Of a stretch of 33,430 nt of DNA, positions 1-33,430 are shown in pieces. Numbering within the stretch: the stretch's first letter is position 1; each line of letters begins with the position of its first letter. The notes below the pieces were generated by a model. That model was not told the origin of the DNA and did no database searches. It was given only the letters and a program-made list of their open reading frames with translations. The position numbers and the translations under genes were made by a program. Origin of the DNA: Bacteroidales bacterium (GTDB lineage Bacteria > Bacteroidota > Bacteroidia > Bacteroidales > VadinHA17); assembly GCA_003152835.1 (NCBI GenBank), contig PMBC01000095.1, positions 7,578-41,007 on the forward strand, written 5' to 3'.

Positions 1-177
1 GGCGGTTTCTCAAAGAACCCGATTTTTAACAAACTGATCTCTGATTCATATTCAATAAAAAATGTATATACATCCGAAATCTTCAATGCCACGGCACTGG
101 GGGCAGCTCTTGTTATACTTCAATCACTTAACCCCGGAAAGAGACCCTCTCTTAATCTGGGTTTAAATCAATGTTGA
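1..177 (+). CDS. FGGY-family carbohydrate kinase, C-terminal fragment
   Basis: Frame 1 is open from the window edge to a TGA at 175-177 and gives 58 residues. It begins GGFSKNPIFNKLISD and continues with TSEIFNATALGAALV. This matches the end of the FGGY_C domain of sugar kinases (fuculokinase, rhamnulokinase, xylulokinase relatives), where a GG(x)SKNP-type segment helps bind ATP and an E-x-x-ALGAA helix closes the domain. The family phosphorylates a sugar with ATP in the cytoplasm. The substrate cannot be told from this tail; the GGFSKNP form fits the rhamnulokinase/fuculokinase side slightly better, but this is a weak inference. The gene is truncated by the window, not broken. It ends 4 bases before the carbonic anhydrase, so the two may share a transcript. 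Confidence 0.8.
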   Translation, partial: GGFSKNPIFNKLISDSYSIKNVYTSEIFNATALGAALVILQSLNPGKRPSLNLGLNQC

Positions 178-181
178 GATT

Positions 182-823
182 ATGATCCAGCATAATGATT
201 ATACGGACCTTCTGAAAAATAACAGGCTCTGGGCAGCAGAGAAGCTGAAGACAGATCCTGGTTATTTTGATGAGCTTGCAAAACCACAAAAACCCAGATT
301 CCTGTTCATTGGCTGTTCTGACAGCCGGATACCTCTCGATCTTATCACGGAATCAGAACCAGGTGAAATCTTCGTCCACAGAAATATTGCTAACCAGGTC
401 AATTTCACGGATCTGAATCTGCTTTCAATAATTGAATATGCAGTTGAGATACTGAATATTGCGGATATAATTGTGCTCGGACATTATAAATGCGGAGGAG
501 TTAAGGCTGCCGTTGAAGGGTTGGACACAGAGGACATTGTTGAGAACTGGGTGAGCCAGATAAGCGATATCTATCATTATCACAGGAAGGAGCTTGAGGA
601 ACTTGGCGACAAGGCGAAAATTTATGACCGGCTCTCTGAAATGAATGTGGTAGCTCAGTTGAAAAACCTGTTGCGTACACCTATAATTCAAAGAGCATTC
701 AGAAATAAAAAGAAAATTAATTTTCATGGCTGGATTTTTGACATAAATACTGGTTTAATAAAGGATCTCCCGCTTCCGGTTCAGGAATGGAAGGATTATG
801 ACCTCCTTCCTGATGATTTTTAA
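182..823 (+). CDS. can: Beta-class carbonic anhydrase
   Basis: This 213-residue cytoplasmic enzyme interconverts CO2 and bicarbonate. It has the beta-class zinc ligands: C45 in the CSDSR motif (C45, D47, R49), and H101 and C104 in GHYKCGGV. D47-R49 is the gating Asp-Arg dyad. The length is normal for bacterial Can (about 200-220), so it is complete. The ATG at 182 gives MIQHNDYTDLL, a standard short helical start before the core, and there is no Shine-Dalgarno, as is usual in Bacteroidota. It follows the FGGY kinase by 4 bases. In heterotrophs the enzyme supplies bicarbonate to carboxylases. A role tied to the sugar kinase is not evident. The family assignment is secure. Confidence 0.96.
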   Translation: MIQHNDYTDLLKNNRLWAAEKLKTDPGYFDELAKPQKPRFLFIGCSDSRIPLDLITESEPGEIFVHRNIANQVNFTDLNLLSIIEYAVEILNIADIIVLGHYKCGGVKAAVEGLDTEDIVENWVSQISDIYHYHRKELEELGDKAKIYDRLSEMNVVAQLKNLLRTPIIQRAFRNKKKINFHGWIFDINTGLIKDLPLPVQEWKDYDLLPDDF

Positions 824-1010
824 AATTGAATTAGTTTTTCTCACTTACTATAATTTCACATCAGACGTGCCAGAAACAACGAATTCAATTTGTATTAACA
901 TAAATATTCATTTAGTTTACAAAATATTTGACTGCACTTTTATTTTATTTGAGGGTAAATTGTCTGATCACGGTATTCTAAATGATTTTAACATTTTCAG
1001 AAAAGATCTG

Positions 1011-1550
1011 ATGTCCAAACCAAACAGAAGTAAAAATCTGACAAAGCTGAAAGCTGGTATCGTAATTATCATACCGGCTCTGATTGCATTGTTCCAGGCA
1101 GGGTGCGAAAAAGATAACACTCCGGAGTCGAGCATTGTAATAAATGAAGTTATGCCGGTAAATACATCCTATATAGCTGACCAGAATGGCGAATTTGATG
1201 ACTGGATCGAGTTGCATAACAATTCTTCCTTGTCATTCGATATCTCAGGTTATTATCTTTCCGACAGCAAAAAAAAAATATCAAAATGGAAGATCCCTGC
1301 CGGTACAACAATCAGTGGAAATGGATACCTTGTTTTTTGGGCCGACAAAGATACGTTACAAACCGGCCTTCATACTAATTTCAAGCTCTCCTCAGATGGA
1401 GAGAAGGTCTACTTTGTCACGCCTGACTTTCTCATAATTGATAAAGTAGAATATCCGGCTCAGTCAGAGCAGCTTTCATACTCCAGGAATCCTGACGGTA
1501 CGGGGTTTTTCAGATGGCAGTCACCGACATTCAATTCATCTAATAATTAA
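1011..1550 (+). CDS. Lamin-tail-domain (LTD) lipoprotein
   Basis: I take the ATG at 1011 (179 residues). The frame is open back to 798, but that extension overlaps the carbonic anhydrase and looks non-coding, while the start at 1011 gives a basic n-region, a hydrophobic stretch (about 15-29) and a lipobox ending at C32 (FQAGC). After the acylated cysteine comes one LTD fold: INEVMPVN at 44-51, DDWIELHN at 63-70, GYYLSDS at 80-86 and YLVFWAD at 106-112, ending with SPTFN. Bacterial LTDs are small immunoglobulin-like modules on secreted or surface proteins, often beside CotH-kinase proteins, and are thought to mediate binding. It stands first in a run with VTC and DUF4956 genes, a setting where CotH/LTD proteins are often found; no CotH is seen here. 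An A10 tract lies inside the gene. The ligand is unknown. Confidence 0.82.
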   Translation: MSKPNRSKNLTKLKAGIVIIIPALIALFQAGCEKDNTPESSIVINEVMPVNTSYIADQNGEFDDWIELHNNSSLSFDISGYYLSDSKKKISKWKIPAGTTISGNGYLVFWADKDTLQTGLHTNFKLSSDGEKVYFVTPDFLIIDKVEYPAQSEQLSYSRNPDGTGFFRWQSPTFNSSNN

Positions 1551-1569
1551 ACTAATAAAATATAAAGTC

Positions 1570-1986
1570 ATGAAACTATTTAAAAGTATTTTATTACTGT
1601 TCCCGGCTGCTCTCTTTATGATGAGCACAAACACTGCAGCTGGTCAGCAAAAACCTGTACCGCCAAAGGTTAAAAGCGTAATTGTTTACGACGAGAAATT
1701 TGATAAGCTAGTTGCTAAGAAAAGCAAGGAATCAGAGACAGTTTACGATGCACACGGAAACATAATTGAAGAAATTGAATATATTAACAATAAAGTCGAC
1801 AAACATTTTCAATATCAGTATGACGCATCAGACAATAAGATTAAGGAGTTTGAACTGGACAGTTCCGGTAAGATTACCAAGACCAGCGAATACAAATACG
1901 ACAAAGGGCTTAGAATTGAGAAGACCATTGCCGGGGCAGATGGGAAGGTCAGGACCAAAAAGACATATGTATATACTACCTTCTGA
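1570..1986 (+). CDS. Secreted YD-like repeat protein, function unknown
   Basis: The product has 138 residues with an N-terminal signal peptide (MKLFKSILLLFPAALFMMS, probable cleavage near A24-G25). The mature part is polar and repetitive. Units such as VYDAHGNIIEEIEY, YDASDNKIKEFEL and YDKGLRIEKT recur about every 20-25 residues and resemble short YD/RHS-type beta-hairpin repeats. It probably sits in the periplasm or on the cell surface. It starts 19 bases after the LTD lipoprotein and ends 38 bases before the VTC gene, so it is likely part of the same transcript. I do not recognise a family with known function. The repeats suggest a small beta structure that may bind a polymer or another envelope protein, but that is inference. 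Confidence 0.75.
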   Translation: MKLFKSILLLFPAALFMMSTNTAAGQQKPVPPKVKSVIVYDEKFDKLVAKKSKESETVYDAHGNIIEEIEYINNKVDKHFQYQYDASDNKIKEFELDSSGKITKTSEYKYDKGLRIEKTIAGADGKVRTKKTYVYTTF

Positions 1987-2024
1987 AAAAACCTTGCCAA
2001 AGCAGACTACGATTAAAGGTTACG

Positions 2025-2810
2025 ATGCAATTAAGTGAAATACATCCTTTGTTAAGTTCCTGTTCTCCGATAACCCTTGAGGAGATGGATAGCGTTAAAC
2101 TGATGAGCCGGTTTGATACCAAGTTTGTATTTTCTGCTGCAAAGCTTCCTTCATTTCTTGAATCCCTGACGAATAATTATAAAATACTTGAGATATCAGG
2201 AGAAAGATCATTCCTATATAATACACTTTACCTTGACACATCTAATTACTTATTTTATAACCAGCATGTTACAGGTAAGCTTTCGAGACATAAGGTAAGA
2301 TATCGCACATATGAATCAACCGGTGTGACTTATCTTGAAATAAAGAAAAAGACAAATCAGAACAGGACTGTAAAATGGAGGATTAAGAAGAATCTTGACT
2401 CTGTTGCACACGATAATGAAGCTGCTGAATTCATTCAGAAGCATATTCCACAGCAGGATAACCTTGATCTTCATCCGGTAATGCGGAATGGATTTACAAG
2501 GATCACTTTGGTTGGTGTTGACACTCATGAAAGGATAACAATTGATTTCAATATGGATTTCCACGCTGTGAACGGGCAAAGCATCAACCTTCCGTTCATT
2601 GCAATTGTTGAGCTTAAGAGCGAATCATTTGCATGCCATTCACCATTCAGATCAGCAGTTCTGCAATCGGGCATTCATCCGGTTGGGTTCAGCAAATATT
2701 GCATTGGCAATGCAATGCTCCTTGATATTCAAAGAAAAAATATATTGAAGCAGAGATTACTATTAATAAAAAAGATCGAAAATGAATATCCTAAGTCTGC
2801 TGTCTCCTGA
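2025..2810 (+). CDS. VTC-domain protein (polyphosphate polymerase-like)
   Basis: This 261-residue cytoplasmic protein has the full VTC tunnel fold, related to the catalytic domain of yeast Vtc4 that makes polyphosphate from ATP. Family motifs appear in order: SRFDTKFV (28-35), YLDT (69-72), SRHKVRYRTY (87-96), LEIKKK (104-109), FTRITLV (157-163), ERITIDFNM (169-177), VELKSE (195-200) and GFSKYCIG (221-228). The basic residues R29, K33, R88, K90, R92, R94, K107 and K108 would line a phosphate tunnel, with E105 and E196 as metal-ligand candidates. Its last 29 bases overlap the DUF4956 gene, a pairing common in bacteria, which suggests the two act together at the membrane. Polymerase activity is likely by family but unproved for bacterial members beside DUF4956. 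Confidence 0.88.
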   Translation: MQLSEIHPLLSSCSPITLEEMDSVKLMSRFDTKFVFSAAKLPSFLESLTNNYKILEISGERSFLYNTLYLDTSNYLFYNQHVTGKLSRHKVRYRTYESTGVTYLEIKKKTNQNRTVKWRIKKNLDSVAHDNEAAEFIQKHIPQQDNLDLHPVMRNGFTRITLVGVDTHERITIDFNMDFHAVNGQSINLPFIAIVELKSESFACHSPFRSAVLQSGIHPVGFSKYCIGNAMLLDIQRKNILKQRLLLIKKIENEYPKSAVS

Positions 2811-3483
2811 TAAAATAAGGCTGGGCAGCATCGAACTCATTGACTTCTCAAGCTTTTTTGAGATGTTCATTCGTTTTTCGCTGAATATGGTTGTAATCCT
2901 GATCCTTATCAGGTGGCTTTATTATTCAACAACAAGGAGGAAAGATTACCTTTTTACATTCATCCTGATATCATGCGTAATCTTTCTTTTGTGCTACCTG
3001 CTCGCGAATGTCAAGCTGCAGCTCGGGTTTGCTCTTGGACTTTTTGCCATTTTCGGTATAATAAGGTACAGGACAAATGCAATGCCAATAAGGGAAATGA
3101 CTTACCTGTTCCTGGTAATCGGAATATCTATAATAAATTCTCTGGCAGATACCAAGACAAGTGTTGCCGAAGTGCTGTTTACCAACCTGATAATATTATT
3201 TTTCACATTCGGTTTCGAGAAATTGTGGCTTCTCCGACATGAAGTATCAAGGCTTATCAACTATGAAAAAATAGACCTGATAAAACCGGAAAAGCATAAT
3301 GAGCTTATCGCTGATCTCCAGCAGAGGACCGGGATACAGAAAATTGACAGGATAGAAATCGGCAAAATTGATTTCCTTAAAGATACATGCCTTATTACAA
3401 TTTATTATGAGGATAATAGCAAGAGTACGGGTATTGAGGGAGAAATTGAAAATGACAAGGACGACGATGATGACGATGATTAA
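2782..3483 (+). CDS. DUF4956 membrane protein
   Basis: The 233-residue protein has five predicted membrane helices near 29-48, 57-76, 80-95, 107-121 and 132-148. They are followed by a cytoplasmic alpha/beta tail of about 85 residues and an acidic end with seven aspartates (227-233). The conserved DUF4956 loop IIRYRTNAMPIREMTY (93-108) is present. The family is nearly always beside a VTC-domain gene, as here, and probably forms the membrane partner of that enzyme; no reaction is established. It starts inside the VTC gene, a sign of translational coupling. The aspartate run is encoded by GAC/GAT repeats that also carry the start region of the next gene in another frame. The family call is firm and the role is inference. 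Confidence 0.87.
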   Translation: MNILSLLSPDKIRLGSIELIDFSSFFEMFIRFSLNMVVILILIRWLYYSTTRRKDYLFTFILISCVIFLLCYLLANVKLQLGFALGLFAIFGIIRYRTNAMPIREMTYLFLVIGISIINSLADTKTSVAEVLFTNLIILFFTFGFEKLWLLRHEVSRLINYEKIDLIKPEKHNELIADLQQRTGIQKIDRIEIGKIDFLKDTCLITIYYEDNSKSTGIEGEIENDKDDDDDDD

Positions 3484-4144
3484 AAGAACCAGTTCTGTTC
3501 TCATAGCGTCTATCATCACCATATCGCTTTCGGCGCAGGATAAAGACTTCGGAATATGGTACGGCGCGAATTTAAAAAAGGGGCTTACAGATAAGATTGA
3601 CCTTGATGTTTCTGCTATGGTCCGTACATTTGAGAAAGCTTCAAAGGTCGATCAGGGTTTTCTTGAAGCCGGATTAGGTTATAAAATCAATAAACATCTT
3701 GATGCAGCTCTGTCATACAGGCTTACATCCTCGCTTGAGTATGATTCAAAATATCATTTCCAGCATAAGGCATTCCTCGATCTGAAAGGAGATGTCAAGC
3801 TCTCGAATTTCTCTTTTTCCGGCCGATTCAGATTCCAGGCAAGAGTAAAGACCTACCTTGAATATGTTTCGGACAAATATCCTGACTATACGGGAAGATT
3901 CAAGGTGAAAGCGCTGTACAGAACCCAGTCTTTTCCCGTCAATCCGTATGTTTATTATGAAGCATTTTGTCCAATGTTTGCCAATTCTGAAAGGCTGATA
4001 GGGAAGAACAGGATTTCATTCGGCATTGTATATAAGATATCCAAATTACATTCTATCGACATTGGATATATTCATCAGCGCGATTATCTGCCAAAGATTT
4101 CCAATATGAATATAATCTCACTTGAATACAACCTTAATCTCTGA
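3452..4144 (+). CDS. DUF2490-type outer-membrane beta-barrel protein
   Basis: From the ATG at 3452 the product has 230 residues; ATG codons at 3467, 3470 and 3476 are also possible. The start at 3452 is preceded by a purine-rich GAGGGAG, while 3476 gives the tidiest signal peptide (MIKRTSSVLIASIITISLSA). All options share the same cleavage site near SAQD. The mature protein alternates aromatic and polar residues in short strands (FGIWYGANL, FLEAGLGYKI, AALSYRL, FSFSGRFRFQARV, RISFGIVYKI) and ends in LEYNLNL, as expected for an outer-membrane barrel. DUF2490 proteins are small barrels of unknown function found in Bacteroidota. It overlaps the acidic tail of DUF4956, so it belongs to the same operon and may put the VTC/DUF4956 system's product or partner in the outer membrane. 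Confidence 0.78.
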   Translation: MTRTTMMTMIKRTSSVLIASIITISLSAQDKDFGIWYGANLKKGLTDKIDLDVSAMVRTFEKASKVDQGFLEAGLGYKINKHLDAALSYRLTSSLEYDSKYHFQHKAFLDLKGDVKLSNFSFSGRFRFQARVKTYLEYVSDKYPDYTGRFKVKALYRTQSFPVNPYVYYEAFCPMFANSERLIGKNRISFGIVYKISKLHSIDIGYIHQRDYLPKISNMNIISLEYNLNL

Positions 4145-5223
4145 AAAATAAAGCATTACAGATACTGATACATGTTGCTGCATGGGCGCTGTTTCTAGCA
4201 CTGCTTACAACCCTGGTGCCCAGACCCCAAAAGATGGACAGGTTTGTTGCAATATTAGTACCTGCCACGTTTTTCATTTGTTTTTATTACCTCAATTTCT
4301 TCATACTTACACCCAGCCTTTTCATACCAAGAAGATATTTTGCATTTGTCATTATATGCCTTATATCTCTTATAATGACAATAGCCGTTCCATCGGCAGT
4401 GTCAGGGTCATACCTGGGATTTCCGTTTGGTCCCGGAGTAAGAATGCGTCCGTTTTTTATACCGGAGATTCCCCTTCCTGACTTTGAGATCTCAGCAATT
4501 ATAAGCCGGCAAGCGTTGAGGCCTCAAGGCTGGCAATATTTCTTCAGGCCAGAGTACAGTTATACAATCATCGTATTTCTCTTCATTCTGACTTTATCGA
4601 CCGGAATCAGAATCATTCAGCAATGGCAGCAATCTGAGAAGGAGAAAGTAAATGCAGAGCTTGCATTCCTTAAGGCACAGATAAATCCTCATTTTCTTTT
4701 TAACACCTTAAATAATATCTATTCAATGGCGGTCATCAAAAATGATAAAACTCCCTTTGCCATTGAGATGTTTTCAAAACTGATGAGGTTCGTTCTATAT
4801 GAGACACAGCATGATTTTGTGCCTTTAAGCGGGAAAATAGAATACATCGATACTTATATTGAATTGCAGAAACTGCGCCTTTCAAGCTCAGTGACTGTGA
4901 ATTATCAGAAATCCGGGAATCCAGCTTCCCTTCAGATCGCACCGCTGATGATTATGCCATTCATTGAAAATGCATTTAAATTCGGAGTGAGCACCGAAAA
5001 AGAATCTATAATAACCATCAGAATTGATATACTCGACTCTGAACTGAATTTTTTTGCACTTAATGCCAAGAATTATTCGTCTGAAAAGGGAGAAGGTTCA
5101 TCACAGCTCGGATTAGACAATACTAAAAAAAGGCTTCATCTTATTTATCCCGGAAGACACACTCTGAAGATTAGTGAAAATGACCTTGAGTATAAAGTTG
5201 AATTGAATCTGAATCTGAAATGA
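4141..5223 (+). CDS. LytS-type sensor histidine kinase (His_kinase PF06580), probable CTG start
   Basis: This is a membrane histidine kinase of the LytS/YehU class. The first standard start codon in frame is GTG at 4216 (335 residues). The frame is open back to 4138, just after a TAA, and 4141-4215 encodes a good first membrane helix (KALQILIHVAAWALFLALL) that the GTG start would cut. I therefore place the start at CTG 4141, which overlaps the upstream TGA as CTGA (360 residues). Four N-terminal helices precede a coiled linker and the phospho-acceptor motif AQINPHFLFNTLNN (H184 by this numbering, H159 from the GTG). A degenerate N-box (PFIENAFKFG) and the ATP lid QLGLDNTKKRL follow. It overlaps its response regulator by ATGA. 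The signal sensed is unknown and the start is inferred. Confidence 0.88.
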   Translation: MKNKALQILIHVAAWALFLALLTTLVPRPQKMDRFVAILVPATFFICFYYLNFFILTPSLFIPRRYFAFVIICLISLIMTIAVPSAVSGSYLGFPFGPGVRMRPFFIPEIPLPDFEISAIISRQALRPQGWQYFFRPEYSYTIIVFLFILTLSTGIRIIQQWQQSEKEKVNAELAFLKAQINPHFLFNTLNNIYSMAVIKNDKTPFAIEMFSKLMRFVLYETQHDFVPLSGKIEYIDTYIELQKLRLSSSVTVNYQKSGNPASLQIAPLMIMPFIENAFKFGVSTEKESIITIRIDILDSELNFFALNAKNYSSEKGEGSSQLGLDNTKKRLHLIYPGRHTLKISENDLEYKVELNLNLK

Positions 5224-5915
5224 TAAACTGCATTGCTATTGATGACGAGCCGCTGGCTCTTGACCTGATAGCCGATTATTGCTCGAAGATTGATTATATT
5301 GACCTGAAGAAGAGTTTTACCCGGCCTTCGGAGGCTGCCGACTATCTTAACAAGTTTCCTGTCGACCTTCTTTTCCTTGATATTCAGATGCCAGACATTT
5401 CAGGAATTGAATTCTATAAAAGTTTGAAAACAAATAAACTTGTGATCTTCACCACTGCTTTTGCTGAATATGCTGTGGAAGGCTTCAACCTGAATGCCGT
5501 TGATTATCTTTTAAAACCAATAATGTCCGGAAGATTTGAAAAAGCAGTAACTAAAACACGTGACTATCTTGATTACCTTAATAATAAAAGTCACGACAAC
5601 GACAACAATCTTTTCGTAAGGAGCGAATATAAGCTTTGTAAGATTGAAATCTCCGACATAAACTATATTGAGGGCCTTGACAATTACATCCGGATTTTTA
5701 CCGGACATTCCAAGCCAATTATATCACATATGAGTCTGAAAGCCATAAGCGAGAGGCTTCCATATGATGCTTTCCTCAGGGTTCACAGGTCCTTCATTAT
5801 AAACTGCAAACGGGATATAGCTTATTGCAACAGGAGTATTCAGCTTGGTGAGAAAAATATCCCTGTGGGAGTAAGCTATGAGGATAATGTGAAAAGATTT
5901 TTTGGCCTGAAATAA
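5220..5915 (+). CDS. LytTR-family response regulator
   Basis: The 231-residue protein has a receiver domain (about 1-118) with the acidic pair D8-D9, phosphorylation site D54 (FLDIQMP), T78 and K99 (LLKPI). It is followed by a LytTR DNA-binding domain (about 130-231) with the typical FLRVHRSFIIN segment (185-195). On phosphorylation by the overlapping LytS-type kinase it would bind direct-repeat sites in target promoters. The start ATG at 5220 overlaps the kinase stop (ATGA), so both are translated together. It is the last gene of the rightward cluster that starts with the LTD lipoprotein, which suggests that the VTC/DUF4956/DUF2490 genes are controlled by or work with this pair. The targets cannot be read from the window. 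Confidence 0.95.
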   Translation: MINCIAIDDEPLALDLIADYCSKIDYIDLKKSFTRPSEAADYLNKFPVDLLFLDIQMPDISGIEFYKSLKTNKLVIFTTAFAEYAVEGFNLNAVDYLLKPIMSGRFEKAVTKTRDYLDYLNNKSHDNDNNLFVRSEYKLCKIEISDINYIEGLDNYIRIFTGHSKPIISHMSLKAISERLPYDAFLRVHRSFIINCKRDIAYCNRSIQLGEKNIPVGVSYEDNVKRFFGLK

Positions 5916-5982
5916 TTTTCCTGCAGGATAACCTTTTCTTAATTATTTCCAGTGTCCGGCAGATATCTGCGAACATTAAACT

Positions 5983-7323
5983 TTAGTAGAGCCGCTCACC
6001 AAGAGCAGCCTTCAGTCTGTAAATGCTTGCAGCGTAGTCAATCCTGGCCTTTAGTAGCATGAGCATGCTTTGCGAAACTGTTGTATTCGCATCAAGCAGT
6101 TCGAGATTTGTTATTATACCCGACCTGAAGCTTGTTTCAGCAAGTGAATATGCTTCCTGTGCCTGTTCAAGCTGGAGTCTGAATTGCAGCTCTTTCTGCT
6201 TTGCGGAAGTGACATATTCTTCTGCCTCCCTGACTTCAGATGTAATGGTTCTCCTGGTTCCTTCATTCTCAAAATTCAGTGAATTGATCGACGATTCAAC
6301 TTGCTGCAGGTTGTATTTAGTCTTCATGCCATCGAAAATCGGTACAGATATACCAACTCCGACGGCATAGTTTAATTTAAGCTGTGCAAGTTCGGGCAGG
6401 TATCCGTTTTTGGCACCTCCGGTAGCAAAAAAATTAACAACCGGCTTGTCGAGAGTTTTTGTAAGCTGGTACCTTAATCCCGCAAGAACCGACTTTTCGT
6501 GGTTTATTGCCATTTCGGAACGGTTTCGGTAAGCAAAGTTCAGAAGTGAATCATTGGATGTCATCAGAGCAGGTATATCAAGCTCTTCTTTCACAACAGG
6601 TGTCTGGTCATTTTTACCGGTCAGCGAGCAGAGATAGGACTGCTGGATTACGAGTGCAGCCACAAGATCTGATTTCTGGCTCTCGGCTGTCGATATCTTT
6701 ACCTTAGTTGAAAGAACCTGGTAGTCAGTTGCAGATCCTGTCGATTTCAACATTTCAATATACTTCAGATGAGCCTGTAGGGTAACGAGCTGTTCATCCA
6801 TAATCTTGATTGCATGCTGAAGAAAAGCCAGGGTATAGAAATTATTAATGGTTGCCAGGGCCATCTTCTGCCTTACCTGGTCGAGACTTTTTTCACTTAT
6901 GATCTTACTTTCATTTTCTATTTCGATATTTGTCCGTGTCCTTCCGAAATCATAAATCAACTGCCTGTAATTTATTGTTGCAGAGTAGTTGTTCTCCGGG
7001 TAAAGCTGAAAGGTTCCCATTGAGGGTATTGTAAACTTCATTACCGGCCCGATATTTGAAAAACTGGCTCCGGCATCCACTACCGGATAATATCCTGTCC
7101 TGGCCAACCCGATCCGGGCATCTGCATTTCTCAAAGCTTCCTCCGCTCCTTTAACGGTAGGGTGAGTACTAATCACTTCTGTTATTACCAATTTCAGCGA
7201 GAGCGAATCTGATTTTGAAGCAACCATCGGTCCCTGCTTATCCTGACAATTTGCAGATAAGCTGAAAATGACTATTAAAGCCGTTGATAGAATGTACGAT
7301 CCGTATTTATACAATTTATTCAT
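5983..7323 (-). CDS. TolC-family outer-membrane efflux protein
   Basis: The 446-residue protein has a signal peptide (hydrophobic 10-22, likely cleavage near S23-C26) followed by two OEP repeats (roughly 50-240 and 260-446). Their long helices are rich in Ala, Gln, Glu and Leu, as in TolC-type trimeric channels. The features LVITEVISTHPTVKGAEEALRNA near the N-terminus and FRSGIITNLELLDANTTVSQS near the C-terminus are standard OEP segments. It would form the outer-membrane duct of the efflux complex with the HlyD and DHA2 genes upstream, and its start overlaps the transporter gene by 8 bases. It is the last gene of the TetR operon and ends tail-to-tail with the LytTR gene. The substrate is unknown; the pump type usually exports drugs, fatty acids or other amphiphiles. 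Confidence 0.95.
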   Translation of the reverse strand: MNKLYKYGSYILSTALIVIFSLSANCQDKQGPMVASKSDSLSLKLVITEVISTHPTVKGAEEALRNADARIGLARTGYYPVVDAGASFSNIGPVMKFTIPSMGTFQLYPENNYSATINYRQLIYDFGRTRTNIEIENESKIISEKSLDQVRQKMALATINNFYTLAFLQHAIKIMDEQLVTLQAHLKYIEMLKSTGSATDYQVLSTKVKISTAESQKSDLVAALVIQQSYLCSLTGKNDQTPVVKEELDIPALMTSNDSLLNFAYRNRSEMAINHEKSVLAGLRYQLTKTLDKPVVNFFATGGAKNGYLPELAQLKLNYAVGVGISVPIFDGMKTKYNLQQVESSINSLNFENEGTRRTITSEVREAEEYVTSAKQKELQFRLQLEQAQEAYSLAETSFRSGIITNLELLDANTTVSQSMLMLLKARIDYAASIYRLKAALGERLY

Positions 7324-8938
7324 TTACAGTTATTTTTTCAGTTTTTGATTTTTTAGTGTGCATAAAAATAATAGGGATGCCTCCCAGGAGTGTAATTACA
7401 CTGGCTAATAGAAAGTCGTCATTGATCCCTTCAATATAAGCCTGTTTACTAATATTAGACATTATTGCTGTCTGTGAATATTTTGCAGCATCACCCGGAG
7501 ATGCCCCGGCTTCGTGCTGAGCATAGTATCTTATGTTCTTTGTCGTTTGCTGATAAGTTTCCGAGCGGGGATTTAAAGAAAGTCCAAACTGCTGGGCATG
7601 ATAATTTACCCTTGTCGTAAGAAGTGTTGCAAGTATAGCCACGCCAAGGCTTCCGCCAAGCTGACGGATAGAATTAGATATGCCTGAAGCCTGTGCCATT
7701 TTCTCCCTTGGTATCTCGATAAGTGCAATAGTACTCAAGGCTGTAAACATAAAACCCATACCAACTCCTCTGACGTACAGGGAGACCATTATTGCCTTCA
7801 TTTCGCTCAGGAATGAAAGTTTTGAATTGAGATAAAAGCTGAAAGCCATCAGAATAACTCCGATAAATATCGGAATCTTTGGATTCAGCTTGTCAGACAT
7901 CCGGCCGGAAATAGGAGCAAGGAAACCCTGTATTATTCCCACGGGAAGAAATACGGAACCGGCCTGTAAAGCAGTATATCCCATCGAAGTCTGAAGATAA
8001 ACCGGCATCAGGAAGGTACTGCCGAACATCCCGATACTGAAAAAGATCATAATCAATGCAGCAAGTCCGAAATTATGATTTCCAAGAAGCCTTAAATCTA
8101 TAATCGGATCATCTGCTGTAAGTTCTGTAGTGATAAAAACAGCAAGGGCAATAGCTGAAATAGCTGCGAACAAAAGAATATAAGGTGCATGCCAGCCTGC
8201 AGAATTTGTTGCTGCATTACCCTCCGAAAGCGTATAAAGCGACAGCGGCAGAAAGATAGTTATCGATATAAAGCCAACCAGATCAAATTTTCTTTTTAAC
8301 GGGTGCTTGTATTCAGCCTGGATAATTATTGTAAAGAACATTGCCAGTATCCCGATCGGGATATTAATGAAGAATATTAACTGCCAGCTGAAATTGTCAA
8401 TGATGAATCCTCCTAGCGATGGACCGAATGAAACAGATGCCGCCGCTGCAATTCCCCAGAATCCTATGGCAAGACCGCGTTGTTTCACCGGAAACTCCCG
8501 TGTTATTATTGCCAACCCCAATGGTTGAAGGGTCCCGGCTCCCAATCCCTGGATCACCCTTGACATAATTAACATATTTTCATCATGCGACAATCCGCAG
8601 AGAAATGAACCTGTTGTAAATAGAAGCAAACCAAGGAAATACATACGTTTATAACCGAACCTGTCTGCAAGCCATCCTGAAGTAGGCAGCATCACTGCCA
8701 TTGCAAGCATATAAGCAGTTATAACCCATTCAATCTTGTCGATACCCACGCCAAAAGATGCCATTATCTTCGGAAGACCCGTATTCACAACCGTGGCATC
8801 AAGAACTGCCATAAAGGTACCGAACATGATGTTACCAAGCAGAAACCATTTGTAAAGTTTATGCCGGGGATGGATTACAGAATCAGGCTTCCGGATGAGC
8901 ATCCTGATCCTGTGTGACGGGGTTGTCCTTCGTTCCAT
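7316..8938 (-). CDS. DHA2-family MFS drug exporter (EmrB/QacA type)
   Basis: This is a 540-residue inner-membrane proton antiporter with about 14 helices. Signature motifs are LDATVVNTGLPKI (46-58), the motif A loop GWLADRFGYKRMY (88-100), RVIQGLGAGTLQPLG, and the motif C segment with SFGPSLGGF that marks antiporters. The N-terminus carries about 30 basic cytoplasmic residues before helix 1. EmrB homologues work with a HlyD/EmrA adaptor and a TolC channel, and all three are adjacent here (2 bases after HlyD, 8-base overlap with TolC). The length is close to the family norm of 500-540. Exported compounds cannot be predicted. Expression is probably controlled by the TetR gene at the head of the operon. 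Confidence 0.96.
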   Translation of the reverse strand: MERRTTPSHRIRMLIRKPDSVIHPRHKLYKWFLLGNIMFGTFMAVLDATVVNTGLPKIMASFGVGIDKIEWVITAYMLAMAVMLPTSGWLADRFGYKRMYFLGLLLFTTGSFLCGLSHDENMLIMSRVIQGLGAGTLQPLGLAIITREFPVKQRGLAIGFWGIAAAASVSFGPSLGGFIIDNFSWQLIFFINIPIGILAMFFTIIIQAEYKHPLKRKFDLVGFISITIFLPLSLYTLSEGNAATNSAGWHAPYILLFAAISAIALAVFITTELTADDPIIDLRLLGNHNFGLAALIMIFFSIGMFGSTFLMPVYLQTSMGYTALQAGSVFLPVGIIQGFLAPISGRMSDKLNPKIPIFIGVILMAFSFYLNSKLSFLSEMKAIMVSLYVRGVGMGFMFTALSTIALIEIPREKMAQASGISNSIRQLGGSLGVAILATLLTTRVNYHAQQFGLSLNPRSETYQQTTKNIRYYAQHEAGASPGDAAKYSQTAIMSNISKQAYIEGINDDFLLASVITLLGGIPIIFMHTKKSKTEKITVNE

Positions 8939-8940
8939 CT

Positions 8941-9948
8941 TTATTTCCTGGTTATCTTTACTTCAGCTGACATTCCCGGCAAAATATTAAATGATGAAAT
9001 TTCCTTCCCGTTGCTGACTGAATCAATGGATATCCTGACGGGAATCCTTTGAGTTACTTTGGTGAAATTTCCCGATGCATTACTGGCAGGTATCAGGGAA
9101 AATACTGACGCAGTGCTTGTACCGGTAAGGAAGACTTTCCCGTAGAATTTCACATGAGGGAAAGCGTCTATTGTGAATCTCACAGTTTTACCATTTTGTA
9201 TTTCGGATATTTTCGTCTCCTCAAGATAAGTGATCACCCATTTCTTACTGTCATCGGTGAGAGTGAAAGCCGATTGTCCGGGCTGAATGACATCGCCCGG
9301 CAGAAGCCATCTTTTAGCTATAACACCGTTGCCTGGCGACCAGAGCCTGGTATTCTTCAACTGAGTATCCAGAACCTTAATTTGCGCATTTGCCGTTTCG
9401 ACTGCTGCAGACGCACTGCTTATCTGCGACTTTGAAACAGCGATCAGGGCTTCTGAAGCATCAGCCTGGGCCGATGCTGCCTCGTAACCTTTAGTGATAT
9501 GGGCATATTGTTCCTCCGTAATAACACCGCCTTCCGACTGTTTTTTTGCTCTGTCGAGATCTTCCCTGGCCCGTTCGAGGTTTATTTTAACAACTTTAAG
9601 GCTTTGCTTATCTGACGTAAACTTTGCATTTGCCTGTCCCAGATTTGTCGATGCCTGAACTCTCAGAGCTATTGCCTGGTTTCTTTGTGCGATAAGATCA
9701 GAGCTGTCGAGTTCAGCAAGAAGCTTGCCCTTTGTCACAACATCTCCTTCCTGTGCATAAACAGACACAATTCTTCCGAGCATCTTAGACCCAACGGTTA
9801 CATTATCGGCGTCGATCCGGGCATCGTCAGTGGAAATATATTTGGTATAATCTCTGTACCAGTACCATGCGCCGGTAAGTACTGCAATTATCACTATACC
9901 CAGGGGTATATAAACTTTAACTCTGTTTTTTTTAGTATTCGGTGCCAT
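8941..9948 (-). CDS. HlyD/EmrA-type membrane fusion (adaptor) protein
   Basis: The 335-residue protein has one N-terminal membrane anchor (about 12-30), a split biotinyl-lipoyl domain (first half about 45-83 with the typical GRIVSVYAQEGDVVTKGKLLAELD pattern of residues), an alpha-helical hairpin rich in Ala/Gln/Lys (about 85-195), then the second lipoyl half (NTRLWSPGNGVIAKRWLLPGD region) and a beta-barrel. It would bridge the inner-membrane DHA2 transporter to TolC across the periplasm. It lies between the repressor (28 bases upstream) and the transporter (2 bases downstream), which fits an EmrA role. The start ATG at 9948 gives a short basic cytoplasmic tail (MAPNTKKNRVK), as expected. The family is certain; the substrate is not. 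Confidence 0.96.
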   Translation of the reverse strand: MAPNTKKNRVKVYIPLGIVIIAVLTGAWYWYRDYTKYISTDDARIDADNVTVGSKMLGRIVSVYAQEGDVVTKGKLLAELDSSDLIAQRNQAIALRVQASTNLGQANAKFTSDKQSLKVVKINLERAREDLDRAKKQSEGGVITEEQYAHITKGYEAASAQADASEALIAVSKSQISSASAAVETANAQIKVLDTQLKNTRLWSPGNGVIAKRWLLPGDVIQPGQSAFTLTDDSKKWVITYLEETKISEIQNGKTVRFTIDAFPHVKFYGKVFLTGTSTASVFSLIPASNASGNFTKVTQRIPVRISIDSVSNGKEISSFNILPGMSAEVKITRK

Positions 9949-9976
9949 TCTTTGAATTAATATTAGATTATTACTG

Positions 9977-10594
9977 TTATTTTTTATACATCAACCCTTT
10001 GATAAAAATATCTGTCGCTGCTTCAACCCTGCGTGACAGCTCTTTGTATTCTTCATCGTTTATTGAAACGAGCTTTTTATTATTAAAGAATACGCTTCGC
10101 AGTCCTCTCAGGATATCCAGAAAAAGCGATGCAGTCTCATAAGTATCCCGTGTTTTGAATTGCCCGATATTTTCTCCTTTCTCCAGTATCTGCATCACAA
10201 GCTTCTTTTCCTTTTCCCGGAAATTTCTAAAGGAATCTGCAATAAGAGGCTTGAAATCAGAAATCGACTCCGGGCTTACCCTTCCCAGATTTACCAGGTA
10301 TTTAAAATAGGAGAGGCGATTCAATGCATAACGCCTGAGGCATTCTGCCGGATCCGAATTATCAATAATATTCTTCTCCAGTGTCCCCAGAAACTCGGCC
10401 TGTTCTTTCTCAATGACTGCTTTATACAGATTCTCTTTATCGGGGAAATAATAATAAAGAGAGGCTTTCGATATATGAAGACCTTCAGCAATCTCCCTCA
10501 TGGATGTCTTTTCAGCTCCATAAAGACCAAACAGTTTCTGGGCAGCACTTATTATCAAACCTGCTTTATCTTCTTTCTGTTCGCTGTAAGTTCC
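9977..10594 (-). CDS. TetR/AcrR-family transcriptional repressor of the efflux operon
   Basis: The N-terminal helix-turn-helix is clear: LIISAAQKLFGLYGAEKTSMREIAEGLHISKASLYYYF, split by recognisable TetR features (AAQKLF, TSMREIA, SKASLYYYFPDKENLY). A C-terminal ligand-binding domain fills the rest. An ATG exists at 10627, but the extra residues (MLYLRLNFFK) do not look like TetR, and a TATATTTG promoter box at 10616-10623 sits inside that extension. I therefore choose GTG at 10594, which gives MGTYSEQKEDKAG and 205 residues. The gene heads the HlyD-DHA2-TolC operon and has a palindromic operator candidate just upstream, so it probably represses itself and the pump until an effector binds. 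The effector is unknown. Confidence 0.92.
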   Translation of the reverse strand, partial: GTYSEQKEDKAGLIISAAQKLFGLYGAEKTSMREIAEGLHISKASLYYYFPDKENLYKAVIEKEQAEFLGTLEKNIIDNSDPAECLRRYALNRLSYFKYLVNLGRVSPESISDFKPLIADSFRNFREKEKKLVMQILEKGENIGQFKTRDTYETASLFLDILRGLRSVFFNNKKLVSINDEEYKELSRRVEAATDIFIKGLMYKK

Positions 10595-10615
10595 CACTTT
10601 AAAAAAATTAAGTCG

Positions 10616-10623
10616 CAAATATA
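10616..10623 (-). promoter_or_regulatory. Bacteroidetes-type -7 box for the TetR efflux operon
   Basis: Reading the minus strand, TATATTTG matches the Bacteroidetes primary sigma factor -7 consensus TAnnTTTG exactly. Transcription would begin about 6 bases downstream (near 10610), leaving a leader of about 15 bases before the GTG at 10594. No clear -33 TTTG lies at the expected distance, and the operator candidate covers that region. This position argues against the upstream ATG at 10627 as the TetR start. Confidence 0.5.
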
Positions 10624-10632
10624 ACAATCTTT

Positions 10633-10657
10633 CTGACCGATTTGTTTAAATGGTCAG
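10633..10657. promoter_or_regulatory. Candidate TetR operator, inverted repeat CTGACC-N13-GGTCAG
   Basis: Six-base arms CTGACC (10633-10638) and GGTCAG (10652-10657) form a perfect inverted repeat with a 13-base spacer. Arm centres are about 19 bases apart (nearly two helical turns), which suits a TetR dimer pair or a spaced dimer. The repeat covers the -33 region upstream of the -7 box of the TetR operon, so binding would block RNA polymerase. Assignment to this TetR is inferred from position and symmetry. Confidence 0.5.
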
Positions 10658-10782
10658 TTATTATTTTTCTCTCACCAAATCAAATAACCCGTTCTTCAGA
10701 TATAACAGCTCTGAACTACATATAAGTATTTTTAATATTTTTATGAAATTCAAAATAGATCTAAATAAATAAAACAAATAAA

Positions 10783-12171
10783 ATGAGGCAGAAGATACTT
10801 TTCATATCCGGGATTTTAATATTAATGAACCTGGCTTTTGCTTACGGACAGATTGACCAGAGCCGGCAATGGCCATCATACAGAGGTTTTCAGCTTTCGG
10901 GTGTCCTGGATAAGGCAGGGTTACCTGAATCTTTTGATATCAATACCGGCAAAAACATAAAATGGAAAATTGAAATCCCCGGACTCAGTCTTTCCAGTCC
11001 TGTAATCTGGGGTAATGACCTTTTTATTACTACCGCAATTAGTGAAACCGATAAATCCGGATTTAAACCCGGGATCTATGGGAGTGTCGACCCGGTAAAT
11101 GATGCTTCAGTTCATGAATGGAAAGTAATCTGCCTTGATAAGGAAACCGGGAAGATAAAATGGGACAGGACTGCCTGTACAGGTGTTCCTGCTATGAAAC
11201 GGCATCCAAAATCGACACACGCAAACTGCAGTGTCGCAACAAATGGTGAATATGTTGTTGCATTTTTTGGCTCCGAAGGCCTCTATTGTTACGATATCAA
11301 CGGCAACCTTGTATGGAAGAAGAATTTCGGGATTCTTAAATCTGTTTTTTTCATGATGAAGAATGCTGAATGGGAATTTGCAAGTTCCCCTATTATATAT
11401 AATGGTGTGCTTATTATTCAGTGTGATGTACTTGAAAACTCATTCGTAGCAGCATACAACGTTGCTACAGGAAAGGAACTCTGGAAAACAAATCGTTACG
11501 ATTACCCGGGATGGTGTACTCCTAATATATATACAATTGGGAAGAAAATCTGCGTTGTGCTGAATGGGTACAACCACATTGGCGGATATGATTTCACAAC
11601 CGGCAAAGAGATATGGAGTATGTCCGGAGGTGGAGATATTCCGATTCCTTCGCCAATTATCGGTAAGGACCTGATTTATTTTAATAGTGCTCACGGGAAG
11701 TCTTCTCCCATAATTGCAGTTCAGACTAATGCAGAAGGCGACATTACATTGAAAAACGGCGAAACATCAAACAATTTTATAAAGTGGAGTCAGCCCAGGG
11801 GAGGCTCATATATACATACAATGCTGTTGTATCACGACAGGTTGTACAATGTAAACTGGAATGGGACTATAAATTGTATTGATCCTCTTACCGGGAAAGA
11901 GATATATACTGCTAAACTTGGAAATTCAAAAAGCTTTATAGCTTCACCAGTGGCTTCGGATGGTAAAATATATATTGTAGACGAGGAGGGAACAGTATAC
12001 ATCATAAAGGATGGAGATATATTCGGTCAGCTGGTTGAAATCCCACTGAAGGATAATTGTCTTACCGCCCCGGCATTAACTGATGGCTTGATTTTCTTCA
12101 GGACACAGAAATGGCTTATCGCTGCCGGAAAGAACCAGGTATCACTCAATCCTCAGGTTGGTTACAAGTGA
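10783..12171 (+). CDS. Secreted PQQ-like beta-propeller protein
   Basis: This is a 462-residue exported protein with a signal peptide (hydrophobic 5-20, likely cleavage before Q23). The mature part begins with the WPSYRG form of the WPx[FY]RG motif. PQQ-like blades then follow, each with a [T]GK-x-x-W core: TGKNIKWKIEI, TGKIKWDRT, NLVWKKNFG, TGKELWKTNR, TGKEIWSMSG, TGKEIYTAKLG. Such folds (BamB, quinoprotein-like) act as periplasmic scaffolds or enzymes. No cofactor ligand can be assigned and no PQQ synthesis gene is nearby. It is closest in layout to the membrane-anchored propeller at 22001-23692 (shared GKNIKW and SSPVIW segments), which hints at a shared system though it lies on the other strand. 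Its last 30 bases overlap the end of the ABC permease gene. Confidence 0.88.
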   Translation: MRQKILFISGILILMNLAFAYGQIDQSRQWPSYRGFQLSGVLDKAGLPESFDINTGKNIKWKIEIPGLSLSSPVIWGNDLFITTAISETDKSGFKPGIYGSVDPVNDASVHEWKVICLDKETGKIKWDRTACTGVPAMKRHPKSTHANCSVATNGEYVVAFFGSEGLYCYDINGNLVWKKNFGILKSVFFMMKNAEWEFASSPIIYNGVLIIQCDVLENSFVAAYNVATGKELWKTNRYDYPGWCTPNIYTIGKKICVVLNGYNHIGGYDFTTGKEIWSMSGGGDIPIPSPIIGKDLIYFNSAHGKSSPIIAVQTNAEGDITLKNGETSNNFIKWSQPRGGSYIHTMLLYHDRLYNVNWNGTINCIDPLTGKEIYTAKLGNSKSFIASPVASDGKIYIVDEEGTVYIIKDGDIFGQLVEIPLKDNCLTAPALTDGLIFFRTQKWLIAAGKNQVSLNPQVGYK

Positions 12172-15100
12172 TCTGCTCTTTATATTTGACAGTGCAAGAA
12201 AAAGGGCTATAGTTCCTGTTGCAACTAATGCTGTGATTAGCAATGCCAGGCTTCCCCAAGGCATTGCATTACCGCTTTTCAGCGATGGAAGAGTAGCAGC
12301 CAGCGCAGATAACAGACCGGTCACTGCACCCCAAACAAGGATAATAGCGTTATCACGCAAAATAATTGATCTTATTTTCTGCAGGGAGAATCCTGAAGCA
12401 AGCATCAGCGCGAACTCATTTTTCCTCCGGTTGAAATTTCTTAAAAGCACGAAACCTAATCCTGCAACACCCAGAACTATCCCGAAAATCCCGAGTATGG
12501 TAAATACATCAAGATAAGTATTTGTAACACTGAAAAATGAGGCAAGTTTTTCACCGGAGTCTATGACTGAGCATCCATAACCGGATAACCTTTCGGTCAG
12601 CGTTTCCTTATATTCCTGTAATCGTTCAGGCTTCCCGTCAATAAGAAATATTGATCCTCCCGCAATGGACGGAAAGTTTTTTTCAAGATTCTTTTTGCCA
12701 ATAAGCAGGTAGCCCTGAAATAAGGAAGGCTTCAGTCCGGCGCAGATCACAATGTTAAGTTCCCGGCCAGACTCAGATTTATATTTTAGTGTATCACCGG
12801 TTTTTAATTTTAATCCCCACTCAAGCACGCTCTGATCAGCTATTCCATATATAGTATTGTTGTTTGTACTGGCAGCAAGCATATTCCAGGGATTCTTGCC
12901 AGAATAGCTTTTTATCTTCGAAGCAAAGGAAAATGATCCCCTCTCAATAAAATGCTCCTGATCGATCCCCAGAAGAGGTGGTGCCGAAACGTGGTTAAGA
13001 TTAAGGCAGCTGGCATCATCGCCTGATAACCTGGGGGCCTGCTCAATTATTAAATCATTGAATTCCGGCTCATCAAGTCCCATTTCCAATTTACCTTCGA
13101 TCGAATTGAGATTCGTTCTGACAGGCAGGGCAGTTTCGGCAAAAAGCAGGTAGCCTCCTGTTCCGCCCGATTCAAGCATATCTTTTGGGCCGATGACCCG
13201 TTTATTGGCTCCGGTGATAATAACAGCGAATATCCCGGCTGCGATTAAGATTGCAGGAGTAATGGCTTGTCCGGGGTGAAAAGAAAAATATTTATCCACC
13301 AGGCTTTTCAAACTCAAATGATCGCTATCATTTACCTTTACCCGCTTTAAATAATAAAATCTCAGCATCAGTATCAGCGCAGCGAAAAGGAACGACCCGC
13401 CAGTAAAGGCAAGTATCATGGAATGCCTTTCAAAAATTGATGATAAGACAAGAGTCAGAACAGATGCTGCTCCCGCAAGTATGAGGAAAAAAAGATTTTT
13501 CCCGGCTGAAGGGACTCCTGAAGCTCCTGTTTCGGGTTCTGAAAGTCGCTTCAGAAACGTCCGGAGCATGATCAGGATAACCATTGAGGCAATAAGAAGA
13601 GTAACCGGAAAGCCAATGAGAATTGGAATGAAGCTGAAATCAGGTGAAAGAGTATTTGTCTGAACTGCTCCTGACCAGACTGAATTTAACTCTGTTATAA
13701 TAATCCGGTTTATTAGATATCCGGCAAATGCTCCCGTTAATGCACCTGAAAATGAAAGAAGTGCAGATTCAATGAACAACTGTAATCTGATGTAGCTGTT
13801 CCTGAATCCTAAATAATACAATGTTTTTACCTGTTTCTTCCTCGAATCAAAAAACATTCCAATGGACAGTACAAGAAGAATGAGGCAGGAGATAATGATA
13901 AATAATCCAAGTCCAAGGAAGAGAGTGCTGAAATCCACACTTTCGTCGGCTGCCTTTTCAGAAGAGAGTCTGGCATCAGAAACAGTGAAACCCGATTTTG
14001 CCACATTAAAAGATCCTCTGAGTTTTTCTGCTATTTGGTCCACCTGCATATATGGCGGAAACCTAAGCGAAGTAGCAGGTCCGAAATTATTTCCCCAGAT
14101 CTCTTTCCCGGTATTATAACTTATGTAAGCTTTTGGCGTACCTCTGAAATCGTTCCAGTATGCTTCATCTTTCTTGCGAATCCTGTCTATTATTATTGGT
14201 ATACCGGCATCCCATCCGGAGCAGGTCGTGCTTCCGGAAATCCCGGGAAAATCCGGCATAAGTGAAGGATCACACCACTTGCTGTCATTTTCAATTATTT
14301 TTCTGACAATAAACTGCATGGATTTTTCCTTCAGCAGGTTGTTGAAACCTGTATCAAACCATTTAAGGGTAAGAGTATCTCCGGGCTTGCCACCAATGTC
14401 ATCTGCGAGCCACCTGTTTATTATTATCCCTCCATCGCTCAGGTCTGGTAAAAGTGACTGGGGTAATGCGGCAACGAAAGAGTAGGGGGCGCTTTTACCA
14501 TTTATGGTCAGACTGTTGGCGAGGTATGTGATTACAGGAGCAACCGTTGGTACTATTTTTTCAACTTCAGAAACGATTTCGCTGTCGATAAAGATCCTGT
14601 CGGAAATCATTTCAGCCTCTCCGGTTTTTTGAGACCTCCGCAGCGAGAGTCCTATGTCAGAAGGTTTAAGAAGGCCCGAGATAATTTTCTGGAATTCAGT
14701 TAAAGATCTTTTTGCGATATTCCGGATTAAGATCCTGTTTGCTTTGGACGCTTTAATATCACTTTCCTCAAAATCCCTGGTATTCATGAAAATATTCATA
14801 GGTATGACCTGGTTCACACCTGTTGAAAAATTCCCTGATTCAGAAGAATTGAGTATCCTGCCTACTTTCATTACCCTGCTGCCATTGCTTATTTTTGAAG
14901 TTGCAAAGGGCGCATTTGAAGGGATGGGATCAACCTGCCTTAAATGTACGATTATCTCATCACCCTGAAATATCCCAAGCCGGGTTGCCAGTTTTGAATT
15001 GACAGCAACAAAGCCTGGTTTGACAGATATTGTATCGTTATCGTTAAATGCAAAGAAATCTTTTCCGACACCGTAAATTTTTATATTCAGAACCGATGAT

Positions 15101-15417
15101 CCGCTTTTAAAATTCTGAGAGTATCCATCGGACTCGAGAAGGGAAACCGCTTTTTCACCGGTAGCAGCTTCAATTCTCCGCGAAAGGGAAGCATCAAAAT
15201 ATCTTAAACCCGAGCTGACGATTATATCCGTCATCCCAAGTTTTTCAGCTGATGTCTTTCTGAGGCTGCTTCGAACGGAGTAGCCGGTGAACAGAGATCC
15301 TGTAATTATTGCTGACAGCAGAGCGACTATAATAACCTGGTATACGGAATCTTTCACCGAATAACGGATACTCCTTACAGCTGATGTTAAAAGATTCTGC
15401 TTCATAAACACATTCAC
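12142..15417 (-). CDS. Large FtsX/MacB-type ABC transporter permease
   Basis: The 1091-residue inner-membrane protein has two FtsX-type permease units. I see about ten helices: one near 27-49, then a large periplasmic domain (about 50-505), three helices (near 510-533, 553-580, 602-625), three more (near 648-745), a second periplasmic domain, and three final helices near the C-terminus (FTILGIFGIVLGVAGLGFVLL, ILVWGAVTGLLSALAATL, LLITALVATGTIALFLAL). This layout is that of the type VII (mechanotransmission) ABC family, such as YbbP or LolC/E, which move or extract lipids, lipoproteins or peptides and do not carry solutes through a pore. The ATPase gene is 8 bases upstream. It is the last gene of the twelve-gene run. 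Substrate unknown. M5 (15405) is an alternative start. Confidence 0.9.
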   Translation of the reverse strand: MNVFMKQNLLTSAVRSIRYSVKDSVYQVIIVALLSAIITGSLFTGYSVRSSLRKTSAEKLGMTDIIVSSGLRYFDASLSRRIEAATGEKAVSLLESDGYSQNFKSGSSVLNIKIYGVGKDFFAFNDNDTISVKPGFVAVNSKLATRLGIFQGDEIIVHLRQVDPIPSNAPFATSKISNGSRVMKVGRILNSSESGNFSTGVNQVIPMNIFMNTRDFEESDIKASKANRILIRNIAKRSLTEFQKIISGLLKPSDIGLSLRRSQKTGEAEMISDRIFIDSEIVSEVEKIVPTVAPVITYLANSLTINGKSAPYSFVAALPQSLLPDLSDGGIIINRWLADDIGGKPGDTLTLKWFDTGFNNLLKEKSMQFIVRKIIENDSKWCDPSLMPDFPGISGSTTCSGWDAGIPIIIDRIRKKDEAYWNDFRGTPKAYISYNTGKEIWGNNFGPATSLRFPPYMQVDQIAEKLRGSFNVAKSGFTVSDARLSSEKAADESVDFSTLFLGLGLFIIISCLILLVLSIGMFFDSRKKQVKTLYYLGFRNSYIRLQLFIESALLSFSGALTGAFAGYLINRIIITELNSVWSGAVQTNTLSPDFSFIPILIGFPVTLLIASMVILIMLRTFLKRLSEPETGASGVPSAGKNLFFLILAGAASVLTLVLSSIFERHSMILAFTGGSFLFAALILMLRFYYLKRVKVNDSDHLSLKSLVDKYFSFHPGQAITPAILIAAGIFAVIITGANKRVIGPKDMLESGGTGGYLLFAETALPVRTNLNSIEGKLEMGLDEPEFNDLIIEQAPRLSGDDASCLNLNHVSAPPLLGIDQEHFIERGSFSFASKIKSYSGKNPWNMLAASTNNNTIYGIADQSVLEWGLKLKTGDTLKYKSESGRELNIVICAGLKPSLFQGYLLIGKKNLEKNFPSIAGGSIFLIDGKPERLQEYKETLTERLSGYGCSVIDSGEKLASFFSVTNTYLDVFTILGIFGIVLGVAGLGFVLLRNFNRRKNEFALMLASGFSLQKIRSIILRDNAIILVWGAVTGLLSALAATLPSLKSGNAMPWGSLALLITALVATGTIALFLALSNIKSRSLVTNLRIE

Positions 15418-15425
15418 TTCTCCCG

Positions 15426-16091
15426 TCAGGGTTTCAGTTTTCCATTTTCCAGCTTCAGGTGAAGCTTCAATTTTGAAGCCAGTTCCAGCGAGTGAGTCGT
15501 AACCAATAATGAAATTCCCATATCCTTATTCATTTGAACAAGAATGTCACCAAGCAAACTGGCATTAGCAGCATCAAGCGATCCTGTCGGTTCATCAGCC
15601 AGAAGAACCGAAGGTTTATTTATAAGCGCCCTGACAAGAGAAACCCTCTGAGCCTCGCCACCTGAAATGTGAAACGGGTATTTATCTTTTAATGAATCGA
15701 TACCGGTTTTGCTCATAAGCATTTCTGCAAAAACTTCTTTTACGGAGTACTCATCATCTGTTATTTTCTGAGCGAACAGAGGGAGCATAATATTTTCTTT
15801 CACTGTCAGGTAGGGCATTAGAAGATGATCCTGAAATACAAATCCAATATTCAGATTCCTGTAGATAGCTGAATCTCCGGCGCTGTAACCCAGTATAGAC
15901 TTGTCCCTGAATACAATATCACCGGAATCGGGCCGGTCCAACAGTCCGATTATGTTCATCAGTGTGGTTTTGCCTGAGCCTGAAGGACCAGTAATTGCTA
16001 TTGAATCGCCTTCGCCAACCTCAAGATTAAGATTGTCCAGAACGATCCCCCTCTGAAGAAATGATTTTGAAATACCAGTCAGCCTGAGCAT
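15426..16091 (-). CDS. ABC transporter ATP-binding protein (LolD/MacB type)
   Basis: The 221-residue ATPase shows every expected motif: Walker A GPSGSGKT (35-42), Q-loop Q87 (FVFQDHLL), the signature SGGEAQRV (143-150), Walker B VLLADEP with D166 and E167, the D-loop SLD (171-173) and the H-loop H200. The signature and the GSLD ending fit the LolD/MacB/FtsE branch that drives FtsX-type permeases. It would dimerise in the cytoplasm and power the permease encoded 8 bases downstream. A glycosyltransferase gene precedes it by 12 bases. Because only one permease follows, and that permease has two FtsX units, the complex may be one permease plus two ATPases; this is inference. Confidence 0.96.
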   Translation of the reverse strand: MLRLTGISKSFLQRGIVLDNLNLEVGEGDSIAITGPSGSGKTTLMNIIGLLDRPDSGDIVFRDKSILGYSAGDSAIYRNLNIGFVFQDHLLMPYLTVKENIMLPLFAQKITDDEYSVKEVFAEMLMSKTGIDSLKDKYPFHISGGEAQRVSLVRALINKPSVLLADEPTGSLDAANASLLGDILVQMNKDMGISLLVTTHSLELASKLKLHLKLENGKLKP

Positions 16092-16103
16092 TTATAATAA
16101 TTG

Positions 16104-17408
16104 TTAAGTTTTATCTGGAACATCCAGCTTACCATATATCACGGAGAGTCCAGCAGCCATCCTGTCGAGCGACAGCTCTGATCTTACCCTCATTCTCCCG
16201 GTCTCTCCAAGCTTTTTCCTCAAAACATCATCTTTAAGCACTTTCAGCAGCGACGATGCCAGTTCTCCGGTTGTATCAGGGGAATAGATTATTCCTCCGC
16301 CGGTAGTTTTTATTATTTCAGGAAATGCTCCTGTAGCCGGCTGTACAACAGGGATACCTGCACCATTTGCCTCGAGGATATAGAGGCCATACCCGTCATA
16401 TTTTCGCACAGGAACGCTTATTACATCGATATTAGTAAAGAACTCCATCTTCCCATTTCCCTGGAATTCAGGATATATCCTCACACTTTTCTCAAATCCT
16501 TTTTCCCTTATTTTTTTAATCTGAGAGGATATGAATGTTTTATCATCACTTGTAGAGCCTCCGCAGACATGTAAAGTCAGGTCCTTCAGATCTATTCCTG
16601 ATTTTAATTCAATGAATGCATCAACGAGTTTATCGAATCCGTTCATATGGTTTACCCTGCAGAAATAACCAACTGCCGGAGGCTTTACTTCTTTCTTTTG
16701 TCCCTCAGTCGGGTCCGGATCAAAACCGAGAGGCACAACAGCAATGTTATCACCTTTCATCCCGGTTTTCTCTATAAATATCTCCTTGTAATAATTGCTA
16801 GGCGTAACGAAATAATCAATTGCCTCTGACTCACGTGCTATCATCTCCCAGGCTCTTCCACGGTAAGGCTCGGCCATTTCGTCTATCCAGTCATCCTCAT
16901 TTAGAAGGGAACAAACTATTTTGACATTAATTCTCTTTTTAAGTTGTTTTGCAAGGCCTATGATAAGAGCGTTTGACATATGTATAACATCAGGAGAGCC
17001 TTCATTCCCGAGGTATTTTACGAGCCTGTCGACCTCATTGGCACGGAATGCACTTCCGCCCGTTATCATATTCAATGTGAGCTCCTCCATTCCCTCGGTT
17101 CTTGTCGTGCCTGCCTGACGCGCCGCCAGATTCAGCAAAGGACCTGAATCAAATAATTTATCCAAAAAGGCTGGCATGTTTCGAAGCAGCTTCACCTTTT
17201 CCCTGAGGTACAATGAGATTGCCCCAAAGAATACTTTATCATCAAAACCATATTCTGAAGTGTTTTTACCTGGTGGAAGGTAGAGCGGGATTGCTTTTGC
17301 GGTTGTTCCGGGGACTTTACGCATTGCCCTGAGATATAGCATATCACGATAGCAGTTACCGCAGTAAAATGAACCACCGGAACCGGTTATCAGGTAAACA
17401 ATTTTCAT
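16104..17408 (-). CDS. GT4-like glycosyltransferase with N-terminal CGNC motif
   Basis: This 434-residue protein has two Rossmann-like halves of the GT-B fold. The N-terminal half starts with ITGSGGSFYCGNCYRDML (C16, C19); the C-terminal half carries the donor site, seen as VGYFCRVNHMNGFDKLVDAF and YDGYGLYILEANGAGIPVV, followed by ATGAFPEII. The last part matches the E-x7-E loop region of GT4 enzymes, which transfer a sugar from a nucleotide donor. The CGNC pair near the start is typical of a GT4 subgroup in which the glycine-rich loop carries cysteines; its role is unknown. It overlaps the upstream propeller gene by 4 bases (ATGA) and sits 12 bases before the ABC ATPase. A glycan or glycolipid linked to the ABC exporter is possible. 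The acceptor is unknown. Confidence 0.87.
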   Translation of the reverse strand: MKIVYLITGSGGSFYCGNCYRDMLYLRAMRKVPGTTAKAIPLYLPPGKNTSEYGFDDKVFFGAISLYLREKVKLLRNMPAFLDKLFDSGPLLNLAARQAGTTRTEGMEELTLNMITGGSAFRANEVDRLVKYLGNEGSPDVIHMSNALIIGLAKQLKKRINVKIVCSLLNEDDWIDEMAEPYRGRAWEMIARESEAIDYFVTPSNYYKEIFIEKTGMKGDNIAVVPLGFDPDPTEGQKKEVKPPAVGYFCRVNHMNGFDKLVDAFIELKSGIDLKDLTLHVCGGSTSDDKTFISSQIKKIREKGFEKSVRIYPEFQGNGKMEFFTNIDVISVPVRKYDGYGLYILEANGAGIPVVQPATGAFPEIIKTTGGGIIYSPDTTGELASSLLKVLKDDVLRKKLGETGRMRVRSELSLDRMAAGLSVIYGKLDVPDKT

Positions 17409-18535
17409 TTTTTCACAACGTTTTTATTTCCAAAAGCAAGTATTCTCCCATCTTCAGTAAGAAAATAAAACATATCATCGGCAACTGCAGGTGAACTTGT
17501 AACAGGTGAACCGGCGTTAAAGCTCCACAGCTTCTTTCCGTCCTTTAACGAGAGCATATAAATATTACCGTCACTGCTGCCTACCAGCACTTTAGAGGGT
17601 GTAATTACTGCCGAACCTTTTATGCTGCCATTAGTACGGTATTTCCAGAGTAACTTTCCTGAGGAAGAATCATAGCAATAAATGAACTTATCATCCCTGC
17701 CAATAATGACAAAATTCCCGTCAGTTGCAGGAATAGACATGATTGAACCTGACCCGTCAGCAAGTCCGGTTTTCCAGGCTAATTTACCCTTTACCATATC
17801 AACGCAATAAAAATTGCCATCATAATCACCGAAATATGCTTTCTGACCTGAGAGGGCAGGAGAGGCTGCAATATAAACTCCAATATTTATCGTGTCCCTT
17901 TCCTTGCCTGTGACAGGGTCAACCACCCTCAGGAAACCATCGCAGCCACCAAAAACGATCTTGTTCTCTGACACTGCCGGCGTTCCATTTATATAATTCT
18001 CTGTTTCCAGGGTCCACATTTTCCTGCCTGAATCAGGATCAAGACAGTAAAGACAATAATCATAGCTTCCGAAGATTAGTCCTGCACGCTTTCCGGCAAT
18101 CCATATATTAGCTGATCCTGCAATCTGATTTCCTGCCTTAAATGTCCAGGCCGGCTTCCCGCTTGATTTTCCAAGGGCTATAAATAACCCATTGTCGCTG
18201 CCGAAAAATACCTTGTCACCATAAACCAGCGGAGGCGCTGTAACCGCACTTCCGGCATCATAGGTCCAGCTTATTTTTTTATCAATCCCTACAGCAAAGA
18301 TTGTTCCCTTGTCATTTCCAAAAAAGAGAAGCCCCTCGCTGATCACAGGCGAAGATTGCGATTTCGAACCAGTAGGAAGACTCCATAGCAGACCAGGATT
18401 TGAAGGCAATTCATTTTTCAAGCTTCCGGAAAGATCACTTTTACCTCTGAACATAGGCCATTCACTGGCAGGCACCTGTGCGAATGAAAGCGCTGGAACA
18501 AAGAGTAATAATATAACCTGAAAATACTTTTTCAT
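17405..18535 (-). CDS. Secreted PQQ-like beta-propeller protein (BamB-like)
   Basis: The product has 376 residues with a signal peptide (1-19, cleavage near FAQ) and then the WPMFRG motif (27-32). Seven or eight short blades follow at intervals of about 40 residues, each ending with a GK-x-x-W segment: KPAWTFKAG, RKMWTLETE, KLAWKTGLAD, KLLWKYRTNG, KKLWSFNAG. Between them are repeated V-x-FG-x-D/Y-x-G strands. It is the most regular of the four WPxFRG propellers here and resembles BamB, but the setting does not suggest outer-membrane assembly. It lies 3 bases after the HydA-like gene and overlaps the glycosyltransferase by 4, so it links the redox and export parts of the operon. No ligand or catalytic residue can be assigned. 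Confidence 0.9.
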   Translation of the reverse strand: MKKYFQVILLLFVPALSFAQVPASEWPMFRGKSDLSGSLKNELPSNPGLLWSLPTGSKSQSSPVISEGLLFFGNDKGTIFAVGIDKKISWTYDAGSAVTAPPLVYGDKVFFGSDNGLFIALGKSSGKPAWTFKAGNQIAGSANIWIAGKRAGLIFGSYDYCLYCLDPDSGRKMWTLETENYINGTPAVSENKIVFGGCDGFLRVVDPVTGKERDTINIGVYIAASPALSGQKAYFGDYDGNFYCVDMVKGKLAWKTGLADGSGSIMSIPATDGNFVIIGRDDKFIYCYDSSSGKLLWKYRTNGSIKGSAVITPSKVLVGSSDGNIYMLSLKDGKKLWSFNAGSPVTSSPAVADDMFYFLTEDGRILAFGNKNVVKK

Positions 18536-18538
18536 TAT

Positions 18539-19603
18539 CTAATCCTTTAAATGGCCGAGCGCTCCTGTCGGACATATATCAATAACCTTATCCGTTTGAG
18601 TCGTGAGTATATTGCTGAACTCATCTGTCAGCGGTTCAGAAATTATTGAAACAAAGCCCCTGTTAATAAAACAAAGAGCCGGTTCATCATTCCTGTCCTC
18701 GCAAACCCTTACGCAAAGTCCGCATTTTATACACTTGGCATTTTCAAAAATCAGGCCGGTTTTATAGTTTATCTTTTTAGTTATATGAGAATTTACAACT
18801 TTACCAACCGGATCCTTAAGTGAAAACTCCTGTGCAAGTTCTCTTAACCTGCAATCACCGGCAGCCCTGCAATCGCAATGCATACAACTTTCAGCTTCTG
18901 TGCCGGCTGTGCGGAAATCATTAACTTCCCTGAACCGGGGAGCATCATTTTTTGACTCTTTGATCCATTCTTTAAGCTCTGATTCCTCAAGGTGGCCAAT
19001 ACGTGAAGAGAAGCGCTTTCTTATACCTTCAATATTATCCCTTCTTCCTATCTTCAACATGGACAGGTCATTCTCCCCGATATTCTGAAAAACAAAAAGC
19101 TGGATGTTCCTTATTGAAACAGAAAGATCAATTTTCTTCCTGCGGCATGCGTTCTCACAATAACCCGGACAGGTTGCACATCGAATCTCCCTGGAATCAA
19201 GTCCGGAAAGTGAAAGTTCAACAGCTTCCCTTACCTTGCCATCCGCAAGCAACCTGTTCATTTTTGGAATGTTATAACCGGCAGGACATACAACCCTGCA
19301 TGGAGCTTCACACTCAGCCCGGTGTTCAGAAAGAAGCAGCTCAACGGCTTTTTTCCTCAGGTGAATCACTTCATCAGATGCCGCATCAATTTCCATCCCT
19401 TCCTGAACAATTGCAGAACATGACGGTATGAAGTCATTTTTCAGGTTATTCTTCACCATACAAACCATGCAGGATGAATAGTGTTCAATACCATCTTTAT
19501 GGCAAAGTACAGGTATGTGAATACCCGCCTTACTGGCAGCATCGAGGATAGTCGAGCCATCGGTGGCTTCCACAATTATGTTATTGATTCTGATCTTTGG
19601 CAT
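18539..19603 (-). CDS. HydA/NuoG-like iron-sulfur protein lacking a catalytic domain
   Basis: The 354-residue cytoplasmic protein begins with a plant-type [2Fe-2S] domain (1-78; ligands C34, C45, C48, C62), as in NuoG and HydA. Next comes a Fer4_20-type region as in GltD and dihydropyrimidine dehydrogenase (C98, C102, C106; then C142, C145, C149, C153). A second cysteine group (C240, C243, C245, C251) and a ferredoxin site (C291, C294, C297, C301 with C344-P) follow. There is no [FeFe]-hydrogenase H-cluster domain and no molybdopterin domain. It overlaps the NuoE-NuoF fusion gene by 23 bases, so it is almost certainly its electron-transfer partner. It could pass electrons from NADH to another protein, perhaps the membrane ferredoxins of the same operon; that link is inference. 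Confidence 0.88.
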   Translation of the reverse strand: MPKIRINNIIVEATDGSTILDAASKAGIHIPVLCHKDGIEHYSSCMVCMVKNNLKNDFIPSCSAIVQEGMEIDAASDEVIHLRKKAVELLLSEHRAECEAPCRVVCPAGYNIPKMNRLLADGKVREAVELSLSGLDSREIRCATCPGYCENACRRKKIDLSVSIRNIQLFVFQNIGENDLSMLKIGRRDNIEGIRKRFSSRIGHLEESELKEWIKESKNDAPRFREVNDFRTAGTEAESCMHCDCRAAGDCRLRELAQEFSLKDPVGKVVNSHITKKINYKTGLIFENAKCIKCGLCVRVCEDRNDEPALCFINRGFVSIISEPLTDEFSNILTTQTDKVIDICPTGALGHLKD

Positions 19604-22004
19604 TGATATTCACTATTTCAACTGCATTATCACGACATACAACCCGGCAATTGTCACATTTTGTGCAAAGCTGCTGATCAATTTCATGTTTTTCATATGG
19701 CTTAAAACTGATTGCCTGAACCGGACACTCCTGGAAACACCTGGTGCATCCAGTGCAATTATCTGTTATCTCGTACCTTATCAGTTCGCGGCATTTCTTT
19801 GCCGGGCAATATCCGTTTGCATGAGCCTCATATTCCTGCCTGAAGTACAGCAGACCTGTAATAACAGGGTTCGGAGCGGATTTGCCAAGCCCGCAAAGAC
19901 TTCCGTTCTTCACATCTATGCATAATTTCTCCAGCTGATCTATTTCGGATTTATCTGCTTTCCCTTCGCTCAGCCTGGTGAGGATATCAAGCATATGTTT
20001 TGTTCCAACCCTGCAGAAAGTGCATTTGCCGCATGACTGTTTATGAGTGAATGTCAGAAAGTATTTTGCAACATCAACCATGCAATCTGTATCATCCAGG
20101 ACAACCAGTCCGCCGGAACCCATCATAGCGCCCATCTTTTGCAATTCCTCGTAATCGACAGGAGTATCCGCCATTGCCGCAGGGATACATCCTCCCGAGG
20201 GTCCTCCGATCTGAACTGCCTTGAAAGTTCTGCCCTCAGCAACACCGAGACCAATCTTCTCCACGATGTCACTGATTGTTATTCCCATAGGTACTTCAAT
20301 CAGTCCTCCCTTTGATATCTTCCCTGCAAGTGCAAATACTTTCGTCCCTTTGCTTTTATCGGTGCCGATTGCGCTGAAGGCTTCTGCACCATTATTTATA
20401 ATCCATGGGACAAGAGAAAGCGTTTCTACATTGTTGACCAGTGTAGGTTTGCCCATAAATCCTTTTACAGCAGGGTAGGGAGGTCGCAGATGAGGGGTTC
20501 CCCGTTTGCCTTCAAGGGAGGCTATCAGCGCAGTCTCTTCACCGCATACAAAGGCTCCAGCTCCCTCAAAAATCCTGATATCGAACGAATAAAGTGTATT
20601 TAGTACACTTATTCCGAGAATACCTTTTTCATAGCATTGCTTTAATGCATTTCTAACTCTTGAAACAGCAAGAGGATATTCGGCCCTGATATAAAAAATG
20701 CCTTGATGTGCACCGGTTGCAAAACCTGCTATCAGCATTCCTTCAATTACCCTGAAAGGGAAAGATTCTAAAAGCATCCTGTCCATAAAGGCTCCGGGGT
20801 CGCCCTCATCTCCGTTGCAGACTATGAATTTTTCAGATGACCTGGTTCCGGAAAATATTTCCCATTTTCTACCTGTTAAAAATCCTGCTCCTCCTCGTCC
20901 CCGCAGTCCGCTCTTCATAACTGTCAATACAATATTATCAGGTTCAGACATGCTCAGGCAGTATCTTATTGCTTTAAACCCGCCGAAGAGCATATATTCA
21001 TCAATTGATTCGGGAGAGAGAATCCCTCCACCATCAGTTGCCAGCCGGACCTGCCGGCTCAGGAAGTTGCTGAGATATTTTTCCCTTAGTTCGCCTGGAA
21101 TGTTGACAGGGCTATTAACCATATCATCCGATATAAAAGTATCGGCAAATTCCGTTATTCTGAATTTTATTTTCTTATCAATCCGGCCTGGCTTTACATG
21201 CTTAATAAGTATTTCTTCAACTTGCTCTTCCCTGACATTGGTATACCGGTAGTGAACATTTTCTTTTGTGACTATTTCAAGCAAGGGAGTCTGGTTGCAA
21301 ACCCCGACACATCCTACAGGCTTAATTTTTATATTGAGGGCATATCCTTCCTTTATTTCAAGCAGTCTCGAAAGTATCTCTTTGCTGCCGCCGGCAACGC
21401 AGCATGATCCAAGTCCGATTCGCACTTCAGCATCTGATTCGTCTTCATGTGCCTCTTTCTGAAGATGGATTTCTTTTTGCCTCGTCCTGAGAAAATCATT
21501 AATTATCTCATCAGCCTGGGTCGGTTTCACGTGACCATAGGTTTTTCCGTCAATCTGAACCACCGGAGCCAGAGTGCAGCAACCCAGACATGCCACTTCC
21601 TCAAGTGAGAAGAGGTTATCGGGAGAAGTAAGCCTGTCGTCATTTATTTTAAGCGCTCTTTTAAATGATTCTGAAATGAGCTGTGAGCCTTTAACATGGC
21701 AGGCTGTACCGGCACATACCTTAATAATATGCCTTCCTGCAGGAAGATGCCTGAACTGAGAGTAAAATGTCGACACACCCGAGATCTGTCCCGGTGTGAT
21801 ATCAGTCAGCTCGCAAATGAGCCTGAGGGCTTCAGAGGGAATGTGATTCAGCTTTTTCTGAACCTCCTGAAGGATTTGAATTACCTTGTCTTTTTCCCTG
21901 CCTGTGGAAGCAACTACTTCTTCGACAGCCGATTTAATAAGGTTGACATCAGCTGGTTTGCAGCCACAAACGTCATTTGCAATATGTGTGTTTTCTTCAA
22001 TCAC
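19581..22004 (-). CDS. HydC-HydB (NuoE-NuoF) fusion: NADH-binding flavin iron-sulfur subunit
   Basis: This 807-residue protein joins several redox modules. (1) NuoE/HydC thioredoxin-like [2Fe-2S] domain, about 18-175, ligands C97, C102, C139, C143. (2) A second thioredoxin-like [2Fe-2S] domain, about 193-270 (C201 or C202, C232, C236), as at the N-terminus of HydB. (3) NuoF core with the FMN/NADH loop GRGGAGF (369-375), GDEGDPGAFMDR (398-409) and an SLBB segment. (4) The NuoF [4Fe-4S] site C658, C661, C664, C704. (5) A C-terminal 2[4Fe-4S] ferredoxin (C750/753/756/760 and C780/783/786/790). The enzyme would oxidise NADH or reduce NAD+ in the cytoplasm. The start is GTG at 22004, overlapping the upstream stop as GTGA. 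The electron-bifurcating HydBC class has these domains, but on two proteins; bifurcation here is not shown. Confidence 0.93.
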   Translation of the reverse strand: MIEENTHIANDVCGCKPADVNLIKSAVEEVVASTGREKDKVIQILQEVQKKLNHIPSEALRLICELTDITPGQISGVSTFYSQFRHLPAGRHIIKVCAGTACHVKGSQLISESFKRALKINDDRLTSPDNLFSLEEVACLGCCTLAPVVQIDGKTYGHVKPTQADEIINDFLRTRQKEIHLQKEAHEDESDAEVRIGLGSCCVAGGSKEILSRLLEIKEGYALNIKIKPVGCVGVCNQTPLLEIVTKENVHYRYTNVREEQVEEILIKHVKPGRIDKKIKFRITEFADTFISDDMVNSPVNIPGELREKYLSNFLSRQVRLATDGGGILSPESIDEYMLFGGFKAIRYCLSMSEPDNIVLTVMKSGLRGRGGAGFLTGRKWEIFSGTRSSEKFIVCNGDEGDPGAFMDRMLLESFPFRVIEGMLIAGFATGAHQGIFYIRAEYPLAVSRVRNALKQCYEKGILGISVLNTLYSFDIRIFEGAGAFVCGEETALIASLEGKRGTPHLRPPYPAVKGFMGKPTLVNNVETLSLVPWIINNGAEAFSAIGTDKSKGTKVFALAGKISKGGLIEVPMGITISDIVEKIGLGVAEGRTFKAVQIGGPSGGCIPAAMADTPVDYEELQKMGAMMGSGGLVVLDDTDCMVDVAKYFLTFTHKQSCGKCTFCRVGTKHMLDILTRLSEGKADKSEIDQLEKLCIDVKNGSLCGLGKSAPNPVITGLLYFRQEYEAHANGYCPAKKCRELIRYEITDNCTGCTRCFQECPVQAISFKPYEKHEIDQQLCTKCDNCRVVCRDNAVEIVNINAKDQNQ

Positions 22005-23692
22005 TTCTCAGAAACACAATAAAGGTTTTCCTTTCCCCGTATAAAAATAAGGCCCTCGGAAAATGATGGTGTGCAATCCGATGATTCGCCAATTGAAGAT
22101 TCAGAGACAAGCTCAAATTTCTCTGATTTCTTTACAATGTGCATCTTTCCGGTTCTGTCAAGAAACCATACCTTATTATCTGCAATAATCGGGGAAGCAT
22201 AAAACGGATCCATGAAATAATGTGTCCATAAGGTATCGCCTTTCTGGGCATTATAACAGGCTACATCACCATATCCTGTAGCGACGAAAAGGAACTCATC
22301 GGTCGCGACCGGACTGGATACATCAGGGGTATAAGTATTGTCTTCCCACTTTGATGATGCAGGCGTGCCTGGAAGTATTGCCACCAGCTTTGCATAATCA
22401 GTCACTGAATATGCCATTGTACTGTTGACAGCTGCCGAAGGAGCGACATCACCACTCAGGCAGTCGAACGACCACAGCAGCTTACCGGTTGCTGCATCAA
22501 ATCCGGCAGTTGCAGGATTTCCATTAATAACCACCTGCGTTACATTGCCGAAGTGAGCCAATACTGGTGAGGACCATACCGGCCTTCCGGAACGCAGAGT
22601 TTCCCATTTTAACACTCCGGTTTCAATATCGAATCCCATAAGTGAAAGTTTCTTATCAGAATCATATTGAACAATAAGAGTATTTTCAAATATTATAAGT
22701 GACGAAGAATAGCCGTATGTAGTGCCTGGAACTCCCAGGTTGGTGGACCAGAGCTTCTTCCCATCATGAGTGAGGCTTATCAGGTTACCGTTCGCAAACA
22801 CGGCGCAAACCGCTTTGCTGCTGGCTGCAACAGTTGATACTGCAAGTCCGGCATCTACAGACATCTGCGGCAGAGCAGATGGTTCACCCGGGATCCCGGA
22901 AGCAGACGCAGTCCATTGTATTTTGCCGGAATTCTTATTATAGCAGTATACCTTGCAAAGAAGACCTTCAGCACCTGTAACGAAAAGCTTATCATCCCAT
23001 ATCACTGGTGAGCTCTTTCCTTTGCCCGGGATCGCAACGCTCCATTTTATATTTTTACCGGTACCGACATTCCATTCAGTCGGATAACCGCTTCCTCCGG
23101 CTATACCTCTGGAATCTTCACCCCTGAAGAAAGGGAAATTTGTTTTGCCGGGCCTGAAGGTATCGGTTTGACCGAATTTAACGGCAACCTTTTTACCCGC
23201 TGACGACGTCGCTTGCAGGTCAGGCAAATTGCTGCGGAGCATAAAGGAGGCGATAACGGCTCCGACTATGATTATTGCCGCCGATGCTAAGAGATATTTT
23301 CTGTATTTGTTCCTGTCGGCTGAAAGATCAGGTTTTGAACCTGGAATTACAGGCATTATCTTCTCATTCCCGGCAATGATTCGCTGACATAAAACGAATA
23401 CTATTGCTCCGGCAAGAAGAAGATAGGAGCCGGTCTCGACCTGGCGTCTTGAAGTAAAATATGCTTTTCTTGCCATCAGGTCCATTGCTCTCAACTGAGC
23501 TGCTTTTTCAGCATTGTCCTGATTATTGTCAAATTGTTCCCTGATCGTAAGAAGAGCTGGATTATCAAGCGGATTCACGCTCTTCAGCTGAGCCAGGCTG
23601 AAAATCATTATAATGGCGATTATAATTGTAAAACCGCCTGCCACCTGGCTGATCCCTGTTAATATGCTGATATCTTTTTCGCTGAACTTCAT
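22001..23692 (-). CDS. Membrane-anchored PQQ-like beta-propeller with three N-terminal helices
   Basis: The 563-residue protein has three predicted membrane helices (about 15-35, 87-105, 132-152). They are separated by a polar segment rich in Asn/Gln/Arg (about 37-85), and a periplasmic propeller runs from about 180 onward. The propeller opens with FPFFRG (186-191), a variant of WPxFRG, then GTGKNIKWSVAIPGKGKSSPVIW. Blades carry NSGKIQWTAS, DGKKLWSTNLG, TGVLKWETLR and TGKLLWSFD. The multi-helix anchor is unusual for this fold and suggests direct contact with a membrane partner. The neighbours are the NapH-like ferredoxin (4 bases upstream) and the NADH subunit (GTGA overlap), so it may join the membrane and cytoplasmic redox parts. 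No redox cofactor ligands are evident. Confidence 0.87.
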   Translation of the reverse strand: MKFSEKDISILTGISQVAGGFTIIIAIIMIFSLAQLKSVNPLDNPALLTIREQFDNNQDNAEKAAQLRAMDLMARKAYFTSRRQVETGSYLLLAGAIVFVLCQRIIAGNEKIMPVIPGSKPDLSADRNKYRKYLLASAAIIIVGAVIASFMLRSNLPDLQATSSAGKKVAVKFGQTDTFRPGKTNFPFFRGEDSRGIAGGSGYPTEWNVGTGKNIKWSVAIPGKGKSSPVIWDDKLFVTGAEGLLCKVYCYNKNSGKIQWTASASGIPGEPSALPQMSVDAGLAVSTVAASSKAVCAVFANGNLISLTHDGKKLWSTNLGVPGTTYGYSSSLIIFENTLIVQYDSDKKLSLMGFDIETGVLKWETLRSGRPVWSSPVLAHFGNVTQVVINGNPATAGFDAATGKLLWSFDCLSGDVAPSAAVNSTMAYSVTDYAKLVAILPGTPASSKWEDNTYTPDVSSPVATDEFLFVATGYGDVACYNAQKGDTLWTHYFMDPFYASPIIADNKVWFLDRTGKMHIVKKSEKFELVSESSIGESSDCTPSFSEGLIFIRGKENLYCVSEK

Positions 23693-23696
23693 TTCT

Positions 23697-24965
23697 TTAA
23701 TTTTTAACTTCTACCGGGCAATATTTAAAGCATCGTCCGCAACTGTAACATTTTCCCTGGTGCGGTTTATAACCTATCCTGGAGCGTTTCGTTGTAAGAG
23801 ATACAAGGCTTATGCCAAGAGATAATCCAAGGAATGCGCCTGCCCATGGTGAAGCTTTCCTGAATCGTTCAATTATTTTCATTTCCCCGGCAAAAAGCTC
23901 TTTTTCTGTTTTACCTGCTTCTTTAAAGGCGACTGCAGCCTTAGATACGGCTTCGACGCCGGTCACTTTTTCGTTTCTTATCTCTTTAGCAAGTCTTACA
24001 TCCCTGTTTATTGAAGCCAGCGAAGGGGCAAGATTATAAAAAACAAGGGCACCGGCAGCAGTGAAGAAAGGAATCAGCAGCAGGTAAATGATGAATCGCT
24101 TGCGGGCTTTTCCCGGGTTTTCGCTGCTTATAATGCTTATTGAAGGAAGAATCGCATCGTAGGGGCATGCTTCCTCGCACAATCTGCATTCAGTACATTC
24201 GGCAGGAGTAATAGACAGGTGTTTACCGGCAAACCTGGAAAATATGCTGAGAAGAACACCATATGGACAAAGATACCTGCAATAGGGCCTGTTAATAAAA
24301 ATACCGGCCAGGAGGAGCAGAGCACCGAAAATAATCATTGTGTAGGTGGCATTCAGCCTGAAAATACCTACAAACGGATCATACCTGCATATAATGAACT
24401 GGTTCCCGGTAGCGGCAAACAATACTGCGGCTGTCAGATATATAAAAGGTACAGCAGCCATTATTGATTCCACCGGTTTTGGTAGTTTGACCGGAATAAA
24501 CCCGGTCAGTTCCTGGATAGCACCTAAAGGGCAGACTCCGGCGCAGAATACTCTGCCGAATGCAAGTGCGAAGAGTAGTGGAATTATAAAAAAGAGAAGG
24601 GCTGTAAGCGGAATGGAATACCCGTTATTAAAGAGAGCCAGTGCGACATTCTGAACCGAACCTACTGCGCAGATACATCCCTCACGGTAAAACCCGAAGT
24701 AAGCCAGGGAAAAAACAGATAACCAGACAAGTCCCTCTCTTGATCTTTTATATATTGCAAGCCATACAGCTGCGGAGAGGGCAAGGATCAGAACAGCAAC
24801 ATCAACATATTGCCATCCCTGAGCTCTCTGAAGAGCAAGCTGGTCAGTCGGGTAAACATATCCTGATTCAAACTCCGGTCGTGGGAACCTGTCCTGGGCG
24901 TAGAGTACGGTATGCCAGCAGATAAGCAGAAGCAATATTATATATGGGATATACTTTCTTTTCAT
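23697..24965 (-). CDS. NapH/NosR-like membrane 4Fe-4S protein
   Basis: This 422-residue polytopic protein starts with a signal-like helix (1-23, LYAQ). Membrane helices lie near 53-72, 80-93, 118-137, 168-186, 207-224, 291-310 and 375-391. Two C-x3-C-P motifs next to helices (C141/C145-P and C229/C233-P) are the hallmark of NapH and the NosR C-terminal half, where they serve in quinol oxidation. Two [4Fe-4S] sites follow: C257, C260, C263, C267-P, and at the extreme C-terminus C406, C409, C412, C416-P. An additional C97-x-C99 pair sits near helix 2. The periplasmic FMN domain of true NosR is missing. It pairs with the NapG-like gene upstream (29-base gap). It would move electrons between the quinone pool, or cytoplasmic carriers, and the periplasm. 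Confidence 0.9.
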   Translation of the reverse strand: MKRKYIPYIILLLLICWHTVLYAQDRFPRPEFESGYVYPTDQLALQRAQGWQYVDVAVLILALSAAVWLAIYKRSREGLVWLSVFSLAYFGFYREGCICAVGSVQNVALALFNNGYSIPLTALLFFIIPLLFALAFGRVFCAGVCPLGAIQELTGFIPVKLPKPVESIMAAVPFIYLTAAVLFAATGNQFIICRYDPFVGIFRLNATYTMIIFGALLLLAGIFINRPYCRYLCPYGVLLSIFSRFAGKHLSITPAECTECRLCEEACPYDAILPSISIISSENPGKARKRFIIYLLLIPFFTAAGALVFYNLAPSLASINRDVRLAKEIRNEKVTGVEAVSKAAVAFKEAGKTEKELFAGEMKIIERFRKASPWAGAFLGLSLGISLVSLTTKRSRIGYKPHQGKCYSCGRCFKYCPVEVKN

Positions 24966-24994
24966 ACTGTGGTTCTTGTTGCTCGGTGCTCGGT

Positions 24995-25582
24995 TTATAA
25001 ATTCGGAGCTTGCTTTATAATGTTTTTATCTTTTGGAATATACTGGTGGTCCGATGGAACTCTTGAGATGGCCTGCGAGGGGCAGTTCCTTGCTATGGAA
25101 CAATCATTGCAGTTATCGCACAGGTCGTGGTGAATCTGGAGGTACATCGAGCCGTTGCCGAAATCATTGCATCCCTTGACGCATTTTCCGCAGGCATCAC
25201 AAAGGTCCTTGTTTATTGTGTACTCAAAGTATGGCTCTTCAATATACCGACGCCTGATGGCGCCGGTGGGACACTGTTCCCGTTCAGCACCTGTGCCTGT
25301 TGTTTTTATTCCCTGCCTCAGGTAAGCTCCGCACAGGTCACAGTATCCACATACTAAATATGCATGTGTACATTTAACTGCCGATGGTGTTTTGACACAT
25401 TTTGTCTTGCACTGCCCGCATTGAGTGCATTTAAATGGATCGATCTGCCAGACATATCCTTTTGCCGAAGTCTTCCTTGCCAGAAAAACTGGAATGGAGA
25501 GCAGCGGCGCAACCACGATTATTTTTCCTGCATTTCGGACGAAATCACGACGGGACTGATATTTATTCCTGTTTTCCTTCAT
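24995..25582 (-). CDS. Tat-type periplasmic polyferredoxin (NapG-like)
   Basis: The 195-residue protein begins with a twin-arginine-like signal SRRDFVRNAG (10-19) and a hydrophobic stretch (21-35), so it is probably exported folded and may stay anchored. It has four cysteine groups: C52/C55/C58/C62; C71/C78/C81/C84 with C104-P; C128/C131/C134/C138; and C155/C158/C161/C167-P. These could hold four [4Fe-4S] clusters, as in NapG, MauM and NrfC-like proteins. NapG proteins take electrons from the membrane partner NapH, whose homologue is encoded just downstream. No nitrate reductase is present, so the pair serves another acceptor. The start ATG overlaps the stop of the 58-residue protein gene (ATGA). 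The family call is strong and the partner is unknown. Confidence 0.9.
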   Translation of the reverse strand: MKENRNKYQSRRDFVRNAGKIIVVAPLLSIPVFLARKTSAKGYVWQIDPFKCTQCGQCKTKCVKTPSAVKCTHAYLVCGYCDLCGAYLRQGIKTTGTGAEREQCPTGAIRRRYIEEPYFEYTINKDLCDACGKCVKGCNDFGNGSMYLQIHHDLCDNCNDCSIARNCPSQAISRVPSDHQYIPKDKNIIKQAPNL

Positions 25583-25755
25583 TTCTGAGAAAGATAAAAG
25601 GTACAGTCAGATTCTCCCCGGCATACACCGTTTCCTGCGCATGAAGAACAATTCTTCCGTGTTGAGGCTTTTTTACCCAATGCAAACAGGATAAATGCCA
25701 GCAATGCAAAAAGTCCTGCACGGATCACTGTCGTAATAAATTTATTCCTGTTCAT
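25579..25755 (-). CDS. Small membrane protein with four cysteines, function unknown
   Basis: This short gene has 58 codons plus a stop. It overlaps its upstream neighbour by ATGA (25752-25755) and its downstream neighbour by ATGA (25579-25582), which is strong evidence that it is real. The protein has a basic N-terminus (MNRNKF), one membrane helix (about 8-27, IRAGLFALLAFILFALG) and a short tail with C36-x2-C39-x5-C45-x5-C51. The positive-inside rule is ambiguous, because basic residues lie on both sides of the helix. Four cysteines could hold an iron-sulfur or zinc site or form disulfides. Placed between the NHL propeller and the NapG-like ferredoxin, it may be an assembly factor or a small subunit of the membrane redox complex. 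I do not recognise a family. Confidence 0.82.
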   Translation of the reverse strand: MNRNKFITTVIRAGLFALLAFILFALGKKASTRKNCSSCAGNGVCRGESDCTFYLSQK

Positions 25756-26672
25756 TTTCTCTTGAAAACATAAAGTTTAGAATCTGCCTCGTTGGCGCCA
25801 TAAATAGTTTTGCCGTCAGTTGATGCGACATCAAGCGGAACCGATGGGACAAATTTGTTATTTACTGATACAAATTCAATGAAGCTGCCATCCATTCCAA
25901 GTATTTTAATCCTGTTCAGTCCCTTTTCAGCCGTTACGAATCCACCGGGTATTAATGCAAAATGAGCAGGATTGCAGCATGCATTGAACTCATCAGGACC
26001 GGTTCCCGGCTTTCCGAACTGAGAGATGAAAAAACCGTGGGTATTCCATTTTTCTATCCTGTGGTTTCCGGTATTGGCGATATAAATCGTATCGCCTTCA
26101 GTCAAAACAACATCAAAATAGGAGCTGGGTATAATGAATGTTCTGTCACGTTGCCCGATAATGCCAAGTACTTCTCCGTCTCTCCTGAGTATAAAAACCA
26201 TTTTGTTTGCAGCATCAGCAACAGCAACAATACGGCTATTTGCTGAGAGTGATGTAAATATGCTGTTTACCTCGAAAGGGCCCCACTCACCGATCTGTTT
26301 GCCGGCAGTGCTTACAATGAAGACTTTGCCGATAGATGATGCAAAGACTGAATCGCCGGACATGGCGACTGCTGTTATCCTTTCAGGCATCTTAAGAGTC
26401 CACTGCCTTGCAAACTCGCTGTTGTAGCACGATATAAAAGATTCGCCTCCAAGGAAAACAAGTCCGCTCTTCGATATAGCCACCGAGGTTAATGGACCTT
26501 CCTGTGGCAGGAATTCCTTTGCTATTATCCAGTTTTCAGTGTAAACCGGTGCTTTCGCGCTTTCCGGTTTTGTTTCGGTCTCAGGACGGGAAACAACAGT
26601 GTCGTAAACAATATAACCAATGAAGGTTAATATAATAAGAAGGGAAAAGACCGCAATGTATTTTTTGTTCAT
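25752..26672 (-). CDS. Membrane-anchored NHL-type six-bladed beta-propeller
   Basis: The 306-residue protein has an N-terminal membrane anchor (about 5-24) and a short linker. A propeller of NHL-like repeats follows, best seen in IYIANTGNHRIEKWNTHGFF (197-216) and FVTAEKGLNRIKILGMDGSF (245-264). A striking C232-C233-N-P motif, followed by H237, lies between the last NHL blades. NHL propellers bind protein or nucleic acid partners; this one faces the periplasm. It lies 6 bases after the first propeller gene and overlaps the four-cysteine protein by 4. The vicinal cysteine pair in a redox operon may bind metal or form a disulfide, but that is inference. I see no enzymatic residues. Confidence 0.85.
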   Translation of the reverse strand: MNKKYIAVFSLLIILTFIGYIVYDTVVSRPETETKPESAKAPVYTENWIIAKEFLPQEGPLTSVAISKSGLVFLGGESFISCYNSEFARQWTLKMPERITAVAMSGDSVFASSIGKVFIVSTAGKQIGEWGPFEVNSIFTSLSANSRIVAVADAANKMVFILRRDGEVLGIIGQRDRTFIIPSSYFDVVLTEGDTIYIANTGNHRIEKWNTHGFFISQFGKPGTGPDEFNACCNPAHFALIPGGFVTAEKGLNRIKILGMDGSFIEFVSVNNKFVPSVPLDVASTDGKTIYGANEADSKLYVFKRK

Positions 26673-26678
26673 GGCTTA

Positions 26679-28136
26679 TTATTTTTTTCCGATATCGAGG
26701 CAAACCAGGTTTCGTGAATCTCTCATAATCAGATACTTTCCGGCAATGGCCATTGGACCCCAGGCTTCGATTCCCTCTATTATCCTGCATTTTGATATAA
26801 GTGAAGCATTTGATCCCTCCAATTTAAATAAAAAGAGATTTGCATCGTCGTCAAGCAGGTAGAGCTTATTTCCGCTAACAATATAAGGTCCCAGGCCACG
26901 TCCAAACCTGGCATCTTTTCCGCTTGTCCATACAGGCTTCAGCAGATCTGATTCTGAATAGCAGACAAGTTGTTTTTTAAGTGCACCTGCATTCTCCGGC
27001 ATAACGGTCCTGATAAATCCTCCTGTTATTACCGGAGTCTGCTGATCGCTCGACAGACCATCCGGGGCCTTATGTTTTTCAATCATTTGTGCGGAAAAGG
27101 ATGTCCCGTCAAAGTTGATTTTTATCTTCGCGCCTCCGGCACCATAACTTCCGAAAACAGCAATCTCATTATTACTCAGCTGAAGAGGTGAAGCAGCAGT
27201 CGTAACCGGGCTCCATTCCGAAGTTTTCCATAGAAGATTCCCAATATCGGCGCCATCTGCTGAGACTCCGCAAACACCACCTATGGCATTGTATACATAC
27301 ATTCTTTTTCCATGTATGACCATCGGGATTATCGAACCATGCGACATTCTCAGGGAATCAGGATTTGGTGTCATCCAGAGGATTTTTCCACAGTAACAAT
27401 CGACACCTATCATAAGGGCTTTCCCGCCTGGAGCCAGAACTGCTATATTATTATCGATCAAAGGACACTGCCCGGTATAGAAATCAGGTGTGATCCTCCC
27501 TTTTTCTTTTCCCCTGATGCCAAACTTCTTTTCCATATCCAGCGTCCAGATAAGCCTGCCAGTAAGCGGATCAAGACACATTACATGTGAGCGGGGACCA
27601 ATTGAAACAAGGTATTTATCAGTAACAGCCGGAACTGTGCGTGAATAGCCGTGATTTCTTTTAAGATCGACGTAATACCAGCGTCGCCAGAGTTCAGTTC
27701 CTGATTTAAGCGAGAAACAGCGAAGTACATCTGTCTTACGCCTTTCATTATAATCAAGAAGGTAGACCCTTCCATTCTTCACCGCAGGGCCTGAATAACC
27801 CTCTCCTAATGAAACTTTCCAGATGATTGGTGGTCCCGTTGGATCCCACGATTCAGCAAGAGGAGTAGAGTCCCTGTTTATATTATCAAAATATGCTCCG
27901 CGAAATCTCGGCCATTCTCCTGGCGCCACTTCATCAAACTTTCCAAGTGTATCGAAGAACTGGCCGATTATTACACTATCAGGGCGTTCAACCTGCTTTG
28001 GCCTGTTATCGGCTCCCGGCAATCTTTCTGAAATTACAGCAGGCAGGTGATCTCCGGCTATCCACCAGAAAAGAAAGCCAGCAAATATCAAGCTTACAGC
28101 CCCGACTGCCAGGATTCTATTTTTATTAAAAGCCAT
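26679..28136 (-). CDS. Membrane-anchored PQQ-like beta-propeller, first gene of the redox operon
   Basis: The 485-residue protein has an N-terminal membrane helix (about 8-27), a linker, and the WPRFRG motif (75-80) at the start of a PQQ-like propeller. Blades include SGTELWRRWYY, TGRLIWTLDM, CGKILWMTPN and LLWKTSEW. It is the first gene after the AT-rich divergent region, so it probably heads the twelve-gene transcript; a TATTTTTG box lies about 46 bases upstream. It resembles the other WPxFRG propellers here but is more divergent in its blades. It is likely a periplasmic scaffold or binding protein for the redox complex. No PQQ-binding residues can be assigned with confidence. The next gene starts 6 bases downstream. 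Confidence 0.88.
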   Translation of the reverse strand: MAFNKNRILAVGAVSLIFAGFLFWWIAGDHLPAVISERLPGADNRPKQVERPDSVIIGQFFDTLGKFDEVAPGEWPRFRGAYFDNINRDSTPLAESWDPTGPPIIWKVSLGEGYSGPAVKNGRVYLLDYNERRKTDVLRCFSLKSGTELWRRWYYVDLKRNHGYSRTVPAVTDKYLVSIGPRSHVMCLDPLTGRLIWTLDMEKKFGIRGKEKGRITPDFYTGQCPLIDNNIAVLAPGGKALMIGVDCYCGKILWMTPNPDSLRMSHGSIIPMVIHGKRMYVYNAIGGVCGVSADGADIGNLLWKTSEWSPVTTAASPLQLSNNEIAVFGSYGAGGAKIKINFDGTSFSAQMIEKHKAPDGLSSDQQTPVITGGFIRTVMPENAGALKKQLVCYSESDLLKPVWTSGKDARFGRGLGPYIVSGNKLYLLDDDANLFLFKLEGSNASLISKCRIIEGIEAWGPMAIAGKYLIMRDSRNLVCLDIGKK

Positions 28137-28181
28137 TTATCAGATACCGGTTACAGGCATTGTATTCTAATCAACATTTTT

Positions 28182-28189
28182 CAAAAATA
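28182..28189 (-). promoter_or_regulatory. Candidate -7 box for the twelve-gene redox operon
   Basis: The minus strand reads TATTTTTG, an exact match to TAnnTTTG. The predicted start of transcription is near 28175, about 40 bases before the first ATG at 28136. The -33 element is weak (TTTC at about 19 bases). No other exact match lies closer to the operon. Confidence 0.4.
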
Positions 28190-28210
28190 ACACATAATAA
28201 AAGAAATCAG

Positions 28211-28224
28211 CGGGAATACCCGCC
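28211..28224. repeat. Short inverted repeat GCGGG-AATA-CCCGC
   Basis: A perfect 5-base GC stem with a 4-base loop stands out in AT-rich DNA about 22 bases upstream of the operon's -7 box. No T-run follows it, so it is unlikely to be a terminator. Its place near the -33/-45 region makes an operator possible, but this is weak. Confidence 0.25.
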
Positions 28225-28389
28225 ATTTAATAAAATTTAAGATTTACATGATTTTTATCATATTAATAATGTAAGCATATCTAAGGTTTTCCATTCATTT
28301 CAATAATTATTATTGCATATTTACTTAATATATTTAATTAATATATGATATTTAATATCATTTTATATATTGATGTTTAAATATTTTAT

Positions 28390-28397
28390 TAGTTTTG
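28390..28397 (+). promoter_or_regulatory. Candidate -7 box for asnB
   Basis: TAGTTTTG matches the Bacteroidetes TAnnTTTG box. A TTG at 28370-28372 lies 17 bases upstream as a possible -33 element. Transcription would start near 28404, giving a leader of about 35 bases before the ATG at 28439. Confidence 0.45.
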
Positions 28398-28438
28398 CAA
28401 AGAATGTTTAATGATTATTTCCTGTAATACAAATTGAT

Positions 28439-30106
28439 ATGTGCGGTATAGTAGGAGTCTTTGATTTGAAGAGCAATTATATGGATTTGAGGCCGGTCGT
28501 TCTGAAGATGTCTAAGAAATTAAGGCATCGGGGTCCGGACTGGTCAGGTATTTTTTATTGTGAAAAGGCAATACTCGCCCATGAAAGGCTCTCGATTGTG
28601 GATCCCCAGTCAGGTAAGCAACCACTTTACAGCAAGGACGGGAACCTTATTCTTGCCGTCAACGGCGAGATTTATAATCATCAGGAGATTCGTAAGCGGT
28701 ATGAAGGTTCTTATGAGTTCCTTACCCATTCCGACTGTGAGGTGATACTTCCGCTTTATAAGGAGAAAGGTCCGGCATTCCTGGAGGAAATGAACGGCAT
28801 TTTTGCATTTGCTCTTTATGACAGGGAAAAAGACTGTTATCTTATTGCACGCGACCATATAGGCATTGTTCCTCTCTATATCGGATGGGATCAGTTCGGG
28901 AATTTCTTTGTGGCATCTGAAATCAAGGCACTTGAGGGTATATGCAACAAAATCGAGGAGTTCCTTCCGGGGCATTACCTCTATAGCAAAGAGGGGGTGA
29001 TGAAAAAATGGTACACGCGAGACTGGATGGAGTACAAATCCGTGGAAAAGAACAAAACATCCATTGCTGAGCTTCGCAGCGCGTTTGAAGCATCAGTTCA
29101 CCGCCAGCTCATGTCTGATGTTCCCTACGGAGTTCTGCTGTCGGGAGGGCTCGACTCTTCAATTGTCTCGGCAATTGCAAAGAAATTTGCGCCTAAAAGA
29201 ATTGAGACACAGGATAAAAGCGAAGCATGGTGGCCGCAGCTCCATTCATTTGCCATCGGTCTTGAAGGATCTCCCGATCTTGCTTCTGCCAGGAAAGTTG
29301 CGGATCATATCGGAACTATCCATCACGAAATAAATTTCACCGTTCAGGAGGGTCTCGACGCAATCCGTGACGTAATCTATCATATCGAGACTTACGATGT
29401 GACAACAATAAGGGCCTCCACTCCAATGTATCTTCTTGCGCGGGTTATCAAATCAATGGGGGTGAAGATGGTCCTCTCCGGAGAAGGTGCCGATGAAATT
29501 TTCGGCGGGTATCTCTATTTCCATAAAGCTCCTTCAGCTCAGGCTTTTCATGAAGAGACTGTGAGAAAGCTGAGCAAGCTTCATCTCTACGACTGCCTGA
29601 GAGCCAATAAATCGCTTGCAGCCTGGGGTGTGGAAGGTCGTGTTCCTTTTCTCGACAAGGAATTTATGGATGTAGCCATGCGCCTGAACCCTGATGACAA
29701 AATGATCTCAAAGGAGAGAATGGAGAAATGGGTTCTTAGAAAAGCCTTTGAAGATTACCTTCCTGCTTCGATAGCATGGCGCCAGAAAGAGCAATTTTCC
29801 GACGGTGTGGGATATAACTGGATCGACTCGCTCAGGGCTATTACAGCCAAAGAGGTGACTGACGATCAGCTTAAGAATGCAAAGTATCGCTTCCCCATTA
29901 ACCCGCCAATGTCAAAGGAGGAATACTATTACAGGACGATCTTTGCTGAGCATTTCCCTTCCGATTCGGCAGCATCATGCGTTCCTTCAGTTCCATCAGT
30001 CGCCTGCAGCACTGCTGAAGCCCTTGCATGGGATGCATCCTTTAAAAATATGCTGGATCCTTCAGGACGCGCCGTAAAAAGCGTTCATGTCGATTCATAT
30101 AAATGA
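28439..30106 (+). CDS. asnB: Asparagine synthase B (glutamine-hydrolysing)
   Basis: This 555-residue cytoplasmic enzyme makes asparagine from aspartate, glutamine and ATP. The N-terminal glutaminase begins MCGIVG, with C2 as the nucleophile after removal of Met. NGEIYNH (75-81) and the SDCEV segment (98-102) line the glutamine site. The synthase domain has the pyrophosphate-binding loop SGGLDSS (235-241) and the conserved SGEGADEIFGGY segment. The length equals E. coli AsnB (554), so it is complete. Just before the end is a Ser/Ala/Pro-rich stretch (SAASCVPSVPSVACSTAEALAW), normal for this family. It stands alone, transcribed away from the redox operon, and ends at a candidate two-way terminator. 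The assignment is secure. Confidence 0.98.
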   Translation: MCGIVGVFDLKSNYMDLRPVVLKMSKKLRHRGPDWSGIFYCEKAILAHERLSIVDPQSGKQPLYSKDGNLILAVNGEIYNHQEIRKRYEGSYEFLTHSDCEVILPLYKEKGPAFLEEMNGIFAFALYDREKDCYLIARDHIGIVPLYIGWDQFGNFFVASEIKALEGICNKIEEFLPGHYLYSKEGVMKKWYTRDWMEYKSVEKNKTSIAELRSAFEASVHRQLMSDVPYGVLLSGGLDSSIVSAIAKKFAPKRIETQDKSEAWWPQLHSFAIGLEGSPDLASARKVADHIGTIHHEINFTVQEGLDAIRDVIYHIETYDVTTIRASTPMYLLARVIKSMGVKMVLSGEGADEIFGGYLYFHKAPSAQAFHEETVRKLSKLHLYDCLRANKSLAAWGVEGRVPFLDKEFMDVAMRLNPDDKMISKERMEKWVLRKAFEDYLPASIAWRQKEQFSDGVGYNWIDSLRAITAKEVTDDQLKNAKYRFPINPPMSKEEYYYRTIFAEHFPSDSAASCVPSVPSVACSTAEALAWDASFKNMLDPSGRAVKSVHVDSYK

Positions 30107-30122
30107 TGTTCAGCAAAATTTT

Positions 30123-30167
30123 CTGATTTTAAGGCAAGAGAATTAATGCCATTGCCATAAAAATCAG
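30123..30167. terminator. Candidate bidirectional terminator between asnB and the DUF4097 operon
   Basis: An inverted repeat is seen: CTGATTTT (30123-30130) pairs with AAAATCAG (30160-30167), and inside it GGCAA (30133-30137) pairs with TTGCC (30152-30156), leaving a 14-base loop. Both sides end with T-rich or A-rich flanks. The element lies between convergent genes and slightly overlaps the stop region of the minus-strand DUF4097 gene. Confidence 0.45.
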
Positions 30168-30799
30168 TCTGATTTCCTGAAGAATATGTCGCCGCTTATT
30201 GTTTCCAGTTTTATCTGCGATCCTCCGTTATTCATCTTATCTTTTATTTTTACGGGGACCCCGCTTCCGTTATTTTCCGGCGTAAGCCTTAGATCTGAAT
30301 AGATTGTTCCGGATATCGTTGAAAAATCAAGATTTGCTGATCTTTTTTCCGGAACCGCCATATCAATGAAGCCGCTTATAGATTTGAGATTCATTCTCCC
30401 GGTTTCTCCTTTGATAGTCAGGTCGGCATTAATTGTCTCGATGGTAACGTTGGTATTCTCCGGGATAAAAACCCGCCACCAGATATCTGATTTGTTACAG
30501 CAATCGTTTCTTCCCTTGAAATAATTCTCCTTAAATCTGGCATTGACTTTCACACCGTCTCCATTCTCCTCAAATGAAGTCACATAAGCCTCATTATCAG
30601 TGTTGTCATTAATATTGACGGATGCTTCAGCATAGACCTCATTTTTGTTCCAGGTCTGAACAAATATTGAGTCGGCGATCTGTATATTCAATTCCACATC
30701 TGTTTTTCCTGAAAAGCTAAGATGCTTTTCTATTTTCTGCTGAGCCTGGATTGTTCCAAAGCAAAGCATACCAATAATTAATATTGTACAAGTTTTCAT
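30164..30799 (-). CDS. Secreted DUF4097-like beta-repeat protein
   Basis: The 211-residue protein has a signal peptide (1-19, cleavage near IQAQ). The mature part is made of short beta-strand repeats such as VTIETINADLTIKGETG, MNLKSISGFIDMAVPE, LDFSTISGTIYSDLR and IKLETISGDIFFRKS, with the I-S-G-x-I pattern of the DUF4097 right-handed beta-solenoid. The family's function is unknown; many members sit in the envelope of Bacteroidota downstream of sigma/anti-sigma pairs. It carries two adjacent cysteines (NDCCNKSD) not seen in the partner gene. It follows the larger DUF4097 gene by 33 bases and is probably the last gene of the sigma operon. It is likely a duplicate that diverged. Confidence 0.83.
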   Translation of the reverse strand: MKTCTILIIGMLCFGTIQAQQKIEKHLSFSGKTDVELNIQIADSIFVQTWNKNEVYAEASVNINDNTDNEAYVTSFEENGDGVKVNARFKENYFKGRNDCCNKSDIWWRVFIPENTNVTIETINADLTIKGETGRMNLKSISGFIDMAVPEKRSANLDFSTISGTIYSDLRLTPENNGSGVPVKIKDKMNNGGSQIKLETISGDIFFRKSD

Positions 30800-30832
30800 T
30801 TATAATAAATTGATTAGGAAGGAGGGAGGGAA

Positions 30833-31612
30833 TCAATTTCCCTTCCTCAGGTAAATATTACCATTTACGGTTTCAATGCTGAATTTAAATCCTCCTCCAT
30901 TAAGAGATGCATTCAGATGGTTCCCACCAACCCTTTTCATGTCCTTCTGCGAATCGGAAATGTCGAAATCTGAGTAAAAGCCTCCATTTATTGTTCCCAT
31001 TTCGATGTTTGTGGCAGTTTTTGCAGGAAGAGTGATATCGATATCGCCGCTAACAGAGCTGATGGAAGAAGGCTTTTCCGTTACAAATGTATCAAATGTT
31101 ATATTGATATCACCGGCAATTGTTGAGAGAATAAGAGGTCCCGAAACGTTTTTAAGGTCAATGCCATGGCAGTTTTCAATGTCAATCTCATTCTTCATAC
31201 TTGAAACTGAAATATTACTTGACCTTTCGCATCCGCTCTTGATCTCCAGTGCCATGTTATCAGGAACCCTGATCTTGTACTCACCTTTCCTTGTAAAAGG
31301 AACAAGACAGGTTACAGTAATCTGGCCAACATTCTTTTGCACTGAAAGTCCCATTCCCGAATTATCGGTTCCGCCAGGATAAACAGGCTTAAGCCCTTTG
31401 GCTTTCTCCGGAGGCGTAAAAGCCTCAGAAGCAGATGTAAATATTACCTCATTGCCACTGTACCCTTCAATTGGCAGATCACCGCTGAAATCGATCAGGA
31501 TAAGCTTTCTGTCTTTAGTGTCAGGCACCTGAACTTTATACTCCTGGGCAGGCAAGTAGCCGCTTCCCAGGAATGTTAAAAGTATAATCAGAATAATTTT
31601 CGTTGTTTTCAT
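30833..31612 (-). CDS. Secreted DUF4097-family beta-repeat protein
   Basis: The 259-residue protein has a signal peptide (1-22, cleavage near LPAQ) and a beta-solenoid of DUF4097 type: LKNVSGPLILSTIAGDINI, SSISSVSGDIDITLPAKT, IEMGTINGGFYSDFDI and FSIETVNGNIYLRKG. It shares the closing repeat with the smaller neighbour (FSIETVNGNIYLRKG against IKLETISGDIFFRKS), so the two are paralogues. It would lie in the periplasm or on the surface. It is 84 bases downstream of the anti-sigma gene. Control by the ECF sigma factor at the head of the cluster is likely by position. No binding or catalytic site is visible. Confidence 0.87.
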   Translation of the reverse strand: MKTTKIILIILLTFLGSGYLPAQEYKVQVPDTKDRKLILIDFSGDLPIEGYSGNEVIFTSASEAFTPPEKAKGLKPVYPGGTDNSGMGLSVQKNVGQITVTCLVPFTRKGEYKIRVPDNMALEIKSGCERSSNISVSSMKNEIDIENCHGIDLKNVSGPLILSTIAGDINITFDTFVTEKPSSISSVSGDIDITLPAKTATNIEMGTINGGFYSDFDISDSQKDMKRVGGNHLNASLNGGGFKFSIETVNGNIYLRKGN

Positions 31613-31696
31613 AGTAATTATTTTAAATTTTTAAACTGTACCAGGCAAACCCGGAATCTGCACTGGTATATATAAATTGAATCCAATATTCACTTA

Positions 31697-32506
31697 TTAC
31701 AGAAGAAGCTTTCTTACTCCATTCTGGGCAACAGCCTTAACCTCTTTAATGGTACCCTCATCTGAAATGATTTGCTGAATTGGTCTTATTGCGCTTTTCT
31801 CCTTTCTGTCAACAAGTATATTAATAAGAGTTACCTGGATAATCGGATCATTTTGTACCGACAGCGATTTTACAAGTGAATCGCAGACCGATTTCTGGTC
31901 GGCAAACTTTGAAAGGGCATATGCTGCCGCAAGGCGGACATTGACGTTTTTATCATTATTCAGTGTTGCAACCAAAGCTTCAATTACATTGTCATCCGGA
32001 GCCTTCAGTTCATCTGCATAATTGACACCCTGTAACCGGTAACTAGATGACTCGTCTTTGAGCATTGTAAACATGGCTGCCCGCTTAAGTGATGAAACTT
32101 CAGTTTGCAGCTGGCTAAGCTCTATTGCCTGTGATTTGTTTCGTAAGCCTGAATTAATCAGAGCACCAATGAATGTACCGCAAACCAGCAATGCAAAACC
32201 TGCAGCGACCCTGAACAGGTTTCTGTTGTACCAGTGAACCTGAGGCTGAAGAACAGAGCCTGAAGTAATATTCTTATGCTTTCTGATTTCTCCATGCAGC
32301 ATGTGGTAGAAATTAATTCGCAGGGACTCATCAGGATTCTCCATCTCATCATCTGATACTGAATTTAATACCTTCTGGATCTCCATCATTTCTTCCAGGC
32401 AGTGCTCACATGTCTCGATATGCTTTTCAATCGCCATTTTCTGATCAGCATCGAGCTTATTATCAAGGTAATCAATGATTACTGCTTCAACTTCGTCACA
32501 TTTCAT
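31697..32506 (-). CDS. Zinc-finger anti-sigma factor with C-terminal HEAT-like repeats
   Basis: I choose the ATG at 32506 (269 residues), 11 bases after the sigma gene, because MKCDEVEAVIIDYLD is the usual start of this family; an ATG at 32542 would add 12 unlike residues and overlap the sigma gene. The zf-HC2 anti-sigma domain (1-50) has H29-x3-C33-x2-C36. A membrane helix lies at about 97-118, followed by a coiled segment (124-150). The periplasmic part (172-269) has HEAT-like repeats (VIEALVATLNNDKNVNVRLAAAYALSKF; VTLINILVDRKEKSAIRPIQQII, shown by their helix pattern). The protein would hold the sigma factor inactive at the membrane until a signal reaches the HEAT domain. The signal is unknown. 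Confidence 0.88.
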   Translation of the reverse strand: MKCDEVEAVIIDYLDNKLDADQKMAIEKHIETCEHCLEEMMEIQKVLNSVSDDEMENPDESLRINFYHMLHGEIRKHKNITSGSVLQPQVHWYNRNLFRVAAGFALLVCGTFIGALINSGLRNKSQAIELSQLQTEVSSLKRAAMFTMLKDESSSYRLQGVNYADELKAPDDNVIEALVATLNNDKNVNVRLAAAYALSKFADQKSVCDSLVKSLSVQNDPIIQVTLINILVDRKEKSAIRPIQQIISDEGTIKEVKAVAQNGVRKLLL

Positions 32507-32517
32507 ATCCCGTAATA

Positions 32518-33057
32518 TTAAACTTGTTGAAAATAAATGCATCTTAACTGCTTTATAGCCCTGTGGACGGCAACTTTGATTGCAGGGACCGACTGATCAA
32601 GAATTGTGCTTATCTCTTCATACTTCATTTTCTGAAACCTGCTCAGAACAATTATTTCTCTCTGCTCGTCACTTAACGAAAGCAAAGCCCTTTCAAGCTT
32701 TTCATAGTCTTCTTCATGGAAAGTTTCTGACTCTTCAGAAACGTCTTTAGAGTATGATTCTTCCCTTATAATCAGATTATCAGACTTTTTCCGGTTGTTG
32801 CGAAAATCATTATGCAGGTTTCTGGCCATCTGATAGATCCACGACTTTACGCAATAACCTTCCTTGTATGTGTTCCTGTATTTTATCATTCGGTAAAATA
32901 GATTCTGGGTCAGATCCTGACTAATATCTCTTTCAAGACCCATTTTAAGGAAGTAATTGTAAAGCTTCTTATTATATCTTTCAAACAGTAAAGACAATTC
33001 AGAAAGATTACCCTCCTTTACCTTTTGCATTATTATTTCATCAGAAACAAATTCCAC
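32518..33057 (-). CDS. ECF-type RNA polymerase sigma factor (RpoE-like)
   Basis: The 179-residue protein has sigma region 2 (about 20-88; core seen in LTQNLFYRMIKYRNTY and SWIYQMARNLHNDFRNNRK) and region 4 (about 122-172; LSDEQREIIVLSRFQKMKYEEIS and an HTH VPAIKVAVHRAIKQL). There is no region 3 or 1.1, as in all ECF factors. The start codon is GTG at 33057; an internal ATG (33030) would give 170 residues and is possible. The gene for its zinc-finger anti-sigma factor follows at once, then two DUF4097 genes, a common Bacteroidota envelope-response arrangement. It likely controls its own operon, but I cannot define its promoter motif from a single site. Confidence 0.94.
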   Translation of the reverse strand: MEFVSDEIIMQKVKEGNLSELSLLFERYNKKLYNYFLKMGLERDISQDLTQNLFYRMIKYRNTYKEGYCVKSWIYQMARNLHNDFRNNRKKSDNLIIREESYSKDVSEESETFHEEDYEKLERALLSLSDEQREIIVLSRFQKMKYEEISTILDQSVPAIKVAVHRAIKQLRCIYFQQV

Positions 33058-33168
33058 TTTTGGGATTATTGGTTTTCTAATATGAATACCTGTAAAGTTA
33101 GAAATGGTTACATAAAAACTATATTTTATTTATCTTCATCCATTTTAGCAGACCTCAGAAAGATGTAA

Positions 33169-33294
33169 TCAGATCTGAAGAATCTGGCTTTACCTGGTTT
33201 AAGAACTGCTGTTCCTGCAGTGGTAAATGCAAAGCTGATGAAAGGCTTCAGCGATGACGTGAATAAAATATTACAGAGAGAGGAAACCTTTTAA
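33169..33294 (+). pseudogene. Coding-like remnant without start codon
   Basis: A frame open from just after a TAA (33166-33168) to TAA at 33292-33294 gives 41 residues with protein-like composition, including the segments LALPGLRTAVPAVVNAKLM and GFSDDVNKILQREE. It has no start codon near its beginning; the only in-frame ATG leaves 18 residues. It could be the 3' remnant of a decayed gene or simple chance. I do not recognise the family. Confidence 0.2.
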
Positions 33295-33349
33295 TATCTT
33301 TATCTTTTCAAGTTGAATACATGGTTATCAAAACTTTAAGCAGGCTCGA

Positions 33350-33430
33350 ATGAAAAAACTTTGTATTTTATTATTTCCAATCGCAATTATTTTAACTGCC
33401 TGTCCATATGGATATCACTATAACAGCGGA
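33350..33430 (+). CDS. Putative lipoprotein, N-terminal fragment
   Basis: An ATG at 33350 opens a frame that runs off the window end (27 residues). It has a basic start (MKK), a hydrophobic core and a lipobox ILTAC with C18 as the acylation site, followed by PYGYHYNSG. It is divergent from the ECF sigma operon. Only the signal region is visible, so no function can be given. Confidence 0.6.
   Translation, partial: MKKLCILLFPIAIILTACPYGYHYNSG

Follow-up and report, generated by a model that had tools for sequence, protein, structure and literature searches.

A 58-residue four-cysteine membrane protein encoded between NHL-propeller and NapG-like genes in Bacteroidales, a candidate accessory subunit of NapGH-type complexes

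The stretch of DNA analysed here (the window; 33,430 nucleotides of a Bacteroidales contig) carries a long run of genes on the minus strand. The run begins with a BamB/PQQ_2-like propeller of 485 aa (26679..28136), followed by an NHL-repeat propeller of 306 aa with a vicinal CC motif (25752..26672), a small membrane protein of 58 aa (25579..25755), a NapG-like polyferredoxin of 195 aa with a twin-arginine N-terminus and 16 invariant cysteines (24995..25582), a NapH-like membrane ferredoxin of 422 aa (23697..24965; TIGR02163 at E 1.1e-17, under the cut-off of that model), a membrane-anchored BamB/PQQ_2-like propeller of 563 aa (22001..23692), and a NuoE-NuoF-like diaphorase fusion of 807 aa with a C-terminal 2x[4Fe-4S] region (19581..22004). 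After the fusion come a NuoG-N/HoxU-like [2Fe-2S]/[4Fe-4S] protein of 354 aa (18539..19603), a BamB-like propeller of 376 aa (17405..18535), a glycosyltransferase and an ABC transporter. The 16 cysteines of the NapG-like protein are kept in 28/28 aligned rows and would be expected to give room for four [4Fe-4S] clusters; no NapG model matches this protein, and the name 'NapG-like' is based on its layout. No nitrate reductase gene was recognised within the window.

Some variation of the surrounding genes may be seen. In three clusters of the window's genus (L104, L105, and L110), the interval from the membrane propeller to the next one holds no NuoEF-like gene, and therefore the NADH module looks optional. 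The NHL propeller and its relatives display a vicinal CC in 95/95 near-full-length neighbours (CCN in 86), which we take to resemble the vicinal disulfide of PQQ dehydrogenases. Elsewhere in the window (30164-33057) there are a sigma-factor-like gene, then a zinc-finger/HEAT-like membrane protein and two DUF4097-like secreted proteins, all named by reading only.

The small ORF was pointed out in an earlier note, in which no strand was given. It exists, on the minus strand, with an ATG start, a single hydrophobic segment, and the translation MNRNKFITTVIRAGLFALLAFILFALGKKASTRKNCSSCAGNGVCRGESDCTFYLSQK. Its cysteines are residues 36, 39, 45, and 51, and residues 36-51 (25603..25650, minus strand) make up the tail C-x2-C-x5-C-x5-C; the one membrane helix and the four-cysteine tail described in the note are thus borne out by the translation. 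The ATGA overlaps with both neighbours are also exact: the stop of the NHL gene overlaps the start of the small gene at 25752..25755, and the stop of the small gene overlaps the NapG start at 25579..25582 (minus strand; plus-strand letters 'tcat' in both cases). There is no open frame on the plus strand of 25579-25755.

The length of the ORF should not be taken as proof of a gene, because 58 ORFs of at least 50 aa occur in 13.4 kb; the proof is provided by conservation. Homologs were detected by tblastn in 47 of 98 relatives (E ≤ 0.1), all except two within the window's genus, and the small gene was found by profile search in 48 of the 62 genomes of that genus (E ≤ 0.01). The conservation of the four cysteines, proposed in the note as a check, is complete: they are invariant, together with R3 and G27, in 30/30 aligned in-genus rows (alignment A1, from which L002, a weak match elsewhere in its own genome with E 0.29, was left out). 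The in-genus consensus is MxRxxFxKKLIRxxLxxLLAxIAxxLGxRxVxGxDCSxCPGKGICxGExDCxKY. The pattern named there as refuting, i.e., a lack of conservation or substitutions typical of non-coding DNA, is not seen; pN is lower than pS in 39/39 close pairs, which were picked for similarity, and pN/pS ranges from 0.07 to 0.46 among the closest 30 of them. A chance ORF is ruled out by the conserved homologs and the purifying selection, and 25579-25755 is a genuine protein-coding gene of a conserved family.

The occurrence of the small gene follows that of napG. Among the 58 genus-labelled genomes, the gene is present in 44 of the 47 that are NapG-positive, the three others being G009, where a contig end interrupts the sequence, and G017 and G036, whose clusters are divergent. 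The 11 NapG-negative genomes have no trustworthy small gene; a weak match in G035 (E 0.017) has internal stops and is unconfirmed by the profile. A sample of 393 genomes from across the order contained 67 with NapG; in a sample of 296 from across the phylum, the window's own genome was the only one. The order search placed 58 of 59 profile matches in NapG-positive genomes, some of these matches being NapG's own N-terminus.

Cluster DNA was read in 116 NapG-positive genomes, 51 of them genus-labelled and 65 others. The genus clusters comprise 48 with a separate small gene, two without, and one in which the position is off the contig; the non-genus clusters comprise 37 with a separate gene, six with a fused one, 21 without, and one that is not judgeable. 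For the 114 judgeable clusters together, the module is separate in 85, fused in six, and absent in 23, i.e., it is present in 91. The slot between the NHL propeller and the NapG-like protein is occupied in many Bacteroidales families by a protein of 55-81 residues with one helix and four cysteines. When GTDB genomes were scanned with NapG, at least 528 loci were confirmed; of the best 80, 78 are judgeable, and 68 of these carry the small module. The named isolates among the matches listed are Draconibacterium orientale, D. sediminis, Maribellus sediminis, Mariniphaga anaerophila, Ancylomarina euxinus, and Perlabentimonas gracilis, the last with a degenerate tail whose fourth cysteine is missing from the usual place; the other matches listed are mostly metagenome bins.

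As 23 clusters lack the small protein, the complex is able to function in its absence, and about a fifth of the clusters dispense with the module. Relocation of the gene in these clusters was considered and rejected: 18 of the 19 matches, which were obtained in 18 of the 23 genomes, are NapG's own N-terminus, and the remaining one is a weak match elsewhere in G600 (E 0.0018). On the NapG tree the absences need about nine changes, a count based on few columns and many unresolved forks, which suggests repeated losses or gains. Four clusters that lack the small gene (L097, L138, L139, and L154) encode an NHL protein with a C-terminal cysteine tail of its own, C-x2-C-x3/4-CPLRKG, as if a tail like that of the small protein had moved to the neighbour.

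Which of the two flanking genes encodes the partner may be judged from fusions and junctions. In-frame fusion of the small module to the NapG N-terminus is seen in L158, L159, L162, L168, and L169, and in L143 (L143:3827-5737) a single frame of 637 aa joins the small module, NapG, and NapH. This triple fusion is a candidate dual Sec-Tat membrane protein. In a tree of 109 NapG cores, from which the N-terminus was excluded, the six fused rows and L148 stand on one branch (SH-aLRT 98), and the fused state requires two changes by parsimony count; L148 has a fused-type NapG anchor in which the loop cysteines are lost. The junctions from the small gene to napG are overlapping or no longer than 30 nt in 72 of 81 cases, as against 42 of 78 for those from the NHL gene to the small gene, and no fusion of NHL with the small module was seen in the clusters read. 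With its looser spacing and no fusion, the NHL propeller, offered in the earlier note as one possible partner, is the weaker candidate and was rejected as the main one, whereas the other suggestion, a small subunit of the adjacent NapG-like ferredoxin, gains support. Considering the fusions and the strict co-occurrence, it is NapG, with high confidence, that is the partner. The 4-base ATGA overlap itself is no family trait, as it occurs in 12 of 81 small-to-NapG and 10 of 78 NHL-to-small junctions (with start codons chosen by script).

The export of the small protein is most readily considered from its N-terminus. Residues 3-30 (25666..25749, minus strand) are predicted by AlphaFold2 as a confident helix (block pLDDT 80-96) that includes the sole hydrophobic segment; the best 17-residue window, residues 10-26, has a mean hydropathy of 2.52. 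The four-cysteine tail is modelled with pLDDT 57-59 and no ordered site, and the model of the natural fusion L158 (pLDDT 56.8) is too poor for placing the loop near a cluster. An alignment that had put stand-alone small proteins onto NapG cysteines (A4) was discarded, and folding used A6.

Twin arginines are distributed very differently inside and outside the window's genus. RR precedes x-[FLAV] in 33 of the 43 non-genus modules (6/6 of the fused ones), and RK in five, whereas none of the 48 in-genus small proteins has a twin arginine. The NapG of the genus keeps [RK]R in 48/48 by one pattern, and an R in 42/50 by a first-match pattern that may catch an earlier arginine. The genome encodes TatC (E 5.6e-67). 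The generic TAT-signal domain TIGR01409 is matched just over its cut-off by a single member, L145 (17.2 versus 16.7 bits). Tat-dependent segments are less hydrophobic (PMC5449189), and the small-protein helix, in the way expected of a Sec substrate, is more hydrophobic in the genus than outside it (2.46 versus 1.81). This was rejected as proof that the genus has left Tat, because the NapG signals, mostly with RR kept, shift in the same way (2.12 versus 1.63).

The net charge is more positive on the N-side than on the C-side in 33 of 48 genus proteins and 28 of 37 others, which favours an N-in/C-out topology; the window protein itself (+2 on the N-side, +4 on the C-side) and the fused proteins (N-side more positive in 1 of 6) speak against it. 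The fused proteins have the RR anchor of the module in place of NapG's own, and since a folded four-cluster ferredoxin has to be exported, their tail should be periplasmic and their N-terminus a Tat signal. On this need to export NapG folded, the tail of the small protein is very likely periplasmic. In the genus, the loss of the second Tat arginine makes cytoplasmic cofactor loading less likely for the window-type protein, and together with the changed spacing it makes zinc or disulfides possible there.

The cysteine spacing falls into two types. C-x2-C-x5-C-x5-C is found in 45 of 48 in-genus proteins (the exceptions are G011 with a last spacing of 4, G039 with a last spacing of 7, and G040 with the outside type), and C-x5-C-x2-C-x5-C in 40 of 43 outside the genus (two have a first spacing of 4, and G541 has a late extra cysteine). 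The check proposed in the earlier note, for short ORFs with the cysteine spacing between NHL-propeller and NapG-like genes of other Bacteroidota, gave a four-cysteine protein in the same slot across Bacteroidales families, with a spacing that is mostly of the other type outside the genus. The longer tail of the G541 protein (L152:2435-2677) has extra cysteines and histidines (KCGGCRYATECPGKVHSHHAECTASCG...); among the 37 separate non-genus proteins it was left out of alignment A2, and both it and L137, which has a truncated start, were left out of A3. When 90 rows are aligned jointly, the cysteines of three columns (positions 0, 9, and 15) are invariant in 90/90, and the second cysteine alone shifts, being at +6 in one type and at +3 in the other; the rest is variable (29% mean column identity). 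An alternative register, with the core C-x2-C-x5-C fixed and the outer cysteine moving, costs a six-residue gap. The spacing pattern requires one change on the NapG tree.

The C-x2-C-x5-C triplet also occurs in NuoG N5, WhiB, AddB/Cas4, and SPASM sites. A NuoG [4Fe-4S] model, PF10588, is weakly matched by 3 of 41 members (best E 0.041), and no characterised Fe-S or metal family was matched over its curated cut-off in the sequence and profile searches. According to PMC11138216, the motif Cys-X6-Cys-X2-Cys-X5-Cys of endonuclease III/MutY holds a [4Fe-4S] cluster, and zinc and Fe-S cysteine motifs are indistinguishable by sequence. The organism's own endonuclease III has C-x6-C-x2-C-x5-C (CKAKKPLCDSCGITGLC). 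This exact spacing is not that of the small family, either in or outside the genus, and PF10576 is absent from the families returned for the small proteins. Judged from the cysteine spacing, the loop of the small protein probably carries a metal site; that the metal is [4Fe-4S] in particular is possible, with somewhat less than an even chance.

As to the origin of the gene, the genus and outside profiles align with each other over the signal and the helix, ending at the first cysteine (hhalign prob 97.3), and both also align with the NapG N-terminus over 39-52 columns (hhalign prob 93.5 and 97.2). The outside profile (A3) scores NapG N-termini and the window ORF (E 1.4e-5) about equally. Profile similarity is therefore no proof of orthology between the two spacing types, for which the shared slot serves instead. 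It is plausible that the small gene arose when napG was duplicated in part, at its 5' end; alternatively, Tat-type anchors may have converged.

From the above, the reading we favour, with a likelihood slightly better than even, is that the small protein serves a NapGH-type electron-transfer complex as an accessory subunit, with a Tat-like anchor and a four-cysteine periplasmic loop. The N-terminal anchor, one helix oriented N-in/C-out, would hold the 16-residue loop at the periplasmic face, near the first cluster of NapG. The loop may bind a single metal centre, most likely [4Fe-4S] as in the endonuclease III loop, which might constitute an extra redox relay or a stabilising site between NapG and its neighbours and would act in series with the NapGH ferredoxins. 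In the window's genus, with the second cysteine at +3 instead of +6 and without the second Tat arginine, the anchor may be inserted by Sec or by hitch-hiking with NapG, and the cofactor may differ.

The loss of the twin arginine in 48/48 in-genus members, together with the change of spacing, also fits a thiol-disulfide device, in which the genus tail would be inserted unfolded by Sec and a CxxC would relay electrons from NapG to a disulfide, e.g., the NHL vicinal CC. A CxxC is present in both spacing types, and all 95 near-full-length NHL neighbours offer the vicinal CC; but four cysteines are kept rather than two, 58 residues are too few for a thioredoxin fold, the CC persists in 19/19 NHL proteins of clusters without the small gene, and Tat is retained in the fused members, so that this device appears unlikely.

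The four cysteines may instead form a structural zinc knuckle with no redox role, whose sole effect is to stiffen the anchor against NapG. The in-genus loop C-x2-C-P-G-K-G-I-C includes C-x-x-C-x-G-x-G, which is the form of the DnaJ zinc repeats, and the zinc-binding anti-TRAP family is weakly matched by 2 of 30 members (best E 0.061); moreover, zinc and Fe-S motifs overlap (PMC11138216). Against this, both the partner and the majority of the neighbours belong to the Fe-S or redox proteins, and most non-genus orthologs have a motif for Tat, a pathway used in E. coli mainly by redox-cofactor proteins (PMC3712460). A zinc knuckle is accordingly rather improbable.

The likeness of both small-family profiles to the NapG N-terminus, and the detection of NapG N-termini by the A3 profile, would be expected if the protein were a mere second anchor or export helper for NapG, a partial copy of its N-terminus with incidental cysteines. 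However, three cysteine columns are invariant in all 90 rows while the rest varies, NapG has an anchor of its own, and the loop is lost in just one fusion descendant (L148), which make this quite improbable. A metal chaperone or cofactor-insertion protein, the other role named in the earlier note, is highly improbable: PF12669 (FeoB_associated) is the best Pfam match of the window protein, is touched by 4 of 30 in-genus and 5 of 41 other members, and shares its layout of one helix and a cysteine tail, but the match (E 0.024, 15.3 bits) is under the 27-bit cut-off, no feoB was recognised among the neighbouring genes, and permanent fusion to a polyferredoxin and absence from 23 of 114 clusters both fit this role less well.

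Returning to the accessory subunit of a NapGH-type complex, the finding would add an unannotated subunit to a widespread, unstudied electron-transfer cluster (a NapGH-like core, propellers, and a NuoEF-like module), and exemplifies what short-ORF cut-offs conceal. The cluster occurs in cultured genera (Draconibacterium, Mariniphaga, and Maribellus), and therefore the composition and function of the complex are testable. A more far-reaching and doubtful proposal is that the small proteins constitute a new family, in which a minimal endonuclease III-like [4Fe-4S] loop stands by itself on a Tat anchor, serving as an additional periplasmic electron relay of Bacteroidales NapGH-type complexes and modified by a single ligand shift of three residues and Tat loss. 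If so, related proteins would have different ligand geometries in a site of just 16 residues, and different routes of export. Should an Fe-S cluster be bound by the loop, few natural cluster sites would be smaller, and naturally shifted ligands and natural fusions would be available for spectroscopy.

The comparison with known systems may be summarized as follows. No Pfam or NCBIfam family model fits the small protein over its cut-off (the generic TIGR01409 aside), PDB sequence searches with both small-family profiles gave chance-level matches only, and the NapG-like protein had no match in the PDB. Nothing on the small protein or the gene cluster was found in the literature covered, mostly outside subscription journals. 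The protein is like the FeoB-associated Cys-rich membrane proteins (PF12669) in being tiny, with one helix and a cysteine tail, and unlike them in its place away from feoB and its score under the cut-off. TIGR02811, the formate dehydrogenase region TAT target, is a Tat-signal protein encoded beside a redox enzyme and is of like length, about 65 aa; membership was rejected at 13-17 bits (best 17.0) against a cut-off of 48.45, the match covering only the signal/helix part, residues 1-34. To the endonuclease III/MutY loop (PF10576) it is similar in having four cysteines within 16-17 residues and, in most non-genus members, the ending C-x2-C-x5-C. It differs in the first spacing, 5 not 6 outside the genus, in the 2-5-5 pattern of the genus, and in being membrane tethered without a DNA-binding fold.

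The closest likeness in layout is to the NapGH quinol dehydrogenase (TIGR02163, NapH/MauN), since a 16-Cys Tat-type polyferredoxin stands beside a polytopic NapH-like ferredoxin. To our knowledge, NapGH has no such small four-cysteine subunit; moreover, propellers and a NuoEF-like module surround the present locus, and the NapH match is under the curated cut-off. The natural NapG-NapH fusion in L143 resembles the NapG-NapH fusion polyferredoxins of PMC5449189. The system is thus best filed as a NapGH-type complex with a previously undescribed four-cysteine small subunit.
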